In this document: piece by piece, positions 1-64,000 of the stretch | Layout of the letters: each line of letters starts with the position of its first letter | Position numbering within the stretch: position 1 is the stretch's first letter | Assembly (NCBI RefSeq): GCF_019583405.1 | Contig: NZ_SZUU01000001.1 | Location: forward strand, 744,001-808,000 | Direction: 5' to 3' | Length of the DNA stretch: 64,000 nt | Source: Bacteroides fragilis | GTDB taxonomy: Bacteria > Bacteroidota > Bacteroidia > Bacteroidales > Bacteroidaceae | Position numbers and translations under genes: made by a program | Notes under the pieces: generated by a model | What the model was told of the DNA's origin: nothing | Database searches by the model: none | The model's input: the letters and a program-made list of their open reading frames with translations, nothing else

Positions 1-1498
1 GCCAGCCCGTCGGACAAGGGTCATTCTTTGTGTTCTTCCAATAAGTAGAACTGGTAGCAGTAGTATTATCCCAATCACCACTGACCCTAACGTAACTAAA
101 TGCCTTACCGGCATCTCCCGGATTAAGCGCTAAGGTCGCCACCGCAGGCCGCCCGATAGGAGCATCGCTCTCATGTTTCACTATCTGTGGGTAAGGGCTT
201 GCACCTCCGTTTACATCAATCATACTTTTAGGCCTTTGACGCATCACTCCGTCACTTCCCCTATAGTTTACTGTTTTAGGCAGATAATACGGAATACTTC
301 TTCCCATCTGATACACATATCCTCTGGCTCCTTCCCATCCCTCAGCGGTTGTCATATCCGCACTGGTAGCCCCAAGATTCCGGTCCATCCACATCAGACC
401 GTTAAAAGTCAAGGGTTGCCCCAGATATTGCGAATCATCATCATGTTCAATCCAATCGTATCGGCGGGGAATAATAGTAATAATCTGTACATCACTGTTA
501 GTGATCGTAATGGTGAGTGTATACTCGTAATTGGGCAGGAAGCGGAAAGGCTCCGTCACGGTTTGACCGCTTTCATCTTTCTGAACGGTCCCGTCATCTC
601 CCATAACCGGAACACGAATCTCATACGTATCCGTTCGATCTCCACTGTTCGTTCCCGTCGTAGCCACATTTATTTTAACTCCCTCCGTAGCCGTGGTTAA
701 AGTCGGGAATATCAGGCATTCGGCAGCCGCACTGCCCGATTGCCCGTCTATAGTTACAGACTGCACACTTTCCGTCACAGCTTGAGAGAATCCGCTGCCC
801 AGAACCGTACGGTCACTTTTCCCTCCCGTATGGCTGTATTCTCCGGTCGAAAGCAAGAGCGCTCCTTCGCTATAATCACTGACAGAGATACCTTGCAACC
901 GGATATTTTGCAATACATCCGTACCCGTTGAACCGCTTTCCGGTTTTTGCTTCACCACCTCAAACTTCAACTTAGACAAAGTATGCTTGAAGGGTAAGGT
1001 AATCACTCCCGAGTTGATACCCGATTGTCCTGTCAGCACAGCACGGCGCAAGTCGGGCAGTGCTCCTCCGGCAGAGGAAGTGACGTTGCAAACAGGTACG
1101 CCATCTGCTTCGGAACTGCATGCCGGCAGAGTCGTATTACCGTATGTCAGTGCATAAAAGTCGAGGGTTCGGCCTTCAAAACGGTCTTCGTCAGTATCTG
1201 CACTCAGATATTCTATCTGATGTGTGCCGTCCGCATCCACGGCCTCCGTGCCTTCCCGCCCATCCATCGTAGAGAGTCTGCTGCTCCACGAACTCCCTAT
1301 AAGTCCGTATAGCCGATATTTAGTGCCGGCTGTAAAATGATTCACCGACACATCTCCCGCACGGGTGATGGCCTGCTCTTCACTCGAGGAGAGTGTAAAG
1401 CTGTCACCACCCTGCGCAGGTATGTGTTCCTCTTCGGGAGTGCAGCCGGTAACCAGTACCGCTAAGGTTGAAAGAAAGAATCGTATTATTGTTTTCAT
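1..1498 (-). CDS. Fimbrillin-like lipoprotein with FISUMP-type domain (3' end outside window)
   Basis: I read this frame directly from the ATG at 1498; it stays open to the left window edge, giving about 499 residues of an unfinished protein. It begins with a lipoprotein signal ending VTGC (Cys19). The first two thirds look like the beta-rich, TRAG-containing N-terminal half of Bacteroidetes fimbrillin-like proteins. From about residue 365 come GLMWMDRNLGA and, at the very edge, NDPCPTGW, the signature pieces of the Fibrobacter succinogenes major paralogous (FISUMP) domain that often ends such proteins. It is the most distal visible gene of the fimbrial operon, so a role as an accessory or tip subunit on the cell surface is likely by analogy with Mfa3-Mfa5. 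The exact role and the C-terminus cannot be judged here. Confidence 0.85.
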   Translation of the reverse strand, partial: MKTIIRFFLSTLAVLVTGCTPEEEHIPAQGGDSFTLSSSEEQAITRAGDVSVNHFTAGTKYRLYGLIGSSWSSRLSTMDGREGTEAVDADGTHQIEYLSADTDEDRFEGRTLDFYALTYGNTTLPACSSEADGVPVCNVTSSAGGALPDLRRAVLTGQSGINSGVITLPFKHTLSKLKFEVVKQKPESGSTGTDVLQNIRLQGISVSDYSEGALLLSTGEYSHTGGKSDRTVLGSGFSQAVTESVQSVTIDGQSGSAAAECLIFPTLTTATEGVKINVATTGTNSGDRTDTYEIRVPVMGDDGTVQKDESGQTVTEPFRFLPNYEYTLTITITNSDVQIITIIPRRYDWIEHDDDSQYLGQPLTFNGLMWMDRNLGATSADMTTAEGWEGARGYVYQMGRSIPYYLPKTVNYRGSDGVMRQRPKSMIDVNGGASPYPQIVKHESDAPIGRPAVATLALNPGDAGKAFSYVRVSGDWDNTTATSSTYWKNTKNDPCPTGW

Positions 1499-1520
1499 AT
1501 ATTCAGCTCTTTTTATTTAG

Positions 1521-1552
1521 ATTCATCACAAAGGACACAGAGAGCACAGAGT
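1521..1552. repeat. Degenerate half copy of CACAGAG-type intergenic repeat
   Basis: The stretch resembles the left arm of the CACAGAGGACACAGAG family (here CACAAAGGACACAGAG followed by AGCACAGAG), without a recognisable right arm. It lies between two fimbrial lipoprotein genes. Confidence 0.5.
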
Positions 1553-1609
1553 TGGAGTATTTAAGTTTACAGTCCCTCCTCTGTTCATCGTTCCCTGTTC
1601 ACCGTTCAT

Positions 1610-2635
1610 CTATGTACTTGGAACCGGTTCAGGAACTACCACGGGAATGGTCATTTTTCCTCCATCCCCCCACTCTTTCTCTTCGCCTTCCAGCGTAAAA
1701 GAGTCGATATCAAAATTGAGAGTGGTTCCATACGACTCTCCGGCTTGCAACTGAGTTACCGGGACGCCGGATTGATCCATGAAATTCAGGTTGCCATCCA
1801 AAACAGGAAAGCTTGCCTTTCGCGCTCCGGTCGTAAAATTTACATCCTTGGCCACATCCGCTGTCAACGTAAGCCCCGGTGTACCCAAAGAGGAAATATC
1901 GGTCAGCAAGTCGTTCGTCGCACAGGGTATCAGATAGAATACCGCAATCTGCGTATCCTCCGTACTCAATATCTGACCGGGATGATCGATAACCAAATCG
2001 GCGGAAGCCGGAGCCCCTACATAGTGTTTCACCCCCGTATCCCATTTCACCCCTCCGCACACTAAGCGTGAGGGTACTGTCAACTTAAGGTTCTTGACAT
2101 ACAGCTTACCGACCGTGTTGTCCGTACGCCTTGCCTTGAGCACGATGCGTACGGCGGCATGCGCGAACTCCAACGCCCGTCCGAAAGGTTGCTTCCTGCT
2201 GCCCGTAACTCCATTCGGAGTAACCAGCACATCGGTCAGTCCTGCTCCCGAAGACGGTAACGAATAGGTGCCGTGACCATCTGCCATAGTCATGGACGAA
2301 GGGCAAAGTCCCATCACCACCACCCGGGAGTTATCAGCCGGATAGTCCGCTTCCGTATTATAGGGTGCATCGGCGTAATCACCGATCCCCCCTGCCGGAG
2401 TGGAGATGTTATAAGGAGAGCCCAATGTCCCCGTACTGAAATCCGTCTCTTTCCAGAACAGCAGTAACGGAGTGCTTTCGCTGCCTGCCACCCCATCCGT
2501 ACGGGTGAGAGCTACCTCCATGGGTACCTCCTGTTCATACTCTCCTTCTCCGGATGCACACGAGGCAGACAACAGACACAGGCAAAGCAGCAGGCATGCC
2601 CGGCAGAATCCACTCTTTTTTTCTTCTTTATTCAT
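1610..2635 (-). CDS. Fimbrillin family lipoprotein
   Basis: 341 residues with a hydrophobic signal ending in SASC (Cys26), so a lipoprotein. After the signal come the TRTDG segment common near the mature N-terminus of fimbrillins and a beta-rich body with no enzymatic motif. The ATG at 2635 is 35 bases after the stop of the upstream 518-residue fimbrillin, consistent with co-transcription. By family and position it is probably an accessory fimbrial subunit comparable to Mfa3/Mfa4 of Porphyromonas gingivalis; in that family precursors are lipidated, exported and trimmed by a gingipain-like protease before donor-strand assembly. Its place in the fibre is inferred. The minus-strand open frames overlapping it at 1710-2496 are shadows. 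Confidence 0.75.
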   Translation of the reverse strand: MNKEEKKSGFCRACLLLCLCLLSASCASGEGEYEQEVPMEVALTRTDGVAGSESTPLLLFWKETDFSTGTLGSPYNISTPAGGIGDYADAPYNTEADYPADNSRVVVMGLCPSSMTMADGHGTYSLPSSGAGLTDVLVTPNGVTGSRKQPFGRALEFAHAAVRIVLKARRTDNTVGKLYVKNLKLTVPSRLVCGGVKWDTGVKHYVGAPASADLVIDHPGQILSTEDTQIAVFYLIPCATNDLLTDISSLGTPGLTLTADVAKDVNFTTGARKASFPVLDGNLNFMDQSGVPVTQLQAGESYGTTLNFDIDSFTLEGEEKEWGDGGKMTIPVVVPEPVPST

Positions 2636-2670
2636 AGTTGTATGCTTTCTTTTTCACCACATTCTCCTTT

Positions 2671-4227
2671 CTACGTCGGCCTGACTATGATTGTATTACC
2701 CGAACTCGTCACCCAGTCCGCTACTTTCATCGTGGCACGCATCGGCTGCGGCAAAGCGGCCGAAGGCAGGCTGAACCGGGTAATACGCAGCAGATAATAA
2801 CGGTTGCGCAAAATGCCGGAAGCCGCACTGAAAGCAATTGTGCCGTCGGTAGCAATTGTACCGTCTATATAAGTGTAATAATAGCCGATCCCGCCTTCGT
2901 AAGCGGTAAAATCAGTACGTTTCAAGGTACCCGCACCGATGGCGGCCTTCATGCCCGCATAGCTGTAATAGTCACTCCCGTTGGTAAAGTAAGTGCCTGC
3001 CGCATGTGCTTCCGCCTCGGCAGGTGTCGTCGTTGCGGGCAAGTAAGTAGCGGCATCGGCGGGAGATGTCAGGGTTTGCGTGGTTCCGGCCCCGGTAATA
3101 ATCTGTTTGGGGACAAACTTCGCCGCTACCAGCAGATGGGTAGCCACCAGGCGGGGAATCTCCGCTTGGGTTGAACTGAGCGTTCCTGTCAGATCCAGCC
3201 CACCTTCAAGAGAGGTGGTAGAAGTGGCAGTCGTGTTCTCCGGACAATACAGTCCACCGGTATAAGCGCCGCTTGTCGAGGGGACAGTGGTCGTAGCATT
3301 GTATCGGGTGGCGTCATACGCTTCCGGAGCGCTACCTTCTGCCCAGACACTGCCCAAGGTACGGTAAGCGAATTGCTGTTCAGACACATCGGGTGCCGAC
3401 ACATAATTGCCGCCACCATCTTTTACCACATACGGGTCTACTTCATAGTTAGGATCTTTCCCATCCGAAGGCGCATTCAGATACACCTTCCGGTTCACCG
3501 TATTGAGGGCATACCGCACTTCCGACAAACGGATCCAGCCCGGATCATCCGCCGGACGAGCCGCATTGTCGGACATCCGTACATACGCCCCTCCGTCGTC
3601 CGTATAGGTATCGCACACCAGCATTACTTTAGCCACCACCCTTTCGAGCTCGACAGGCGAGGCCGTAAGATCTATATTCACATCGGTACCCGCACTGACC
3701 GTTACGGCATCGGCGGCTTTTCCGGTCATGGCAATGCCCTCCGCCTGACGGGCAAACTGTCCGATCACTTCGTCATATCCGTCTCCGGCAGCGGTATACA
3801 GTCCCAGGCCTCCCGCCTGCCCGCAAATGGCATGCACCTGACCAGGCAACAGATTGGCACCCACATAGACCTTCTTCCGTCCGGGAGCGGTCGGTATGCG
3901 GGCCTGATACACGTCCGTCGCACCACTTGTCGCGCCGTAAACCACTTCGTACTGCACATCATTCCAATCTTCGTTTCCGCTCCCGTCGACCGATACCAGA
4001 AAAACGGCGACAGAAGAGATCTTTTCCTCAACCGCTTCGCCCGCCGATACGACCACCCGGGTACTTGCTCCCGCCACCCGCACCGAGAAACGGACACACG
4101 CCGTCACCCGGTCTGTCCCTGCCGGAGTGCCCGGCATATCGGTATCGTCGGAGCATCCGCATGCCAGCAGGCAGAGCAGAAACCGAAAAAACAAGATAAA
4201 TATGCTGCCTTTACAGTTGTGCATCAT
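2671..4227 (-). CDS. Mfa1/FimA-like fimbrial subunit lipoprotein
   Basis: 518 residues. The signal ends LLACGC, with Cys23 the best lipidation site, followed by SDDTDMPG, the acidic linker also seen in the 548-residue stalk subunit of this operon. The N-terminal half (VSSVAVFLVS-like strands, KKVYVGANLL) matches the Mfa1/FimA fold. The end (NRYYLLRITRFSLPS, then VADWV near the C-terminus) resembles the exchangeable terminal strand of these pilins. Its start overlaps the 3' end of the Mfa2-like gene by 17 bases, suggesting translational coupling. It could be a second stalk protein or a larger tip-associated fimbrillin; the anchor gene lying between it and the 548-residue subunit favours the latter. 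Confidence 0.75.
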   Translation of the reverse strand: MMHNCKGSIFILFFRFLLCLLACGCSDDTDMPGTPAGTDRVTACVRFSVRVAGASTRVVVSAGEAVEEKISSVAVFLVSVDGSGNEDWNDVQYEVVYGATSGATDVYQARIPTAPGRKKVYVGANLLPGQVHAICGQAGGLGLYTAAGDGYDEVIGQFARQAEGIAMTGKAADAVTVSAGTDVNIDLTASPVELERVVAKVMLVCDTYTDDGGAYVRMSDNAARPADDPGWIRLSEVRYALNTVNRKVYLNAPSDGKDPNYEVDPYVVKDGGGNYVSAPDVSEQQFAYRTLGSVWAEGSAPEAYDATRYNATTTVPSTSGAYTGGLYCPENTTATSTTSLEGGLDLTGTLSSTQAEIPRLVATHLLVAAKFVPKQIITGAGTTQTLTSPADAATYLPATTTPAEAEAHAAGTYFTNGSDYYSYAGMKAAIGAGTLKRTDFTAYEGGIGYYYTYIDGTIATDGTIAFSAASGILRNRYYLLRITRFSLPSAALPQPMRATMKVADWVTSSGNTIIVRPT

Positions 4228-5263
4228 TCAGTCTGATAATCCATCCGTTAATGTTCAGCGCCTCCAGCCTTCCCATCGGGGTAAGGTAGAAAATCACGTT
4301 GAACTGATCTTCGTAATCAAGGTAATCCTGATCGCTGAGCTCCACACCGCTGCTCTCTTCAAACAGGGGACGCGTCATCAGCAGATAATGCGTCAGGTCG
4401 ACGTCCACTACTTTCTGTCCCGAGGTGCGGTCAGTCACCACCAGACGGGCCTCCTGCCCTGCCAGTAGGCGCAATGTATTCAAGCGGGCACGTGCCAGGC
4501 TGACTTCTCCCGTACGGGTGGCCGCCGGTTCCGTTTCGGACGCGGACTCCGTATGGTAGGCGGCATAAGTCACCCGGTTGCCCGTTATTATCTCGTTGTC
4601 GGCATTCAGGTGACCGTTATCCGCCAACAGGGTAAAGTCATAATCATCGGCATCCAGCCCCTCGCTCGAAGTGTCGTGCAGGGTGATGATGAACCGGTTG
4701 CTATCCTTCAGCATCGGCACACTGACCGATGTCAGTTCCGAAGGCTGTATCCGGCTCAGCCGGACATGCCCATACCACAGGTGTCCCAGTTCGTCATCCT
4801 GACGTCCGTCCCCGTCACGTTCCAGCCAGAGGACCAACTCGTCACGGGTCGAACTGCCCGGTGTGAGCTGCGGTATCCGGTAATGCCGGTTGTCCCCTCC
4901 CGCCCAGAACACCAGTTCGTAAGCATCTCCGTCTTTATATTCCAGTGGCAGGGTAATGATAGATCCGTTTTCAGTCAGCGATTGCCTGTTTTCAGTGTGC
5001 AGGCAGACAAACTGTCCCTGTGCGTCGAACACGTAGAGGGACAATGTGTCAATCTCGTCGGTGATGATGCCTATCCCGCTACCGGGCTGTATCTGTGCAT
5101 GCAATGCAGGCTGAAGACGAATACGAAAACCACTGGGACAGTCGCCGCGATCGTCCTTGGTCCACGAGCAGGCGGATAAGCCCGCCAACAGGCAAAACCA
5201 TAAGAACGGCAGAAGCCGACTGCCGGAATGGGATAAACAGGAGGTCTGAAAGTTATCGGACAT
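4211..5263 (-). CDS. FimB/Mfa2 family fimbrial anchor lipoprotein
   Basis: About 350 residues from the ATG at 5263. The frame is open to another ATG at 5311, but the internal start gives a normal lipoprotein signal ending LSAC (Cys32), so I prefer it. Right after the Cys come DDRGDCPSGF and, further on, LYVFDAQGQFV and YELVFWAGGDN; these are hallmarks of the FimB/Mfa2 family (DUF1812). In P. gingivalis, Mfa2 anchors the fimbria to the outer membrane and limits fibre length. Here it directly follows the stalk gene, the same mfa1-mfa2 order, but with a dispersed palindromic repeat (5295-5388) in between that may lower expression relative to the stalk. Confidence 0.85.
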   Translation of the reverse strand: MSDNFQTSCLSHSGSRLLPFLWFCLLAGLSACSWTKDDRGDCPSGFRIRLQPALHAQIQPGSGIGIITDEIDTLSLYVFDAQGQFVCLHTENRQSLTENGSIITLPLEYKDGDAYELVFWAGGDNRHYRIPQLTPGSSTRDELVLWLERDGDGRQDDELGHLWYGHVRLSRIQPSELTSVSVPMLKDSNRFIITLHDTSSEGLDADDYDFTLLADNGHLNADNEIITGNRVTYAAYHTESASETEPAATRTGEVSLARARLNTLRLLAGQEARLVVTDRTSGQKVVDVDLTHYLLMTRPLFEESSGVELSDQDYLDYEDQFNVIFYLTPMGRLEALNINGWIIRLNDAQL

Positions 5264-5294
5264 GGTTGGGAAAATTTTATGATTGAACAGGGGG

Positions 5295-5388
5295 TTCACC
5301 ACAGAGGACACAGAGTTTTAAGCTCTTGTTTATAGGGTATTGAAGAGAAAAATATGTTCTCTGTGCCCTCTGTGTACTCTGTGGTGAA
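5295..5388. repeat. CACAGAG-type palindromic intergenic repeat
   Basis: Left arm TTCACCACAGAGGACACAG and right arm built from CTCTGTGCCCTCTGTG and CTCTGTGGTGAA form a long imperfect inverted repeat around an A/T-rich centre. It sits inside the fimbrial operon, between stalk and anchor genes, where a transcript hairpin could attenuate or stabilise the message. Confidence 0.85.
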
Positions 5389-5431
5389 AAACCATCTCAA
5401 AGCAATTACTTTAAAGCGTTAAAACAGTGGG

Positions 5432-7078
5432 TTAACGTCCCAATACGGTACTATTCGCACGTACTGTCCAGGGTTTGATACTTAACTTCACATTCAGCAA
5501 TACGGTGGTCGGATCATCGGTTTCGGTATCGGTGATGATATCTTCGGTTACACCGTCTTTGCCCACACCTTGAATACCGGTGACGGTTACTTTATAGACA
5601 TTGTTGCGGACAATGCCGAACTCCATCACGTCTTCTGCCACATCGTCCGAAGGGATGTGCTTGATCCAATACGGATAATAACAAATGAACTTGCCATCGA
5701 CACTCCCTTTTTTGAAGCACTGGACGTCGTTCTTCTTCAGGTCAGTAGCGGCAGAGCTGGAAGTAGTTCCCGCCTCCAGCAATACGCCGGCTGCTTTCAG
5801 CGCTGCAATATCCTTGTAAAAGATGCCGGAATGATAGAAGATTTCAGTAATAGAGCCAATAGTAGTCTCTTCTTCCACACCACTGCCGGCGGAAGCCTTC
5901 ATCATTTTACTCGGAGTAATTTCCGCTTTAAATACGATACCGGTTGTATATCCGTTCTTCTGTTTTTCCTTCAGCATCGTGTTTTCATAGCAGTAAGCGG
6001 CGACTTTGGTTTCTGCTGCACTGGAAGAATAACCCGGCATAGCCGTATAAGTTCCCCCAAAAGAGCCGAAAGACGACAAACCGAATGCACCTGATCCTTG
6101 CAGATACCAGTCGGCATAGCTACCGGCTAAAGCAGGGGTGGCAGCAAAAGTTTTACTATACGTTTGCGGATCTACCACATACGGCAATGAAGTGCTTGAG
6201 TTACCATAATTTGCCTCAGTCAAAGGACTCGTTGCAGTGCTTTCTTTATCCACATGACGGAAATAATAGCCCTCTTTCCGTACATTGACTACATAATAGC
6301 CTTTCAGGGTAATATCCGTAATATTTCCGATAGCAGTCACTGTGGTAGAAAACGAAGTGTATTTATTAGCAGTAGCAGCAGAATTTACACTGGTTCCTCC
6401 TGTCGTCACCGTAATCTTTCCCATCATACGCTCTACCGTTGCCGCAATGGTTTGTTCCGGATCTTTAGTGATCGTCTGGGCAATATAAGGAAGAGTATTC
6501 ATATTATCACTTTTGGGAGAACGGCTCGCCATCACCAGTCCGGCCTCCGGCACAGCGGCTATCACGCCCGTAGCGTCAGCCGTTGTCTTTGCAAGGAAAT
6601 CGGCTTCGGTCAAGCTATTCTTGCTGCCGTCAGTCACTCCATTGACCGTACCGTTCACCACAATGTAAATACGATAGTCTCCCGGTGTCAAGGCTGTTTT
6701 CTTACTGGTCCATACAATCGTTTTAGCGTCGGCAGTGCTGGCTGTCATTTGTGTAAACTGGTTGATGGAAATAATCTCTTTCAACTTAGCGCTACCAAAG
6801 CTACTACCCGTTCCTCCCGGAAACAAATACAGGTTGGCGGTCTTCACTTTGTATTCATCCTCCGAACCGACTTCAGTAGTGTTATCGTCAGTATCTGCTG
6901 TCGTACCGGCCCTTGTTTCCGCCACGCCGTTCGGCACGGCAATGGTCACTGTGGTATAAGCTCTCGCTTCTTCCGGATTCTCTCCGCCCGGGATGTCCGT
7001 ATCGTCGGAACAGGCGGACCAGGTTGTCAGCAGCAAAGCAGCCAACCCCATCATACTCATGTACTTTAGTCTTTTCAT
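5432..7078 (-). CDS. Mfa1 family major fimbrial (stalk) subunit
   Basis: 548 residues. The signal ends TWSAC (Cys23), followed by SDDTDIPGG. The mature start contains VTIAVPNGVAETRAGT, and an ANLYLFPGG segment matches the N-terminal domain of Mfa1-type pilins. The C-terminus has GIVRNNVYKVTVTGI and a final strand with LSIKPWTV, the pattern used for donor-strand exchange in the Mfa1/FimA superfamily. It is the first structural subunit in the operon, after DUF3575 and DUF3868 proteins, matching common Bacteroides fimbrial loci. It is expected to be exported as a lipoprotein, trimmed on the surface and polymerised into the shaft. Expression should depend on the invertible promoter at 9503-9815 unless an internal promoter exists. 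Confidence 0.85.
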   Translation of the reverse strand: MKRLKYMSMMGLAALLLTTWSACSDDTDIPGGENPEEARAYTTVTIAVPNGVAETRAGTTADTDDNTTEVGSEDEYKVKTANLYLFPGGTGSSFGSAKLKEIISINQFTQMTASTADAKTIVWTSKKTALTPGDYRIYIVVNGTVNGVTDGSKNSLTEADFLAKTTADATGVIAAVPEAGLVMASRSPKSDNMNTLPYIAQTITKDPEQTIAATVERMMGKITVTTGGTSVNSAATANKYTSFSTTVTAIGNITDITLKGYYVVNVRKEGYYFRHVDKESTATSPLTEANYGNSSTSLPYVVDPQTYSKTFAATPALAGSYADWYLQGSGAFGLSSFGSFGGTYTAMPGYSSSAAETKVAAYCYENTMLKEKQKNGYTTGIVFKAEITPSKMMKASAGSGVEEETTIGSITEIFYHSGIFYKDIAALKAAGVLLEAGTTSSSAATDLKKNDVQCFKKGSVDGKFICYYPYWIKHIPSDDVAEDVMEFGIVRNNVYKVTVTGIQGVGKDGVTEDIITDTETDDPTTVLLNVKLSIKPWTVRANSTVLGR

Positions 7079-7102
7079 TTCTTTTTATATTATGTGATAC
7101 AC

Positions 7103-8515
7103 TTATTGCGTTATACCGGTTGTCGCGGCCCGTTGTTCCGCATTCATCTTTTTAAGGTTTTCTTCCGCCTCCCGGTTTCCGGCTTTCGCCGCTCTGTGCA
7201 GCCATATCCCGGCCTCTTTGTCGTCTCCGCACAACAGATGGCATACTCCCCGTACGTTCCACGAACGTTCGTCCGCCTCTACTGTTTTCAGCAGCCGGAA
7301 TGCTTCTTCATAATTCCGCACCCGAATGGCAGCTATCGCACGGTTCACCGTATCCGCCACACTGTCAGGACGGTTGGCATACTCCACACGGATGTAGCAG
7401 GCATCGCGCAACTGCGGATAGAGCACATCCAGCACCGAACGATACGGACGCCCTCCCGCCAGAGCTTTCAGCCTATCGTTCCGTTCTTCCTCCGGATGGC
7501 TGCGGAGAATGGCAAGCACCTCCTCTTTATACGTCATGTCGCTTTCATTTACCAATTCGGCCAGTCTGCCCCAGTCTACTCCCCCGGCATTCAGTTCAAA
7601 CAACGATACAGACAGGTTCATACGGACCGAGAGAGCATGTCGCAAAGCCTCGGCACGTTTCGCCGACAACTTCCGGTTCAGCTCCGTCGCTCCTTCGGGC
7701 GAAGCATATCCGGTGATCGAGATACCTTGCAGGAATGCGCAACTGTCCGCACGCAGCAATCCGATGGCTTCCGTTATCCGGCGCAGGTTTCCGGCATTGG
7801 CCGAGTATAGTGTATCCACCACTGCCGACGCCGCACGGAAACGAATACCGATGCCGCTTTCACGCAGGGGACGGCTGCCCGCCTCACACAAGAACGGATA
7901 GTCAGCCGCATGTTCCGCTACCGACCGGCTCACCTGCGGAGCAACCTCACAAACCGAGGGACGATAGGGCAAAGCCACCGGAAAAGCACCGGAGGAAACG
8001 ACGCTCCCCACCGTCTGTACCCGGCAGCAACCCTCCCGGTCGATGTCGAGCCGCAAGTTCAAACCACTCTCCATCCACGGAGCATAGCGCAGCGTATCGG
8101 TATACAAGAAGGTATCTCCATTGCGGGCAGTCAGCCGATGGTCCGCCTCACCGGCACTGCCTTTCAAGAGACGTTCCTGCCTCTCCCTGCGTGCCATGAT
8201 GCGCCCCGTCACCACAAACGGGCTGAGCAATACACTATCCGAAGCGTTGCCCAGGCAAGGGGTAATCACCCAGCGGTGACGGGCACGCACTGCACGGGGG
8301 GCTATCTTTATGGCAAACGAGACATATACCTGTCCACCCGCACGCTGCATTCGGACAGCAGTAAGGGCCACTCCTCCGGACGGCCCCGCCGCACGGGCAA
8401 ACGGCATGCCGGAACACAGGGCAAAGGCCGCCAGGCAACAGGCTGACGCCAAAGCCTTCTGAAAGCATATTCTTAAACGGGTCGATCGTATCTTCTCTTT
8501 CATAAAACTTTTCAT
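7103..8515 (-). CDS. DUF3868 protein with OmpA-like and TPR-like parts
   Basis: 470 residues. The signal peptide ends near ARAA (about residue 43), with no lipobox. Residues about 47-220 contain an immunoglobulin-like beta region of the DUF3868 type seen in fimbrial loci. Residues about 230-300 carry an OmpA-like peptidoglycan-binding segment (SITGYASPEGA followed by NRKLSAKRAEAL). The last ~75 residues form TPR/Sel1-like helices (YEEAFRLLKTVEADE, then HRAAKAGNREAEENLKK). It overlaps the DUF3575 gene by four bases (ATGA), so the two are probably translated together. A structural or periplasmic assembly role linking the fimbrial base to the cell wall is an inference from domain content and position. 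Confidence 0.8.
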   Translation of the reverse strand: MKSFMKEKIRSTRLRICFQKALASACCLAAFALCSGMPFARAAGPSGGVALTAVRMQRAGGQVYVSFAIKIAPRAVRARHRWVITPCLGNASDSVLLSPFVVTGRIMARRERQERLLKGSAGEADHRLTARNGDTFLYTDTLRYAPWMESGLNLRLDIDREGCCRVQTVGSVVSSGAFPVALPYRPSVCEVAPQVSRSVAEHAADYPFLCEAGSRPLRESGIGIRFRAASAVVDTLYSANAGNLRRITEAIGLLRADSCAFLQGISITGYASPEGATELNRKLSAKRAEALRHALSVRMNLSVSLFELNAGGVDWGRLAELVNESDMTYKEEVLAILRSHPEEERNDRLKALAGGRPYRSVLDVLYPQLRDACYIRVEYANRPDSVADTVNRAIAAIRVRNYEEAFRLLKTVEADERSWNVRGVCHLLCGDDKEAGIWLHRAAKAGNREAEENLKKMNAEQRAATTGITQ

Positions 8516-9069
8516 TTTAGCATATAAATCAAGCTGATGCCCACACGGGTCGGTGCCAGGAAGTTTTTCTTATCCGCTCCCCGATATTCGCCACAGGCAG
8601 GGCAATTAAAACGTTTGTACTCGGCATGTACCCATCCCGCGCCTACGGTAGCCTCCAGATTCCAGCGTTTGCCCAGCACCCACGAGTAGCCGTATGAAAG
8701 CCCTGCCATCACCGCCCACCCCTCGTAGCGGGAAGAGGCCGAATGGGAAACAAAAGGCAGACGCACCCGGCTCAGGTTGTACTCTCCCCCTCCGGCATGC
8801 ACGCCCAGAAAATGCCCGTAGAACGATTGGCAAAGCCAATAGCGCGCCTCCCCCTGTGCCATCCAGAATTTCCACTTCCGGTTGTTCTCAAAGCTCCACG
8901 GACAGGCGCTTCCCGAAACATCGAGTGTCCATCGGGAGGCCAACGCCCACTCGGCGGCAAGCGAAGGAGCGGTCGTGACATCGTACAGTAGGTTGGTTTT
9001 CACCGCTACTTGCTGTGCCAGCGCAGAGCCCGAAACGAGCAAAAGCAATATGAATAGTTGTTTTTTCAT
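8512..9069 (-). CDS. DUF3575 protein, outer-membrane barrel-like
   Basis: 185 residues, with a cleavable signal (MKKQLFILLLL, cut near ALAQ). The body alternates polar and apolar residues with many aromatics (VAVKTNLLYDVTTAPS, then RWTLDVSGSACPWSFENN), typical of DUF3575 proteins predicted as small outer-membrane barrels, and ends SLIYMLK. DUF3575 and DUF3868 genes regularly precede mfa1-like genes in Bacteroides, so it may be part of the fimbrial outer-membrane base. It lies 35 bases after the first gene of the operon. Confidence 0.8.
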   Translation of the reverse strand: MKKQLFILLLLVSGSALAQQVAVKTNLLYDVTTAPSLAAEWALASRWTLDVSGSACPWSFENNRKWKFWMAQGEARYWLCQSFYGHFLGVHAGGGEYNLSRVRLPFVSHSASSRYEGWAVMAGLSYGYSWVLGKRWNLEATVGAGWVHAEYKRFNCPACGEYRGADKKNFLAPTRVGISLIYMLK

Positions 9070-9104
9070 TCTGTTAGTTTATCTGAAACAAACCGGCAAT
9101 CCGT

Positions 9105-9479
9105 TCATAAATCGGTCAAAGGTATCTCCGACAGATAGACGCGGGTCATCTGGTTGATGATCCCTAACTTATGGGCGGCACGATGATAGCGTGCGTACAT
9201 TTTCTCACAATCCGATTGATTACAATTCAGATATTGGTTCGTGGCTACCATTACGTCAAGCAGGGAAATTCGGAAAAGAGGACGGGTCAGCTCATAGATT
9301 TCCGGAGTGACATCACCGGCATGATCCGCCTTGACACGTATCAGCCCTGCGGATTCCAATTGCCCCAGAAGTTCATCAAGAGGCTTACAACTACATTCTA
9401 ATTCCTGGAAGTTTACTGTTTCCTGAAGGGAAATATGACGCAAGACAGATATGGCTGTCAAAGTTAACGGCGTAAGCAT
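9105..9479 (-). CDS. Small putative winged-helix (Rrf2-like) protein, first gene of fimbrial operon
   Basis: 124 residues. The N-terminal ~55 residues (LTLTAISVLRHISLQETVNFQEL, then LDELLGQLESAGLIRV) have the helix-helix-wing spacing of a winged-helix DNA-binding domain, and RISLLDVMVATNQYLNCN recalls the dimerisation helix of Rrf2 regulators. There is no clear three-cysteine Fe-S motif of IscR type; the nearby cysteines (NCNQSDCEK) are only suggestive. It is the first gene downstream of the invertible segment, its ATG 24 bases from the left inverted repeat, so it would be switched together with the fimbriae. I am confident it is a gene, much less so about the Rrf2 link. Confidence 0.6.
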   Translation of the reverse strand: MLTPLTLTAISVLRHISLQETVNFQELECSCKPLDELLGQLESAGLIRVKADHAGDVTPEIYELTRPLFRISLLDVMVATNQYLNCNQSDCEKMYARYHRAAHKLGIINQMTRVYLSEIPLTDL

Positions 9480-9502
9480 AAGCTATTTTGTTTTGTGATC
9501 GT

Positions 9503-9527
9503 CCGTTACTTTGTAGGTAACGGCAAT
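9503..9527. repeat. Left 25-bp inverted repeat of invertible promoter segment
   Basis: Perfect inverted copy of 9791-9815. It contains an internal dyad GTTAC-N7-GTAAC (9505-9521). From memory, this layout resembles recombination sites of tyrosine-recombinase-controlled invertible promoters in Bacteroides fragilis. Confidence 0.95.
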
Positions 9528-9746
9528 TAACATAAAATAGATTCGGATAGCGTTCCTGACAGAACACTGAGATTTAAATAATAAAAAACATCTGATGATG
9601 GCAATAGAATAATCATCCGCGTTAAATAACAGTAAACGTGGCCAACCCCTCTTATAGTTTTTTTAGGAGAAAATAGGGAAAACTAATGCAAAGCATGCAT
9701 CTTTTTTAAAATTAATTGCCTTTTTTATAAAAAACTTGTCTTTTTA

Positions 9747-9778
9747 TTTGTTTGTGTGAAAAATAATATCCAATTTTG
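9747..9778 (+). promoter_or_regulatory. Promoter carried on the invertible segment
   Basis: The -33 element TTTG (9747-9750), a 20-base spacer and the -7 element CAATTTTG (9771-9778) match the Bacteroides consensus TTTG-N19-21-TAnnTTTG with one mismatch. The box lies 12 bases inside the right inverted repeat. As it stands it points toward 9815 and beyond, not at the fimbrial genes. Confidence 0.7.
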
Positions 9779-9790
9779 CAGCAATAATTC

Positions 9791-9815
9791 ATTGCCGTTA
9801 CCTACAAAGTAACGG
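9791..9815. repeat. Right 25-bp inverted repeat of invertible promoter segment
   Basis: Perfect reverse complement of 9503-9527, with the same GTTAC-N7-GTAAC core. It ends 49 bases before the stop codon of the tyrosine recombinase. Confidence 0.95.
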
Positions 9816-9864
9816 TCTATACACTTCTCTGATTACAAGCATAATACACTCTATTTTTCGTTTT

Positions 9865-10812
9865 TCAAACCGCATTCAGCACATACCGGATTATCTTCCT
9901 GTTTGTCCGATCTACTTCCCTATCCCCAAAAGGCTTCAGGTAAGTTTCCGTCACCTTCACCGAGGAGTGTCCCAACGCACGGCTGATAACTCCTACGGGA
10001 GTCTCCTGATGAAAAGCGACCGTAGCCCACGTATGGCGGGCGGTATATGAACTGAGCCTGCCTCCCAGTTTCAACTCCACCGAAACCCGTTCCAACTGCC
10101 GGTTCAGGTTACGCAGGGCACATTGATATTCCTGATAAGGAGTGGGATTTTTCTTTGTATGCCGCTTTCGGGTACGGGGTTGCCCCAGGATAGGCAGCAG
10201 ATAGCTCGGATGGCAGTTCTCAGCCATCCTCCTGTTGATAATTTCCATCGCCTCATGCGGTACGGTGATAATCACCTCCTGCCCCGTCTTGTGGCGGCAG
10301 TAGGTCAGCACTCCTTTATCGAGATTATTCCTGCGCAAGTGAGCCAGATCGACAAACGGGATCCCTCGGAGCATAAACATCAGCACAAACCAGTCGACGG
10401 CTTCCCCTGAAGCGTCTCCGTCCGGATGTCCTGCCATCCGGATCATCCGCCCCACTGTCCCCGGACTGACAGCACGTTTCACGTCGGAGCGCGTACCGGT
10501 GTATACCTTATCGAAAAGCCCGGTCACATATCCCGGGCGGCCTTTCATCCCTCTGTTGTAGCCCGCACGCAAGGCACGCATGTAAGTCGATACCGTGTTC
10601 CAACTCAACCGCTTTCCCAGCAGCCAATGTTCATACTTGTCCAGAAACACCGGACTCACCTCTTCGAATCCGATCTCCTCTTTTCCTGCACTCTCCCTAA
10701 GTGTACGCAGCATATTATGGTAGATACGCCGGGCCGGTTCACGCCCCTCTTCTTTGAGCCTTTCAATCTCCGAAATCATAAATACTGTTAATGTTTCATT
10801 CATCTTATTCAT
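9865..10812 (-). CDS. Tyrosine site-specific recombinase (probable promoter invertase)
   Basis: 315 residues. Residues about 1-110 form the SAM-like core-binding domain of Bacteroides integrases; the rest is the catalytic domain. Visible catalytic residues are Arg149 (FMLRGIPFVDLAHL), a Lys near 175 (HKTGQEV), Arg259 in YTARHTWATV with Tyr replacing the first His of the HxxR motif, His282 (LGHSS) and the nucleophile Tyr291 (ETYLKPF). The Tyr-for-His change is common in Bacteroidetes members. Being 49 bases from an inverted repeat, with no other element boundary in sight, it most likely catalyses inversion of 9503-9815, although related invertases can also act at distant sites. No phage or conjugation genes adjoin it, so an integrase role is less likely. 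Confidence 0.85.
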   Translation of the reverse strand: MNKMNETLTVFMISEIERLKEEGREPARRIYHNMLRTLRESAGKEEIGFEEVSPVFLDKYEHWLLGKRLSWNTVSTYMRALRAGYNRGMKGRPGYVTGLFDKVYTGTRSDVKRAVSPGTVGRMIRMAGHPDGDASGEAVDWFVLMFMLRGIPFVDLAHLRRNNLDKGVLTYCRHKTGQEVIITVPHEAMEIINRRMAENCHPSYLLPILGQPRTRKRHTKKNPTPYQEYQCALRNLNRQLERVSVELKLGGRLSSYTARHTWATVAFHQETPVGVISRALGHSSVKVTETYLKPFGDREVDRTNRKIIRYVLNAV

Positions 10813-10947
10813 TGTTTTTAGTTTACAAATTTCCTTTAGATATAAATTGTGTAAATAGCCGGATAACAGAATCTATATCTTTACAAAAAACATCTAAAGA
10901 GACTTTGCAGAACAATCCCCGGGACGATATGCTATACTCTTTTTGTA

Positions 10948-10955
10948 TATCTTTG
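10948..10955 (+). promoter_or_regulatory. Candidate -7 box for the coiled-coil protein gene
   Basis: TATCTTTG is an exact match to TAnnTTTG, 63 bases before the ATG at 11019. A correctly spaced TTG is not visible, so support is partial. Confidence 0.45.
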
Positions 10956-11018
10956 CCGATCCTAACGTCGTTTTAACAAACATTGGCATCCGCCATCCCA
11001 TACAAACCTCAAAGTAAA

Positions 11019-11393
11019 ATGAAAAAGAGCATCCAAGACCTGAAAGAGTCATTAAGAAAGAAGGAAGAGAAACAACAGCGACTGCGTGAAAAAGAAGAAT
11101 CGATAGAAAAAGACATCCGTGTGCTGCGCTATCTGATAGTTAGGGAGGAACAAGCCGCCTCACCACAAGCCTCCCGGAAACGAAAAATCACCCGAAAACA
11201 GGTAGGCAGCTTTTTCAGCCGGATCGCCCTATTTTATGAAGACCTGCAACGACGCCTGAACCTCCGCATCACTTACCGCTGCTTCTGCCGCTGGCTCTGC
11301 ACCCGCTACGAGTTTGAGTCACGCTATCGCGACCGCCACAAGCTGTCGCCTTGCACGGTACTGGGATATTTTAAAAGAGAAAGGGGTGGATGA
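11019..11393 (+). CDS. Basic coiled-coil protein of unknown function
   Basis: About 124 residues from the ATG at 11019; an in-frame ATG at 10983 would add 12 residues. Residues 1-50 are a charged heptad-like helix (LKESLRKKEEKQQRLREKEE), so a coiled coil. The rest is very basic and Arg-rich (RKRKITRKQVGSFF, then LNLRITYRCFCRWLCTRYEFE), compatible with nucleic acid binding. I do not recognise a family. It is transcribed divergently from the tyrosine recombinase with about 200 bases between them, so a helper role in recombination is possible, but nothing in the sequence proves it. Confidence 0.55.
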   Translation: MKKSIQDLKESLRKKEEKQQRLREKEESIEKDIRVLRYLIVREEQAASPQASRKRKITRKQVGSFFSRIALFYEDLQRRLNLRITYRCFCRWLCTRYEFESRYRDRHKLSPCTVLGYFKRERGG

Positions 11394-11430
11394 AGGGGAA
11401 GTAGCCTCTGCTCTTTAATTTCGTATCACC

Positions 11431-11468
11431 CGTGCACTTCTGTGAGAATCCGTGTAATCTGTGGTGAG
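11431..11468. repeat. Half copy of CACAGATTACACAGATT-type repeat
   Basis: Right-arm sequence (TGTGAGAATCCGTGTAATC followed by TGTGGTGAG) without an intact left arm, lying just after the stop of the broken ATPase gene. Confidence 0.6.
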
Positions 11469-12664
11469 TTATCCTCCTATCACCCACTCCCCAATATTCC
11501 GTTCTTCCTTCTCGAAGGCTACACCCACCTTCACTACTTTCCGCCCGTCCGCCTGATAGGGCAGCAGATATCCCTTTTCATCAATCTGCCTCAAAGCGGC
11601 CCCGGCGCTGTCGTTCAGCTTGAACTCAAACACGTAGATGTAGTCCGGTGTCTTCACCACCGCATCGGCACGCCCCCGGGCACTCCGGACCTCCGTCTCC
11701 GTAAACTGCCCCATAAGCTGGAAGACGAGGTAGAACACCGTCTGATAATGCCGCTCCGTGCGGTCGCAAACCAGTAATTGCCATACGAACGCTTCTGCAA
11801 GGCACTCAACACGCTGAAGGGATTATACATGGAGGTGAATTCCTCGTCTTTGGTGAACCGGTATCCGTCATATTGGCGAGTCAGCCGGTCCATCACCTGC
11901 CGGCAGGTCGCATTACTTTTCACTGCCAGGGCTTCCAATTCGGGAGAGAAGGTAGCTTCTATCTCCGCACGGGTCATGCCGCAGAGGGTGTTATAGTCGA
12001 GGTCGAAACTGATATCGTTCAGTTGGTTCAGATTACTGAAAATGCCCATTTGCGCGAACTTGGTCACTCCGGTGATGAAGACGAACTGCAACCAAGGGTC
12101 GGCATCTTTGAGCACAGTATAGAAAGCGGTCAGCGTCTCCCTGAAATCGTGTTGCAACTCCGGATTGTCGAACGAACGCAGCAAGGGTTTGTCATATTCG
12201 TCGATAAGCACCACCACGCGGTGCCCCGTCTGTTCGCAGGCGCGCCGGATGACGGTCATGAAACGTCCGGAGTGCGTAATGCCTTCTCCTCCCGTCCGGT
12301 ATAACTCTTCCCACTGCCGCAACTGCCGCTCAAGTATATCGACCAGCCCCTCACGACTGTCATACTTCTCCGCATTGAGGCTGAGATGCAGCACGGGATA
12401 TTGCAGCCACTCTTTTTCCAATTTCTCGATAGCCAATCCGCGGAAGAGTTCCTTCTTACCTTGAAAGTACGCCTCGAAAGAAGAAAGCAACAGGCTCTTG
12501 CCAAAGCGGCGGGGACGGTTCAGGAAACAGGGATTGCCCGCTTGAGCCAGTCGGTAAATCAATGCAGTCTTATCTACATAAAGGAAATTTTCGGAGCGCA
12601 GTTTCTCAAAACTCTGTATCCCTATCGGGAGTTTTCTAAGCGGGGCATTGATCGGTGTATCCAT
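11469..12664 (-). pseudogene. AAA-ATPase/PD-(D/E)XK nuclease-like gene with internal deletion and frameshift
   Basis: From the ATG at 12664 the first ~300 residues are a normal AAA-ATPase-like N-terminal part: YVDKTALIYRLAQAG, a Walker A-like RPRRFGKSLLLSS and a Walker B-like VVVLIDEYDKPLL. The frame then runs YGNYWFATARSG and terminates in unrelated sequence. In another frame, from about 11775 to 11469, the missing C-terminal DUF1703/PD-(D/E)XK part appears: TERHYQTVFYLVFQLMGQF, GRADAVV and YVFEFKL, with the D and ExK nuclease residues. Family members are around 500-580 residues (from memory), so roughly 100-150 middle residues are gone and the frames no longer join. The lesion lies near 11775-11785. 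Such genes are multicopy and often decayed in Bacteroides; their function is unknown. Confidence 0.8.
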
Positions 12665-12786
12665 GGGGCATTGAAGTTAGTCTTTTGAAAATGTACACAA
12701 TTATTTTTTAGATTCTCACACGTGGTTACAAAAATGTAAGGGATGCCACAATTGTCCCTTCTTTATTATCCTTATACCCATGAATA

Positions 12787-12794
12787 CAAAGATA
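12787..12794 (-). promoter_or_regulatory. Candidate -7 box upstream of the broken ATPase gene
   Basis: CAAAGATA on the plus strand reads TATCTTTG on the minus strand, an exact TAnnTTTG. The gene starts 120 bases downstream. No correctly spaced TTG was seen. The rest of 12665-12957 holds only this and the palindromic repeat. Confidence 0.4.
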
Positions 12795-12849
12795 ACATTT
12801 TCTTTTGTATTTTACGTATTGTGTCTTAAAAGAATGATTTTGAGTTTAA

Positions 12850-12944
12850 TTCACCACAGATTACACAGATTCTCACAGATTAATAATTTATTTTACTGAG
12901 AGTTAAATTAAAATATCTGTGTTAATCTGTGTAATCTGTGGTGA
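12850..12944. repeat. CACAGATTACACAGATT-type palindromic intergenic repeat
   Basis: Complete copy: left arm TTCACCACAGATTACACAG and right arm CTGTGTTAATCTGTG plus TAATCTGTGGTGAG form a long stem. It lies between the hexokinase stop and the upstream region of the broken ATPase gene. Confidence 0.9.
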
Positions 12945-12957
12945 GCCCCAAATACAA

Positions 12958-14166
12958 TCAAGTCAGTGCTGCAATACCGGTTCCTATCAGGTTGGCATTG
13001 CTCATGTTATTGATATGAACTTCCACATCTTCCAGTTGGAGTTCGCGAAGAAGTTCCTGCAATTTCTCCATCACAAGAATATTGTAACTTTTATCTTTCC
13101 GGCTCTCACTCCAGAAGAGGCTTCCTTCGGCTATCAGACAAATCCGATGAATATCTTTGTTGTATGATTTCAGCAATGCGATCAGTCCGGCAAGGGACGC
13201 GGCAACCAGTTGGGCCGATCTGCTATAGATCCAACGAGCCACCTGCACATAAATATCTTTATGGATATCCGGATAGTTCATGATGGCAGTCAGCTTCCGG
13301 GCATCGAACTTTTCTTCAAATTCATCCAACGGAAAGGCCGCTTTCAAGATATCCCCTAAATACATGCCGGACACCGCTTTCTCAAAACGCTGTTTGCCCA
13401 TGCTGTCGGACATTGCATCCACCGTATCATCCACCGCTGTCAAGAATGGCGGATGAAAGTTGCCCGACTCCAGATTGACAGGAATCAAACCCTCTACGCT
13501 GTATGCCGGATCCAGTTTCTTTATCTTGTCAGCGGGAATAAAAGTGGCCATATTCGTACCGGTCCCGACAATCAGGCCGATATAGGCGTCGTAACTCTTG
13601 TCGGTAAGCCCGGCAAACAAACTGGCGATCGTGTCATTCAGAACTTTGATGCCTGTAAACTTTATTTTATTCTTTTCATTCAGATAGTCGAGTAAAGGTT
13701 TCCCCACAAACTGCCCGACCATTTTCCGGATATCCACTCCTTTGGTCCAACGAAGCAGCTTTGCATCTCCTCCGGGCACTGATTCGGCGGGATAAGAAAA
13801 ACAATAGCCAATAGGCATTTCCTCTTCCCGTTTTATCTCCACAATCAGATCGGCCAGTTCTTTGAACAGTTCTTCGCGCGTATAGCCGGGCGACTTCATG
13901 ACGGACATGTCTTTCTTCCAGCCATTGTTGGGATAGATGACCGGCTTTTCTTGGGTGAAATCGACAATCGCCACCCGGTAGTTGGTACCTCCCAGATCGA
14001 GGACTAAGGCTTTCCCTTTGACGTCGGCCGCCTTGGGCAGAATAAAGGTAGGAATACATTGTATCTCTGCATTTTTTTTACTTAATCCTTCTTCCACTTT
14101 CTCCCGGAATGCATAGGCAATTCCTTTGAGTTGTTCGTTGTCCAGTTTGAAAATATTCTTTTCCAT
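12958..14166 (-). CDS. Hexokinase (ATP-dependent hexose phosphorylation)
   Basis: 402 residues, eukaryotic-type hexokinase architecture. Visible are the phosphate-binding LDLGGTNYRVAIVDF (about 56-70), the sugar-binding region FSYPAES, the catalytic-region LNDTIASLFAGL and the second phosphate motif GLIVGTGTNMATF. It would phosphorylate glucose and probably mannose with ATP in the cytoplasm, feeding glycolysis; Bacteroides rely on such an enzyme because many sugars are taken up unphosphorylated through Sus-type systems. From memory it resembles the B. thetaiotaomicron hexokinase. It appears monocistronic, flanked on both sides by dispersed palindromic repeats. Confidence 0.9.
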   Translation of the reverse strand: MEKNIFKLDNEQLKGIAYAFREKVEEGLSKKNAEIQCIPTFILPKAADVKGKALVLDLGGTNYRVAIVDFTQEKPVIYPNNGWKKDMSVMKSPGYTREELFKELADLIVEIKREEEMPIGYCFSYPAESVPGGDAKLLRWTKGVDIRKMVGQFVGKPLLDYLNEKNKIKFTGIKVLNDTIASLFAGLTDKSYDAYIGLIVGTGTNMATFIPADKIKKLDPAYSVEGLIPVNLESGNFHPPFLTAVDDTVDAMSDSMGKQRFEKAVSGMYLGDILKAAFPLDEFEEKFDARKLTAIMNYPDIHKDIYVQVARWIYSRSAQLVAASLAGLIALLKSYNKDIHRICLIAEGSLFWSESRKDKSYNILVMEKLQELLRELQLEDVEVHINNMSNANLIGTGIAALT

Positions 14167-14251
14167 GGTGTTGGTTTTATGTATGGATGATCTTTATTTC
14201 TGTAAATAACAACTGAGGAGGATTTTTGCTCAAAACCGGGATAAAAACGAT

Positions 14252-14353
14252 TTCACCACAGAGGACACAGAGGACACAGAGTTTTTAATTTTCAGATTTA
14301 CAGAAAGATCTTAAAAAATCTTCCTCTGTGTCCTCTGTGTCCTCTGTGGTGAA
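14252..14353. repeat. CACAGAG-type palindromic intergenic repeat
   Basis: A clean copy: TTCACCACAGAGGACACAG with a second GGACACAGAG, and the complementary TCCTCTGTGTCCTCTGTGG ending GTGAA. It fills most of 14167-14461, between the divergent hexokinase and DUF4248 genes. Confidence 0.9.
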
Positions 14354-14461
14354 AGAACAGAACAAAACCCATGCAAGCATTCAGTTCCGTTACATAGTAA
14401 AAAAGTCTTTCTCGATAAGCAGAGAATATGCTACTTTGCCACGTAAACAAAAACAACAAGA

Positions 14462-14773
14462 ATGAAAGACTTAAATTTTGACTGGCTGCTGAGTGGAAGC
14501 TGCCTGCTGTCGGACGTGGCGATGGCGTATTTTACAACTTGTGTTTATCCCCGCTCGGCGGGCAGACAGATGCGTGAGCAGATAGAACGATATCCGGACT
14601 TGCATGCCGAACTACTGGAAGCAGGATACAAACGCTCCAATACACTGCTGACACCCCGGCAAATCTGTATCGTGATACAGCATTGGGGAATGCCCGACAC
14701 GGTGTACCAATGGCTACGCGAACATCCGGAGGATCGGGTCCAAAAACTGTTCGCCGATCGCAAATTCGACTGA
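14462..14773 (+). CDS. DUF4248 family protein
   Basis: 103 residues. FDWLLSGSCLLSDVAMAYF, the PRSAGRQM segment and LTPRQICIVIQHWGMPD match the layout of DUF4248 proteins known from Bacteroides: an N-terminal helix with a YF-P element, then SA, then a helix-turn-helix-like end. Function is not established. These small proteins commonly stand, divergent or in tandem, beside a replication/HU/amidase cassette like the one that follows at 15138-18524, so I treat it as the cassette's first gene. It may be a DNA-binding regulator, by inference only. Confidence 0.7.
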   Translation: MKDLNFDWLLSGSCLLSDVAMAYFTTCVYPRSAGRQMREQIERYPDLHAELLEAGYKRSNTLLTPRQICIVIQHWGMPDTVYQWLREHPEDRVQKLFADRKFD

Positions 14774-15021
14774 TATATGTTAATATATCTTTTTGCTTAT
14801 TATTTATTTATGTGCAGGTCTGCATGTTGGCGGCTTCCGGAACAGCCTCCGTAAACAGCTGACGGACAACGGACTACAAGTCTGAAAGCATGTTGGTATC
14901 CGTGTTGGTGATTTAGAGGCTCTGAATGACGGCAACAGAGGGTCTGAAAGGGTGAAAACAAGGCTCGGTTTCACCCCGGTAGAGTGTGCGTAGGACAGCA
15001 ATAGGGATCGCCGTACACTTT

Positions 15022-15051
15022 TGCACCAATCTGCACCAATCTGCACCAATC
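15022..15051. repeat. Three direct 10-bp repeats (iteron-like)
   Basis: Three perfect consecutive copies of TGCACCAATC, one per helical turn, ending one base before the -33 element of the promoter for the replication-like gene. The arrangement fits an iteron array of a replication initiator or an operator row. The rest of 14774-15137 holds an A/T-rich start (14773-14812) and a short hairpin (TGCCGT/ACGGCA, about 15087-15107). Confidence 0.85.
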
Positions 15052-15052
15052 T

Positions 15053-15084
15053 TTTGCATCCTTGCCCTTCTATGCGTAGCTTTG
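15053..15084 (+). promoter_or_regulatory. Promoter of the replication-like gene
   Basis: TTTG (15053-15056), a 20-base spacer and TAGCTTTG (15077-15084): a full match to the Bacteroides promoter consensus. Transcription would start near 15090 and the gene at 15138. The iterons abut its upstream side, so whatever binds them probably controls this promoter. Confidence 0.75.
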
Positions 15085-15137
15085 TCATGCCGTTCGGGAA
15101 AGGACGGCACATTCAATAACCTTTAAAACGAAATTCC

Positions 15138-15758
15138 ATGAACGCACCGACCGAAACAATTCTGAAAAAAGGATATATCCTGATTCCCAAATCCATGATC
15201 GAAGATTTCTTCAAAACCGGATCGCAAACCGAGGGCTACCTGGAAGCATGGATACAGGTATTGACGCGGGTCAACTACTCCGATACGGAGGTTTGTGTAC
15301 AAGGCAACCGGATCGTTTGCCGGCGGGGTGAAACCGTATATACCTACAAACAGTGGGAAAAAACACTGGGATGGAGCCGATACCGTACCCGACACTTCTT
15401 CGAAACGTTGTTCAAATCCGGAATCATGGAGGCGGTAGAGAATCCCGCCGGAATCACCCTGCTCCGGGTAACAGACTATGACCTCTGGACCGGACATAAA
15501 AAAGCCACCACCACCCGGGACAGCAATGCGATGGAAGGCTTTGCCGACTTCTGGGATCTTTATCACCGAGTCACCCAAAAAGATAAGATAAACATAGCCC
15601 GTGCCCGGAAAGAATGGAAAAAACTGACAGTAACGGAAAAGAAACTGGCACTGGAAAACATCGAGGAGTATTACACCCACCAAAAGGACATACGCTTCTG
15701 TAAACAGGCAGCCACATATCTGGAAGATAAGGCGTTTCTGAACGAATACGAATTTTAG
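15138..15758 (+). CDS. Phage-like replication protein (lambda O/DnaT-like), putative
   Basis: 206 residues. Residues about 15-120 resemble the winged-helix half of phage replication initiators: EAWIQVLTRVNYSD, then RGETVYTYKQWEKTLGWS, then a short strand ending VTDYDLW, the typical sequence order in such proteins. The C-terminal ~70 residues (FWDLYHRVTQKDKINIARAR, KEWKKLT, then IEEYYTHQKDIRFCKQAATY) resemble the DnaT/DnaD-type tail that contacts a replicative helicase. The next gene encodes DnaB, strengthening this reading. It sits behind iterons and its own promoter. Family assignment is by pattern only; a purely regulatory winged-helix protein remains possible. Confidence 0.6.
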   Translation: MNAPTETILKKGYILIPKSMIEDFFKTGSQTEGYLEAWIQVLTRVNYSDTEVCVQGNRIVCRRGETVYTYKQWEKTLGWSRYRTRHFFETLFKSGIMEAVENPAGITLLRVTDYDLWTGHKKATTTRDSNAMEGFADFWDLYHRVTQKDKINIARARKEWKKLTVTEKKLALENIEEYYTHQKDIRFCKQAATYLEDKAFLNEYEF

Positions 15759-15761
15759 AAG

Positions 15762-15856
15762 TCACCACGGATTACACGGATTAACACAGATTACAAAGTT
15801 ATTCTGTTGATATTTAAAATTTAAAAATCTGTGAAAATCCGTGTAATCTGTGGTGA
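15762..15856. repeat. CACAGATTACACAGATT-type palindromic intergenic repeat
   Basis: A slightly diverged copy (TCACCACGGATTACACGG, right arm ATCCGTGTAATCTGTGG) filling the gap between the replication-like gene and dnaB. Confidence 0.85.
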
Positions 15857-15889
15857 ACTATACCCCAAACCATATACCATCTAAACATT

Positions 15890-17254
15890 ATGCTACAACC
15901 CCAAGCACCCGAACTCGAGGAAACCATCCTCGGAGCCTGCCTGATTGAAAAAGAAGGCATGGCACTGATTGACGAACTGCTGAAACCGGAAATGTTCTAT
16001 GTCACCCGTCATCAACTGATTTACGCCACATTGCAGGCAATGTTCCACACCGGTACGAACATCGACATCCTCACCGTCACCGAGGAGCTTCGCAAACGTG
16101 GAAAGCTGGACGATGCCGGAGGGCCGTTCTACATCACCCAACTGAGCAGCCGGGTGGCAAGTTCGGCACACCTGGAATATCACGCACGCATCGTTCACCA
16201 AAAGTACATCCGAAGGGAAATGATCGTGGGATTCAGCAAACTGCTGACACTCTCCGGTGACGAAACCATCGACCTGACAGACACGTTAGTGGATGGACAC
16301 AACCTGCTGGACAGGCTGGAAGGGGCATGTGGGCACAACAGGCAGTTGCGCGATATGGACACGCTGATGCAGGCAACCCTGACCGAAGCGGAAGGACGCA
16401 TGCAGAAAAATAAGGACGGAGTGACCGGAATCCCCACCGGACTGGCCGAACTGGACAAGATGACAGGAGGATGGCAAAACAGCGATCTGATCACCATCGC
16501 TGCCCGTCCGGCAGTGGGGAAAACCGCCTTTGCACTCCATCTGGCAAAAGCTGCGGCAACGGCCGGACACCACACGGTGGTGTACAGCCTCGAGATGCAA
16601 GCCGAGCGGTTGGGCGACCGCTGGCTCCTGTCGGCAGGAGAAATGGACCCATACCTCTGGCGAAGCGGAAAGCTATCACAGGAAACATGGCTACAGGCCC
16701 GGCAAACGGCCGGAGAACTGGCAAGGCTCCCCATCTGCGTAGACGATAACCCGGATATGAGCATGGACCGTGTACGCTCGAGCGCCCGGTTGCTGCAAAG
16801 CAAAGGGAAGTGTGACTTTATCATTATCGACTACCTGCAACTGTGTGACATGCGCACCGAACAAACCAACCGGAACCGGGAACAAGAGGTGGCACAGGCA
16901 AGCCGTAAAGCAAAACTGCTGGCCAAAGAGCTGCACATCCCGGTCATCTTGCTAAGCCAACTCAACCGTGGCTCCGAAAACAGGGCGTACGGACGTCTGG
17001 AATTAGCCGACCTGCGTGAGAGTGGAGCCATAGAACAGGATTCCGACCTGGTGCTCCTCCTCTATCGTCCGGCACTGGCACATCTGGCAACAGACAAACA
17101 AAGCGGATATCCGACGGAGGGACTGGGAGTAGCCATCATCGCCAAACACCGCAACGGGGAAACGGGAAACGTATACTTCGGACACAACAAGAGCATGACA
17201 AAAATCGGCGACTACGTTCCGCCCATGGAATGGATAAAAAAGAATGCCAGATAG
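15890..17254 (+). CDS. DnaB-type replicative helicase, cassette copy
   Basis: 454 residues. The N-terminal DnaB domain (EETILGACLIEKEG, YATLQAMFHTG) is followed by the RecA-like ATPase: Walker A ARPAVGKT (205-212), the H2 region VVYSLEM, Walker B-like FIIIDYLQL, ILLSQLNRGSE and the arginine-finger region YRP near the end. It would unwind DNA 5' to 3' as a hexamer. The proteins around it (initiator-like, HU-like, amidase) suggest a mobile-element origin, a second DnaB besides the chromosomal one; the main copy is not in this window, so that is an inference. It is slightly shorter than housekeeping DnaB of Bacteroidetes. Confidence 0.85.
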   Translation: MLQPQAPELEETILGACLIEKEGMALIDELLKPEMFYVTRHQLIYATLQAMFHTGTNIDILTVTEELRKRGKLDDAGGPFYITQLSSRVASSAHLEYHARIVHQKYIRREMIVGFSKLLTLSGDETIDLTDTLVDGHNLLDRLEGACGHNRQLRDMDTLMQATLTEAEGRMQKNKDGVTGIPTGLAELDKMTGGWQNSDLITIAARPAVGKTAFALHLAKAAATAGHHTVVYSLEMQAERLGDRWLLSAGEMDPYLWRSGKLSQETWLQARQTAGELARLPICVDDNPDMSMDRVRSSARLLQSKGKCDFIIIDYLQLCDMRTEQTNRNREQEVAQASRKAKLLAKELHIPVILLSQLNRGSENRAYGRLELADLRESGAIEQDSDLVLLLYRPALAHLATDKQSGYPTEGLGVAIIAKHRNGETGNVYFGHNKSMTKIGDYVPPMEWIKKNAR

Positions 17255-17300
17255 AGGCTCCGTTTTCTTAACCGACACATCGTTATTTTCATCATTTTAC

Positions 17301-17331
17301 TTGACTTTACCTGTTTGATTTCGTATCTTTA
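17301..17331 (+). promoter_or_regulatory. Promoter of the HU-like gene
   Basis: TTG (17301-17303), a 20-base spacer and TATCTTTA (17324-17331), one mismatch from TAnnTTTG, 51 bases before the ATG at 17383. Confidence 0.55.
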
Positions 17332-17382
17332 CGTAGTGATTGAGACAAGAAATTTATTAACCTAAACCTTAACTTTTTATTT

Positions 17383-17862
17383 ATGGAAGTATCTGTAGAG
17401 CGCTATCAGCGCAAGAAGTATGTGAGCCAGGAGAGCTCTCCCCTACTGTATTACATTCGTCAAAAGGCCGGAACAGCCAAAATCGTAGATATCGACGCAC
17501 TGGCGGAAGATATCCAGACCAATTGTGCCCTGACAACGGGCGATGTGAAACACACCATAGAGGCGCTGGTGGAACAGCTGCGAAAGGTGCTGACGCAGGG
17601 AAACAAAGTGAAAATAGAAGGACTGGGAACCTTCCACATGACGCTGACCTGCCTGCCGGGCGAAACCGAGAAGGAGTGCACGGTGAAGAATATCAAGCGG
17701 GTGAACGTGCGGTTCATACCCGATAAGGCAATGAAGCTGGTGAACGCCAGCCGGAGCATGACCCGAAGCCCGAACAACGTGACGTTTGCCATGGCTTCGG
17801 CAGGCGCTCCGGAAGGCGGAGGAAGCGGAGACGGGGGCATTGTGGACGACCCGACGGCATAA
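17383..17862 (+). CDS. HU/IHF-like DNA-binding protein
   Basis: 159 residues. The core at about 35-125 has the HU fold pattern: helices with ALAEDIQTNCALTTGDVKHT and IEALVEQLRKVLTQGNKVKI, then EGLGTFHMTL, which is the GFGTF-like turn, and a C-terminal helix. The N-terminal ~30 residues (VERYQRKKYVSQES) and the Gly-rich tail (EGGGSGDGG) are extensions typical of the longer HU-like proteins of Bacteroides. It probably bends or wraps DNA. It stands with its own promoter between DnaB and the amidase gene, an order that recurs in Bacteroides cassettes (from memory). A specific partner or target is not visible. Confidence 0.85.
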   Translation: MEVSVERYQRKKYVSQESSPLLYYIRQKAGTAKIVDIDALAEDIQTNCALTTGDVKHTIEALVEQLRKVLTQGNKVKIEGLGTFHMTLTCLPGETEKECTVKNIKRVNVRFIPDKAMKLVNASRSMTRSPNNVTFAMASAGAPEGGGSGDGGIVDDPTA

Positions 17863-17867
17863 ATCCG

Positions 17868-17965
17868 CACCACAGATTACTCAGATTTACACAGATTTAA
17901 ATTTTAAGTTCGATTGCAGAGAAAATAAATCTTTATCTGTGATAATCTGTGAAATCTGTGGTGAA
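17868..17965. repeat. CACAGATTACACAGATT-type palindromic intergenic repeat
   Basis: Left arm GCACCACAGATTACTCAG and right arm GATAATCTGTGAAATCTG ending GTGGTGAA flank an A/T-rich centre, between the HU-like gene and the small peptide. Confidence 0.85.
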
Positions 17966-17992
17966 ACAACGAAACTTAATACAGCAAAAACA

Positions 17993-18070
17993 ATGAAGAA
18001 AATACAAAAAATACTGGAATGTCTACTGGCATTCCTGATGTTTCTCCGCGGGGGGAACACCGAAAAATAG
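17993..18070 (+). CDS. 25-residue hydrophobic peptide
   Basis: Reading frame of 25 codons starting MKKIQKILECLLAFLMF: a basic start, one short hydrophobic helix (about residues 7-18) and a polar tail ending GGNTEK. Its stop is ten bases before the amidase ATG. Very small peptide genes occur at exactly this position between HU-like and amidase genes in Bacteroides; NCBI calls one such family smalltalk. I assign it by position and size, not by a sequence match. Inserting in the membrane is likely; a holin-like or signalling role would be speculation. Confidence 0.55.
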   Translation: MKKIQKILECLLAFLMFLRGGNTEK

Positions 18071-18080
18071 AACCGGAACT

Positions 18081-18524
18081 ATGAGAGAAATCAATCTGAT
18101 CGTTATTCACTGCTCCGCAACCAGAGAAGACCGCTGCTTCACGGAGCATGACCTGGAGGAGTGTCACCGAAGACGGGGATTCGAAGGAGCGGGCTATCAC
18201 TTCTACATACGCAAGGATGGGAAGATCATCACTACCCGACCGGTGGAACGGGCCGGGGCACATGCCAAGGGATTCAACGCACACTCCATAGGCATCTGCT
18301 ACGAAGGAGGGCTGGACTGCAACGGACGACCCAAAGACACCCGGACAGAATGGCAAAAACATTCAATGCGGGTACTGGTGAGAGTATTGCTGAAGGAGTA
18401 TCCCGGAAGCAGGGTATGCGGACACAGGGATCTGAGTCCGGACCTGAACGGAAACGGAGAGATAGAACCCGAAGAGTGGATCAAGGCATGCCCGTGCTTT
18501 GAGGTGAAAGAGGAAAGCTTTTAA
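18081..18524 (+). CDS. N-acetylmuramoyl-L-alanine amidase (T7 lysozyme type)
   Basis: 147 residues, the standard size of Bacteroides phage-type amidases. Zinc ligands expected from T7 lysozyme are visible: His10 in LIVIHCSAT, His115 in VCGHRDLSPD and Cys137 in KACPCF. The substrate-groove segment GYHFYIRKDG and HSIGICYEGG are also present. It cleaves the bond between muramic acid and the first alanine of peptidoglycan. There is no signal peptide, as in phage enzymes that need a holin or lysis to reach the wall. It ends the replication-like cassette and may act with the small hydrophobic peptide before it, though that coupling is not shown. Confidence 0.85.
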   Translation: MREINLIVIHCSATREDRCFTEHDLEECHRRRGFEGAGYHFYIRKDGKIITTRPVERAGAHAKGFNAHSIGICYEGGLDCNGRPKDTRTEWQKHSMRVLVRVLLKEYPGSRVCGHRDLSPDLNGNGEIEPEEWIKACPCFEVKEESF

Positions 18525-18525
18525 A

Positions 18526-18664
18526 TTCACCACAAACCTCACCACAGAGTACACGGAGTACACAGAGTTTTATTGCTAATGAACGGAGCTCACCACAGAT
18601 TACACGGATTATCACAGATTGAGAAATAGATAAATCTGTGTTAATCTGTGTAATCTGTGGTGAA
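18526..18664. repeat. Composite of CACAGAG and CACAGATT repeats
   Basis: A CACAGAG-type left arm (TCACCACAGAGTACACGG, about 18543-18570) is followed at once by a complete CACAGATT-type copy (18590-18664). Outside these, CCACAAAC (18530-18537) and GTTTGTGG (18665-18672) also match as inverted arms, so the elements look nested. The composite separates the amidase gene from the tRNA cluster. Confidence 0.75.
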
Positions 18665-18706
18665 GTTTGTGGAATCAGCATGGCACTGACCCCGGTAAAC
18701 GGTAAA

Positions 18707-18748
18707 CAAAAAAAGGAAGCTGAATCAAATGATTCAACTTCCTTTTTC
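18707..18748 (-). terminator. Terminator of the tRNA cluster
   Basis: AAGGAAG-TGAATCA / TGATTCA-CTTCC form a long stem. On the minus strand the stem is followed by a run of T (the plus-strand A run at 18707-18714). The opposite side also has T residues, so it could work in both directions. Confidence 0.75.
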
Positions 18749-18753
18749 TTTGA

Positions 18754-18825
18754 GCGGAAAACGAGACTCGAACTCGCGACCCTAACCTTGGCAAGGTTAT
18801 GCTCTACCAACTGAGCTATTTCCGC
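18754..18825 (-). tRNA. tRNA-Gly (GCC), copy 3
   Basis: The 72-nt cloverleaf read on the minus strand starts GCGGAAATAGCTCAG, has anticodon loop CTTGCCAAG (GCC) and ends with GAGTTCGAGTCTCG plus the matching acceptor strand. It is identical to the copies at 18977 and 19300. CCA is not encoded. Confidence 0.95.
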
Positions 18826-18832
18826 AATGTAG

Positions 18833-18914
18833 TGCCCAGAACAGGACTCGAACCTGCATGCCTCTCGACACACGCACCTGAAACGTGCGCGTCTACCAAT
18901 TCCGCCACCTGGGC
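18833..18914 (-). tRNA. tRNA-Leu (CAG), copy 2
   Basis: Class II tRNA of 82 nt: acceptor GCCCAGG, D-loop GGCGGAATTGGTAGAC, anticodon loop TTCAGGT (CAG), long variable arm and T arm GGTTCGAGTCC. Identical to the copy at 19192. Confidence 0.95.
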
Positions 18915-18976
18915 ATTGACTAATCAGGAATCTGCTGTTTAAATGGAGAGGAACAGATAACCGACGTTCTTGTTGA

Positions 18977-19048
18977 GCGGAAAACGAGACTCGAACTCGC
19001 GACCCTAACCTTGGCAAGGTTATGCTCTACCAACTGAGCTATTTCCGC
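18977..19048 (-). tRNA. tRNA-Gly (GCC), copy 2
   Basis: Identical 72-nt cloverleaf with anticodon GCC, between the two leucine tRNA regions. Confidence 0.95.
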
Positions 19049-19070
19049 AAAACAACTTTAATAAAGAATG

Positions 19071-19154
19071 TGAAGAGAAGGAGACTCGAACTCCCACGAC
19101 AGTAATGTCACTACCCCCTCAAAGTAGCGCGTCTACCAATTCCGCCACCTCTCC
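19071..19154 (-). tRNA. tRNA-Leu (GAG)
   Basis: 84-nt class II tRNA: acceptor GGAGAGG pairs with TCTCTTC (with two G-U pairs), anticodon loop TTGAGGG (GAG), long variable arm, T arm GAGTTCGAGTCTC. Confidence 0.93.
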
Positions 19155-19191
19155 AATCTCAATTAAAGCTTTGAACTATTCTCACCTTTTG

Positions 19192-19273
19192 TGCCCAGAA
19201 CAGGACTCGAACCTGCATGCCTCTCGACACACGCACCTGAAACGTGCGCGTCTACCAATTCCGCCACCTGGGC
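19192..19273 (-). tRNA. tRNA-Leu (CAG), copy 1
   Basis: Identical to the copy at 18833, including the variable arm, with different flanking DNA. Confidence 0.95.
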
Positions 19274-19299
19274 AAAAGGTTTCCAACATTTCAAAGAGA

Positions 19300-19371
19300 G
19301 CGGAAAACGAGACTCGAACTCGCGACCCTAACCTTGGCAAGGTTATGCTCTACCAACTGAGCTATTTCCGC
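19300..19371 (-). tRNA. tRNA-Gly (GCC), copy 1
   Basis: First tRNA of the cluster in transcription order; identical in sequence to the other two glycine copies. Confidence 0.95.
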
Positions 19372-19402
19372 ATTTGCAACCGTTGTTTCTCGATTGCGGT
19401 TG

Positions 19403-19432
19403 CAAAGGTAGGCATTTTCTTGATATCTGCAA
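19403..19432 (-). promoter_or_regulatory. Promoter of the tRNA cluster
   Basis: On the minus strand: TTG (19430-19432), a 19-base spacer and TACCTTTG (plus-strand CAAAGGTA, 19403-19410), an exact consensus -7. It starts about 30 bases before the first tRNA. Confidence 0.75.
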
Positions 19433-19501
19433 GCATTCGGGATACTTTTTTCTCAGGAAAATGTGCATTTTGTTTTTGCCAAACGACAAATGTTTTGATT
19501 A

Positions 19502-20641
19502 TCAACTCATTCTATTGCGATAATCTTCATAGGAAAATTGCTTGAAGATTTCAGCATTTCCACTCGCCGTCCACAAAGCAATGGCAGGATGGTGGATCCC
19601 GTTGAACATATTTGTTTTTACCATCGTATAATGTATCATATCTTCAAAAACAATACGTTCGCCGATCTGCAATTCATGATCGAAACTCCAGGAACCCATA
19701 TAGTCTCCGCTCAGGCAGGAATTACCTCCGAGCCGATAGACAAACGGTCCCTCCTCTCCCATCACCGCCCCGCGAACGGCCGGTTGATAAGGCATTTCCA
19801 GACAGTCGGGCATGTGACAGGTAAAGCTGACGTTAAGAATGGCGGTACGGATACCACGGCTCTCGACAATATCTACCACCTCGGAAGTCAGTACCCCGGT
19901 TTGCCAGGTGAAAGCCGAACCGGGCTCAAGGATGATGCGCAAATGCGGATAACGTTTCTTTAAGCCCTGCAACAAGCCTATCAGGTGCCCGGTATCATAA
20001 TCTTTACGGGTCATCAGATGTCCGCCTCCCAGGTTGAGCCACTTTATCTGAGAGAACCACGGGGAGAACTTCTCTTCAAGATGTTGCAAAGTACGCTCGA
20101 GTTCAAACGAAGATGATTCACAATGGCAATGGCAATGAAAACCCTCGATCCCCTGCGGCAACCTTTCGGGCAGCAGATCGGCAGTGATGCCGAAACGGGT
20201 GCCGGGAGCGCACGGATTATAGAGTTCGGTCTCCACTTCGGAATATTCGGGATTGATGCGAATGCCGCAAGAAATGTCACTGCCTCCGGCCACGGTCATC
20301 GGGTAGAACCGGTGGAACTGCGCCATGGAATTGAACGTGATATGACTGCTGCAACGCATGATTTCCGGAAAGTCGGCTTCGGTATAAGCCGGAGAATAAG
20401 TGTGTGCCTTACTGCCGAACTCTTCGAGTGCCAGGCGCGCCTCGTAGACGGAGCTTGCCGTGGAATGTCCGATGTATTCCCTGAAAATAGGGAATGAACG
20501 CCACATGGCAAAAGACTTGAAAGCAAGGATGATTTCAACTCCGGCCCGGTCGGCCACACTCTTTATCAGACTGAGGTTCTTTCTCAGCAATTCTTCCTCC
20601 ATGATATAGCACGGAGAGGGAAATTGGGTAAAATCTATCAT
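19502..20641 (-). CDS. nspC: Carboxynorspermidine decarboxylase
   Basis: 379 residues from the ATG at 20641 (MIDFTQFPSPCYI); an in-frame TTG two codons earlier is less likely. This is a fold III PLP enzyme of the alanine racemase/ornithine decarboxylase type: FKSFAMW carries the PLP lysine (Lys42), HCHCHCESSSF and LNLGGGH bind the cofactor, LEPGSAFTWQTG is the phosphate-binding segment, and SFTCHMPDCLEMPYQP plus YRLGGNSCLSGD hold the active-site Cys/Asp. It decarboxylates carboxyspermidine/carboxynorspermidine in the alternative spermidine pathway used by Bacteroidetes. Its partner dehydrogenase gene is not next to it. It is separated from the upstream pcrA stop by a palindromic repeat. Confidence 0.92.
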   Translation of the reverse strand: MIDFTQFPSPCYIMEEELLRKNLSLIKSVADRAGVEIILAFKSFAMWRSFPIFREYIGHSTASSVYEARLALEEFGSKAHTYSPAYTEADFPEIMRCSSHITFNSMAQFHRFYPMTVAGGSDISCGIRINPEYSEVETELYNPCAPGTRFGITADLLPERLPQGIEGFHCHCHCESSSFELERTLQHLEEKFSPWFSQIKWLNLGGGHLMTRKDYDTGHLIGLLQGLKKRYPHLRIILEPGSAFTWQTGVLTSEVVDIVESRGIRTAILNVSFTCHMPDCLEMPYQPAVRGAVMGEEGPFVYRLGGNSCLSGDYMGSWSFDHELQIGERIVFEDMIHYTMVKTNMFNGIHHPAIALWTASGNAEIFKQFSYEDYRNRMS

Positions 20642-20655
20642 AGTCAACTACAAGG

Positions 20656-20756
20656 TTCACCACAGAGGACACAGAGGACACGGAGTTTTTATTTTCCAGG
20701 TTTATAGAAAGATCTTAAATTCTTCCTCTGTGAACTCTGTGTTACTCTGTGGTGAA
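20656..20756. repeat. CACAGAG-type palindromic intergenic repeat
   Basis: Complete copy: TTCACCACAGAGGACACAG on the left, CTCTGTGTTACTCTGTGG then TGAA on the right, filling the gap between nspC and the helicase gene. Confidence 0.9.
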
Positions 20757-20759
20757 TAA

Positions 20760-23120
20760 TTATTCTATTACTTTAAATCTCGCAAAACGCAGCAGCAACT
20801 GTTTATCGCCCGCATTACGGAAATGGATCGTCGCTTTGGCATTGTCGCCCGAACCTTCGACACGAATCACCTGGCCTATGCCGAAACGCTCGTGTTCAAT
20901 GGTCTGCCCGGGTTGTACACCTGTAATGCCGGCTCCGGGAGCTGCCGATGGGGATACCGTGGTACCGCTCACCCTCTTCAAGTTACGGGGGACGGTCGGG
21001 GCAATGATCTGCTCCTTCGGACGTTCACGCTGCGGACGGTCGGCAGACGGACGGGCAGAAAAACGCTCGGCAGACGGACGGCGGGAGTATCCCTCCTCCA
21101 TTTCGCGGCGGAAACGGCCGGCTCCTTCGTCAACGCTACGGCCTAAAGCTGCCTCCTGCGGAAGTTGCAGGAAGCGGGTGTCGATATCCCTCAGGAACCG
21201 ACTGGGACTGCCGAACTCCATCTTTCCGTAACGGAAACGGGTTTTGGCAAACGAGAGGAAACAGTGTTCCTCGGCACGGGTGATGGCGACGTAGAACAGG
21301 CGACGTTCTTCTTCCATCGCGCGCGGTGAATCGCCCGCCATGCCACTGGGGAAGAGATTCTCTTCCAACCCTACCACAAATACATTGCGGAACTCCAGCC
21401 CTTTGGCAGAATGCACCGTCATCAAAGTCACCTTCTCACCATCTCCCTCCTTATCGGAATCCTGATCGGTGAGCAGGGATACTTCGGAGAGAAAGTCGAT
21501 CAGTGAAACATTTGTGTTCCCCTCTTCCTGACGCATGGCACAGAAATCATTCATACCGTTCACCAGTTCCTCGATGTTCTCTTTGCGGCTCAGGTTTTCG
21601 GGCGAATTGTCCTGACAGACGTCATTGATAATGCCGGACTGGCGGATGATTGCCGTACCTATTTCATAGGCATTCTTCTCCGCCACCTCGGTCATGAACT
21701 GTTCGATCAGTTCACGAAAGCCTTGCAACTTGGTGTGTGTATTTTTATTAATAGTAAGTCCGTAAGTGATAGGTTCGCACAGCACAGTCCACAGGCTGAC
21801 ATTGTTGTCGGTGGCGGCTTTGATAATCTTCCCCACCGTAGTATCACCGATGCCGCGTGCCGGATAATTGATAATCCGCTTGAACGCCTCTTCATCGTTG
21901 GGATTGACCACCAGACGGAAATAAGCTATAATGTCTTTTATTTCCTTACGCTGATAGAAAGAGAGGCCGCCGTAAATCTTATAAGGCATGCTCCGCTTAC
22001 GCAAGGCCTCCTCGAAGACACGGCTTTGGGCATTGGTGCGGTAAAGGATCGCAAAATCAGAATAGCCATAATCGTGTTCGCGACGCAGCTGGGCGATTTT
22101 ATTGGTCACGATATCGCCCTCTTCCACATCACTGTAGGCTTGAAATACACCGATGGCTTCCCCCCGTTCTTTCTCGGAGAAAACCTCTTTGGGGATCTGC
22201 CGCTCGTTCTTTTCGATCAGGCTGTTGGCTGCACGGACGATGGTCTGGGTAGAACGATAATTCTGCTCCAGCTTGAAGACTTTTGTGTCGGGATATATCT
22301 TGGTGAAATACAAAATATTGTCGATGTCGGCTCCCCGGAAAGAGTAGATGCTCTGAGCATCGTCACCCACCACACAAACACGCTGATTCTCCTTAGTGAG
22401 CTGCAACACAATGCTGTGCTGCGCATAGTTGGTGTCCTGATACTCGTCGACAAGCACATAACGGAACTGCTCACGATAGCGCGCCAGCACTTCGGGAAAA
22501 TCGCGGAAAAGAATATAGGTATAGACCAGCAAATCATCGAAATCCATTGCTCCGGCTTGTCGGCAACGCTCCCAGTAACGGCTGTAAATGTCGCGTATGG
22601 CAGGCATCTTGGCCGCAGCATCTGCCTCGTAAGCCTCCTTGTTGGCAGCATAGCCCGAAGGAGACACCAAATGGTTCTTGGCATTGGAAATGCGAGCCTG
22701 CACACTGCCGGGTTTATAGGTCTTTTCGTCAAGCCCCATCTCCTTGATGATGGAACGGAGCAGGCTCTTGCTGTCCGCCGAGTCGTAGATGGTGAACTGT
22801 GACGTAAACCCGATGTGGGATGCCTCGGCACGAAGAATACGGGAGAACACCGAATGGAATGTACCCATCCAGAGATACCGTGCACGCTGTTCGCCCACCT
22901 GCCGGGCAATGCGCTCTTTCATCTCACGGGCGGCTTTGTTGGTAAAAGTCAGTGCCAGGATGTTCCAGGGATTGTAACCGTTCTCGAGCAGATAGGCTAT
23001 CTTATAAGTAAGTACGCGTGTCTTTCCGGAACCGGCACCGGCAATGACCAGTGAAGGACCCTCACCGTAGAGCACCGCTGCACGCTGGCTTTCATTAAGT
23101 TCTTCGATATAGTCGGGCAT
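20760..23120 (-). CDS. UvrD/PcrA superfamily 1 DNA helicase
   Basis: 786 residues. Helicase motifs in order: Q motif LNESQRAAV, Walker A AGAGSGKT (27-34), TFTNKAAREM, DDLLVYT, Walker B DEYQDTN, VVGDDAQSIYSFRGA, QNYRSTQ, then VTLMTVHSAKGLEF and VAITRAEE near residue 600. The C-terminal ~130 residues are a low-complexity, Arg-rich linker followed by GVQPGQTIEHERFGIGQV, the small beta domain of PcrA-type proteins that contacts RNA polymerase. It is a 3'-5' helicase in nucleotide excision repair, replication restart and removal of RecA. Whether pcrA or uvrD is the better name cannot be decided here. It is a single gene with its own candidate -7 box (TATCTTTG, plus-strand 23152-23159). Confidence 0.93.
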   Translation of the reverse strand: MPDYIEELNESQRAAVLYGEGPSLVIAGAGSGKTRVLTYKIAYLLENGYNPWNILALTFTNKAAREMKERIARQVGEQRARYLWMGTFHSVFSRILRAEASHIGFTSQFTIYDSADSKSLLRSIIKEMGLDEKTYKPGSVQARISNAKNHLVSPSGYAANKEAYEADAAAKMPAIRDIYSRYWERCRQAGAMDFDDLLVYTYILFRDFPEVLARYREQFRYVLVDEYQDTNYAQHSIVLQLTKENQRVCVVGDDAQSIYSFRGADIDNILYFTKIYPDTKVFKLEQNYRSTQTIVRAANSLIEKNERQIPKEVFSEKERGEAIGVFQAYSDVEEGDIVTNKIAQLRREHDYGYSDFAILYRTNAQSRVFEEALRKRSMPYKIYGGLSFYQRKEIKDIIAYFRLVVNPNDEEAFKRIINYPARGIGDTTVGKIIKAATDNNVSLWTVLCEPITYGLTINKNTHTKLQGFRELIEQFMTEVAEKNAYEIGTAIIRQSGIINDVCQDNSPENLSRKENIEELVNGMNDFCAMRQEEGNTNVSLIDFLSEVSLLTDQDSDKEGDGEKVTLMTVHSAKGLEFRNVFVVGLEENLFPSGMAGDSPRAMEEERRLFYVAITRAEEHCFLSFAKTRFRYGKMEFGSPSRFLRDIDTRFLQLPQEAALGRSVDEGAGRFRREMEEGYSRRPSAERFSARPSADRPQRERPKEQIIAPTVPRNLKRVSGTTVSPSAAPGAGITGVQPGQTIEHERFGIGQVIRVEGSGDNAKATIHFRNAGDKQLLLRFARFKVIE

Positions 23121-23277
23121 AAAATTTATCTGTTAAATCTCTATTCACTGGCAAAGATAGAGGAAAGTTTGGACAACTCCGAACATTTAGGCCCTATATC
23201 CCGTTATATATTTATAGAAACGAAATAAAAGATTTGAATTTATGAATACATTATTAATGTCTTTAATATTTACAACC

Positions 23278-23859
23278 ATGACTTACGAAATGCCTAAACT
23301 TCCGTACGCAAACAATGCGCTGGAACCTGTAATCAGTCAGCAGACCATTGATTACCATTATGGTAAACATCTTCAAACATATGTAAACAATCTCAATAGC
23401 CTCGTTCCGGGCACCGAATTTGAAGGGAAAACAGTAGAAGCCATCGTAGCTTCAGCTCCCGACGGAGCCATCTTCAACAATGCCGGACAGGTGCTGAACC
23501 ATACTCTGTACTTCCTGCAATTTGCGCCGAAACCGGCAAAGAACGAACCAACGGGCAAGTTGGGAGAAGCCATCAAACGTGACTTCGGCAGCTTTGAAAA
23601 CTTCAAGAAAGAGTTCAATGCAGCCTCTGTAGGATTGTTCGGTTCGGGATGGGCCTGGCTGTCTGTTGACAAAGACGGAAAGCTGCACATCACCAAAGAA
23701 CCCAACGGAAGCAATCCGGTACGTGCGGGACTGAAGCCGTTACTGGGATTTGACGTATGGGAACATGCTTATTATCTCGACTATCAGAACCGTCGTGCCG
23801 ACCATGTAAACAAACTGTGGGAGATCATCGACTGGGATGTCGTAGAAAAACGACTGTAA
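23278..23859 (+). CDS. sodB: Superoxide dismutase (Fe/Mn)
   Basis: 193 residues from the ATG at 23278 (MTYEMPKLPYANNALEP). The frame is open from 23242, but the shorter start matches the family N-terminus. Metal ligands are visible: His27 (YHYGKHLQTY), the His in LNHTLYFLQF, and Asp and His in FDVWEHAYYLDY. GSGWAWLSVDKDG is also conserved. It converts superoxide to peroxide and oxygen in the cytoplasm, important during oxygen exposure of an anaerobe. From memory, the sequence is near-identical to B. fragilis SOD, which is cambialistic for Fe and Mn. It stands alone, divergent from the helicase gene. Confidence 0.95.
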   Translation: MTYEMPKLPYANNALEPVISQQTIDYHYGKHLQTYVNNLNSLVPGTEFEGKTVEAIVASAPDGAIFNNAGQVLNHTLYFLQFAPKPAKNEPTGKLGEAIKRDFGSFENFKKEFNAASVGLFGSGWAWLSVDKDGKLHITKEPNGSNPVRAGLKPLLGFDVWEHAYYLDYQNRRADHVNKLWEIIDWDVVEKRL

Positions 23860-23869
23860 TTCAAAAGTA

Positions 23870-23987
23870 TTCACCACAGAGGACGCAGAGGACACAGAGT
23901 TTCAAATTCGGGAAAAGAACGAATTTGGCTCTGATGTCCTCTGCATCTTTTTGTTTCCTCCGCACCCTCTGCCTACTCTGTGGTGAA
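23870..23987. repeat. CACAGAG-type palindromic intergenic repeat
   Basis: Left arm TTCACCACAGAGGACGCAG and more degenerate right arms (CCTCTGCATC, then CTGCCTACTCTGTGG) lie between sodB and the thiamine riboswitch. Confidence 0.8.
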
Positions 23988-24045
23988 ATAATCCCCGATT
24001 TACTTTCTTCTTATTTTCTTTTTCACTTACTTTGCCTCCGTAAAG

Positions 24046-24119
24046 ACAAAGGGGTGCCACCCGGTGGCTGAGATTATACCCTAAGAACCTGATGCAGTTA
24101 GTACTGCCGAAGGGATTGT
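24046..24119 (+). promoter_or_regulatory. TPP riboswitch (THI element)
   Basis: The conserved thi-box is plain: GGGGTGCC, then GGCTGAGATTATACCC, then GAACCTGATGCAGTTAG and GCCGAAGGGA, closed by a short outer helix (ACAA/TTGT). It is in the leader of thiS, 80 bases before the ATG. A CGAAG...CTTCCG stem followed by TTTTTT (about 24108-24138) could act as the terminator formed when TPP is bound, since its left side uses the aptamer's 3' strand; this part is an inference. The candidate -7 box TTACTTTG (24027-24034) lies just upstream. Confidence 0.93.
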
Positions 24120-24200
24120 GTATTTCTTCCGTTTTTTCTTCTTCCGCACGCACCCTCTTTGTATTTACTTTCATTTATCCCAAAACACACCTATACGAAT

Positions 24201-24398
24201 ATGAAAGTACAAGTGAACAACAAAGAAGTGGAAACAGCTGCAAGCACACTGGCCCAGCTTGCCACCCAACTGCAACTTCCCGAAAACGGCGTAGCCATCG
24301 CCGTCAACAACCGCATGATACCGCGTCCGCAATGGGACGGATTCGGGCTGCAAGAGAATGATAACCTGATTGTGATTAAAGCAGCCTGCGGAGGATAG
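24201..24398 (+). CDS. thiS: ThiS sulfur carrier protein
   Basis: 65 residues from the ATG at 24201 (MKVQVNNKEVET). An upstream in-frame ATG at 24159 would add a non-homologous stretch, so it is rejected. Beta-grasp protein ending in the essential CGG tail, with the terminal Gly adenylated and converted to a thiocarboxylate that donates sulfur for the thiazole ring. The PENGVAIAVNNRMIPR and GLQENDNLIVIKAA segments are family features. It is the first gene of the riboswitch-controlled operon and three bases ahead of thiE. Confidence 0.93.
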   Translation: MKVQVNNKEVETAASTLAQLATQLQLPENGVAIAVNNRMIPRPQWDGFGLQENDNLIVIKAACGG

Positions 24399-24401
24399 CC
24401 T

Positions 24402-25016
24402 ATGTTAAGCCTACAATTTATCACCCATCAAACAGAAAATTACTCCTATCTGGAATCGGCGCGCATGGCCCTCGAAGGGGGCTGTAAATGGATCCAACTG
24501 CGCATGAAAGAGGCATCGCCGGAAGAGGTGGAGGCAGTGGCACTGCAACTGAAACCTCTCTGTAAAGCTAAAGAAGCGATCCTGATTCTCGACGACCACG
24601 TAGAGCTGGCCAAAAAGCTGGAAGTGGACGGAGTGCATCTGGGCAAAAAAGACATGCCCATCAGCGAAGCCCGGCAAATACTGGGCGAAGCATTCATCAT
24701 TGGCGGAACGGCCAACACCTTTGAAGACGTAAAGCTGCATCATGCCGCCGGAGCCGACTATCTGGGCATAGGTCCTTTCCGGTTTACCACTACCAAGAAA
24801 AATCTGAGCCCGGTACTGGGACTCGAAGGCTACACCTCCATACTGGCACAGATGAACGAGGCCGGTATCCGGATACCGGTAGTAGCCATCGGAGGGATCG
24901 TGGCGGAAGACATTCCGGCCATTATGGAAACGGGGGTGAACGGCATCGCCCTCTCCGGAGCGATCCTGCAAGCACCGGACCCGGTAGAAGAAACAAAAAG
25001 AATTCTAAACATATAA
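24402..25016 (+). CDS. thiE: Thiamine phosphate synthase
   Basis: 204 residues, a TIM barrel. KWIQLRMKEAS binds pyrophosphate, ILDDHVELA and DGVHLGKKDMP carry the Mg/substrate residues, and YLGIGPFRFTTTKKN and VAIGGIVAEDIP bind the thiazole phosphate. It joins HMP pyrophosphate with the thiazole phosphate to make thiamine monophosphate. Second in the operon after thiS. A TenI-like paralogue closes the operon at 30174-30782, so this more canonical copy is the likely main enzyme. Confidence 0.92.
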   Translation: MLSLQFITHQTENYSYLESARMALEGGCKWIQLRMKEASPEEVEAVALQLKPLCKAKEAILILDDHVELAKKLEVDGVHLGKKDMPISEARQILGEAFIIGGTANTFEDVKLHHAAGADYLGIGPFRFTTTKKNLSPVLGLEGYTSILAQMNEAGIRIPVVAIGGIVAEDIPAIMETGVNGIALSGAILQAPDPVEETKRILNI

Positions 25017-25030
25017 GGAAATGAACTGAA

Positions 25031-25126
25031 TTCACCACAGATTACACAGATTAACACAGATGTCTTAATCTAATTTCCAATGAAATAAATTATCAATCTG
25101 TGAAAATCCGTGTAATCTGTGGTGAA
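25031..25126. repeat. CACAGATTACACAGATT-type palindromic intergenic repeat
   Basis: A complete copy (TTCACCACAGATTACACAG on the left, ATCCGTGTAATCTGTGG then TGAA on the right) lies inside the thiamine operon, between thiE and thiG. It could alter the ratio of upstream and downstream genes. Confidence 0.9.
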
Positions 25127-25149
25127 ATGAACTCAAAACAAGATCAGAA

Positions 25150-27706
<2,557 letters not shown>

Positions 27707-27707
27707 G

Positions 27708-28262
27708 ATGACTGTAACGAAAAGGACAGCGGAATACCGGAAAGTACTCGATGTGCCTATCTCCCAACTGGAGACAGACCGGATTGTAAAAGAAATCCTG
27801 GATCGACCGGAGAACTTCGACAACATTTACCGGCTGACGTCGGACGATAAATTATTGGTGTCCTGGCGGGCCTTATGGATATGCGACAAACTGTGCAGGC
27901 AGAAACCGGAGTGGCTAATTCCTTTTAGGGAAGAGCTGACCGGAAGGTTGATGTCCTGCGGGCACGATGGTTCAAAACGACTGCTTCTTTCCATACTCTA
28001 CCATACACCCGCAACGAAGGTGCCATCCGTGGCTCTGCTCAACTTCTGCCTGGACGCCATGCTGTCGCCCCAAGAGAGCATCGGCGTGCAATCGCTCGCC
28101 ATCCGAATGGCTTACCGCCTGTGCGAGCCCGAGCCGGAGTTGCTGTATGAGCTGCGTACCATACTGGAGAGTATAGAAACGGAAATGTATTCGACCGCCG
28201 TAAAATCGGCTGTACGGAACACATTGAAGAAGATTAACCAGAAGAATAAAAAGAAAAAATAA
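27708..28262 (+). CDS. Uncharacterised helical protein in the thiamine operon
   Basis: 184 residues, no family recognised. The middle and end look like alpha-helical HEAT-type repeats (LVSWRALWICDKLCRQKPEW, LMSCGHDGSKRLLLSILYH, GVQSLAIRMAYRLCEPEPEL), ending in a Lys-rich tail KKINQKNKKKK. It starts one base after thiC and ends one base before thiH, so it is translated as part of the operon. It has no signal peptide or catalytic motif. A scaffold or helper for the Fe-S enzymes ThiC or ThiH would fit the position, but this is only an inference; it may be a passenger gene conserved in Bacteroides. Confidence 0.7.
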   Translation: MTVTKRTAEYRKVLDVPISQLETDRIVKEILDRPENFDNIYRLTSDDKLLVSWRALWICDKLCRQKPEWLIPFREELTGRLMSCGHDGSKRLLLSILYHTPATKVPSVALLNFCLDAMLSPQESIGVQSLAIRMAYRLCEPEPELLYELRTILESIETEMYSTAVKSAVRNTLKKINQKNKKKK

Positions 28263-28263
28263 A

Positions 28264-29388
28264 ATGTTTTCAGATGAATTAGAAAAGATTTCCTGGGAAG
28301 AGACGACTAAAGCCATCTATTCCAAAACTGACGCTGATGTGCGCCGCGCATTGTCGAAGGAACACTGCGATGTAAATGATTTTATGGCATTGATTTCGCC
28401 GGCTGCCGCTCCATATCTGGAGACGATGGCACGTCTCAGCCGGCAGTATACGATGGAACGCTTCGGAAAAACAATCTCGATGTTCGTGCCTCTCTATATT
28501 ACAAATTCTTGTACAAACTCGTGTGTATACTGCGGCTTTAACCACAACAACCCGATGAAGCGCACCATCCTTACGGAAGAAGAGATGGTGAACGAGTACA
28601 AGGCGATCAAGAAGCTGGCCCCCTTTGAGAATCTGTTGCTGGTAACAGGCGAGAATCCTGCCAAAGCCGGAGTGGATTACATCGAACGTGCCCTCTTGCT
28701 GGCAAAGCCCTACTTTGCTAACCTTCAGATTGAAGTAATGCCACTTAAAGCAGAAGAATATGAACGACTTACACATGCAGGACTGAACGGGGTCATCTGC
28801 TTTCAGGAGACGTATAACAAAGCCAATTACAACATCTACCACCCTCGCGGCATGAAGTCTAAATTCGAATGGAGGGTCAACGGATTCGACCGCATGGGAC
28901 AGGCCGGAGTACACAAGATAGGAATGGGCGTACTGATCGGACTGGAGGAATGGAGAACGGATATCACCATGATGGCCTATCATCTCCGCTACTTGCAGAA
29001 GCATTATTGGAAAACGAAATATAGTGTCAACTTCCCCCGCATGCGCCCGTCGGAAAACGGAGGCTTCCAGCCCAATGTGGTGATGAACGACCGTGAGCTG
29101 GCACAAGTGACTTTTGCGATGCGCATCTTCGACCATGATGTAGACATCTCCTACTCTACCCGCGAAAGCGCAGCCTTCCGTAACCACATGGCTACGCTCG
29201 GAGTGACCACCATGAGTGCAGAAAGCAAAACGGAACCGGGAGGATACTTTACCTATCCGCAAGCACTGGAACAGTTTCACGTAAGCGACGAACGGAAAGC
29301 CGTGGAGGTGGATGCAGCACTACGGTCGCTGGGACGGATACCGGTATACAAAGACTGGGACACGGCGCTGACGCTACCCCAATGCTGA
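28264..29388 (+). CDS. thiH: 2-iminoacetate (dehydroglycine) synthase
   Basis: 374 residues, radical SAM enzyme. The cluster motif CxxxCxxC is Cys83, Cys87, Cys90 (NSCTNSCVYCGF). Downstream are LLVTGENPAKAG, the QETYNKANYNIYHPRG region and HKIGMGVLIGLEEWRTD, all typical of ThiH. It cleaves tyrosine to dehydroglycine and p-cresol for ThiG, the route used by anaerobes in place of glycine oxidase ThiO. It overlaps nothing, one base after the preceding gene. Confidence 0.93.
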   Translation: MFSDELEKISWEETTKAIYSKTDADVRRALSKEHCDVNDFMALISPAAAPYLETMARLSRQYTMERFGKTISMFVPLYITNSCTNSCVYCGFNHNNPMKRTILTEEEMVNEYKAIKKLAPFENLLLVTGENPAKAGVDYIERALLLAKPYFANLQIEVMPLKAEEYERLTHAGLNGVICFQETYNKANYNIYHPRGMKSKFEWRVNGFDRMGQAGVHKIGMGVLIGLEEWRTDITMMAYHLRYLQKHYWKTKYSVNFPRMRPSENGGFQPNVVMNDRELAQVTFAMRIFDHDVDISYSTRESAAFRNHMATLGVTTMSAESKTEPGGYFTYPQALEQFHVSDERKAVEVDAALRSLGRIPVYKDWDTALTLPQC

Positions 29389-29410
29389 TAACTGAAATAA
29401 AAGGGAATTT

Positions 29411-30112
29411 ATGGAAAGATACAGCAGACAAACCATGCTTCCGGAAATAGGAGAAGCAGGACAGCTAAAGCTAAAAGCTGCCAAAGTACTGATTGTAGGC
29501 GTGGGAGGACTCGGTTCTCCCATCGCCCTCTATCTGGCCGGTGCAGGAGTGGGTACCATCGGGTTGGCAGATGACGACGAAGTGAGCCTCAGCAATCTGC
29601 AGAGGCAGATACTCTACACGGAGGAAGAAGTGGGCGACCTGAAGGCTATCTGTGCCTCCATGCGGATCAGCGCCCTCAACAGGGAGATAAAAGTGAACGC
29701 CTGTCCGGGAAGGCTGAGTAAAGAAAATGCACGCGATCTGATAGGCCAGTATGACATCGTCGTGGACGGTTGCGATAACTTTGCAACCCGGTATCTGCTC
29801 AGCGATGTCTGTTCGGAGCTCGGGAAACCGTATGTATACGGTGCTATCTGCGGATTTGAAGGACAGGTATCCGTCTTCAACTACGGAGAAGGAACTCAAC
29901 GGAAAACTTATCGCGACCTGTACCCGGACGAAGAAAGAATGTTACACATGCCTCCTCCTCCCAAAGGGGTGGTCGGAGTGACACCGGCAGTAACGGGCAG
30001 TGTGGAAGCATGCGAAGTTCTCAAAATCATTTGTGGATTCGGAGAGATCCTGGCAGGCAAACTATGGACAATTGACTTGCGGACATTGCAATCTAACATA
30101 TTTTCACTATAA
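29411..30112 (+). CDS. thiF: ThiF/MoeB/HesA family ThiS adenylyltransferase
   Basis: 233 residues. Nucleotide fold IVGVGGLGSPIALYLAGAG, the LSNLQRQILY loop with the catalytic Arg, and DGCDNFATRYLL match the E1-like family, which adenylates the C-terminal Gly of ThiS. Unlike E. coli ThiF and MoeB it has no cysteine between about residues 148 and 201 (the CxxC zinc pair is replaced by TYRDLYPDEERM and the acyl-disulfide Cys by PPKGVVGVTP), nor the second CxxC near the end. So it probably lacks the zinc and the covalent Cys step. Sulfur delivery must use another route. It lies 22 bases after thiH. Confidence 0.85.
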   Translation: MERYSRQTMLPEIGEAGQLKLKAAKVLIVGVGGLGSPIALYLAGAGVGTIGLADDDEVSLSNLQRQILYTEEEVGDLKAICASMRISALNREIKVNACPGRLSKENARDLIGQYDIVVDGCDNFATRYLLSDVCSELGKPYVYGAICGFEGQVSVFNYGEGTQRKTYRDLYPDEERMLHMPPPPKGVVGVTPAVTGSVEACEVLKIICGFGEILAGKLWTIDLRTLQSNIFSL

Positions 30113-30173
30113 AGGTTGGTTTCTGATTAAGTTAATTAGTAACTTTGCTAAACTTAACAGTTTAACAAAAGAA

Positions 30174-30782
30174 ATGAAACTTATCGTAGTAACGACGCCT
30201 ACTTTCTTTGTAGAAGAAGATAAGATTATCACTGCTCTTTTTGAAGAGGGACTGGATATTCTGCATCTCAGAAAACCGGAAACACCGGCTATGTATTCAG
30301 AGCGCCTATTGACACTGATTCCGGAGAAATACCACAAACGGATTGTCACGCACGAACACTTCTATCTGAAAGAAGAATTCAACCTGATGGGAATTCATCT
30401 GAATGCACGAAATCCCAAAGAACCGCATGACTATTCGGGGCATATCAGTTGTTCGTGTCACTCGGTGGAGGAAGTGAAGAATAAAAAGCACTTTTATGAT
30501 TATGTATTCATGAGCCCGGTTTATGACAGTATCTCGAAAGAGGGATATAACTCACCCTATACAGCCGAAGAACTGCGCCTGGCAGCCAAAGACAAGATCA
30601 TTGATAGCAAGGTGATGGCTTTAGGAGGTATTACACCGGATAACATACTGGAAGTGAAAGATTTCGGATTCGGGGGTGCAGTGGTTTTAGGAGATTTGTG
30701 GGGCAAATTCGACGCTTGCTCCGACCAGGATTACCTGGCAGTGATAGAACACTTCAAGAAGCTGAAAAAAATGGCCGACTGA
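30174..30782 (+). CDS. TenI/ThiE-like protein, second thiamine phosphate synthase-like
   Basis: 202 residues from the ATG at 30174; the frame is open further upstream but overlaps thiF. The N-terminal strand MKLIVVTTPTFFVEED and LDILHLRKPE, GIHLNARNP, SCSCHSVEEV, YVFMSPVYDSISKEGYNS, VMALGGITPDNI and GGAVVLGDLW follow the ThiE/TenI barrel. The metal and pyrophosphate residues of true ThiE (QLRMK, DDHVELA) are changed (HLRKP, THEHFYL), as in TenI, a thiazole tautomerase. I favour TenI-like activity; it ends the operon before a strong terminator. Confidence 0.8.
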   Translation: MKLIVVTTPTFFVEEDKIITALFEEGLDILHLRKPETPAMYSERLLTLIPEKYHKRIVTHEHFYLKEEFNLMGIHLNARNPKEPHDYSGHISCSCHSVEEVKNKKHFYDYVFMSPVYDSISKEGYNSPYTAEELRLAAKDKIIDSKVMALGGITPDNILEVKDFGFGGAVVLGDLWGKFDACSDQDYLAVIEHFKKLKKMAD

Positions 30783-30805
30783 ACAAAACGACAACAGACA
30801 AAATA

Positions 30806-30842
30806 AAATAGGGTGACTCTCCTTGCGGAGGTCACCCTATTT
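30806..30842 (+). terminator. Terminator between the thiamine operon and the barrel gene
   Basis: AAATAGGGTGAC and GTCACCCTATTT form a perfect 12-bp stem with a CTCCTTGCGGAG-type loop, between two convergent genes. T or A runs on both sides suggest it serves both directions. Confidence 0.85.
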
Positions 30843-30859
30843 CGTTGAAACCTATTTGA

Positions 30860-31372
30860 TTAAAATTCGTAATGGAATCCGAATGTAAGGTCTTCACTGC
30901 TTGCGCTAAAGCCAAAACCGTTGCCCATGTAGTCGTCCTTATATCCCAGGAAGCCACATTTGGCAACCAGGCTGAAATGCTGGTTCAACTTGATAGCGAT
31001 ACCCGGTTTCAAACCGATCTCGAAACCGTTTACAGCATCACCGCCATCTTTCACCTTAGTGGTAGCAAAACCAAATCCGCCATCGACAAACAGACGTACG
31101 ATCTTGTTTTCATAATAAGAAAAACGTGCGTAAGGAGCAATGGCAAATGTGTTTGTTGAGATATGCTCCTTGTATTCATGGTTGAACTGAAGCTCAACGC
31201 CCAATGCCCACTGTTCGCTCAGGTTGTATCCGATCTCCGGAGCCAGTTTAAAGGAAGTGGTATTGGCATCATCATTACGCCACAAACCTACGGTACCTCC
31301 CATGTAAAGGTCTTGTGCCTTAACAGATAAAGTTGCAATAGCAACAAATAAAAACAATACAATCTTTTTCAT
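30860..31372 (-). CDS. Outer membrane beta-barrel protein (OmpX-like)
   Basis: 170 residues. Signal peptide MKKIVLFLFVAIATLSVKAQ, then about eight amphipathic strands (MGGTVGLWRNDD, FKLAPEIGYNLSEQWALGVEL, AIAPYARFSYYENKIVRLFVDGG, LKPGIAIKLNQHFSLVAKCGF) and a terminal FHYEF with C-terminal Phe. This is an eight-strand barrel like OmpX; no enzymatic residue is visible. A good promoter precedes it. Its neighbour at 31574-32143 is another barrel, but each has its own terminator, so they are separate transcripts. Confidence 0.85.
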   Translation of the reverse strand: MKKIVLFLFVAIATLSVKAQDLYMGGTVGLWRNDDANTTSFKLAPEIGYNLSEQWALGVELQFNHEYKEHISTNTFAIAPYARFSYYENKIVRLFVDGGFGFATTKVKDGGDAVNGFEIGLKPGIAIKLNQHFSLVAKCGFLGYKDDYMGNGFGFSASSEDLTFGFHYEF

Positions 31373-31447
31373 CTTCTTAGTAGTTTTAATTAAATATACC
31401 TATTTTGAAAACAAACAAAAGAATAATTTCACTTTTGTTTCGGGTCG

Positions 31448-31478
31448 CAAAAGTATAGCATATTCATTAATTAAACAA
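31448..31478 (-). promoter_or_regulatory. Promoter of the OmpX-like gene
   Basis: Minus strand: TTG (31476-31478), a 20-base spacer, TACTTTTG (plus-strand CAAAAGTA, 31448-31455), about 75 bases before the ATG at 31372. Confidence 0.75.
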
Positions 31479-31512
31479 CTATTTTGATCATTATTCACCG
31501 GAGAGCAAAATG

Positions 31513-31550
31513 AAAAAAGCCGCTTGTAATTGATTTACAGCGGCTTTTAT
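31513..31550 (-). terminator. Terminator of the second barrel gene
   Basis: AAAAAAGCCGCTTGTAA and TTTACAGCGGCTTTTAT form a hairpin; on the minus strand it ends in T residues. Confidence 0.8.
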
Positions 31551-31573
31551 ATTTAAATATTTATCGGTTTCCC

Positions 31574-32143
31574 TCAGAACTTATAGCCTACGCTAATAGA
31601 AAGATTCAGATTCTTACCATTTACGTTGTCCATGACATCGACAAACCCGAACTGACCGTCAAGTCCTGCGATAATCTTGCCAAACTCCGCGGCAACACCG
31701 ATACCAAGACCTACATCGCCACGTTTCAGCAGACCGTCGTCACCAAAGGTATCGACTTCCAAGCGCCTTTTACCCAAATCTACTTTAGAATTACCCGCGA
31801 TACCGCAAGCAAAATAAGGACCCGCACTCAACACGATATTGGTATTACTGGCTACTTTGAAACGCGCAGCAGCCATAACCGGCAGTTCCAGATAAACAGC
31901 ATTCACACTCAATTCGTCCTTCTTGGCACCTTTGGAAGATACAAACAAAGAGGGTTGCAACGACCAGATTTCATTAAATCCATACTCCATGCCACCGCCT
32001 ATCTTGAATCCTACTTTGGCATTCATATCAAAATCACCGGTAAAGTTACTGATATTCATTCCCACCTTGGCATTCCAGCTCACTTGAGAAAAGCCCACAA
32101 CCGAAACGAGGGCAAACAATACAAACACAAGATTTCTTTTCAT
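31574..32143 (-). CDS. Outer membrane beta-barrel protein (PorT/OMP_b-brl_2-like)
   Basis: 189 residues. Signal peptide MKRNLVFVLFALVSVVGFSQ, then SWNAKVGMNISNFTGD, FKIGGGMEYGFNEIWSLQPSLFVSSKG, YLELPVMAAARFKV, VLSAGPYFACGIAG and a C-terminal LNLSISVGYKF. This is the usual pattern of the PF13568-type porin family common in Bacteroides. The ELPV segment and the terminal Phe are typical. Function unknown; probably a surface structural or small-solute barrel. Confidence 0.8.
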   Translation of the reverse strand: MKRNLVFVLFALVSVVGFSQVSWNAKVGMNISNFTGDFDMNAKVGFKIGGGMEYGFNEIWSLQPSLFVSSKGAKKDELSVNAVYLELPVMAAARFKVASNTNIVLSAGPYFACGIAGNSKVDLGKRRLEVDTFGDDGLLKRGDVGLGIGVAAEFGKIIAGLDGQFGFVDVMDNVNGKNLNLSISVGYKF

Positions 32144-32300
32144 AATTCTGTAATTTTAGTTTGTTAAAAATATGATAAGTAAGGTTTCATAAGATAAAGG
32201 AAATATTTTTATTTGAATTATACAAATATTTACTCTACATTTTAGGTTTCCGCCGGCTCTTCTCTCCTGTCGGCTCTGTCAGCATCATACAGATATATAC

Positions 32301-32336
32301 AAAAAGGCGAAGCTACCCTCTTGGAGTAGCCTCGCA
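32301..32336 (-). terminator. Terminator of ppdK
   Basis: On the minus strand GCGAGGCTACTCC and GGTAGCTTCGC form a stem followed by CTTTTT. It is 23 bases past the ppdK stop. Confidence 0.85.
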
Positions 32337-32358
32337 CAAACCAGTTGTTAATCTAAAG

Positions 32359-35079
32359 TTATTCTTCGATGGCTGCCTGAGCCGCTGCCAGACGTGCAAT
32401 AGGCACACGGAACGGAGAACAGCTAACGTAATTCAAACCTACTTTATGGCAGAACTTAACAGATGAAGGCTCACCGCCATGTTCACCACAGATACCGCAC
32501 TTCAGGTCCGGACGGATGGCACGGCCTTTTTCGGTTGCCATACGTACCAACTGGCCTACACCATTTTGGTCGAGTACCTGGAATGGGTCTACTTTCAGAA
32601 TTTTCTTCTCCAGATAAACCGGAAGGAAAGAAGCTATATCGTCACGAGAGTAACCGAAAGTCATCTGAGTCAAGTCGTTGGTTCCGAACGAGAAGAACTC
32701 GGCAGACGAAGCGATACGGTCGGCAGTCAGAGCTGCACGAGGAATTTCGATCATGGTTCCGACCTTGAAGTCGATGCGGTCTCCCACCTCTTCAAAGAGC
32801 TTGTCTGCTTCGGCACGAATCACACTTTCCTGCTGTTGGAACTCGTAAAGAATACCTGTCAGCGGCACCATGATTTCGGGATGTGTTTCTATTCCTTCTT
32901 TCTTCAGTTCAAGAGCGGCACCCAGAATGGCACGAGTCTGCATCTGTGTGATTTCGGGATACGTATTTCCCAAACGGCAACCACGGTGACCCAACATCGG
33001 GTTGTGTTCGCAAAGTGATTCTACACGCTGCTGGATATATTGCAGGCTTACCCCCATCGTATCGGCCATTTCTTGCTGTCCTTTCAGATCGTGAGGAACG
33101 AATTCATGCAAAGGAGGATCGAGCAGGCGTACGGTTACCGGACAACCGGCCATAGCCTTAAAGATACCTTTGAAGTCGGCTTGCTGATATGGAAGGATCT
33201 TAGCCAGTGCTTTGCGGCGCCCTTCAGCATTTTCTGCCAGGATCATTTCACGCATAGCCTTAATTTTTTCACCTTCAAAGAACATGTGTTCCGTACGGCA
33301 AAGGCCTATACCTACCGCACCGAAGTTACGGGCAACCTCAGCATCATGCGGAGTGTCGGCATTAGTACGTACTTGCAGGCGGGTATATTTATCGGCCAAC
33401 TTCATCAAATCGGAAAAATCACCCGATAACTCAGCAGCCTTCGTTTCTACTTTACCTTGGTAAACTTCACCCGTACTACCGTTCAAAGAGATAAAATCAC
33501 CCTCTTTCAGCAACACGCCGTCCACCTCTACTGTACGGGCCTTGTAGTCGATGTTCAGTGCACCGGCTCCCGAAACACAACATTTACCCATACCGCGGGC
33601 AACCACGGCTGCATGTGAAGTCATACCTCCACGTGCGGTCAAAATACCTTCAGCAACTGCCATACCGGCCAAATCTTCCGGTGATGTTTCAATACGAACC
33701 ATTACGACACGTTTTCCGGCAGCATGCCATTCGGCAGCGTCGTCAGCAAAGAATACGATCTGACCGGTAGCAGCACCCGGAGAAGCCGGCAAACCGCGAG
33801 TCAACACTTTAGCCTGTTTCAAAGCAGACTTATCGAATACCGGGTGGAGTAATTCATCCAGCTTATTGGGTTCTACACGCATCAGGGCAGTCTTTTCATC
33901 AATCATTCCCTGACGGAACAGATCCATTGCGATCTTTACCATGGCAGCACCGGTACGTTTACCGTTACGTGTCTGAAGGAACCAAAGTTTGCCTTCCTGA
34001 ACGGTGAACTCCATGTCCTGCATATCTTTATAGTGATTTTCGAGCTTAGTCTGCAATTCGTCCAGTTGTTTATATATTTCCGGCATTGCTTCTTCCATAG
34101 AAGGGTATTTCGAAGCACGCTCTTCTTCGCTCACACCGGCCAACTGAGCCCAACGCTGAGAACCGATCTTCGTGATCTGTTGCGGAGTACGGATTCCGGC
34201 AACAACGTCCTCGCCCTGTGCATTGATCAGGTATTCACCATTAAAAAGGTCCTCACCTGTGGCAGCATCGCGTGAGAAGCAAACACCTGTAGCAGAACCA
34301 TCGCCCATATTACCGAATACCATTGCCTGAACACTTACGGCAGTACCCCATTCGTCAGGAATTCCCTCCATCTTACGGTACAGGATGGCACGTTCATTCA
34401 TCCATGAATTAAATACGGCGCAAATTGCTCCCCAAAGCTGTTCGTATGCACAAGTCGGGAAGTCCTTACCTGTTTGTGCCTTTACGGCAGCTTTAAATTT
34501 CTTCACGAGTTCCTTGAGATCTTCCACCTCAAGCTCGTTATCCAGTTTCACGCCTTTGGCATGTTTCACCTCTTCGATGATGGCTTCAAACGGATCCTGG
34601 TCTTCTTTGTTAACAGGCTTCATACCCAATACTACATCACCATACATCTGTACGAAACGACGGTAAGAATCCCATGCAAAACGAGCGTTTCCGGTCTTAC
34701 GGGTCAGACCTTCAACCACTTCATCATTCAAACCCAGGTTCAGGATCGTATCCATCATACCCGGCATGGATGCACGTGCACCCGAACGCACAGAAACCAG
34801 CAACGGATTCTCTACGTCACCAAATTTTGAACGCATCAGGTTCTCTATATTTGCAATGGCTTTTTCTACTTCTTCTTTCAGGAGAGATACGACCTTTTCC
34901 TGTCCCATCTCGTAATATTCGGTACAAACGTCAGTTGTAATTGTGAAGCCCGGAGGTACGGGGACACCGATCAGATTCATTTCGGCAAGGTTCGCACCTT
35001 TGCCCCCAAGTAAGTTTCGCATACCGGCTTTTCCTTCTGCCAGTCCATTACCAAAGGTATAAACTCTTTTTTTGTCCAT
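32359..35079 (-). CDS. ppdK: Pyruvate, phosphate dikinase
   Basis: 906 residues, the usual length. The N-terminal ATP-grasp domain starts VYTFGNGLAEGKAGMRNLLGGKGANLAEM. The phosphohistidine domain has GGMTSHAAVVARGMGKCCVSG with the catalytic His. The C-terminal PEP/pyruvate barrel has GLCRTEHMFF, MLGHRGCRLG, FSFGTNDLTQMTFG and the active-site Cys in KCGICGEHGG. It interconverts pyruvate, ATP and phosphate with PEP, AMP and pyrophosphate. In Bacteroides it links PEP carboxykinase-based fermentation and glycolysis and economises ATP. It stands alone, with a -7 box at 35122-35129. Confidence 0.97.
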   Translation of the reverse strand: MDKKRVYTFGNGLAEGKAGMRNLLGGKGANLAEMNLIGVPVPPGFTITTDVCTEYYEMGQEKVVSLLKEEVEKAIANIENLMRSKFGDVENPLLVSVRSGARASMPGMMDTILNLGLNDEVVEGLTRKTGNARFAWDSYRRFVQMYGDVVLGMKPVNKEDQDPFEAIIEEVKHAKGVKLDNELEVEDLKELVKKFKAAVKAQTGKDFPTCAYEQLWGAICAVFNSWMNERAILYRKMEGIPDEWGTAVSVQAMVFGNMGDGSATGVCFSRDAATGEDLFNGEYLINAQGEDVVAGIRTPQQITKIGSQRWAQLAGVSEEERASKYPSMEEAMPEIYKQLDELQTKLENHYKDMQDMEFTVQEGKLWFLQTRNGKRTGAAMVKIAMDLFRQGMIDEKTALMRVEPNKLDELLHPVFDKSALKQAKVLTRGLPASPGAATGQIVFFADDAAEWHAAGKRVVMVRIETSPEDLAGMAVAEGILTARGGMTSHAAVVARGMGKCCVSGAGALNIDYKARTVEVDGVLLKEGDFISLNGSTGEVYQGKVETKAAELSGDFSDLMKLADKYTRLQVRTNADTPHDAEVARNFGAVGIGLCRTEHMFFEGEKIKAMREMILAENAEGRRKALAKILPYQQADFKGIFKAMAGCPVTVRLLDPPLHEFVPHDLKGQQEMADTMGVSLQYIQQRVESLCEHNPMLGHRGCRLGNTYPEITQMQTRAILGAALELKKEGIETHPEIMVPLTGILYEFQQQESVIRAEADKLFEEVGDRIDFKVGTMIEIPRAALTADRIASSAEFFSFGTNDLTQMTFGYSRDDIASFLPVYLEKKILKVDPFQVLDQNGVGQLVRMATEKGRAIRPDLKCGICGEHGGEPSSVKFCHKVGLNYVSCSPFRVPIARLAAAQAAIEE

Positions 35080-35121
35080 AATACGATTTTAAAGTTATTA
35101 GTTGTGATTCTTTTCTGTTCG

Positions 35122-35129
35122 CAAATCTA
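35122..35129 (-). promoter_or_regulatory. Candidate -7 box of ppdK
   Basis: Plus-strand CAAATCTA reads TAGATTTG on the minus strand, an exact TAnnTTTG, 43 bases before the ATG. The TTG element is not clear at standard spacing. Confidence 0.5.
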
Positions 35130-35244
35130 AGGATATTTCGCAAACCAGAAAACTTTTATATGAAAAACTTTCTATCAAAATGCAATTTCGACATTGCAAT
35201 CTGCATTATTTCACTTCATATAGAGAAATACGAAAAAAAATACC

Positions 35245-35252
35245 TACTTTTG
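35245..35252 (+). promoter_or_regulatory. Candidate -7 box of rlmD
   Basis: TACTTTTG, an exact TAnnTTTG, 93 bases before the GTG start at 35346. No clear -33 element. Confidence 0.45.
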
Positions 35253-35345
35253 CGAAAGATTTTATTAATATGGCGTAGAATGGTGATTTTATATATTCAC
35301 GCTTTATACATAAAGAAATCATTTTAATATAATTCAAGGAGTATT

Positions 35346-36764
35346 GTGGCTAGAAAGAAAAAAGAACTTCCCCTGCTGGAGAAGGTGACAATAACGGATG
35401 TGGCTGCCGAAGGAAAAGCCATCGCAAAAGTAGATGACCTGGTAGTTTTTGTGCCTTATGTAGTACCGGGCGATGTGGTGGATCTGCAAGTCAAAAGAAA
35501 AAAGAATAAATATGCCGAGGCCGAAGCGGTGAAGTTTCACGAACTCTCGCCGATACGTGCCGTTCCTTTTTGCCAGCACTATGGCGTATGTGGCGGGTGT
35601 AAATGGCAGGTATTGCCTTACGCAGAACAAATCAAACACAAACAGAAACAAGTGGAAGACAACCTCCGCCGTATCGGAAAGATTGAATTGCCGGAAATCT
35701 CTCCCATCCTGGGATCTGCTAAAACAGAGTTTTACCGGAATAAATTGGAGTTCACCTTCTCAAACAAACGCTGGCTGACAGCGGAAGAAGTGAAACAGGA
35801 CGTAAAGTACGACCAGATGAATGCAGTGGGATTCCATATCCCGGGAGCATTCGACAAAGTGCTGGCTATCGAAAAGTGTTGGTTACAAGACGATATTTCC
35901 AATCGCATCCGAAACACAATCCGTGATTATGCTTACGAACACAACTACTCTTTCATCAATCTTCGTTCGCAGGAAGGAATGCTCCGCAACATGATTGTGC
36001 GTACTTCAAGTACCGGCGAACTGATGGTAATTCTGATTTGTAAAATTACCGAAGAGCATGAAATGGATCTCTTCAAGCAGTTATTGCAGTATGTGGCCGA
36101 CCAATTTCCGGAAATAACTTCTCTCCTATACATTATTAATAATAAATGCAACGACACCATCAATGATCTCGATGTACACGTATTCCGTGGCAACGATCAC
36201 ATCTTTGAGGAGATGGAGGGACTTCGTTTCAAGGTGGGACCGAAATCGTTCTATCAGACCAACTCGGAACAGGCGTACAATCTTTATAAGGTGGCACGCG
36301 ACTTTGCCGGGCTGACAGGTGACGAACTGGTATATGACCTCTATACGGGTACCGGAACCATCGCCAATTTTGTGTCACGCCAGGCACGAAAAGTGATCGG
36401 CATCGAATATGTTCCCGAAGCCATAGAAGATGCAAAAGTGAATGCCGAGATCAATGGAATAGAGAACACCCTGTTCTTTGCCGGAGACATGAAGGATATT
36501 CTGACACAGGATTTCATCAATCAGTACGGGCGTCCGGATGTAATCATCACCGACCCTCCCCGGGCGGGAATGCATCAGGATGTGGTAGACGTAATCTTAT
36601 TTGCCGAACCCAAACGGATCGTATATGTTAGTTGTAATCCGGCTACACAAGCACGTGACCTCCAGTTGCTGGATGTCAAATATCGTGTAAAAGCAGTGCA
36701 ACCGGTAGATATGTTCCCCCACACCCATCACGTGGAAAACGTAGTGCTGCTTGAACTTAAATAA
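35346..36764 (+). CDS. rlmD: 23S rRNA m5U methyltransferase (RlmD/RumA type)
   Basis: 472 residues starting at a GTG (35346), preceded by an AAGGAG ribosome site. The TRAM domain is at about 1-65. The Fe-S cysteines are Cys76, Cys82, Cys85 (CQHYGVCGGCKW) and Cys178. The SAM domain has LVYDLYTGTGTIANF, ITDPPRAGMH and the catalytic Cys in VYVSCNPATQARDL. It methylates a uridine of 23S rRNA; the exact position (U1939, or U747 also in single-enzyme species) cannot be read from sequence. The following pseudouridine synthase gene is close, so two rRNA modification enzymes are likely co-transcribed. Confidence 0.9.
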   Translation: MARKKKELPLLEKVTITDVAAEGKAIAKVDDLVVFVPYVVPGDVVDLQVKRKKNKYAEAEAVKFHELSPIRAVPFCQHYGVCGGCKWQVLPYAEQIKHKQKQVEDNLRRIGKIELPEISPILGSAKTEFYRNKLEFTFSNKRWLTAEEVKQDVKYDQMNAVGFHIPGAFDKVLAIEKCWLQDDISNRIRNTIRDYAYEHNYSFINLRSQEGMLRNMIVRTSSTGELMVILICKITEEHEMDLFKQLLQYVADQFPEITSLLYIINNKCNDTINDLDVHVFRGNDHIFEEMEGLRFKVGPKSFYQTNSEQAYNLYKVARDFAGLTGDELVYDLYTGTGTIANFVSRQARKVIGIEYVPEAIEDAKVNAEINGIENTLFFAGDMKDILTQDFINQYGRPDVIITDPPRAGMHQDVVDVILFAEPKRIVYVSCNPATQARDLQLLDVKYRVKAVQPVDMFPHTHHVENVVLLELK

Positions 36765-36768
36765 AAAA

Positions 36769-37692
36769 ATGAATATGAAGAGAATAAAACGAACTCCGGC
36801 CGAGAAGGCCCGTGCACAATATACCGGCTATCTGGTGAAAGAGCCGATGGAATTAATGGATTTCCTTGCGGCCAAAATGCCCGATGCCAGCCGCACCAAG
36901 CTAAAGTCTCTGTTGAGCAAACGAATCGTGCTGGTTGACAATGTGATCACGACACAATTCAACTTTCCTCTGCAACCGGGCATGAAGGTGCTTATCAGCA
37001 AGGATAAGAACAAGAAAGAATTCCGCCATCCGCTACTGAAGATAGTCTACGAGGACGCCTATATCATCGTAGTGGAGAAAAAGGAAGGATTGCTTTCCGT
37101 TGGCACAGAGCGGCAGAAAGAACGTACTGCCCAGCATATTTTAAGTGAATACGTAGGTCGTTCGGGACGCGGAAACCGCATCTACGTGGTTCATCGCCTG
37201 GACCGGGATACTTCGGGGTTAATGATGTTTGCCAAAGACGAAAAAACACAATATACGTTGCGTGACCATTGGCACGACATCGTGACGGACCGTCGCTATG
37301 TAGCAGTGGTTACCGGCGAGATGGAGAAAGACAGCGACACGGTAGTGTCCTGGCTGACAGACCGTACCTTGTACGTTAGCTCAAGCAGCTATGATGATGG
37401 CGGTTCCAAATCGATCACCCACTATCGCACCATCAAACGTGCCAATGGCTACTCACTGGTAGAATTGCGATTGGAAACCGGACGTAAGAATCAGATACGT
37501 GTACACATGCAGGATCTGGGGCATCCTCTGATCGGAGACGGACGTTATGGGATAGACGGTGGACCCAATCCTCTCGGGCGCCTGGCTTTGCATGCTTTCA
37601 AACTTTGTTTCTATCATCCGGTGACAGATCAGCTAATGGAGTTTGAAACCCCTTACCCTCCTACATTCAAGAAGCTATTTCTGAAGAGATAA
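36769..37692 (+). CDS. RluA-family 23S rRNA/tRNA pseudouridine synthase
   Basis: About 307 residues. The frame opens at an ATG inside rlmD (36751); starts at 36769 or 36775 (MKRIKRTPAEK) are more likely. An S4-like RNA-binding part (FLAAKMPDASRTKLKSLLSK, then PLQPGMKVLIS) precedes the catalytic domain with VVEKKEGLLSVGTE and VHRLDRDTSGLMMFAK, whose Asp in HRLDRDTSG is catalytic, then ETGRKNQIRVHM and HPLIGDGRYG. It isomerises uridine in structured RNA. The target site is unknown. Confidence 0.88.
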   Translation: MNMKRIKRTPAEKARAQYTGYLVKEPMELMDFLAAKMPDASRTKLKSLLSKRIVLVDNVITTQFNFPLQPGMKVLISKDKNKKEFRHPLLKIVYEDAYIIVVEKKEGLLSVGTERQKERTAQHILSEYVGRSGRGNRIYVVHRLDRDTSGLMMFAKDEKTQYTLRDHWHDIVTDRRYVAVVTGEMEKDSDTVVSWLTDRTLYVSSSSYDDGGSKSITHYRTIKRANGYSLVELRLETGRKNQIRVHMQDLGHPLIGDGRYGIDGGPNPLGRLALHAFKLCFYHPVTDQLMEFETPYPPTFKKLFLKR

Positions 37693-37720
37693 TATAAATA
37701 GGGATGTATCAAAACTCGTA

Positions 37721-37811
37721 TTTACCACAGATTACACAGATTTACACAGATAAATATTATTGTTATCAGTAAATTAAAAATCGTTGTGTAAATCTGTGTA
37801 ATCTGTGGTGA
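37721..37811. repeat. CACAGATTACACAGATT-type palindromic intergenic repeat
   Basis: ACCACAGATTACACAG on the left and TGTGTAAATCTGTGTAATC then TGTGGTGA on the right, between the pseudouridine synthase and the convergent lipoprotein gene, where it could serve as a terminator. Confidence 0.9.
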
Positions 37812-37851
37812 GTTATGAAACACTTTCATTTAATATTTGCCGGATATAAGT

Positions 37852-38256
37852 TTATTCCATTCTTAATTCAAAGTTAAATCCCCGGGCATCGTCCGAAAGA
37901 TAAAAGGCACCGGTTATCCGATCTCCGTATATCCTTACGTCGTCCATATAAGAGATACCGTTCTTACCGTAATTCAATACTAAATTACGATTATAAGAAT
38001 CTTCCCAATACCACTGAAAGCGAAACTGATCATACAAAAGACCGTCTGAAGCATAGAACTGGGTCTCCACTCCAAAACCGTCGTTCCCGAACTCAAAGGT
38101 ACTGAACAGGGGTTCACCATTATGGGCATTCATCCCTACATCGCCGGTCCATGCCCGCCCGGTAATGACATATTCAATCTCTCCCTGATCGTCCTCGCAA
38201 GACGCGAATCCGACAGCGAGCATCAGTATCAGTAAAATCTTCCAATAGCCTTTCAT
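37852..38256 (-). CDS. Small lipoprotein, paralogue of the next gene
   Basis: 134 residues, with signal MKGYWKILLILMLAVGFASC (lipidation at Cys20). The mature part is beta-rich with ITGRAWTGDVGMN, FSTFEFGNDGFG, and FQWYWEDSYNRNLVLNYGKN then GISYMDDVRIYGDRITGAF. This pattern of Trp and short strands aligns with the upstream gene (YGVNGVTYFDNVWVREHNLSGK), so the two are tandem paralogues. A lipocalin-like shape is possible. No function is recognised. Confidence 0.7.
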   Translation of the reverse strand: MKGYWKILLILMLAVGFASCEDDQGEIEYVITGRAWTGDVGMNAHNGEPLFSTFEFGNDGFGVETQFYASDGLLYDQFRFQWYWEDSYNRNLVLNYGKNGISYMDDVRIYGDRITGAFYLSDDARGFNFELRME

Positions 38257-38278
38257 TTCTTCCTATCTCCTTCTCTAA

Positions 38279-38713
38279 TTAGTTTCTGTTATATTTTGAA
38301 TCGACAAATACAACTACCTTTCCGTTCAGCTTCCCGGACAGATTATGCTCACGTACCCACACGTTATCGAAATAAGTCACCCCGTTCACTCCATAGTCAA
38401 AAACAATACCTTCCATCGTATCGTCTATCCACGACCAGGTCAGATTATTGGTCTCCGTACGGTAAGGCTGACTTTCATTTACATGATAATAGGCATAAGT
38501 CTCTGCCAGCCGGCCGTTATCATCAAACTTCAATGTATGCCGAACCCACTCGTCTACATCATTCTTCTCCGAATCATTCACCCAGGTTTTGCCACAGAGC
38601 TTTGCATTGCTATTTCGTAGATAATCATCTGAATAATACTTGTCACCACAAGAGCTTAGGCCTACTATAGCTACCAATAAGAATAGCGTTTTCATAAAAT
38701 TCAATGTCTTCAT
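38279..38713 (-). CDS. Small lipoprotein, paralogue of the preceding gene
   Basis: About 144 residues from the ATG at 38713 (other in-frame starts are at 38722 and 38695). Signal ends VGLSSC, so a lipoprotein. The body has LCGKTWVNDSEKNDVDEWVR, LKFDDNGRLAETYAYYHV, LTWSWIDDTMEGIVFDYG and VTYFDNVWVREHNLSG, with the same strand order as the neighbour at 37852. The 22-base gap between them suggests a bicistronic unit; a -7 box TATATTTG (plus-strand 38749-38756) lies upstream. Function unknown. Confidence 0.7.
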   Translation of the reverse strand: MKTLNFMKTLFLLVAIVGLSSCGDKYYSDDYLRNSNAKLCGKTWVNDSEKNDVDEWVRHTLKFDDNGRLAETYAYYHVNESQPYRTETNNLTWSWIDDTMEGIVFDYGVNGVTYFDNVWVREHNLSGKLNGKVVVFVDSKYNRN

Positions 38714-38722
38714 AAGTGTCAT

Positions 38723-39548
38723 TTGTCATTAAATTAATAATACACGGACAAATATAAGGATTGTTTTCTAATAAAAAGGAAATAGGATAAATAAAAACAT
38801 TTCAGACAAACAAAAACCATACGGTGTGCATCGAAAGTATTCCATGTGGCTTACTGTAAATTTCAAAAAGTAACTTAAAAAAACAAATTGGCTACAGATT
38901 GCTTTATTTACAGATAAATTGCTAACTCTATTGAGATATAAAAGTTATCGGATAGAACTTTTATTTAAAGCAAAATGAATAAAAAGAGAAATAACATGCA
39001 GTTTCAGTGCTGTCTTAAGATAAATATGCAAAAACACTCGGACGTTTATTAATATCGTTTAGGTCTTTTGTTAACTTCCTCCAAGTCTTTTATTAACTTC
39101 ATTCAAGTCTTTTGTAAACTTCGTCCAAGTCTTTTGTTAACTCCATGACAAGAAAAGAGATATATGGCTGCATAAAAGCACTTTTTCCATTTATTAGCAC
39201 TGAGAGAAGCAACCGAAAGAAGATGGCAGATACATACAAAATCGTTAAAACAGACAGCACAATAATATAAACAGAAACAATAAACGATCCATATCACAAG
39301 AAAACCGTATAATCAGCATCATCTTGAATCGTCCTAATGCTCCTATTTAGCGTTTTTTTCCGCAAGAGTGGATATGGAGCTTAAAGAATCAAATCTGAGC
39401 AGCATTAAAATACAAAATGACAAAATGACTAATTAGCCTTTATTACTTTTCTTCACCCCTGATTCCCCGAAATTATCTTTCCTAAAATACCGCATTCCCC
39501 TTTTTATTCCCTACATTTGTACTACGAATAAAAAATCAAGATAGTAAA
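38723..39548. other. Long gene-free region
   Basis: Some 826 bases, A/T-rich, with no supported gene on either strand. It holds the candidate promoter of the lipoprotein pair (38749-38756), four 22-bp tandem repeats (39061-39148) and a -7 box TACATTTG (39512-39519) ahead of map. The rest shows nothing recognisable. Confidence 0.7.
39061..39148. repeat. Four 22-bp tandem repeats
   Basis: Units begin at 39061, 39083, 39105 and 39127 and follow the pattern AAGTCTTTTGTTAACTTCnT plus CC, with a few changes per unit. The unit length is not a multiple of three, so this is not coding. Each unit carries the GTTAAC palindrome or a variant. Confidence 0.9.
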
Positions 39549-40403
39549 ATGAAAAAATTTATCAAAGGAGTCCGGTTTACTCCTTCCAATTATCCGGATG
39601 AAATAGAAGATAAAATACAGAAATACAGAAAACAAGGTTACAAACTTCCTCCACGCAAGGTATTGCGCACACCGGAACAAATTGAAGGTATCCGTGAAAG
39701 TGCAAAGATCAACACAGCTCTGCTGAACCACATTGCAGAAAATATTCGTGAAGGAATGTCCACCGAAGAGATCGATCGCTTGGTCTACGATTTCACCACG
39801 TCCCATGGGGCTATTCCGGCTCCTCTAAACTATGAAGGATTTCCCAAAAGCGTCTGCACCAGCATCAACGATGTAGTGTGCCACGGAATCCCCAGTTCAA
39901 CCGAAATTCTAAAAAGCGGAGATATTATCAACGTAGATGTTTCTACCATTTACAATGGTTATTTCTCTGACGCATCACGCATGTTTATGATCGGCGAAGT
40001 CAGCCCTGAAAAACAAAGATTGGTACAGGTCACTAAAGAATGTATGGAAATCGGCATAGCTGCCGCACAGCCTTGGGCCCGTTTAGGTGACGTAGGTGCG
40101 GCTATTCAGGAACATGCCGAAAAGAACGGTTATAGTGTGGTACGCGACTTATGCGGACATGGAGTGGGAATCAAATTCCATGAAGAACCCGACGTAGAGC
40201 ACTTCGGACGCCGCGGTACCGGTATGTTGATTCTTCCGGGAATGACTTTTACCATCGAACCGATGATCAACATGGGAACGTATGAGGTCTTTGTCGACTC
40301 TGCTGACGACTGGACTGTCTGTACAGACGACGGATTGCCGTCTGCACAATGGGAAAATATGATTCTGATTACTGAAACCGGAAACGAAATATTGACTTAT
40401 TAA
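39549..40403 (+). CDS. map: Methionine aminopeptidase, type I
   Basis: 284 residues. The metal ligands sit in IINVDVSTIYNGYFSDASRM (two Asp), LCGHGVGIKFHEEP (His), TIEPMIN (Glu) and WENMILITE (Glu). The first ~38 residues form a basic, Lys/Tyr-rich extension (YRKQGYKLPPRK) before the standard catalytic domain, seen in several Bacteroidetes enzymes. It removes the N-terminal Met of nascent proteins. rmuC begins at the very next base after its stop, so the two are coupled. Confidence 0.93.
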   Translation: MKKFIKGVRFTPSNYPDEIEDKIQKYRKQGYKLPPRKVLRTPEQIEGIRESAKINTALLNHIAENIREGMSTEEIDRLVYDFTTSHGAIPAPLNYEGFPKSVCTSINDVVCHGIPSSTEILKSGDIINVDVSTIYNGYFSDASRMFMIGEVSPEKQRLVQVTKECMEIGIAAAQPWARLGDVGAAIQEHAEKNGYSVVRDLCGHGVGIKFHEEPDVEHFGRRGTGMLILPGMTFTIEPMINMGTYEVFVDSADDWTVCTDDGLPSAQWENMILITETGNEILTY

Positions 40404-41630
40404 ATGGAACTGACTCTCCTCTTGATTATTGCAGCCTTACTGGTTGCCCTGCTCGCATTGACACTAACCCGCAACAATCACGCACAAAGCGAAGAGATGC
40501 AACGGGCATTGCGCCAACAAATGCAGGAAAACCGGGAAGAGTTGAATCGCAGTATTCGCGAGTTACGCATGGAAATGACGCAAACCCTGAATCAGGGTTT
40601 GCAACAGCTGCAGGATGCCATGCATAAGAACATGATGACCACCGGAGAACTGCAACGCCAGAAGTTCGACGCAATGGCACGCCAGCAGGAAACGCTGATA
40701 CAGTCCACCGAGAAGCGTCTGGACGACATGCGCGTGATGGTTGAAGAGAAATTACAAAAGACTCTCAACGAACGCATCGGACAATCTTTCGAGATAGTCC
40801 GTTCGCAACTTGAAAATGTGCAAAAGGGCCTGGGCGAAATGAAGTCGCTCGCACAAGACGTAGGCGGTCTCAAGAAAGTTCTGAGTAACGTGAAAATGCG
40901 CGGAACGTTCGGTGAGGTCCAGTTAGGCGCACTTCTGGAACAGATGATGAGTCCGGAACAGTATGAAGCGAATGTCAAGACCAAGAAAAGCGGAACCGAA
41001 TTTGTGGAGTTCGCCATCAAACTTCCGGGAAAAGATGATGCCAACAGCACTGTTTATCTGCCGATCGACGCAAAATTCCCCAAAGATGTTTACGAACAAT
41101 ACTACGATGCTTTCGAAGCCGGAGATGCCGCATTGATGGAATCGTGCGGACGACAACTGGAGACAACCATCAAAAAAATGGCGAAGGATATCCACGACAA
41201 GTATGTCGATCCTCCGTTTACAACGGACTTCGCCATCTTGTTTCTCCCCTTCGAAAGCATCTATGCAGAAGTGATCCGCCGGACAAGCTTAGTTGAAACG
41301 CTACAAAAGGATTACAAGATTGTAGTAACCGGACCGACTACTTTGGGAGCTATCCTGAACAGTTTGCAAATGGGATTCCGGACACTCGCCATACAGAAAC
41401 GCACAGGCGAGGTATGGACCGTACTGGGAGCTGTAAAAACCGAATTCGGAAAATTCGGAGGACTGCTTGAAAAGGTACAGAAGAATCTACAAAGCGCAGG
41501 TGACCAGTTGGAAGAAGTGATGGGAAAACGTACACGCGCCATCGAACGCAAGCTCCGTCAGGTCGAAGAACTCCCCCACGAGGAAAGCCGGAGAATATTA
41601 CCGATAGACGATGGCGGAGAAGATGACTGA
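40404..41630 (+). CDS. rmuC: DNA recombination protein RmuC
   Basis: 408 residues. One N-terminal membrane helix (LTLLLIIAALLVALLALTL), then a long coiled coil (about residues 25-150, EEMQRALRQQMQENREELN onward) and the conserved RmuC domain: LGEMKSLAQDVGGLKKVLSN, RGTFGEVQLGALLEQM, LPIDAKFPKDVY and ILFLPFESIYAEVIRR. RmuC limits inversions at short inverted repeats in E. coli, noteworthy in a genome with an invertible promoter, though no link is implied. Nuclease activity is presumed, not shown. Confidence 0.9.
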   Translation: MELTLLLIIAALLVALLALTLTRNNHAQSEEMQRALRQQMQENREELNRSIRELRMEMTQTLNQGLQQLQDAMHKNMMTTGELQRQKFDAMARQQETLIQSTEKRLDDMRVMVEEKLQKTLNERIGQSFEIVRSQLENVQKGLGEMKSLAQDVGGLKKVLSNVKMRGTFGEVQLGALLEQMMSPEQYEANVKTKKSGTEFVEFAIKLPGKDDANSTVYLPIDAKFPKDVYEQYYDAFEAGDAALMESCGRQLETTIKKMAKDIHDKYVDPPFTTDFAILFLPFESIYAEVIRRTSLVETLQKDYKIVVTGPTTLGAILNSLQMGFRTLAIQKRTGEVWTVLGAVKTEFGKFGGLLEKVQKNLQSAGDQLEEVMGKRTRAIERKLRQVEELPHEESRRILPIDDGGEDD

Positions 41631-41658
41631 CCACTAAAAAACAAAGAAGTATACAGCC

Positions 41659-42414
41659 ATGGAAATAACACTTAAAAATCAGTTCATTACTTTGTGGAAT
41701 ACTTATTTTCCACAAGCCGGACTTCCGATAACATTCCAATACTCGGCAAATGCACAAAATCTCCCGATAGTGGAAGCTCCGAAAGAACATCGGTGCATCA
41801 TTGCACAGTTGGCCCAAGTACAGCGTGGAAAAACTCTCTGTATGCAGGCGGATTCCGTGGGATGCCGGGGTGGAAAACGGTACACAAACTTTACGGACAA
41901 GATGTTTCCCGGATTCGAATGCTTCCTTTCACACAATGAACAGGGCGAAGGAGAACGATACAAGCAGACTCCGGAGTTGGCAGCTGCCGCTCTGGCACAG
42001 TTGCCTGCACTTCCTGTCAAGGGAGAAAACCTGATCTTCAAACGTTGGGATAAGCTGGAAGCGGAAGACATGCCGGAAGTTGTTATCTTTTTTGTATCTG
42101 CCGATATCCTCTCCGGTTTGTTCACATTGGCTTATTTTGACAATGTAGCTCCTGATGCAGTGATCGCTCCTTTTGGTGCAGGCTGTGCTTCTATTATCTA
42201 TCATCCGTACCGGGAACAACTGGACGGAACCAATCGGGCGGTATTGGGATCATTCGACCCTTCTGCACGCAAATGTATGAAATCCGATCTCTTATCTTTT
42301 GCCATTCCGTTTAACAAGTTCAAAAGCATAGTATCACAAATGGAAGAAAGTTTCCTAAAGACAGCAACGTGGGACATAATCAAAAAGAGAATAGACAGGT
42401 CCGATCAACTTTAA
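41659..42414 (+). CDS. DUF169 family protein
   Basis: 251 residues. VEAPKEHRCIIAQLAQVQRGKT, CMQADSVGCRGGKRYTNF and FPGFECFLSHNEQGEGERYK are the DUF169 core with its conserved cysteines; IIYHPYREQLDGTNRAVLG near the end also matches. DUF169 proteins are widespread in anaerobes, function unproven; a Cys-based cofactor or metal role is possible. It follows rmuC by 28 bases and probably belongs to the same transcript. Confidence 0.8.
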   Translation: MEITLKNQFITLWNTYFPQAGLPITFQYSANAQNLPIVEAPKEHRCIIAQLAQVQRGKTLCMQADSVGCRGGKRYTNFTDKMFPGFECFLSHNEQGEGERYKQTPELAAAALAQLPALPVKGENLIFKRWDKLEAEDMPEVVIFFVSADILSGLFTLAYFDNVAPDAVIAPFGAGCASIIYHPYREQLDGTNRAVLGSFDPSARKCMKSDLLSFAIPFNKFKSIVSQMEESFLKTATWDIIKKRIDRSDQL

Positions 42415-42441
42415 ATAAAGCAGGGTGTGTCGAAACTCATA

Positions 42442-42520
42442 TTCACCACAGAGTAACACAGAGTTTCACTGAGCAAGCTTAATATATTGATAACTAATGT
42501 CATCTATCTGTGTGGCGAAT
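42442..42520. repeat. Degenerate CACAGAG-type intergenic repeat
   Basis: Left arm TTCACCACAGAGTAACACAG is clear; the right side is eroded (TCTGTGTGGCGAAT). It lies in the convergent gap between the DUF169 and M56 peptidase genes. Confidence 0.7.
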
Positions 42521-42562
42521 ATAACACACCCTCCTTACCCTAATACGCCGGACCGGCTTTTC

Positions 42563-44209
42563 TTACCAGTTCTCCTTGAGTATTTGTTTCATCTTTAGCA
42601 TGGTCCCCATATTACAATCACGATCGGCCTTGACCTTCACACTAAGTTCCCCGCCTATTTTCAATTTCTCCCGATAATCGGTCACCGTCTGCTCTAACTC
42701 CTCCACCGTAGGATTTTTCAATACTTTATACGACTCCTCACCGGACATAAAATTCAGCTCGATTCCACTCAGACGTTCTCCGACTTGCGGACCAAATGTT
42801 TTCAGATTTTCAGACTGCAAAACAACGATGGGAAACTCCTTATCAAGAAAGTCTTTGCCATTATTGCCCGAAACAGCAGCGATGCTATCGCGTATCTCGG
42901 TGTATGCATCGTAAACCGCTTGCAATACCTGGCTTGCTTCATTCACATTGGCTCCTCTATCACACCAGAATCCAACAATCTGTTCGTCTTTGCGACCATA
43001 CTTTTCTTTCTCCTTCCGTTGCTTATACAAGAGTCTCTCCTTAACTTTATCCTTCAGATTCTCTTTTGTAACATAATCTCCATCGAACATCAGTACATTC
43101 TTGGCATTCATAAGCAATCGATTCATTTGACTCTCAGGAATATCCGGAGTTGCTCTCTTTCCAAATTTCCGAAGGTTGTAAGCCTCTTCTTCATTTTTCA
43201 GCAGTTTAGACAGAGTCTGATAACTCATCATTTGTTTCTGATGCAGGCCGGGTACTGCCTGTACAAATGTCTCCTTCACTTCGGGCCGGGCGAACGCATA
43301 AAGCGTTCCGGCCATCACGGGCACAAAAAGCAACAGCTTCAAACGTGCCCACCCATTGGTTCTTTCTTTCAACATCATGGTGATTCGGTTTTTAAGTTTA
43401 CTGTGATTGAAACCGCTGGTCATAGAGTAGAGCCTTGTACCAACAGCCTTCTTCACTAATAAAAGTTGATATCTCGTTGCATCGATGCCATTATTAATAA
43501 CCCCATTATCTGCTTCAAACTCGTGAACCTCCCGCAATTCACTTTTCAACAACCACACAGCCGGATTAAACCAGAATAAAACAAGAAGAAGTTGAATCCA
43601 CAATAAATCCAGTGTATGCCAGTTACGCAGATGCATCACCTCGTGTAGTAGAATTTCTTGTGAATGATTGTAATCTGTCTCGGACATAACGATCACTCTC
43701 CCCCAGCTAAAAGAACCGACTGCCTGAGAGGTAAGGGCCAATGTGTATTTTCCATATTTACTCTTTCCGGCATGCGATATTAGGAGCCACATACGAATCG
43801 TAGAAAGAACAAAACCCAAGAACACTACGCTGCTCCCTACTATATAAATGACTCCTCCCGCCTTTACCAATTCGTGCCGGAGAGTAGTGTCAGAAGTAGG
43901 CTGTTGTAGTGTTTCAGACAAGTTTGCCAACAGCCCCTCCTCTCCGTCGAGATTCATCCCCAATAAAGAATCAGAATACCCCTCTTCCACCAATACCCGA
44001 TGCATCACCTGAAAAGGAGTATGCAACAAATGTTCTTCCCCAGTAGTAAACTCCATCAAAGGGAGGACGACACATACCGACATCCCCACCAGCAATGTCA
44101 ATCGGTTGAAGCGAAAGAAAGTGCTGCGGCTCAGCAACGCCCGATAAAACACATAAAATAATATCAGGCAGAAAGCTGACTTGAGCAGGTAAAACAAGAA
44201 AGTTCCCAT
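42563..44209 (-). CDS. BlaR1-type M56 metallopeptidase
   Basis: 548 residues. Four hydrophobic segments lie in the first ~310 residues. Between the third and fourth is the zinc motif HEVMH in ILLHEVMHLRNWHTLDLLW, with a downstream Glu in HEFEADNGV. The C-terminal ~240 residues are a non-penicillin-binding extracytoplasmic domain of unknown ligand. It sits four bases after blaI, the normal blaI-blaR1 arrangement: the sensor, when triggered, leads to cleavage of the repressor. Since no beta-lactamase is adjacent and no penicillin-binding SxxK domain is evident, the signal is unclear. Confidence 0.85.
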   Translation of the reverse strand: MGTFLFYLLKSAFCLILFYVFYRALLSRSTFFRFNRLTLLVGMSVCVVLPLMEFTTGEEHLLHTPFQVMHRVLVEEGYSDSLLGMNLDGEEGLLANLSETLQQPTSDTTLRHELVKAGGVIYIVGSSVVFLGFVLSTIRMWLLISHAGKSKYGKYTLALTSQAVGSFSWGRVIVMSETDYNHSQEILLHEVMHLRNWHTLDLLWIQLLLVLFWFNPAVWLLKSELREVHEFEADNGVINNGIDATRYQLLLVKKAVGTRLYSMTSGFNHSKLKNRITMMLKERTNGWARLKLLLFVPVMAGTLYAFARPEVKETFVQAVPGLHQKQMMSYQTLSKLLKNEEEAYNLRKFGKRATPDIPESQMNRLLMNAKNVLMFDGDYVTKENLKDKVKERLLYKQRKEKEKYGRKDEQIVGFWCDRGANVNEASQVLQAVYDAYTEIRDSIAAVSGNNGKDFLDKEFPIVVLQSENLKTFGPQVGERLSGIELNFMSGEESYKVLKNPTVEELEQTVTDYREKLKIGGELSVKVKADRDCNMGTMLKMKQILKENW

Positions 44210-44213
44210 AAGA

Positions 44214-44579
44214 TTATTTTTTACGTCCTTGTTCGATCTGGCAAATCAAAGCTTTCAGGTCTTCAACAGATAACCCTTCTTCCTCAATAAATGCCGATAC
44301 AACATTGGTGTAGGAATTATCATAATATTGAGAAACAACTTCATGAAGAGCGGAGCGCTTATACTGTTTCTCTGAGATCAAGGCAAAATACTGATAGGTA
44401 TTGCCGTAAGCTTTATATCCGACAAACCCTTTTTCTTCAAGCCCACGTACGATAGTAGATACTGTATTATAATGGGGTTTGGGCTCGTCATAATACTTCA
44501 GAAGTTCACGGACAAACATTGCACCTTCTTTCCAGAATATGCGCATGATCTCTTCTTCTTTGGCAGTAAGTCTTTTCAT
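44214..44579 (-). CDS. BlaI/MecI/CopY-type repressor
   Basis: 121 residues. The winged helix (TAKEEEIMRIFWKEGAMFV, LLKYYDEPKPHYNTVSTIV, GLEEKGFVGYKAYGNTYQY) is typical of the Penicillinase_R family. The second half (SALHEVVSQYYDNSYTNVVSAFIEEE) is the dimerisation helix bundle. It likely represses its own operon with the M56 peptidase. A consensus promoter and several dyads sit upstream (44611-44684). Targets beyond its own operon cannot be seen here. Confidence 0.9.
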   Translation of the reverse strand: MKRLTAKEEEIMRIFWKEGAMFVRELLKYYDEPKPHYNTVSTIVRGLEEKGFVGYKAYGNTYQYFALISEKQYKRSALHEVVSQYYDNSYTNVVSAFIEEEGLSVEDLKALICQIEQGRKK

Positions 44580-44610
44580 CGTAATTAAACATTAAAAGGT
44601 TCGTATACCG

Positions 44611-44640
44611 CAAAGATAATAAATCATTCAGAACAAACAA
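44611..44640 (-). promoter_or_regulatory. Promoter of the blaI-blaR1 operon
   Basis: Minus strand: TTG (44638-44640), a 19-base spacer, TATCTTTG (plus-strand CAAAGATA, 44611-44618), 32 bases before the ATG. Confidence 0.75.
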
Positions 44641-44684
44641 CTAATATTATTAGTTATTAAACTAACAACATAAGTTATTTAACT
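44640..44684. promoter_or_regulatory. Cluster of dyads, candidate BlaI operator
   Basis: Three dyads with related half-sites: ACTAATA-T-TATTAGT (44640-44654), TTAGTT-ATTA-AACTAA (44650-44665) and AGTTA-TT-TAACT (44673-44684). They start at the -33 element of the blaI promoter. That BlaI binds them is an inference. Confidence 0.55.
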
Positions 44685-44728
44685 AATCTTAGCAGGAGAT
44701 TAGAAGACTACCTTATTATATAAGAAAA

Positions 44729-46042
44729 TTATCTTTTCCGAGGCAAGACCCAATGCAAAACCAGATATCCCAATATACCTGCTATTACCGTACCGGACAA
44801 AACACCGAGTTTGGCCTGGTTCAATAATACAGGATGGGCGGAACCGAACGAAAGATTGGCAATGAAAAGCGATACCGTAAAGCCTATTCCACCCAGTAAT
44901 GCCACTCCGGATATATTCTTCCAGTTCATCCCCAAAGGCATCGGAGTAAGACCGCTTTTGACAGCCAGCCAGGTAAAAGAATAAATCCCCAGAAACTTGC
45001 CTGCCAATAGCCCCAGAGCAACCGCATAGGTAACTCCGCCAATGACCTCGCCTTCACCACTGAACATAACACCGGCATTGACAAAAGCGAATAATGGAAG
45101 AACAAGGTAATTCACCGCACCATGCAAGTTATCCTCAAGCGACTGAAGCGGACTGATGACTCTGTCGGAAGCCGACTCAACCTCCTTCAGCTTAGCTATC
45201 TGCTGGTTAGTCAATACAATATTGTTTGCTCCCATTTCGGGGAATGTACTGATAATACGCCGGATACGCTCAATATAAGTACCAACATTCAACTGAGGTT
45301 TGGCGGGAATAACAAAAGCCAGAATGACACCGGAAATCGTACTATGGATACCTGATTGCAGGAAAAGATACCAGATAACCACACCGACAACTAAAAAGAA
45401 AATCTTATTAGTGGCTCCCTTCTTACCTATAAAATATAACAGTACGTAAAGTAACGCCGCCCATAACAAATACTCATAAGCCACATGTGAACTGTAAAAG
45501 ATAGCAATCACCAAAATGCCGCCTATATCATCGACTACCGCAAAAGCTGTAAGGAAGATTTTCAAACTTAGCGGCACACGCTTGCCCAACAGACTGAGTA
45601 CTCCCAAAGAAAAGGCAATATCGGTTGCCATAGGGATAGCCAGTCCTTGCCCGCCTTCAGTGCCCGGAGCACAAACCATGGAATAGATGACAACAGGCAC
45701 TACCATTCCGCCACATGCGGCAATGAATGGCAGTGCAGCTTTACGGAACGAGGAAAGCTCGCCTACCAGTAACTCTCGCTTAATCTCCAGTCCGACCATC
45801 AAGAAGAAAATCGTCATCAGTCCGTCATTAATGAACTCAATCATCGTCAGATTGTGTCCCGCATGCGAAAGTAAATTAAAGCCTCCGATACGAAAATGAA
45901 GTTCATGCGACAAAAACTCCTGATACACCGATGCTGCCGGAGAGTTAGCGATTACCGCAGCGGCAATCGCTGTGACAAACAATAGAATACTCGCCGTAAT
46001 ATTCATCGACGAGAAATCCTTCATCGAACGTAAAACTGTCAT
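44729..46042 (-). CDS. nhaA: Na+/H+ antiporter NhaA
   Basis: 437 residues, about eleven membrane segments. MATDIAFSLGVLSLLGKRVP and FAVVDDIGGILVIAIFY carry the two adjacent Asp residues that bind Na+/H+. The beta-hairpin-like N-terminus and ISGVALLGGIGFTVSLFIANL are also NhaA features. It exports Na+ in exchange for protons across the inner membrane. It is 44 bases downstream of another antiporter gene in the same orientation, so both probably form one transcript. Confidence 0.93.
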   Translation of the reverse strand: MTVLRSMKDFSSMNITASILLFVTAIAAAVIANSPAASVYQEFLSHELHFRIGGFNLLSHAGHNLTMIEFINDGLMTIFFLMVGLEIKRELLVGELSSFRKAALPFIAACGGMVVPVVIYSMVCAPGTEGGQGLAIPMATDIAFSLGVLSLLGKRVPLSLKIFLTAFAVVDDIGGILVIAIFYSSHVAYEYLLWAALLYVLLYFIGKKGATNKIFFLVVGVVIWYLFLQSGIHSTISGVILAFVIPAKPQLNVGTYIERIRRIISTFPEMGANNIVLTNQQIAKLKEVESASDRVISPLQSLEDNLHGAVNYLVLPLFAFVNAGVMFSGEGEVIGGVTYAVALGLLAGKFLGIYSFTWLAVKSGLTPMPLGMNWKNISGVALLGGIGFTVSLFIANLSFGSAHPVLLNQAKLGVLSGTVIAGILGYLVLHWVLPRKR

Positions 46043-46086
46043 AATAGGTATATATAATATTAGATTTAAGCAATTCTATGACACGG

Positions 46087-47265
46087 CTAAGTTGTATAGC
46101 TTCGCAATGCCAACTTCTTCACCCATAGTACAAAGATACCGGTCAAAATCAAATTCAATACAATGGTCAGCACTGAAATAACCAATGCAGGACCACCCAA
46201 GTTGTATCCGAGGGCAATAAAGATGACTCCGGCTCCTACTTCACCACGGGTAAACATACCGATAGAAAGCGCCAAGCGTTCGCTGAACTTCCTCTCCCGG
46301 TAAAAGAACACAGGAAACAGCTTACCGATATTTGAAAGCAGTGAAACAATCAATACGTGAAGTGCTATCATTCCCCACGACATCATTTCCTGCGAACCTG
46401 TCACCGAATGGGTTCCGGCATGTGTCTCGGCAAAGTTCACCCCAATGAAATGCGGCATGCTCATACCTACCAAGAACATAAACAGGAACGAAACCCCTGT
46501 TGAAACTTTATGCTCGACAGGAGTATCTATTTCTTTGTGTTTCATGATCATACCCAGCACAAAAGCCGGCAACAACACCTCGATGTGAATACTCCCCTCT
46601 TCGCCATAGAGCTGCTTACTAAAATAGTAAACGGCTTGGGTAGCAACAAACACAAGCACCGAATAGCCCATTATCGCTTTCCAGTCCTGACGCCAGTTAT
46701 ACCTTCCCAACTGTTTCCAACCCAATGAAAGCAATAAGAAGACAATAAAGACGACCACGATCAGCTGCCAGCGCAAACCAATCATCATTATCTGCAGGGG
46801 AATCATTAACAAAATGGTATCGAGGTCATCAAAAATTGCCAGGACCTGAATCTTTTTATAAATCCAACTTGATTTAAGTCCGATAGCGGCGAGCATCGTG
46901 AAAAGAATACCGGCCGATGTAGGAGCAGCGAAACGGCTTAACAGCAGATTCTCTTTCCAAGCCTCCCAACTGTTCCAGAATTCTGGCGGCAAAAGCACAA
47001 ATACATAATAGATAGCAATCAGGAACCAAGGCATGGCGGCAGTAGCCATCGCAATGAAGTAGTCTCCGGCATAACTTCGCCAACGGGTCTTATCAACTTC
47101 AAACTCACGCCCTACGTTAATCATAATAAAACTCAGGCAGATGTAAAGAAGAATGTTAGATACAATTTTTACGGTAGCATATCCTTCACCTGCCAATAAC
47201 GGCAAGTATTGTGATAGCAAAAGGCCAATAATCAAAAAGGCCGAAAAAGACAGAACTTTTCTCAT
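46087..47265 (-). CDS. Cation:proton antiporter (CPA2/Kef-like)
   Basis: 392 residues, about 11-12 hydrophobic segments (SAFLIIGLLLSQYLPLLAGE, ILLYICLSFIMINVGREFE and so on), RFAAPTSAGILFTMLAAIGL, IFDDLDTILLMIPLQ and FTRGEVGAGVIFIALGYNLG near the end, in the style of the Na+/H+ exchanger family. There is no TrkA-N cytoplasmic domain. Substrate unclear (Na+ or K+). It precedes nhaA, so the pair may divide pH ranges or ions. Confidence 0.8.
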   Translation of the reverse strand: MRKVLSFSAFLIIGLLLSQYLPLLAGEGYATVKIVSNILLYICLSFIMINVGREFEVDKTRWRSYAGDYFIAMATAAMPWFLIAIYYVFVLLPPEFWNSWEAWKENLLLSRFAAPTSAGILFTMLAAIGLKSSWIYKKIQVLAIFDDLDTILLMIPLQIMMIGLRWQLIVVVFIVFLLLSLGWKQLGRYNWRQDWKAIMGYSVLVFVATQAVYYFSKQLYGEEGSIHIEVLLPAFVLGMIMKHKEIDTPVEHKVSTGVSFLFMFLVGMSMPHFIGVNFAETHAGTHSVTGSQEMMSWGMIALHVLIVSLLSNIGKLFPVFFYRERKFSERLALSIGMFTRGEVGAGVIFIALGYNLGGPALVISVLTIVLNLILTGIFVLWVKKLALRSYTT

Positions 47266-47348
47266 TTTTATTGTTTATCGTTGTTTTAAAGGCAATTGCC
47301 AGGGAAAGCTCTGCGGACAGATGACAATTGCCTGGTATATTAGAAACT

Positions 47349-47400
47349 GGCTGCAACAAAATTTGTTCAGAAAGATTCCTGTTTTTTATTACGTTGCAGC
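47349..47400. repeat. Inverted repeat after lepA
   Basis: GGCTGCAAC (47349-47357) and GTTGCAGCC (47392-47400) are perfect 9-bp arms around a 34-base loop, nine bases past the lepA stop (minus strand). The long loop makes terminator function uncertain. Confidence 0.5.
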
Positions 47401-47409
47401 CTTTATTTC

Positions 47410-49191
47410 CTAATCCAGTTTAAGCACGGCAAGGAATGCCTTCTGCGGCACTTCCACATTACCGATCTGCTTCATACGTTTTTTTCCTTTTTTCTGCTTC
47501 TCAAGCAATTTACGTTTACGGCTGATATCACCTCCGTAACATTTCGCCGTAACATCTTTACGCACAGCCTTGATCGTCTCACGTGCTATGATTTTGGCAC
47601 CGATGGCAGCTTGGATGGCAATCTCAAACTGCTGTCTCGGAATCAGTTCTTTCAATTTTTCACACATCCGGCGTCCCATATCGTAGGCATTATCGAAATG
47701 AGTCAAGGTGGAAAGCGCGTCAACCGATTCGCCATTCAACAGAATATCCAGTTTCACCAACTTAGACGGACGGAAACCATCCGGATGATAATCAAACGAA
47801 GCATAACCTTTCGAGATACTCTTCAATCTATCATAGAAGTCGATCACAATCTCGCCCAAAGGCATATTGTAAAACAGCTCGACGCGGTTTCCCGAGATAT
47901 ATTCCTGCTTCAACAGTTCTCCCCGCTTACCAAGACAAAGCGTCATGATAGGTCCGATATAATCGGTCGTTGTAATAATAGAAGCTTTGATATAAGGCTC
48001 TTCTATATGGTCGATCATAGTCGGATCGGGCATACCGCCGGGATTATGAACTTCCGTCATATTGCCTTGCTTATCGTAGATATGATAAGATACGTTAGGA
48101 ACCGTAGTAATGACATTCATATCGAACTCACGATCCAGACGCTCCTGTACTATTTCCATGTGAAGCAACCCCAGGAAACCACAACGGAAACCGAAGCCTA
48201 AGGCCAAAGATGATTCCGGTTGGAATGTCAGTGAGGCATCATTCAGCTGCAACTTCTCAAGTGAAGCTCGCAGATCTTCAAATTCTTCGGCTTCGATAGG
48301 ATAAACTCCGGCAAACACCATCGGTTTCACCTCTTCGAATCCCGCAATCGCTTTATCGCAAGGGCGGGCTACGTGAGTGATCGTATCTCCCACTTTCACC
48401 TCTTTCGAAGTCTTAATTCCCGAAATAATATAGCCTACATCTCCCGTCCGAAGTTCCTTGCGTGGAACCATTTCCATTTTCAACACTCCGATTTCGTCTG
48501 CAACATACTCTTTTCCGGTATTGAAGAACTTCACTTTGTCCCCCGCACGGATGACTCCGTTCGTTATCTTAAAATAAGCGATGATTCCACGGAATGAGTT
48601 GAATACGGAGTCGAATATCAAAGCTTGCAACGGCGCACTTTCATCACCTTGAGGATGAGGTATACGCTCGATGACCGCTGCCAGTATCTCTTCCACACCC
48701 ATACCGGTCTTACCGGACGCACGGATAATTTCATCCCGCTTACATCCCAGCAGCTCTACGATCTCGTCTTCCACCTCTTCGGGCATGGCACTTGCCATGT
48801 CGCACTTGTTAATGATCGGAATGATTTCAAGATCGTGCTCAATAGCCATATAAAGATTTGAGATGGTCTGTGCCTGGACCCCTTGTGATGCATCTACAAT
48901 AAGCAACGCACCTTCACAGGCAGCTATCGAGCGGGACACTTCATACGAAAAGTCAACATGCCCCGGAGTATCAATCAGGTTCAAAATATACTTTTCCCCC
49001 CTGTATGTATACTCCATCTGTATGGCGTGACTTTTAATTGTAATCCCCCTCTCCTTCTCCAGGTCCATATCATCAAGCATCTGCCCTTCTGTCACTTGAA
49101 TGGTATTAGTGAACTCCAACAAGCGGTCCGCTAATGTTGATTTACCATGGTCGATATGAGCTATGATGCAAAAATTTCTGATTTTATCCAT
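47410..49191 (-). CDS. lepA: Elongation factor 4 (LepA)
   Basis: 593 residues. G domain with [24 protein letters not shown] and [11 protein letters not shown]-like domains; and the LepA-specific C-terminus with [20 protein letters not shown]. It is a ribosome-binding GTPase that acts in translation under ionic stress or during initiation. A -7 box TATATTTG (plus-strand 49224-49231) precedes it. Adjacent ion antiporters make the neighbourhood consistent with ionic-stress response, though that may be chance. Confidence 0.97.
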
Positions 49192-49248
49192 CTGATACTA
49201 TTATCTTAATTTAATTTGGTGCGCAAATATACACAAATGCCAGAACAT

Positions 49249-49296
49249 AAAAAAATGCGCTGATAACATATCATAATGTATCAACGCATTTTTTTA
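49249..49296 (-). terminator. Terminator of the small winged-helix gene
   Basis: AAAAAATGCG-TGATA and TATCA-CGCATTTTTTT pair around a short A/T loop. On the minus strand it ends in a T run. Confidence 0.8.
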
Positions 49297-49316
49297 TTGG
49301 GGAAGTAATTCACTCC

Positions 49317-49517
49317 TTAGTTCAATGTAACGAAGAGTTCACCTTCGATTTCCTGAGTAGAGATCTTATCTTCTCTCAACAGCCATCCGAGGCCAAGGAA
49401 CAAATCTTTATCCACCAATTTAGTTGCTTTCTTAATCTGCTTGGCAGTCAGTCCTTCTGTTCCATTCAGTGCATTCCAGATTTTACCTGCAATTTCACCT
49501 GCTTTTTCTTTCAACAT
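49317..49517 (-). CDS. Small winged-helix protein (DUF2582 type)
   Basis: 66 residues: IAGKIWNALNGTEGLTAKQI, KKATKLVDKDLFLGLGWLLR and EDKISTQEIEGELFVTLN match the PF10771 (DUF2582) winged helix-turn-helix family, found mostly in Bacteroidetes. It stands alone with its own terminator. DNA binding is likely, the target unknown. Confidence 0.85.
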   Translation of the reverse strand: MLKEKAGEIAGKIWNALNGTEGLTAKQIKKATKLVDKDLFLGLGWLLREDKISTQEIEGELFVTLN

Positions 49518-49663
49518 TTGCTTTAGAAATTTTAGTTAGACATGAGTTAAAACCCGAACAATTCAGGTTTTATTTCGACTGCAAATATAGTTATAATTAT
49601 GTTATATAACAGATTATTAGTAACTTTTTTCTCTTTTTTGTAATGAAAACATCAATTTGAAGA

Positions 49664-50128
49664 CTATTTCTTCTCTTTTTCGAGATATTCTGCCCAAATT
49701 CTGGCTGCCTCCTCTACCATTTTCGAACAAGGTCTTTTGGCATAATACTGTTCTGTCCGGGCTTCCGGCTCGGACAACACCGGTGCTTTCTTCTTTAAAC
49801 CAAGCAGTTCGCCACAATTCAACGAACCATTTCGTTTCTTGAATTCGGCCGCAAGCTCTTGCACCAAAGCATAATTGGCAGCCTTTCCCTCACGATCGGC
49901 TCCGTCAATTGCCCCCTTCTCCAGTCCGGCAAGCAGAAACATGCCACAGGCAGCGCCACACGTTTCACGCATGCGCCCGATACCTCCGCCAAACGAAGCT
50001 GCCATACGCAGCGCCTGCTCTTCAGTAAATCCATACATATCGGCAAATGCAGCTACTACAGACTGCGAACAATTATAGCCGCTCTTGAAAAGCTCAGTAG
50101 CACGGCTTATCCTTTCTTCCTTTGTCAT
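49664..50128 (-). CDS. C_GCAxxG_C_C family protein
   Basis: About 154 residues from the ATG at 50128 (MTKEERISRATELF); the frame opens at 50152 with eight more residues. The Cys pattern of the family is present: GYNCSQSV, then ETCGAACGMFLLAGL, LNCGELLG and a final RPCSKMVEEAARIWAEYL. These helical proteins are thought to hold a redox or metal centre; function is not established. It is transcribed divergently from yjbQ with overlapping promoters. Confidence 0.85.
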   Translation of the reverse strand: MTKEERISRATELFKSGYNCSQSVVAAFADMYGFTEEQALRMAASFGGGIGRMRETCGAACGMFLLAGLEKGAIDGADREGKAANYALVQELAAEFKKRNGSLNCGELLGLKKKAPVLSEPEARTEQYYAKRPCSKMVEEAARIWAEYLEKEKK

Positions 50129-50149
50129 TTTATATTTTTTTATTTCTTG

Positions 50150-50181
50150 CAAAATTATTAAAAAAGTATCTTTGTCGGCAA
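50150..50181. promoter_or_regulatory. Overlapping divergent promoters
   Basis: Minus strand: TTG (plus-strand CAA 50179-50181), a 21-base spacer and TAATTTTG (plus-strand CAAAATTA 50150-50157) for the C_GCAxxG gene. Plus strand: TATCTTTG (50167-50174) for yjbQ. The two boxes interlock, so the genes may exclude or balance each other. Confidence 0.6.
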
Positions 50182-50197
50182 CTAATCAATGATTTTT

Positions 50198-50608
50198 ATG
50201 GCAACAACCTTTGACATACAATTGCCACACTATCCACGTGGCTTCCATCTGATCACCCGTGACATCCTTTCTATCCTTCCGGACCTGCCGGAAAACGGAT
50301 TGCTGGTTGTGTTCATCAAGCATACCTCAGCAGGCATCACTATCAACGAAAATGCCGATCCGGACGTGCGTCATGACTTCAATACGTTTTTCAACAAACT
50401 CGTACCCGACGGTGGCCCTTATTTCGTCCACACCCTTGAAGGCCCGGACGATATGAGCGCACACATTAAGGCTTCACTAATCGGAACCTCAGTCAGTATC
50501 CCCATCCGGAATCACCGTCTGAACCTCGGAACCTGGCAAGGGATCTACCTGTGTGAATTCCGGAACGGGGGCGACAAACGCAAACTGAGTATTACCATTT
50601 TGGAGTAA
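50198..50608 (+). CDS. yjbQ: YjbQ family protein (secondary thiamine-phosphate synthase enzyme)
   Basis: 136 residues from the ATG at 50198 (MATTFDIQLPHYPRG); an ATG at 50189 is the alternative. LVVFIKHTSAGITINENADPDVRHDFNTF and PDDMSAHIKASLIGTSVSIPI are the conserved parts with His and Asp residues lining the pocket; LNLGTWQGIYLCEFR is the end motif. In E. coli YjbQ overexpression can replace ThiE weakly. It ends one base before the convergent xth stop, an unusually tight meeting of two genes. Confidence 0.88.
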   Translation: MATTFDIQLPHYPRGFHLITRDILSILPDLPENGLLVVFIKHTSAGITINENADPDVRHDFNTFFNKLVPDGGPYFVHTLEGPDDMSAHIKASLIGTSVSIPIRNHRLNLGTWQGIYLCEFRNGGDKRKLSITILE

Positions 50609-50609
50609 A

Positions 50610-51371
50610 TCAGCCGATCTCCAACGCCATCGGACAATGATCGGAGTGAACGGCGTTGTTCAGAATAACGGCTTCTTTCAGCAAAGAGCGTACCGGCTCG
50701 CTGACCATACAATAATCGATTCTCCACCCTTTGTTCTTGGCACGCGAATTGAAACGGTAACTCCACCAAGTATACTCTTGCTTTTGAGGATAAAGCGTAC
50801 GGAAAGAATCAATGAAGCCCGCCGACAGGAAACGGGTCATCCATTCCCGTTCTTCGGGCAAGAAACCACTATTGGTAGCATTACGAACCGGATCGTGAAT
50901 ATCGATCGGTTCATGGCAAATGTTATAATCCCCACAAAGAATCAGATTGGGACGTGATTTACGCAATTCCGTCACATACTTCTGGAATGCTTCCAGCCAG
51001 ACCATCTTAAAAGCCTGGCGTTCGTCTCCGCTTGTGCCCGAAGGATGGTAAACGCTCACCACAGACAAATCACCAAAATCCGCACGAATAAAACGCCCTT
51101 CGTTATCATATTCTTCAATTCCCATGCCATATTCTATGTGATCGGGCTTTACTTTGGTCAAGATGGCTACTCCGCTATATCCTTTTTTCTGTGCCGAATA
51201 GAGATATGCTTTATATCCAAGTGCCTCAAAAGCCTCTGCCGGATATTGTTCGGGTTGCAGTTTGGTTTCCTGCAGACAAAGCACATCGGGATTTTCCTCG
51301 GCCAACCATTCGGGCAGCCCCTTGTTTACTGCGGCACGAAGTCCGTTCACATTATAAGTTATAATTTTCAT
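50610..51371 (-). CDS. xth: Exodeoxyribonuclease III
   Basis: 253 residues. YNVNGLRAAVNKGLPEWL, LCLQETKL (metal Glu), NLILCGDYNICHEPIDIH (Asp, Asn) and AVHSDHCPMALEI (Asp-His) are the four AP-endonuclease blocks. It is a DNA repair enzyme for abasic sites and blocked 3' ends. It lies ten bases after the Mn transporter gene in the same direction, an operon that would couple Mn uptake and oxidative DNA repair. Confidence 0.93.
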   Translation of the reverse strand: MKIITYNVNGLRAAVNKGLPEWLAEENPDVLCLQETKLQPEQYPAEAFEALGYKAYLYSAQKKGYSGVAILTKVKPDHIEYGMGIEEYDNEGRFIRADFGDLSVVSVYHPSGTSGDERQAFKMVWLEAFQKYVTELRKSRPNLILCGDYNICHEPIDIHDPVRNATNSGFLPEEREWMTRFLSAGFIDSFRTLYPQKQEYTWWSYRFNSRAKNKGWRIDYCMVSEPVRSLLKEAVILNNAVHSDHCPMALEIG

Positions 51372-51381
51372 CTTTTATATT

Positions 51382-52635
51382 TTACGAGAACAACAACATT
51401 ATATTCAACACTGTCACTATCACGGCAATGGTATAAAGCACGAACGTGCTCCATTTACTATTGACATAATCGCCCATCACCTTACGCGAAGAGGTCAGAC
51501 CGACCTGCAAAAAAACCGTAAACGGCAACTGGATACTCAGCACCATCTGAGAGATGATCAGACCCTTAAACGGATCACCGATAAAGAAAATCAGCAGCAA
51601 CGCAATGCCCAACGACAGAATAACCCCTACCTGAGAGTGACTATCCTTAATGTGGTATGATTCGCCAAAGATACCGGCGAAAATAGATCCGGCCGCCATC
51701 CCGCTGGTAATCGTAGATGAGATACCCGCCATAAGCAGGGCTAAAGCAAAAACAATAGCCGCATTACTTCCCAACAGGGGTTCGAGCAATGATTTCGCCT
51801 GCTGCAGCTCTTCAACCTGAATGCCACTTTTAAAGAAGGTAGCGGCTGCCAACAGAATCATGGCACTGTTGATGGCCCATCCTATAATCATTGAAAAGAG
51901 CGTATCAAACAATTCGTACTTCAACACTTTCTTTATGGACGCTGTATCCTGCTTATTGTATTCGTGGCTCTGAATCACCTCCGAATGCAGGAAAAGATTG
52001 TGAGGCATCACCACAGCACCCAGCACACTCATAATAATGAGCATGCTCCCCTTAGGTATAGCCGGCGTCACCCACCCTTCTACTGCCATAGGCCAGTCAA
52101 TATCCACCAAAAAGAGTTCATAGATGAACGACAAGCCGATCACCGACACAAAAGCAATGATGGAGCGCTCTATTTTCTTATATGAATTTGTAAAAAGCAT
52201 GATGGAAACAAAAACGGTAGTCAGAACGGCCCCCCAGACAATAGGAATGTCGAGCAACATTTCCAGTGCTATGGCCCCTCCCAGAATCTCGGCCAGTGAT
52301 GTAGAGATGGAAGCAAGTACGGCCGTCCCCAGTATGGGACGCGATACCCACTTGGGCGTATACTGCGTTGCCGCCTCCGAAAGGCAAAGCCCTGTCACGA
52401 TTCCCAAGTGAGCAACATTGTGTTGCAATATGATCAGCATGATGGTGGACAGCGTAACCACCCATAACAGTGAGTAACCAAATTCTGAACCTGCCGCAAA
52501 ATTAGAAGCCCAATTGCCCGGATCAATAAAACCTACAGTAACCAATAAACCGGGACCAATATATCTGAAGACGTCCAAACCTCCCAGATAGCGTTTGTGG
52601 TCTTTACTTTTTAAATCTTTAAAAATATTTTTCAT
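51382..52635 (-). CDS. mntH: NRAMP-type Mn2+/Fe2+ transporter
   Basis: 417 residues, about 11 membrane segments. GFIDPGNWASNFAAG contains the metal-binding DPGN of segment 1; LGAVVMPHNLFLHSE is the MPH motif of segment 6 in NRAMP proteins. It imports Mn2+ (and possibly Fe2+) with protons. Divergent from a lipoprotein gene at 52778, with a shared regulatory interval. Mn uptake suits a cell with a cambialistic superoxide dismutase. Confidence 0.92.
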   Translation of the reverse strand: MKNIFKDLKSKDHKRYLGGLDVFRYIGPGLLVTVGFIDPGNWASNFAAGSEFGYSLLWVVTLSTIMLIILQHNVAHLGIVTGLCLSEAATQYTPKWVSRPILGTAVLASISTSLAEILGGAIALEMLLDIPIVWGAVLTTVFVSIMLFTNSYKKIERSIIAFVSVIGLSFIYELFLVDIDWPMAVEGWVTPAIPKGSMLIIMSVLGAVVMPHNLFLHSEVIQSHEYNKQDTASIKKVLKYELFDTLFSMIIGWAINSAMILLAAATFFKSGIQVEELQQAKSLLEPLLGSNAAIVFALALLMAGISSTITSGMAAGSIFAGIFGESYHIKDSHSQVGVILSLGIALLLIFFIGDPFKGLIISQMVLSIQLPFTVFLQVGLTSSRKVMGDYVNSKWSTFVLYTIAVIVTVLNIMLLFS

Positions 52636-52683
52636 AAGGATGTCATGTCTCTTGTTTTTCTTCTAATTCATAAAATCTATCTA

Positions 52684-52745
52684 CAAAGATAGTTATTAAT
52701 AACAAGCGAGAACCTTGTTCGGTTCACTTTTAACAACTATCTTTG
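52684..52745. promoter_or_regulatory. Divergent promoter region mntH / lipoprotein with palindrome
   Basis: Minus strand -7 for mntH: plus-strand CAAAGATA at 52684-52691. Plus strand for the lipoprotein: TTG (52715-52717), a 20-base spacer, TATCTTTG (52738-52745). Between them GTTATTAATAAC (52692-52703) is a perfect 12-bp palindrome touching the mntH -7 box, a candidate operator. Confidence 0.65.
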
Positions 52746-52777
52746 CCCAATATTCACACATTAAAAAGATTAAGCAA

Positions 52778-53170
52778 ATGAAAAAAATTATTCTCGGAGC
52801 ATGCGCTGTTCTTTTCACGCTTGCTTCTTGCCAACAGGCCAAACAAAAAGTTTTCGAACTGGCTGCCGAACAAGTAAACAAACAATGCCCCATCACTGTC
52901 GATGAAATGACAAGAATGGACAGCACCACTTATTCAGGTAAAGACAATACATTTACCTATTTCTATACCTTAAGCGGCCAGGCTGACGACCCTACCATGT
53001 CAGAACAACTGAAGAAATCATTGGAAGAAACCCTGCCGGAAACAATAAAGAACACTGAAGAGATGAAAGTGTACAGAGAATCGGATGTGACCATTAAATA
53101 CATCTATCTGTCAGGCAAAACAAAGGAAGAGCTGATTCAAGTAACAGTTACTCCCGATATGTATAAATAA
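52778..53170 (+). CDS. Putative small lipoprotein
   Basis: 130 residues from the ATG at 52778 (MKKIILGACAVLFTLASC); the longer frame from 52715 runs into the promoter and is rejected. The lipobox is LASC. The rest (VFELAAEQVNKQCPITVDEM, NTFTYFYTLSGQ, KVYRESDVTIKYIYL and KEELIQVTVTPDMY) is a mixed alpha/beta protein; similar small proteins are common in Bacteroides. I assign no function. A strong terminator follows. Confidence 0.75.
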   Translation: MKKIILGACAVLFTLASCQQAKQKVFELAAEQVNKQCPITVDEMTRMDSTTYSGKDNTFTYFYTLSGQADDPTMSEQLKKSLEETLPETIKNTEEMKVYRESDVTIKYIYLSGKTKEELIQVTVTPDMYK

Positions 53171-53180
53171 GAAATCGGTT

Positions 53181-53238
53181 TATATAAAAATAAGAGAGGC
53201 GGTCAACTTTGAGTTGCCGCCTCTCTTATTTTTATATA
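53181..53238 (+). terminator. Strong bidirectional terminator
   Basis: AAAAATAAGAGAGGCGG and CCGCCTCTCTTATTTTT form a 17-bp perfect stem with inner pairing CAACT/AGTTG and flanking A/T runs, after the lipoprotein gene and facing the convergent TSCPD gene. Confidence 0.92.
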
Positions 53239-53319
53239 CAGCCTCTAAATGATGTTTACAGAAGCTTTGTTACTCCGTAACAGAGTCTGCGTTGACATCA
53301 AATACAGCCTTTATTTTTC

Positions 53320-53565
53320 TTAGAAACCCATCTCGTGCAAAGCACGGCATAGTTGATCGGGACATGAAGTAGAGCGAGCCCCGCACCGAATCCCTTCAAG
53401 TTTCGTAATGACATCCGACACAGGCATTCCGGTCACCAGACGTGAAATTCCTTGCAGATTACCGTTACATCCACCCCAGAAAGCCACTTCCTTCACAATA
53501 TTATTCTCCACCTCCAATTCGATGTTTGTGCTGCAAGTACCCTGAGTTTTATAAACGTATTTCAT
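53320..53565 (-). CDS. TSCPD domain protein
   Basis: 81 residues: YVYKTQGTCSTNIELEVENN, VAFWGGCNGNLQGISRLV and the end CGARSTSCPDQLCRALHEMG, with the TSCPD motif that names the domain. It is the free-standing form (TIGR03905), related to the C-terminal piece of B12-dependent ribonucleotide reductase. Its function is unclear. Start overlaps the yebC stop by one base, so both are translated from one message. Confidence 0.88.
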   Translation of the reverse strand: MKYVYKTQGTCSTNIELEVENNIVKEVAFWGGCNGNLQGISRLVTGMPVSDVITKLEGIRCGARSTSCPDQLCRALHEMGF

Positions 53566-54302
53566 TACTCTTCGCCTTCGTTATCTGCAGGCTTCATGTT
53601 GGTGTACACATTCTGTACATCCTCGTCTTCTTCCAGGCGCTCTACCATCTTATCAATGGTGGCACGTTGTTCCGGTGTCAGATCTTTTTCGTCATTCGGA
53701 ATACGGGTAAACTCAGCACCTTTCACCTCGAAGCCATTCTCTTCAAGATATTTCTGAATCTGGGCAAACGACTTCGGATCACCGTAAAGCGTGATTTCAT
53801 CTTCGTCTTCATCATACTCTTCCTCTACCCCGTAATCGATCAGTTCCAGAATCAGATCGTCCATATCCACGCCTTCTTTCTTTGTAATGGTGAACATTGA
53901 CTTCCAGCTGAACATAAAATCAAGACTGCCTGAAGTACCCAATGTTCCGCCAAACTTATTGAAAACGCTACGAACGTTGGCAACAGTACGGGTTGTGTTA
54001 TCTGTAGCTGTTTCTACAAATACCGCAATACCGAAAGGACCGTAACCTTCATAATTCATTTCCTTATAGTCCTTCTGGTCTTTACCCATGGCATTCTTGA
54101 TAGCGCGTTCCACGTTATCCTTCGGCATGTTCTCACGTTTTGCAGTAGCAACAACCGCACGCAGATGCGGGTTGTTTTCGGGATCAGGACCGCCGGCTTT
54201 TACAGCGATAGCAATTTGTTTACCGATTCTCGTAAATGTACGGGCCATGTTGCCCCATCTTTTCAGCTTGGTAGCTTTTCTATATTCGAACGCTCTTCCC
54301 AT
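53565..54302 (-). CDS. YebC/PmpR family protein
   Basis: 245 residues. MGRAFEYRKATKLKRWGNMA, FTRIGKQIAIAVKAGGPDPE, AVVATAKRENMPKDNVERAI and EGYGPFGIAVFVETATDNT are the family core; the acidic C-terminal end has EDEDEITLYGD. YebC proteins were described as regulators and more recently as translation factors at proline-rich stalls. It lies 95 bases after pheT. Confidence 0.93.
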   Translation of the reverse strand: MGRAFEYRKATKLKRWGNMARTFTRIGKQIAIAVKAGGPDPENNPHLRAVVATAKRENMPKDNVERAIKNAMGKDQKDYKEMNYEGYGPFGIAVFVETATDNTTRTVANVRSVFNKFGGTLGTSGSLDFMFSWKSMFTITKKEGVDMDDLILELIDYGVEEEYDEDEDEITLYGDPKSFAQIQKYLEENGFEVKGAEFTRIPNDEKDLTPEQRATIDKMVERLEEDEDVQNVYTNMKPADNEGEE

Positions 54303-54397
54303 TGGTTTAAAATATTTGCCTCACCCCGCTTCTAATTCAGAGAAGAAGCGGGCATGAGTTTTATTAATTATTTAATTGTTGTTTCTATATTATATAT

Positions 54398-56860
54398 TTA
54401 TCTGAGTTTGGCTCCCAGTTTGTCTTCCAGGTTCTTCACCAGTTTCGACATGATCTTATCAATCATCTTATCGTTTAGAGTCTGGTTTTCATCCTGAAGC
54501 AAGAAGCTGACAGCATAAGATTTCTTTCCGGCTTCAAGATTCTTGCCTTCGTAAACATCAAACAAAGAAACCTCTTTCAAGAGTTTCTTCTCTGTTTCAT
54601 AAGCGATCTTTTCAATCTCGGCAAACTGTACCTTCTTATCCAGCAACAGAGCCAAGTCACGTTTCACAGCCGGGAACTTAGAAATCTCTTTATAGCTTAC
54701 TTTTACTGAACGAATCGCTTTCATCAGCTCTTTCCAGTTTAAGTCAGCGTAATAGACTTCATTATCAACATCAAAAGCTTTCAGCATCTTCTTGGTAACG
54801 ACACCGAATGTAGCCAGCCTCTTGCCACCTTTAGTATTTACCGTCAAGGCCGTAGAATAAATATCATCACTCAGGTTGCCCACTACCAGAGAGTGCAAAT
54901 CCAATCCTAAACGTTTGAAAATATTCTCCACATAAGCCTTCAATTCGTAGACAGAAGTGTTTTCATCTGCATGTGCCCATGAATTTGATACCATTTTACC
55001 GGTCACCCACAGTCCCAAATGATAATCCTCTGAGTAAGGAGCCAAAACTTTCTCCGGATTCTTCTTCTCCGCGTCAAAGTGATAACAGTTACCGAATTCA
55101 AAGAATTTCAAATCCGCGTTCTTACGGTTAGCATTATGGGCAATGCTTTCCAATCCACCGAACAACAGTGTCTGTCGCATACAATTCAAATCTGCACTTA
55201 GCGGATTCAGCAACATAACCAGATTCTTGGAAGGATAGCTTTCCAAACCGTCGTAATAAGCGGCACGAGTCAAAGAGTTATTCAGGATCTCGTTGAAACC
55301 ACAACCTACCAACTGTTCAGCCACCAGGTTCTGCAACTTATTCGACTTGTCACAATCTCCTTTTGTAGTCAGGCTCGACTTCAGTGTCGATGGAATTTCC
55401 ACATTATTATATCCGTAAATACGCAGGATATCTTCAATCACGTCGCAGTCACGCTGTACATCCACACGGTATGGAGGTACGGCCAATGTCAGCCCTTCGG
55501 CCGTCTCGTCCATGATTTTCATTTCAAGACTGGTAACAATGCTCTTTATCGTCTCTACCGGAATCACTTTACCAATCAGGCTGTGTACCTTCTCGTAAGT
55601 CAACTCGACAATAAAATCCTGTGCAGGAGCAGCACAGACATCTTTAATCTCCGAAGAAATGGTACCTCCGGCAAGTTCCTTTACCATCATGGCCGCCAAT
55701 TTCAGGCAGTAGATCGTGATATTAGGATCAATACCTCTCTCAAAACGGAAAGAAGCATCTGTATTCAAGCCATGACGACGGGCCGTCTTACGCACCCACG
55801 TCGGATGGAAATATGCACTTTCGATAAACACATCCGTTGTGGCCTCTGTAGAACCGGAATCAAGACCTCCGAAAACACCGGCAATACACATAGCGTCTTC
55901 TTTGTTACAGATCATCAGATCGCGTTCATTCAACTTACGTTCAACGCCATCCAGCGTGACAAACGTTGTGCCTTCCGGCATTGTTTTCACAATCACCTCG
56001 CCCCCTTTTATTTTGTTTGCATCAAAGCAATGAAGCGGTTGCCCGAAAGCATGCACAATGTAATTTGTGATATCCACTACATTATTAATAGGACGCAAAC
56101 CGATGATGCGAAGTTTATTTTGCAACCATTCCGGACTCTCTTTAACAGTAACCCCTTTCACAGTAACGCCCGCATAACGTGGGCATGCCTCACTGTTTTC
56201 TACAGTTACCTTGATGTCCAGATCATGATTTTCGACAGCAAAAGCATCGACAGACGGTCTGGTCAGTGCAGCCTGTTTGCCATTCTGTACCAGATAAGCG
56301 TACAAGTCGCGTGCCACCCCATAGTGTGAACAAGCGTCAGCACGGTTCGGAGTAATATCTACTTCAAGTACATAGTCGCTCTTTACATTATAATAATCTT
56401 TCGCAAGAGTACCCGGTACGGCATCTTCCGGCAATACGATGATGCCGTCATGTGAAGTTCCGATCCCGATTTCATCTTCAGCACATATCATACCGATCGA
56501 CTCCACGCCGCGAATCTTTGATTTCTTAATAGTAAAACATTCGTCACCGTCATAGAGCTTCGTGCCCAAAGTGGCAACAACGACTTTCTGTCCGGCAGCT
56601 ACGTTTGGAGCTCCGCACACAATCTGAGTAGGTTCGCCGTTACCCAAATTTACGGTTGTGATGTGTAAATGGTCTGAATTGGGATGTTCCACGCAAGTCA
56701 GCACCTCGCCAATCACGAGGCCTTCCAACCCGCCTTTAATCGTTTGAACTTCTTCTACTCCACCTGTTTCCAGTCCGATAGAAGTCAGCGCAGCCGCCAC
56801 TTCATCGGGCGTCAGATCGAAATTGACATACTCTTTCAGCCAATTATAAGAGATATTCAT
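54398..56860 (-). CDS. pheT: Phenylalanyl-tRNA synthetase beta subunit
   Basis: 820 residues: N-terminal tRNA-binding domain (VEEVQTIKGGLEGLVIGEV, NSDHLHITTVN), B3/B4 editing region (NNVVDITNYIVHAFGQPLHCFDA), B5, the catalytic-like domain and the C-terminal anticodon-binding fold (YKEISKFPAVKRDLALLLD). With PheS, encoded elsewhere, it charges tRNA-Phe. A -7 box TAACTTTG (plus-strand 56896-56903) is about 36 bases upstream. Confidence 0.97.
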   Translation of the reverse strand: MNISYNWLKEYVNFDLTPDEVAAALTSIGLETGGVEEVQTIKGGLEGLVIGEVLTCVEHPNSDHLHITTVNLGNGEPTQIVCGAPNVAAGQKVVVATLGTKLYDGDECFTIKKSKIRGVESIGMICAEDEIGIGTSHDGIIVLPEDAVPGTLAKDYYNVKSDYVLEVDITPNRADACSHYGVARDLYAYLVQNGKQAALTRPSVDAFAVENHDLDIKVTVENSEACPRYAGVTVKGVTVKESPEWLQNKLRIIGLRPINNVVDITNYIVHAFGQPLHCFDANKIKGGEVIVKTMPEGTTFVTLDGVERKLNERDLMICNKEDAMCIAGVFGGLDSGSTEATTDVFIESAYFHPTWVRKTARRHGLNTDASFRFERGIDPNITIYCLKLAAMMVKELAGGTISSEIKDVCAAPAQDFIVELTYEKVHSLIGKVIPVETIKSIVTSLEMKIMDETAEGLTLAVPPYRVDVQRDCDVIEDILRIYGYNNVEIPSTLKSSLTTKGDCDKSNKLQNLVAEQLVGCGFNEILNNSLTRAAYYDGLESYPSKNLVMLLNPLSADLNCMRQTLLFGGLESIAHNANRKNADLKFFEFGNCYHFDAEKKNPEKVLAPYSEDYHLGLWVTGKMVSNSWAHADENTSVYELKAYVENIFKRLGLDLHSLVVGNLSDDIYSTALTVNTKGGKRLATFGVVTKKMLKAFDVDNEVYYADLNWKELMKAIRSVKVSYKEISKFPAVKRDLALLLDKKVQFAEIEKIAYETEKKLLKEVSLFDVYEGKNLEAGKKSYAVSFLLQDENQTLNDKMIDKIMSKLVKNLEDKLGAKLR

Positions 56861-56895
56861 ATCATTAAGTTTTTTATGTTTTCAAAAGTGACCCG

Positions 56896-56903
56896 CAAAG
56901 TTA
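56896..56903 (-). promoter_or_regulatory. Candidate -7 box of pheT
   Basis: Plus-strand CAAAGTTA reads TAACTTTG on the minus strand, an exact TAnnTTTG. No correctly spaced TTG was identified. Confidence 0.5.
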
Positions 56904-56939
56904 ATAAGATTTTTTGGTTGATGGGGAATGAATGGTTAT

Positions 56940-56980
56940 AAAAAAACTCCCGGTCAGCTTTAAAAAAGATGGCCGGGAGG
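56940..56980 (-). terminator. Terminator of the polysaccharide operon
   Basis: Minus strand: GCCTCCCGGCCA pairs with GACCGGGAG across an A/T loop and is followed by seven T residues. It lies 30 bases past the last polysaccharide gene and seals it from pheT. Confidence 0.9.
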
Positions 56981-57009
56981 CATTTTCTATCAGAGTCGAT
57001 ATCATGATA

Positions 57010-57963
57010 TCATTTCATAGCCGGATGCAAATGGAAATATTTCTTCATAAATAAGATATACACCATACTTAGTATGACAATTGTGCCCAATAAATAACAA
57101 TAGCCCCAACCGGGAGTTAACAGATAACCAACAATAATTATGGTTTGTGATGTCATGTAAATCAGTGAAACCACCACATGCGGGATCTTCAGTTCATTTG
57201 CCATCAACTGATATAAGTGTTTCCGATGTGGCAAACCAATATTTTCATGTAGCATAAGCCGATGGATAATAGTCAGCACACTATCTACCCCATAAACCAC
57301 AAGCAAAACAATCCAACTGAAATTCTCTGTTCGAATTATTAGTTTACCTATCAGGAAAAGAATCACAAAGGCAATACTGACCGATCCCACATCCCCGGCA
57401 AAGCATTTGGCCTTCTTGCGAAAATTGAAAAAATTAAATACCAACACAGCACAAAGCATAGTGTATATCAGATCCTCCTCCACAAAACGGACAATTTGCA
57501 CATTGATAAAAGCTAAAGCAAGTAATACAACCCAAGAATACCCTCCCGTAATGCCATTAATCCCATCCATAAAGTTATAAGCATTGATAATGCCTGTACA
57601 TACAATCAAGGCAACAAGGATAGTCCACCAAGGCAGACTGAATAATCCCCATTGATAAAACATCAAGGCCATTGCAGTAAAATGAAAAACTAAACGCAAT
57701 CCCTGAGAGGTAGAGCGAATGTCGTCCACAAAACTAATAAAGGTTATCAAAGTCAGAGCCAGCATAAACCAAGGATACTCAAACTGATTTGTCAGAAAAT
57801 AAGCCAACGTACCAAAGTAGAAAATAATACCTCCACCCCGTAGCGTGATCCGGGTATGCGAACTCCGTTCGTTCGGTTTATCGATGATATTGCATTTATC
57901 AGCAATACGGAAATAAAAAAGTTCTACTAAGAATAGCAGAACTAAGATTATCAGATAATACAT
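57010..57963 (-). CDS. Undecaprenyl-phosphate sugar-1-phosphate transferase (MraY/WbpL-like)
   Basis: 317 residues with about ten membrane segments. FVDDIRSTSQG and NAYNFMDGINGITGGYSW hold the Asp residues binding Mg and the lipid phosphate; CFAGDVGSVSIAF and IHRLMLHENIGLPHRKHLYQ are the other conserved loops. This is the family of WecA/WbpL enzymes that place GlcNAc-1-P or a 2-acetamido-6-deoxyhexose-1-P on undecaprenyl phosphate to start a repeat unit. Last gene of the locus, as in many Bacteroides capsule loci. Confidence 0.9.
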   Translation of the reverse strand: MYYLIILVLLFLVELFYFRIADKCNIIDKPNERSSHTRITLRGGGIIFYFGTLAYFLTNQFEYPWFMLALTLITFISFVDDIRSTSQGLRLVFHFTAMALMFYQWGLFSLPWWTILVALIVCTGIINAYNFMDGINGITGGYSWVVLLALAFINVQIVRFVEEDLIYTMLCAVLVFNFFNFRKKAKCFAGDVGSVSIAFVILFLIGKLIIRTENFSWIVLLVVYGVDSVLTIIHRLMLHENIGLPHRKHLYQLMANELKIPHVVVSLIYMTSQTIIIVGYLLTPGWGYCYLLGTIVILSMVYILFMKKYFHLHPAMK

Positions 57964-57966
57964 AAG

Positions 57967-58068
57967 TTATTCATTCTTGTCTATTAAATGAAACCAAAAC
58001 TGAAGCCCTAAAAAGACTAAAGCTGCCAATCCGGTCAAAATGCCCATAATCCAAAGAAAAGTTTCCAT
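57967..58068 (-). CDS. 33-residue single-pass membrane peptide
   Basis: An open frame exactly filling the gap between two operon genes: ATG at 58068, stop at 57967. It begins METFLWIMGILTGLAALVF, has one hydrophobic stretch of about 25 residues and a charged end IDKNE. A purine-rich AGAAGAAAG lies seven to eight bases before the start. Stop-to-start gaps are 12 and 3 bases, so it is probably translated with its neighbours. The function is unknown; a small partner of the membrane transferase next to it would fit. Confidence 0.6.
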   Translation of the reverse strand: METFLWIMGILTGLAALVFLGLQFWFHLIDKNE

Positions 58069-58080
58069 CCACACTTTCTT

Positions 58081-58977
58081 CTATTCTATAAGAAAAGTCT
58101 CCAGTACATTCATGGGCTTCCACTTGAGTTCTCGTACAGCCTTTTCATTACTAAAGGTCAAAGAGCTTGTGATTTTACGAAGTTTCAATGAATTGATCGG
58201 AGCTTTTTCACCCAAGCAATCTCCAATGACAGCCATACTTTTAGCCAACCAATAAGGAATAGATATTGGTCTTTTTTTATTCAATTGCTTACATACCACC
58301 ATCTCTAATTCACGAAAACTCGGCTGGTAACTGTCACAAACATTATATATTCCACCCTTTTCTATTAACATAGGAAGAAGATTTGCAATATCCTGAACCA
58401 TCAGAACACTTTTCCGGGCTTTTCCCCCGGCAATACTTAAGTACTTATCATTTCTAATCCCACGAATCATCGCTCCTAAATTTCCAGGAGGATTAGGTCC
58501 GGCAATCAATGAAGGACGAAGTATACTTAACTTTACATTATGCATAGCACACCACCCTTCCAAGTATTTCTCGGCCTTAATCTTACTCAAAGCATAAGGA
58601 GTAGTTCCATTTAAAGGATGCTCTTCCGTAATATTCTCACCCGAATCACAACCATAAACGGCAACGGTACTAATAAAAATGAAAGCTTTAGGAATACCAC
58701 TTTGTTCCAAAGCAGCACATAAGTTCTTAGTACCTTGTAAGTTAACATCAAAAAAAGCTTGTTTTTCCAATTCGCTTTTAGGAGTAGAATGCGCTTTACC
58801 TGCAGCATGAAATACGACATCAAATGTACCTGTTAAATTAGGTATTTCCCAAGCAAGATTTACATTATAATTATCCTCTAAAGTGAGCCCAACAGTTTCA
58901 ATAACATATTTTTTCTTCAACAACGGGTATATGTTATTTCCCAAAAAGCCGGAACCTCCTGTAAATAAAAGTTTCAT
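58081..58977 (-). CDS. NAD-dependent epimerase/dehydratase (extended SDR)
   Basis: 298 residues from the ATG at 58977 (an ATG at 58983 adds two). The nucleotide motif is LFTGGSGFLGNNIY, the active site STVAVYG with YALSKIKAEKYL (Tyr-x3-Lys), and LRPSLIAGPNPPGNLG follows. It is the type that often precedes a WbpL-like transferase, where it makes a UDP-2-acetamido-6-deoxy sugar together with a 4,6-dehydratase (as in QuiNAc or FucNAc routes). The exact sugar is not readable. Confidence 0.88.
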   Translation of the reverse strand: MKLLFTGGSGFLGNNIYPLLKKKYVIETVGLTLEDNYNVNLAWEIPNLTGTFDVVFHAAGKAHSTPKSELEKQAFFDVNLQGTKNLCAALEQSGIPKAFIFISTVAVYGCDSGENITEEHPLNGTTPYALSKIKAEKYLEGWCAMHNVKLSILRPSLIAGPNPPGNLGAMIRGIRNDKYLSIAGGKARKSVLMVQDIANLLPMLIEKGGIYNVCDSYQPSFRELEMVVCKQLNKKRPISIPYWLAKSMAVIGDCLGEKAPINSLKLRKITSSLTFSNEKAVRELKWKPMNVLETFLIE

Positions 58978-58987
58978 AAACAAAAAA

Positions 58988-59740
58988 TTATTGGAAATAT
59001 TGTTTCAATTTAGGTAATAAACGAAACAATGGATATAAGCAACTAACAGGTATATTATTCTTTCTAAAAGCATTGATACATTCTATATTACCCTTACTTA
59101 TATTGGATAAATTTTTACTAGTTGTCCCTCCTAAACGCATCCTAACCAAAGGTTCCGGAAGATAGTGTAACTTAATATGATACTTTTCTATTAAGCGAAG
59201 CATTAATTCAAAATCTGCGGCAAACTTAAAATCCAAATCAAAAGCTCCATACTTATGATACACCTCTTTTTTCACATAAAACGTGGGATGTGCAGGATGC
59301 CAACCTTTGGCAAAGCTCCTCTGTTTCCCAGAAACCCAATGACGTACTATCTTTGATATATCGTTTTGAGCAACATAATACAAATCAGCATAAACAGCAT
59401 CAATTGTTTCATCAGTCTCAAAGCATCTTACCACTTTCTCTATCGCCGCAGGATCAGCCAACACATCATCTGAATTTATAATTCCAATTATATCTCCAGT
59501 TGCCATAGAAAATCCCTTATTCATAGCATCATAGAGTCCATCATCTTTTTCAGAGATCCAAAACATACGCCCATTAAATAAAGGTTCATACATTTTCATT
59601 AAACCAATTGTATTGTCTTGAGAAAAACCATCTATAAGAATATATTCTATATCCATATATGTTTGATATAGAACAGAATCTAATGTATAAAGTAGTGTTT
59701 GTTCACTATTAAAAGTCACAGTAATTAAAGATACTTTCAT
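58988..59740 (-). CDS. Family 2 glycosyltransferase
   Basis: 250 residues. SLITVTFNSEQTLLYTLDSV, YILIDGFSQDNT, SEKDDGLYDAMNKGFSMATG and IGIINSDDVL (DxD-like) are the GT-A core, resembling the WcaA-type transferases that initiate branches. Ten bases after the stop of this gene lies the SDR gene start, so they are co-transcribed. Acceptor and sugar unknown. Confidence 0.88.
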   Translation of the reverse strand: MKVSLITVTFNSEQTLLYTLDSVLYQTYMDIEYILIDGFSQDNTIGLMKMYEPLFNGRMFWISEKDDGLYDAMNKGFSMATGDIIGIINSDDVLADPAAIEKVVRCFETDETIDAVYADLYYVAQNDISKIVRHWVSGKQRSFAKGWHPAHPTFYVKKEVYHKYGAFDLDFKFAADFELMLRLIEKYHIKLHYLPEPLVRMRLGGTTSKNLSNISKGNIECINAFRKNNIPVSCLYPLFRLLPKLKQYFQ

Positions 59741-59831
59741 AAATACACATCTTTCACATTTATATACATTTATTTTTTAACACAAACAAAACAAACATGT
59801 AAAAATAAAACTCATAATAATACACATCTTG

Positions 59832-60914
59832 TCACAGTTTAGATAATAACGCCTCTTTATATATAGCTAATATTTGAGCATACATTCTATCCCAAGAAAA
59901 TCTTTTTGCATTCTTAAGGCCATTTAGAATTATATTATTTCTATGCTCTAAATCTTCTAATAATAAGATACATCTATTAACTTCTGCTATTGTCAAGCTT
60001 TGAAGTAGTAACGGAGTATCCCCTATTATCTCAGGTATTGAAGATGAATTATATGCAATAACAGGACACCCTGCTTTTTGCGCTTCTAAAATAGGAATGC
60101 CAAAACCTTCATATGAAGAGGGATAAAGCAATGCAAAAGCATTATTATACAATGTATTTAGCTCTTCATTAGAAACTCTACCAACATGACGGTAACGTTC
60201 TTCACCTAATTTAATATTCAATATTTTTCTTTCTCCCAGAGATAAAGAAGCCCCAACTATGACCAAATTATAGTGTGATTGCATCACAGCATCAATTGTA
60301 AACATAAAGTTTTTATATTCCGCTCTAGAACCAACAAAAACAATATATTGCTTGATATTAAACGGGACTTTAGTCAAACTATTATTACCTGATAAAACAA
60401 AATAATCATCTGAAACCCCATTATAAACCACTCTTACCTTTGCTGGATCTACTTCAGGGACAAACTTCAATAAATCTTTTTTTGTATTTTCTGAAACACA
60501 TATTATATAATCTGAATTACGAATAGAATAATATTTTTGCCATAAATGTATTCTTCCTCTTATACCCTTTATATAATATTCATATATAAAATCATGAACA
60601 GTTGTTATATTAATTGCAAAAGGATTTATTGAAAATCTATAATAAGAAGAATGAAAAATAAAAGGTTCCTTAATAGATGATAACCGTACTGGAATATATC
60701 GTTGAACTGGTAAATAGAGCAATCTTGAAATAAGGATTTTCCTTGAAGAAATGTTCATTTTACCACAATAAATATTATCAGGACAAGTATTATACTGAAG
60801 GAACAAAATATCCAAACATTCTTCTTTATTTAATCTACTAATTAATTCATTCCATACGACAGAAACCCCTCCGGATTTTTGCAAATAAAAAATTATATTA
60901 TCTAAAATCAACAT
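59832..60914 (-). CDS. Family 4 glycosyltransferase
   Basis: 360 residues, GT-B fold. The C-terminal half has VPFNIKQYIVFVGSRAEYKN and EGFGIPILEAQKAGCPVIAYNSSSIPEI, the nucleotide-sugar-binding E-x7-E motif of retaining GT4 enzymes. DNA is much richer in A+T than in the flanking core, typical of a recently acquired capsule gene. The sugar cannot be predicted. Confidence 0.88.
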   Translation of the reverse strand: MLILDNIIFYLQKSGGVSVVWNELISRLNKEECLDILFLQYNTCPDNIYCGKMNISSRKILISRLLYLPVQRYIPVRLSSIKEPFIFHSSYYRFSINPFAINITTVHDFIYEYYIKGIRGRIHLWQKYYSIRNSDYIICVSENTKKDLLKFVPEVDPAKVRVVYNGVSDDYFVLSGNNSLTKVPFNIKQYIVFVGSRAEYKNFMFTIDAVMQSHYNLVIVGASLSLGERKILNIKLGEERYRHVGRVSNEELNTLYNNAFALLYPSSYEGFGIPILEAQKAGCPVIAYNSSSIPEIIGDTPLLLQSLTIAEVNRCILLLEDLEHRNNIILNGLKNAKRFSWDRMYAQILAIYKEALLSKL

Positions 60915-61007
60915 TTTTAAAATTCAAATTATACTATTTGACAACTAAATTATCCACTAAAACCCCAACAAAAAAATGATAATCGGACATTAATAATAAT
61001 GTGATAA

Positions 61008-62276
61008 TCAATAAGACATTTTACATACAGCTCTATTTATAAAACTTATATTTTTTACAAGAAATATAAAAACAAGCAATGACCAAGGAAAGGAGAAGAA
61101 AGTTAAAAATCCTGGAGCAAAAAGTAAAATAAAAATATAAACTAGAATAGGACGGCTACGAATATCATCAAACGAAAACTTATTTAATATTATTTTATAT
61201 GCTAATATTTTCACTAAAACACTAAAATTGAATATACCATTTAAAAAGACACCTAATAAACCAAAATCGGCAAATGCCATTATAGGGCCACTAAACACTG
61301 GGGTATGAGATGCTTCAGCTGCCCCTGGAAAGAAGTATTCATTTATCAATATAATACCATATACGTATGGCTTATCTCTATACAAAGCACGAGGTACCAA
61401 GTCCCAAAATTGACTAAACCATACTTTTCCATAAAACAATTCAATTCGATCGTTAAAATATTCTTCAAAAAACTTCGCACTATTTACATAAAAATCATCA
61501 AAATATGACACTATTTCAACAAACGAAATTTCCCCTAAATTAAGAATCATCAATCCAAAGATAAGAGGTAGAAAGAACTTAATGACCTTATCAATATATC
61601 TATACTGTCTAAACCATAATATAATAAAAGTATAAATAGAAAATGTAAGCAAATGTCCTTTTGACCCCAACAACCACACAACAAACATAAAAGAAAAATA
61701 AGAAAATAGCACTATAGAATTTCGCTTAATATATAATAATAATATCGAATAAGAAGTAGATAGAAAAAGAAGAAAAAAAGCATAATACTGTCCTCCACCA
61801 ACACGGTGATATTGATAACCTGTACGCGGGTCATTAATCCAATTCCAAACCCCAAAAGAATGTGAAGAAAGTAATAAAAACGAAAAAATAGCTAAGAAGA
61901 AAAAAAACAATGACACTAAAATCATTTTATTTTTTTTCACTTTCCATTTAGGATTATATTTATTCACTATCATCGTGATTTTACTTTCATTTTTCCTAAA
62001 AAGCATAAAACCTACAATCGTCAAAATATAGCGAGATATATAATCTACATTTGTTGTAAATAACGCAAAATTATAATATGGATTAAGTAGTCCTTCTTCT
62101 AAAAAGTACGCAGGTCCAATTAACACTTGAGCTATAACTACAGGAAAATTACAAAGAGCAGGAATCGTTATTGGATTAAATAATCCAACATTCAACTTCC
62201 GAGACAAGAAAAATGGATAGTACAGTATGAGCCATACGCATAATAATATATTAAATACATAAAATACAACTTCCAT
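61008..62276 (-). CDS. O-antigen/capsule polymerase (Wzy-like)
   Basis: 422 residues, about ten to twelve hydrophobic segments (MEVVFYVFNILLCVWLILYY, LVSLFFFFLAIFSFLLLSS, YYAFFLLFLSTSYSILLLYI and so on) with a large loop near the middle containing NDPRTGYQYHRVGGGQY, then an extracellular loop with WDLVPRALYRDKPYVYG. The layout is that of repeat-unit polymerases (O-antigen polysaccharide polymerase type). It would join lipid-linked repeat units in the periplasm. Very A/T-rich, unusual codon use; specificity unknown. Confidence 0.8.
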   Translation of the reverse strand: MEVVFYVFNILLCVWLILYYPFFLSRKLNVGLFNPITIPALCNFPVVIAQVLIGPAYFLEEGLLNPYYNFALFTTNVDYISRYILTIVGFMLFRKNESKITMIVNKYNPKWKVKKNKMILVSLFFFFLAIFSFLLLSSHSFGVWNWINDPRTGYQYHRVGGGQYYAFFLLFLSTSYSILLLYIKRNSIVLFSYFSFMFVVWLLGSKGHLLTFSIYTFIILWFRQYRYIDKVIKFFLPLIFGLMILNLGEISFVEIVSYFDDFYVNSAKFFEEYFNDRIELFYGKVWFSQFWDLVPRALYRDKPYVYGIILINEYFFPGAAEASHTPVFSGPIMAFADFGLLGVFLNGIFNFSVLVKILAYKIILNKFSFDDIRSRPILVYIFILLFAPGFLTFFSFPWSLLVFIFLVKNISFINRAVCKMSY

Positions 62277-62277
62277 A

Positions 62278-63156
62278 TCAGAGTCTTATTCCATCAACAA
62301 ATCCTTTTAAAAGAGCTCTTCTCTGTTCTGAATTATATTTAAATAAATAAAAAAATATAGTAGATAATAAAGAATAAAAAAAAGAGAAATGAAATAACGA
62401 ATAATGTTTTCTTATATAATAAACTCGATTTCTATTTGTATAATAGATTGTAAATAACGACACACCTCCACCAGTAGACGAACTGACTTTATGAAAAATT
62501 TCTAATGATGGCATATAATATATATAATACCCTTTTTTATATGCCCTAAAGACAAAGTCAGAATCATCATAATAAACAAAAAACTTTTCATCCATAAACC
62601 CAATTTCAGAAAACACAGATGACGAAAGAAACATAAAACAAGTAGGCGCATAATTCACATATTTAGGAATATTATATTGCTCTGAATCTTCTTTACCATT
62701 TCCAATATGTGGAGTACGCGCCAACAATGGCTGAAAATATCCTCCTGCCATCCATATTTTACGAGAACCATAATAAAAAATCTTAGGAACTATAATTTTT
62801 TCATCATTATCATTCGCTAATCTCAACATCTCTGATAGCAATTCTCTTTGATAGAATTCAATATCATTATTCAATAAAAGTATGTAATCAACATTATTAA
62901 TTAAAGCTTGCTTAATTCCAATATTATTTCCTTTAGCTACCCCGACATTATCTTCATTTTTTATATATACATATTTACCTCGACAAAATCGGAAACATCT
63001 ATCTATCAAAGCTAAGTTATCATCTGAAGGAGAATTATCTACCAAATATAATATCCAATTATCATAATCCTGTTTTTGTAAGCTTTCTGCAAATCCTGGT
63101 AAAACACTCTCTGATTTATATAAAACAGTTACTAACCCAATTTTAGCCTTTTTCAT
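62278..63156 (-). CDS. Family 2 glycosyltransferase (rhamnosyltransferase-like)
   Basis: 292 residues. IGLVTVLYKSESVLPGFAES, LYLVDNSPSDDN, NEDNVGVAKGNNIGIKQAL and YILLLNNDIEF (metal-binding NND) place it in the dTDP-rhamnosyl/dTDP-sugar group of GT2. It ends with a C-terminal membrane-associated part (SLFHFSFFYSLLSTIFFYLF). One base separates it from the polymerase; it overlaps the upstream epimerase by four bases. Confidence 0.85.
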   Translation of the reverse strand: MKKAKIGLVTVLYKSESVLPGFAESLQKQDYDNWILYLVDNSPSDDNLALIDRCFRFCRGKYVYIKNEDNVGVAKGNNIGIKQALINNVDYILLLNNDIEFYQRELLSEMLRLANDNDEKIIVPKIFYYGSRKIWMAGGYFQPLLARTPHIGNGKEDSEQYNIPKYVNYAPTCFMFLSSSVFSEIGFMDEKFFVYYDDSDFVFRAYKKGYYIYYMPSLEIFHKVSSSTGGGVSLFTIYYTNRNRVYYIRKHYSLFHFSFFYSLLSTIFFYLFKYNSEQRRALLKGFVDGIRL

Positions 63157-64000
63157 TTATACAAACCTTTTATTTTCATTTCCTCAATAGATTTCTCATA
63201 TTTATCAGTATAAACCTCCTGAGTGTTTACCCACTTCACAAACTCAGTAATACCACCATCAAAACTCCATTTAGGCTCAAAGCCCAAAATGTTTCTTGCA
63301 GCAGATATATCAGCATAATTAGAACGAATATCTCCTAAACGGTAATTACCAGAAATCAATAAAGGTACATCTATACCATACTTCTTCATCAAAGTCTTTG
63401 CAACTGTCAATACACTAGTAGCAACACCTGTCCCTACATTAAAAACGTGGCCATTAGCTTCTTTTTTCTCTATTCCAAGAATAGTAGCTTCAACAACATC
63501 ATCAATATACACAAAATCACGGGCTTCTCTACCATCCTCAAAAATATTGATACTATTCTTATTTTTTATACGAGTTGAAAAGATTGAAAGTATTCCAGTG
63601 TAAGGATTTGATAAAGATTGACCAGGACCATACACATTCTGATAACGATATGAAACAGAAGCAATACCAATTGAACCGCAAACTAAGTGTACTAATTGTC
63701 CCTGCACTTGTTTAGTAATACCATAAACAGAAGTTGGATGAACTAATGAATCTTCCGTTGTAGCAACTAAAGTTAATGGTTTTGTACATCCAGGATATTG
63801 CACTTCAAAAAAACCATTACGCATATCTTCCTCTAAGCGTTCTGTGGGATAAACATATTGATTTAATTCTTCACAAAAATAACGACCTTCTCCATAAATA
63901 GCTCTGGATTCAGCCACTATAACCTTTTTCACGGAATGTTTTTCATTAGCAAGAATATCCAGCAACAGGGCAGTACCCCCAATATTAACATTGACATATT
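63153..64000 (-). CDS. NAD-dependent epimerase/dehydratase (5' end outside window)
   Basis: The frame is open to the right window edge. At the edge it reads YVNVNIGGTALLLDILANE, the typical mid-domain strand and helix of an extended SDR, so the start codon is beyond 64000. Visible motifs: ESRAIYGEG, VYGITKQ (Tyr-x3-Lys), SYRYQNVYGPGQSLSNPYTG and RDFVYIDDVVEATI. It is of the UDP-glucose/nucleotide-sugar 4-epimerase group, making a sugar donor for the polysaccharide. The apparent internal TTG start at 63965 is an artefact of the truncated frame. Confidence 0.88.
   Translation of the reverse strand, partial: YVNVNIGGTALLLDILANEKHSVKKVIVAESRAIYGEGRYFCEELNQYVYPTERLEEDMRNGFFEVQYPGCTKPLTLVATTEDSLVHPTSVYGITKQVQGQLVHLVCGSIGIASVSYRYQNVYGPGQSLSNPYTGILSIFSTRIKNKNSINIFEDGREARDFVYIDDVVEATILGIEKKEANGHVFNVGTGVATSVLTVAKTLMKKYGIDVPLLISGNYRLGDIRSNYADISAARNILGFEPKWSFDGGITEFVKWVNTQEVYTDKYEKSIEEMKIKGLYK

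Follow-up and report, generated by a model that had tools for sequence, protein, structure and literature searches.

A probable promoter-inversion switch of a fimbrial operon in Bacteroides fragilis, seen in the OFF orientation

Does the short segment between two inverted repeats in front of a fimbrial operon of Bacteroides fragilis act as an invertible promoter, and in which state is it seen? The question was raised by a sequence-only reading of a 64,000-nucleotide stretch of DNA (the window, by which we mean the whole stretch analysed), whose features are collected in Table 1. That reading had described two perfect 25-bp inverted repeats with GTTAC-N7-GTAAC around 263 bp. This description was borne out: the arms are exact reverse complements, perfect over 25 bp, and can be extended to 33 nt at 91% identity. 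The core occurs twice in the window, both times in the repeats of the switch, which is beyond chance (mean expectation of 0.02 from shuffles). We take this paired core to be the mark of the published Bacteroides class of invertible promoters served by tyrosine recombinases. An Rfam search of positions 5200-9900 gave no match up to E 0.5. Viral contigs searched with the right switch junction gave no match either; three matched one repeat half, and the one inspected (L193) was an apparently unrelated long repetitive ORF.

Table 1. Features of the locus and of the same-core switches elsewhere in the host genome (window positions unless a contig or locus is named)
Feature	Position	Strand	Remarks
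Left inverted repeat, inferred recombination site	9503-9527	+	25 bp; core GTTACTTTGTAGGTAAC at 9505-9521
Right inverted repeat	9791-9815	-	exact reverse complement of left; core at 9797-9813
Predicted invertible segment	9528-9790		263 bp; co-oriented with G120 ortholog
Bacteroides-type promoter, TTTG-N20-CAATTTTG	9747-9778	+	TTTG at 9747-9750, CAATTTTG at 9771-9778; position conserved in related switches
Tyrosine recombinase, presumed invertase	9865-10812	-	315 aa; gene end toward switch
Gene 1, Rrf2-like protein, probable winged helix	9105-9479	-	124 aa; first in operon
Gene 2, DUF3575 protein	8512-9069	-	185 aa; family match
Gene 3	7103-8515	-	470 aa; weak OmpA-like match, below Pfam cut-off
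Gene 4, Mfa1-family fimbria major subunit	5432-7078	-	548 aa; family match
Gene 5, Mfa2-type anchor	4211-5311	-	366 aa; family match
Gene 6, second Mfa1-family subunit	2671-4227	-	518 aa; family match
Gene 7	1610-2635	-	341 aa; no family found
Gene 8, Mfa_like_1 fimbrillin	1-1498, crosses left window edge	-	700 aa; family match
Gene 9, Mfa_like_2	beyond window; genes 9 and 10 in L047:6320-8413		358 aa; family match
Gene 10	beyond window; genes 9 and 10 in L047:6320-8413		293 aa
C3 switch (L044)	C3:99359-99668, cores 99359/99652		OFF; drives second Rrf2-like/DUF3575 operon
C11 switch (L045)	C11:174285-174607, cores 174285/174591		OFF; drives 826-aa lipoprotein-like gene without Pfam family
C12 switch (L046)	C12:65653-65942, cores 65653/65926		OFF; drives Mfa2-type gene

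A motif scan of the segment confirmed that it holds one consensus-like promoter pointing away from the fimbrial genes. The promoter is of the Bacteroides type, is directed outward at one end of the segment, and its -7 box begins with C, not T. In the window it reads rightward, leaving the operon behind and entering the recombinase gene in antisense; judged by promoter direction, this orientation is correctly called OFF. No operon-facing promoter was found within the segment under the promoter rules applied, and no terminator-like site lies between the OFF promoter and the end of the recombinase gene in the window. The match is ordinary by itself, at least one being found in 19.6% of 2000 dinucleotide shuffles, and its weight therefore comes from comparison: it is positioned as in related switches, the end of the -7 box lying 15-19 nt inside the repeat core in 73/73 OFF switches of a first set of 76. 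In the inverted segment the predicted -7 box would lie at 9540-9547. Because 61 nt would then separate the box from the start codon of the first gene (9479), the earlier estimate that inversion would bring the promoter to about 50 bases before that codon is reasonable if taken as the transcript start.

The genes to the left had been read as a fimbrial operon, and family matches uphold this: Mfa1-family (E-values of 3.3e-94 and 1e-75), Mfa2 (5.4e-56), DUF3575 (1.3e-67) and Mfa_like. With both stalk and anchor subunits of Mfa families, the operon is probably of the Type V (Mfa/Fim-type) group. The count of at least eight governed genes now stands at ten, all on the minus strand without a gap of more than 135 bp, running from 9479 down to contig position 741319, which is about 2.7 kb left of the window edge. 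A PDB sequence search with Mfa1 returned nothing at E 0.001. A palindromic repeat (CACCACAGA...) lies between operon genes at window 5290-5410 and at L047:7230-7340; it has a strong predicted RNA fold (z -4.4), is without an Rfam match, and accounts for most of 49 matches in genome G163 and 20 in genome G120.

The first gene of the operon scores 23 bits against Pfam Rrf2, below the cut-off of 30. Of its homologues, 21 of 29 aligned members (L073 was left out) reach E 0.1 or better against Rrf2, and a profile of the 29 picks up 6hsd, an Rrf2-family regulator, at E 0.0013. Iron-sulphur Rrf2 members need three cysteines; no conserved cysteine trio was seen when the 29 aligned members were read by eye. 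A structure predicted from the one sequence was discarded (mean pLDDT of 40.8). The protein has 55 matches in 21/119 genomes. Thirty of these loci, window included, were fetched, and 24 carry a repeat pair upstream of the Rrf2-like gene; 22 of these switches are OFF, two are uncalled and none is ON. As for the six loci lacking the pair, L057 is cut by a contig end, L072 has neither repeat pair nor preceding DUF3575 gene, and in L063, L075, L077 and L081 the Rrf2-like gene comes after a DUF3575 gene instead of repeats. Among the 24, the Rrf2-led locus L076 has upstream repeats of the ACGTWCGT type and no recombinase match, that is, a similar first gene with another type of switch. Fimbrial switches often have the Rrf2-like gene in first place. 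The recurrence of this predicted Rrf2-like protein beside such switches is a new detail, and its place may recall that of UpxY, the first-gene regulator of capsule operons.

A recombinase gene had been said to start 49 bp past the right repeat. The tyrosine recombinase and the distance both hold, but the codon found there is a stop, not a start: the gene is on the minus strand, and its stop codon therefore faces the repeat. The reading frame is intact and matches Phage_integrase at E 4.2e-10. K175, Y256, R259, H260, H282 and Y291 are invariant in the 72/72 aligned switch recombinases, and K175, R259, H282 and Y291 are presumably catalytic. The position of R149 varies among the 72 (R in 44, C in 25, S in 2). 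Nothing was found at E 0.001 in a PDB sequence search with the window recombinase. Such a gene stands beside the switch in 127/128 fetched loci, its end toward the switch in 75/75 of the first set and 123/127 of the full set; the four loci lacking a clear direction show matches on both strands and short frames. Its stop lies 4-56 nt before the repeat core in 71/72 measured intact loci, and overlaps the core in the other. Since the gene ends toward the switch, the OFF promoter reads into the gene end from the opposite strand.

The orientation of same-core switches was then compared widely. Two cores 250-280 nt apart occur in 30/158 genomes of the genus, at 121 places, and the same search of the genus with the reversed pattern gave zero. 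All 121 places were examined (71, 46 from 14 further genomes, three of the host genome and one of G120). The C11 switch, whose cores are more widely spaced, was added, as were seven places contributed by a family-wide search that found its pattern in 10/399 genomes (two of the places are in the genus; the other five come from three genomes in two further genera), which made 129 switches including the window. The outward -7 box, taken with respect to the recombinase side, decided the state: 116 were OFF, 10 ON and three uncalled (L213, no recombinase in view; L236, a tie; L245, no promoter match). In the first set of 76, 73 were OFF and three ON. The ON fraction is thus 10/126 called (95% interval of 4-14%), to be read with the caveat that related genomes contribute non-independent loci and that an assembly shows whichever state is commoner. 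Eight of the ten ON segments have OFF homologs to which they align in inverted orientation; the set contains no homolog of L257 or L258. The calls have a second support besides the promoter rule: state and alignment strand agree in 2423/2423 homologous pairs (2125 of the same state on the plus strand, 298 of different state on the minus strand). Clear inversions were seen between L135 and L161 (97% identity), L241 and L237 (97%), L118 and L140 (96%) and L230 and L174 (92%), and the pair L222/L221, 95% identical and inverted, lies within one genome, G184.

Some calls and assignments within this survey had to be revised or qualified. L066 appeared ON through TTTCTTTG under a first relaxed rule; alignment and a second rule gave OFF. 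On the 26-switch set the relaxed rule left six besides L066 uncalled. L070 was uncalled by rule, yet is co-oriented with OFF homologs, and L073 was uncalled. Downstream genes were taken as the longest ORF with a start close to the switch, a choice that in Rrf2-led loci selected the DUF3575 gene; the 75 ORFs included 18 NusG (as in UpxY antiterminators), 13 DUF4988, 8 DUF3575 and 4 Mfa2. By these sequence alignments, the class with the GTTAC-N7-GTAAC core demonstrably inverts. The comparison supports the promoter-inversion geometry proposed for the window locus, same-core switches occurring in both orientations, and very probably the window locus is a phase-variation switch of the fimbrial operon, seen OFF.

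Scanning the host genome (G000; 5.02 Mb, 40 contigs) for the core gave four repeat pairs, three of them besides the window, and each of the three has its own recombinase of 313-314 aa beside it. The C12 switch was at one point taken as ON because of a misleading promoter match further inside the segment; judged from the promoter at the conserved position, it is OFF. The repeat arms of the window and C3 switches (window 9503-9815, L044:7356-7673) have 23 identical bases in common, CCGTTACTTTGTAGGTAACGGCA, and their recombinases are only about 38% identical. These two switches lie on different contigs, and inter-locus recombination would be possible.

An ortholog of the locus was found in G120, with 87% DNA identity over 6.1 kb and the same orientation; the segment interior (9528-9790) is 84% identical and co-oriented. 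A comparison of orientation in related assemblies had been proposed as a check. Both states are indeed seen in the switch class, but at the locus itself the window and G120, with one genome per species, have the same orientation, and no accessible assembly is ON there. In B. fragilis Q1F2 (G163) the locus has been lost, about 12.9 kb (contig 741088-754004) missing in one piece: the recombinase match stops after residue 269 and is followed directly by sequence past the last operon gene, with two shared bases at the join. This single-piece loss indicates that the operon and switch are dispensable and were lost along with the end of the recombinase gene. DNA beside the switch shows 97-99% identity with Q1F2 in the long pieces, and with G120 about 87%; window 44729-49191 is 96% identical to G120 and 92% to G163. 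At window 11469-12664 an AAA-ATPase-like gene (336 aa) and a separate PDDEXK_9 ORF look like one split gene, and in Q1F2 a single 525-aa ORF aligns to this region. Six tRNA genes are clustered on the minus strand at window 18753-19371; these genes are probably duplicated, because three of them tie on one score and two on another.

In the mechanism that we favor, the neighbouring tyrosine recombinase would pair the 25-bp repeats, recombine within GTTAC-N7-GTAAC and invert the 263 bp. In the OFF state the only promoter would fire right, into the end of the recombinase gene; in the ON state it would fire left, and the message would start about 50-60 nt before the Rrf2-like gene and drive the ten fimbrial genes. 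From sequence comparison we infer inversion at the window locus, the neighbouring recombinase as its enzyme and a message start at the promoter; OFF cells would presumably lack fimbriae.

The enzyme might, however, be another one. A working switch inverted mainly by a recombinase encoded elsewhere, for instance that of the C3 switch, would fit the 23 bases shared by the two sets of arms, and there are precedents: a Phocaeicola vulgatus switch inverts despite a defective neighbouring recombinase (PMC13114119), and one B. fragilis enzyme serves two distant sites (PMC4747536). The C3 enzyme is nonetheless a distant relative, and the adjacency described above, with the same gene direction in all intact cases and the neighbour within 56 nt of the repeat core in 72 measured loci, argues for the local enzyme; a distant one is unlikely, though it keeps a modest chance.

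The prevalence of OFF raises another possibility. For comparison we took 20 switches with ACGTWCGT repeats, a motif that we take to be the Mpi sites, from G000, from G120 and, at four places, from G163; they are a minor share of those listed. Their state was called by eye, the larger first gene marking the operon side, and 16/20 were called; L288, L292, L295 and L302 dropped out, having long genes on both sides, and L285, L291, L298 and L300 were kept despite a shorter ORF on the other side. Thirteen were OFF and three ON (L289, L296, L299), which does not differ significantly from 116/126 (Fisher p = 0.17). Inverted orthologs were found among them as well (L286/L299, L289/L303, L288/L302). 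An OFF bias peculiar to the class with a local recombinase was therefore rejected: the proportion in the control being similar, OFF dominance is not shown to be special to that layout. Published cases point mostly the same way. The BT1927 switch is ON in about 1 in 1,000 cells in rich medium (PMC12548429), resistance genes were predominantly ON in 4/96 cases (PMC8748976), and all three genome sequences of B. fragilis had the LC promoter OFF (PMC3090145); the PS promoter of P. vulgatus, almost only ON in broth, goes the other way (PMC13114119). A broken neighbouring recombinase as the cause of ON, an idea prompted by L118 (ON, short frame) and by the P. vulgatus case (PMC13114119), was rejected at 1/10 ON versus 5/116 OFF (p = 0.40); in this count L245 has a short frame without a state, and L243, which is OFF and truncated by the end of its contig, was not classed as broken.

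The OFF promoter could nevertheless lower recombinase by antisense transcription, which would stop in the ON state, so that ON cells would soon revert. The constant placing of the recombinase end just before the core, so that the OFF promoter reads in antisense, the lack of a terminator-like site on the way in the window and the 116/126 OFF calls are all consistent with such feedback. E. coli fimE-fimS has the same layout, with fimE expression dependent on orientation. The control switches weaken the argument, being mostly OFF too although Mpi, their presumed serine enzyme, serves seven capsule promoters from a distance (PMC4747536). Furthermore, broken recombinases are not enriched among ON switches, and a cost of expression could by itself give an OFF bias. 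We consider the feedback quite unlikely. That the segment is a locked relic which no longer inverts, its fimbriae silent or driven by read-through from the recombinase gene, would agree with the shared orientation of the window and G120, with the absence of ON among the 22 called Rrf2-led switches and with the co-orientation of every homologous pair among the Rrf2-led fimbrial switches (for this subset alone the data would thus also fit segments that never flip), but drift would erode both the perfect repeats and the intact recombinase frame with its conserved residues, sister switches of the same core invert, and 0/22 against 10/122 is not significant (Fisher p = 0.36), which leaves this reading very improbable.

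The promoter-inversion switch with a local recombinase can be set beside known systems. The E. coli fim switch has two recombinases, other fimbriae and another promoter type. It is similar to the window switch in that an invertible promoter (fimS, an element of 314 bp), tyrosine recombinases (FimB/FimE) and a fimbrial operon go together (PMC9993118). Two B. fragilis systems also belong here. Tsr19 (BF2766) is a tyrosine recombinase that inverts the IVp-I and IVp-II promoters (PMC4747536), and Weinacht 2004 described a phase-variable locus with an ORF matching a fimbrial protein (via the review PMC12632263). Like the window locus, these have a nearby tyrosine recombinase gene, inverted repeats, surface-structure genes and a promoter with the TAnnTTTG -7 consensus, and IVp-I is predominantly OFF in the wild type; the Tsr19 system differs in its operon, in its recombinase and in that Tsr19 works two distant sites (PMC4747536). 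BT1927 of B. thetaiotaomicron likewise has a promoter between inverted repeats and a strong OFF bias, but drives an S-layer protein instead of fimbriae (PMC12548429). The Mpi capsule promoters of B. fragilis share the inversion of a surface-locus promoter and the species group, whereas Mpi is a serine recombinase, of another enzyme family (PMC4747536). In the hCom2 survey, inverton groups 112, 122 and 137 also lie before fimbrillin genes, and group 137 is in addition enriched for a site-specific integrase (PMC11892184). In that survey, as here, invertases lie in the non-regulatable direction, from which its authors concluded that the inverton promoter probably does not regulate them; its section 7 holds no discussion of antisense, and an antisense effect would escape this reasoning (PMC11892184).

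The switch itself is of a known, widespread kind. What the analysis contributes is the corrected direction of the recombinase, the full operon, the Q1F2 deletion, the family of the first gene, and a survey of orientations together with a control. The comparative set provides a counted baseline (10 ON of 126 called) and a layout constant across the genus, which makes it testable whether OFF dominance comes from the switch circuit or from selection, and what role the Rrf2-like gene plays. Conceivably, though we give it little credence, the switch senses its own state: antisense transcription across the recombinase gene would stabilise OFF, and the ON state would express an Rrf2-like regulator that tunes the operon or the inversion. 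No mention of antisense was found in the listed Bacteroides inversion papers of one open-access collection. If true, such a self-sensing circuit would be like that of E. coli fimE-fimS, independently evolved and common to more than 100 Bacteroides surface switches. What a gut bacterium adheres to is decided by its fimbriae, and the late discovery of such fimbriae could be due to a switch that assemblies nearly always show OFF.
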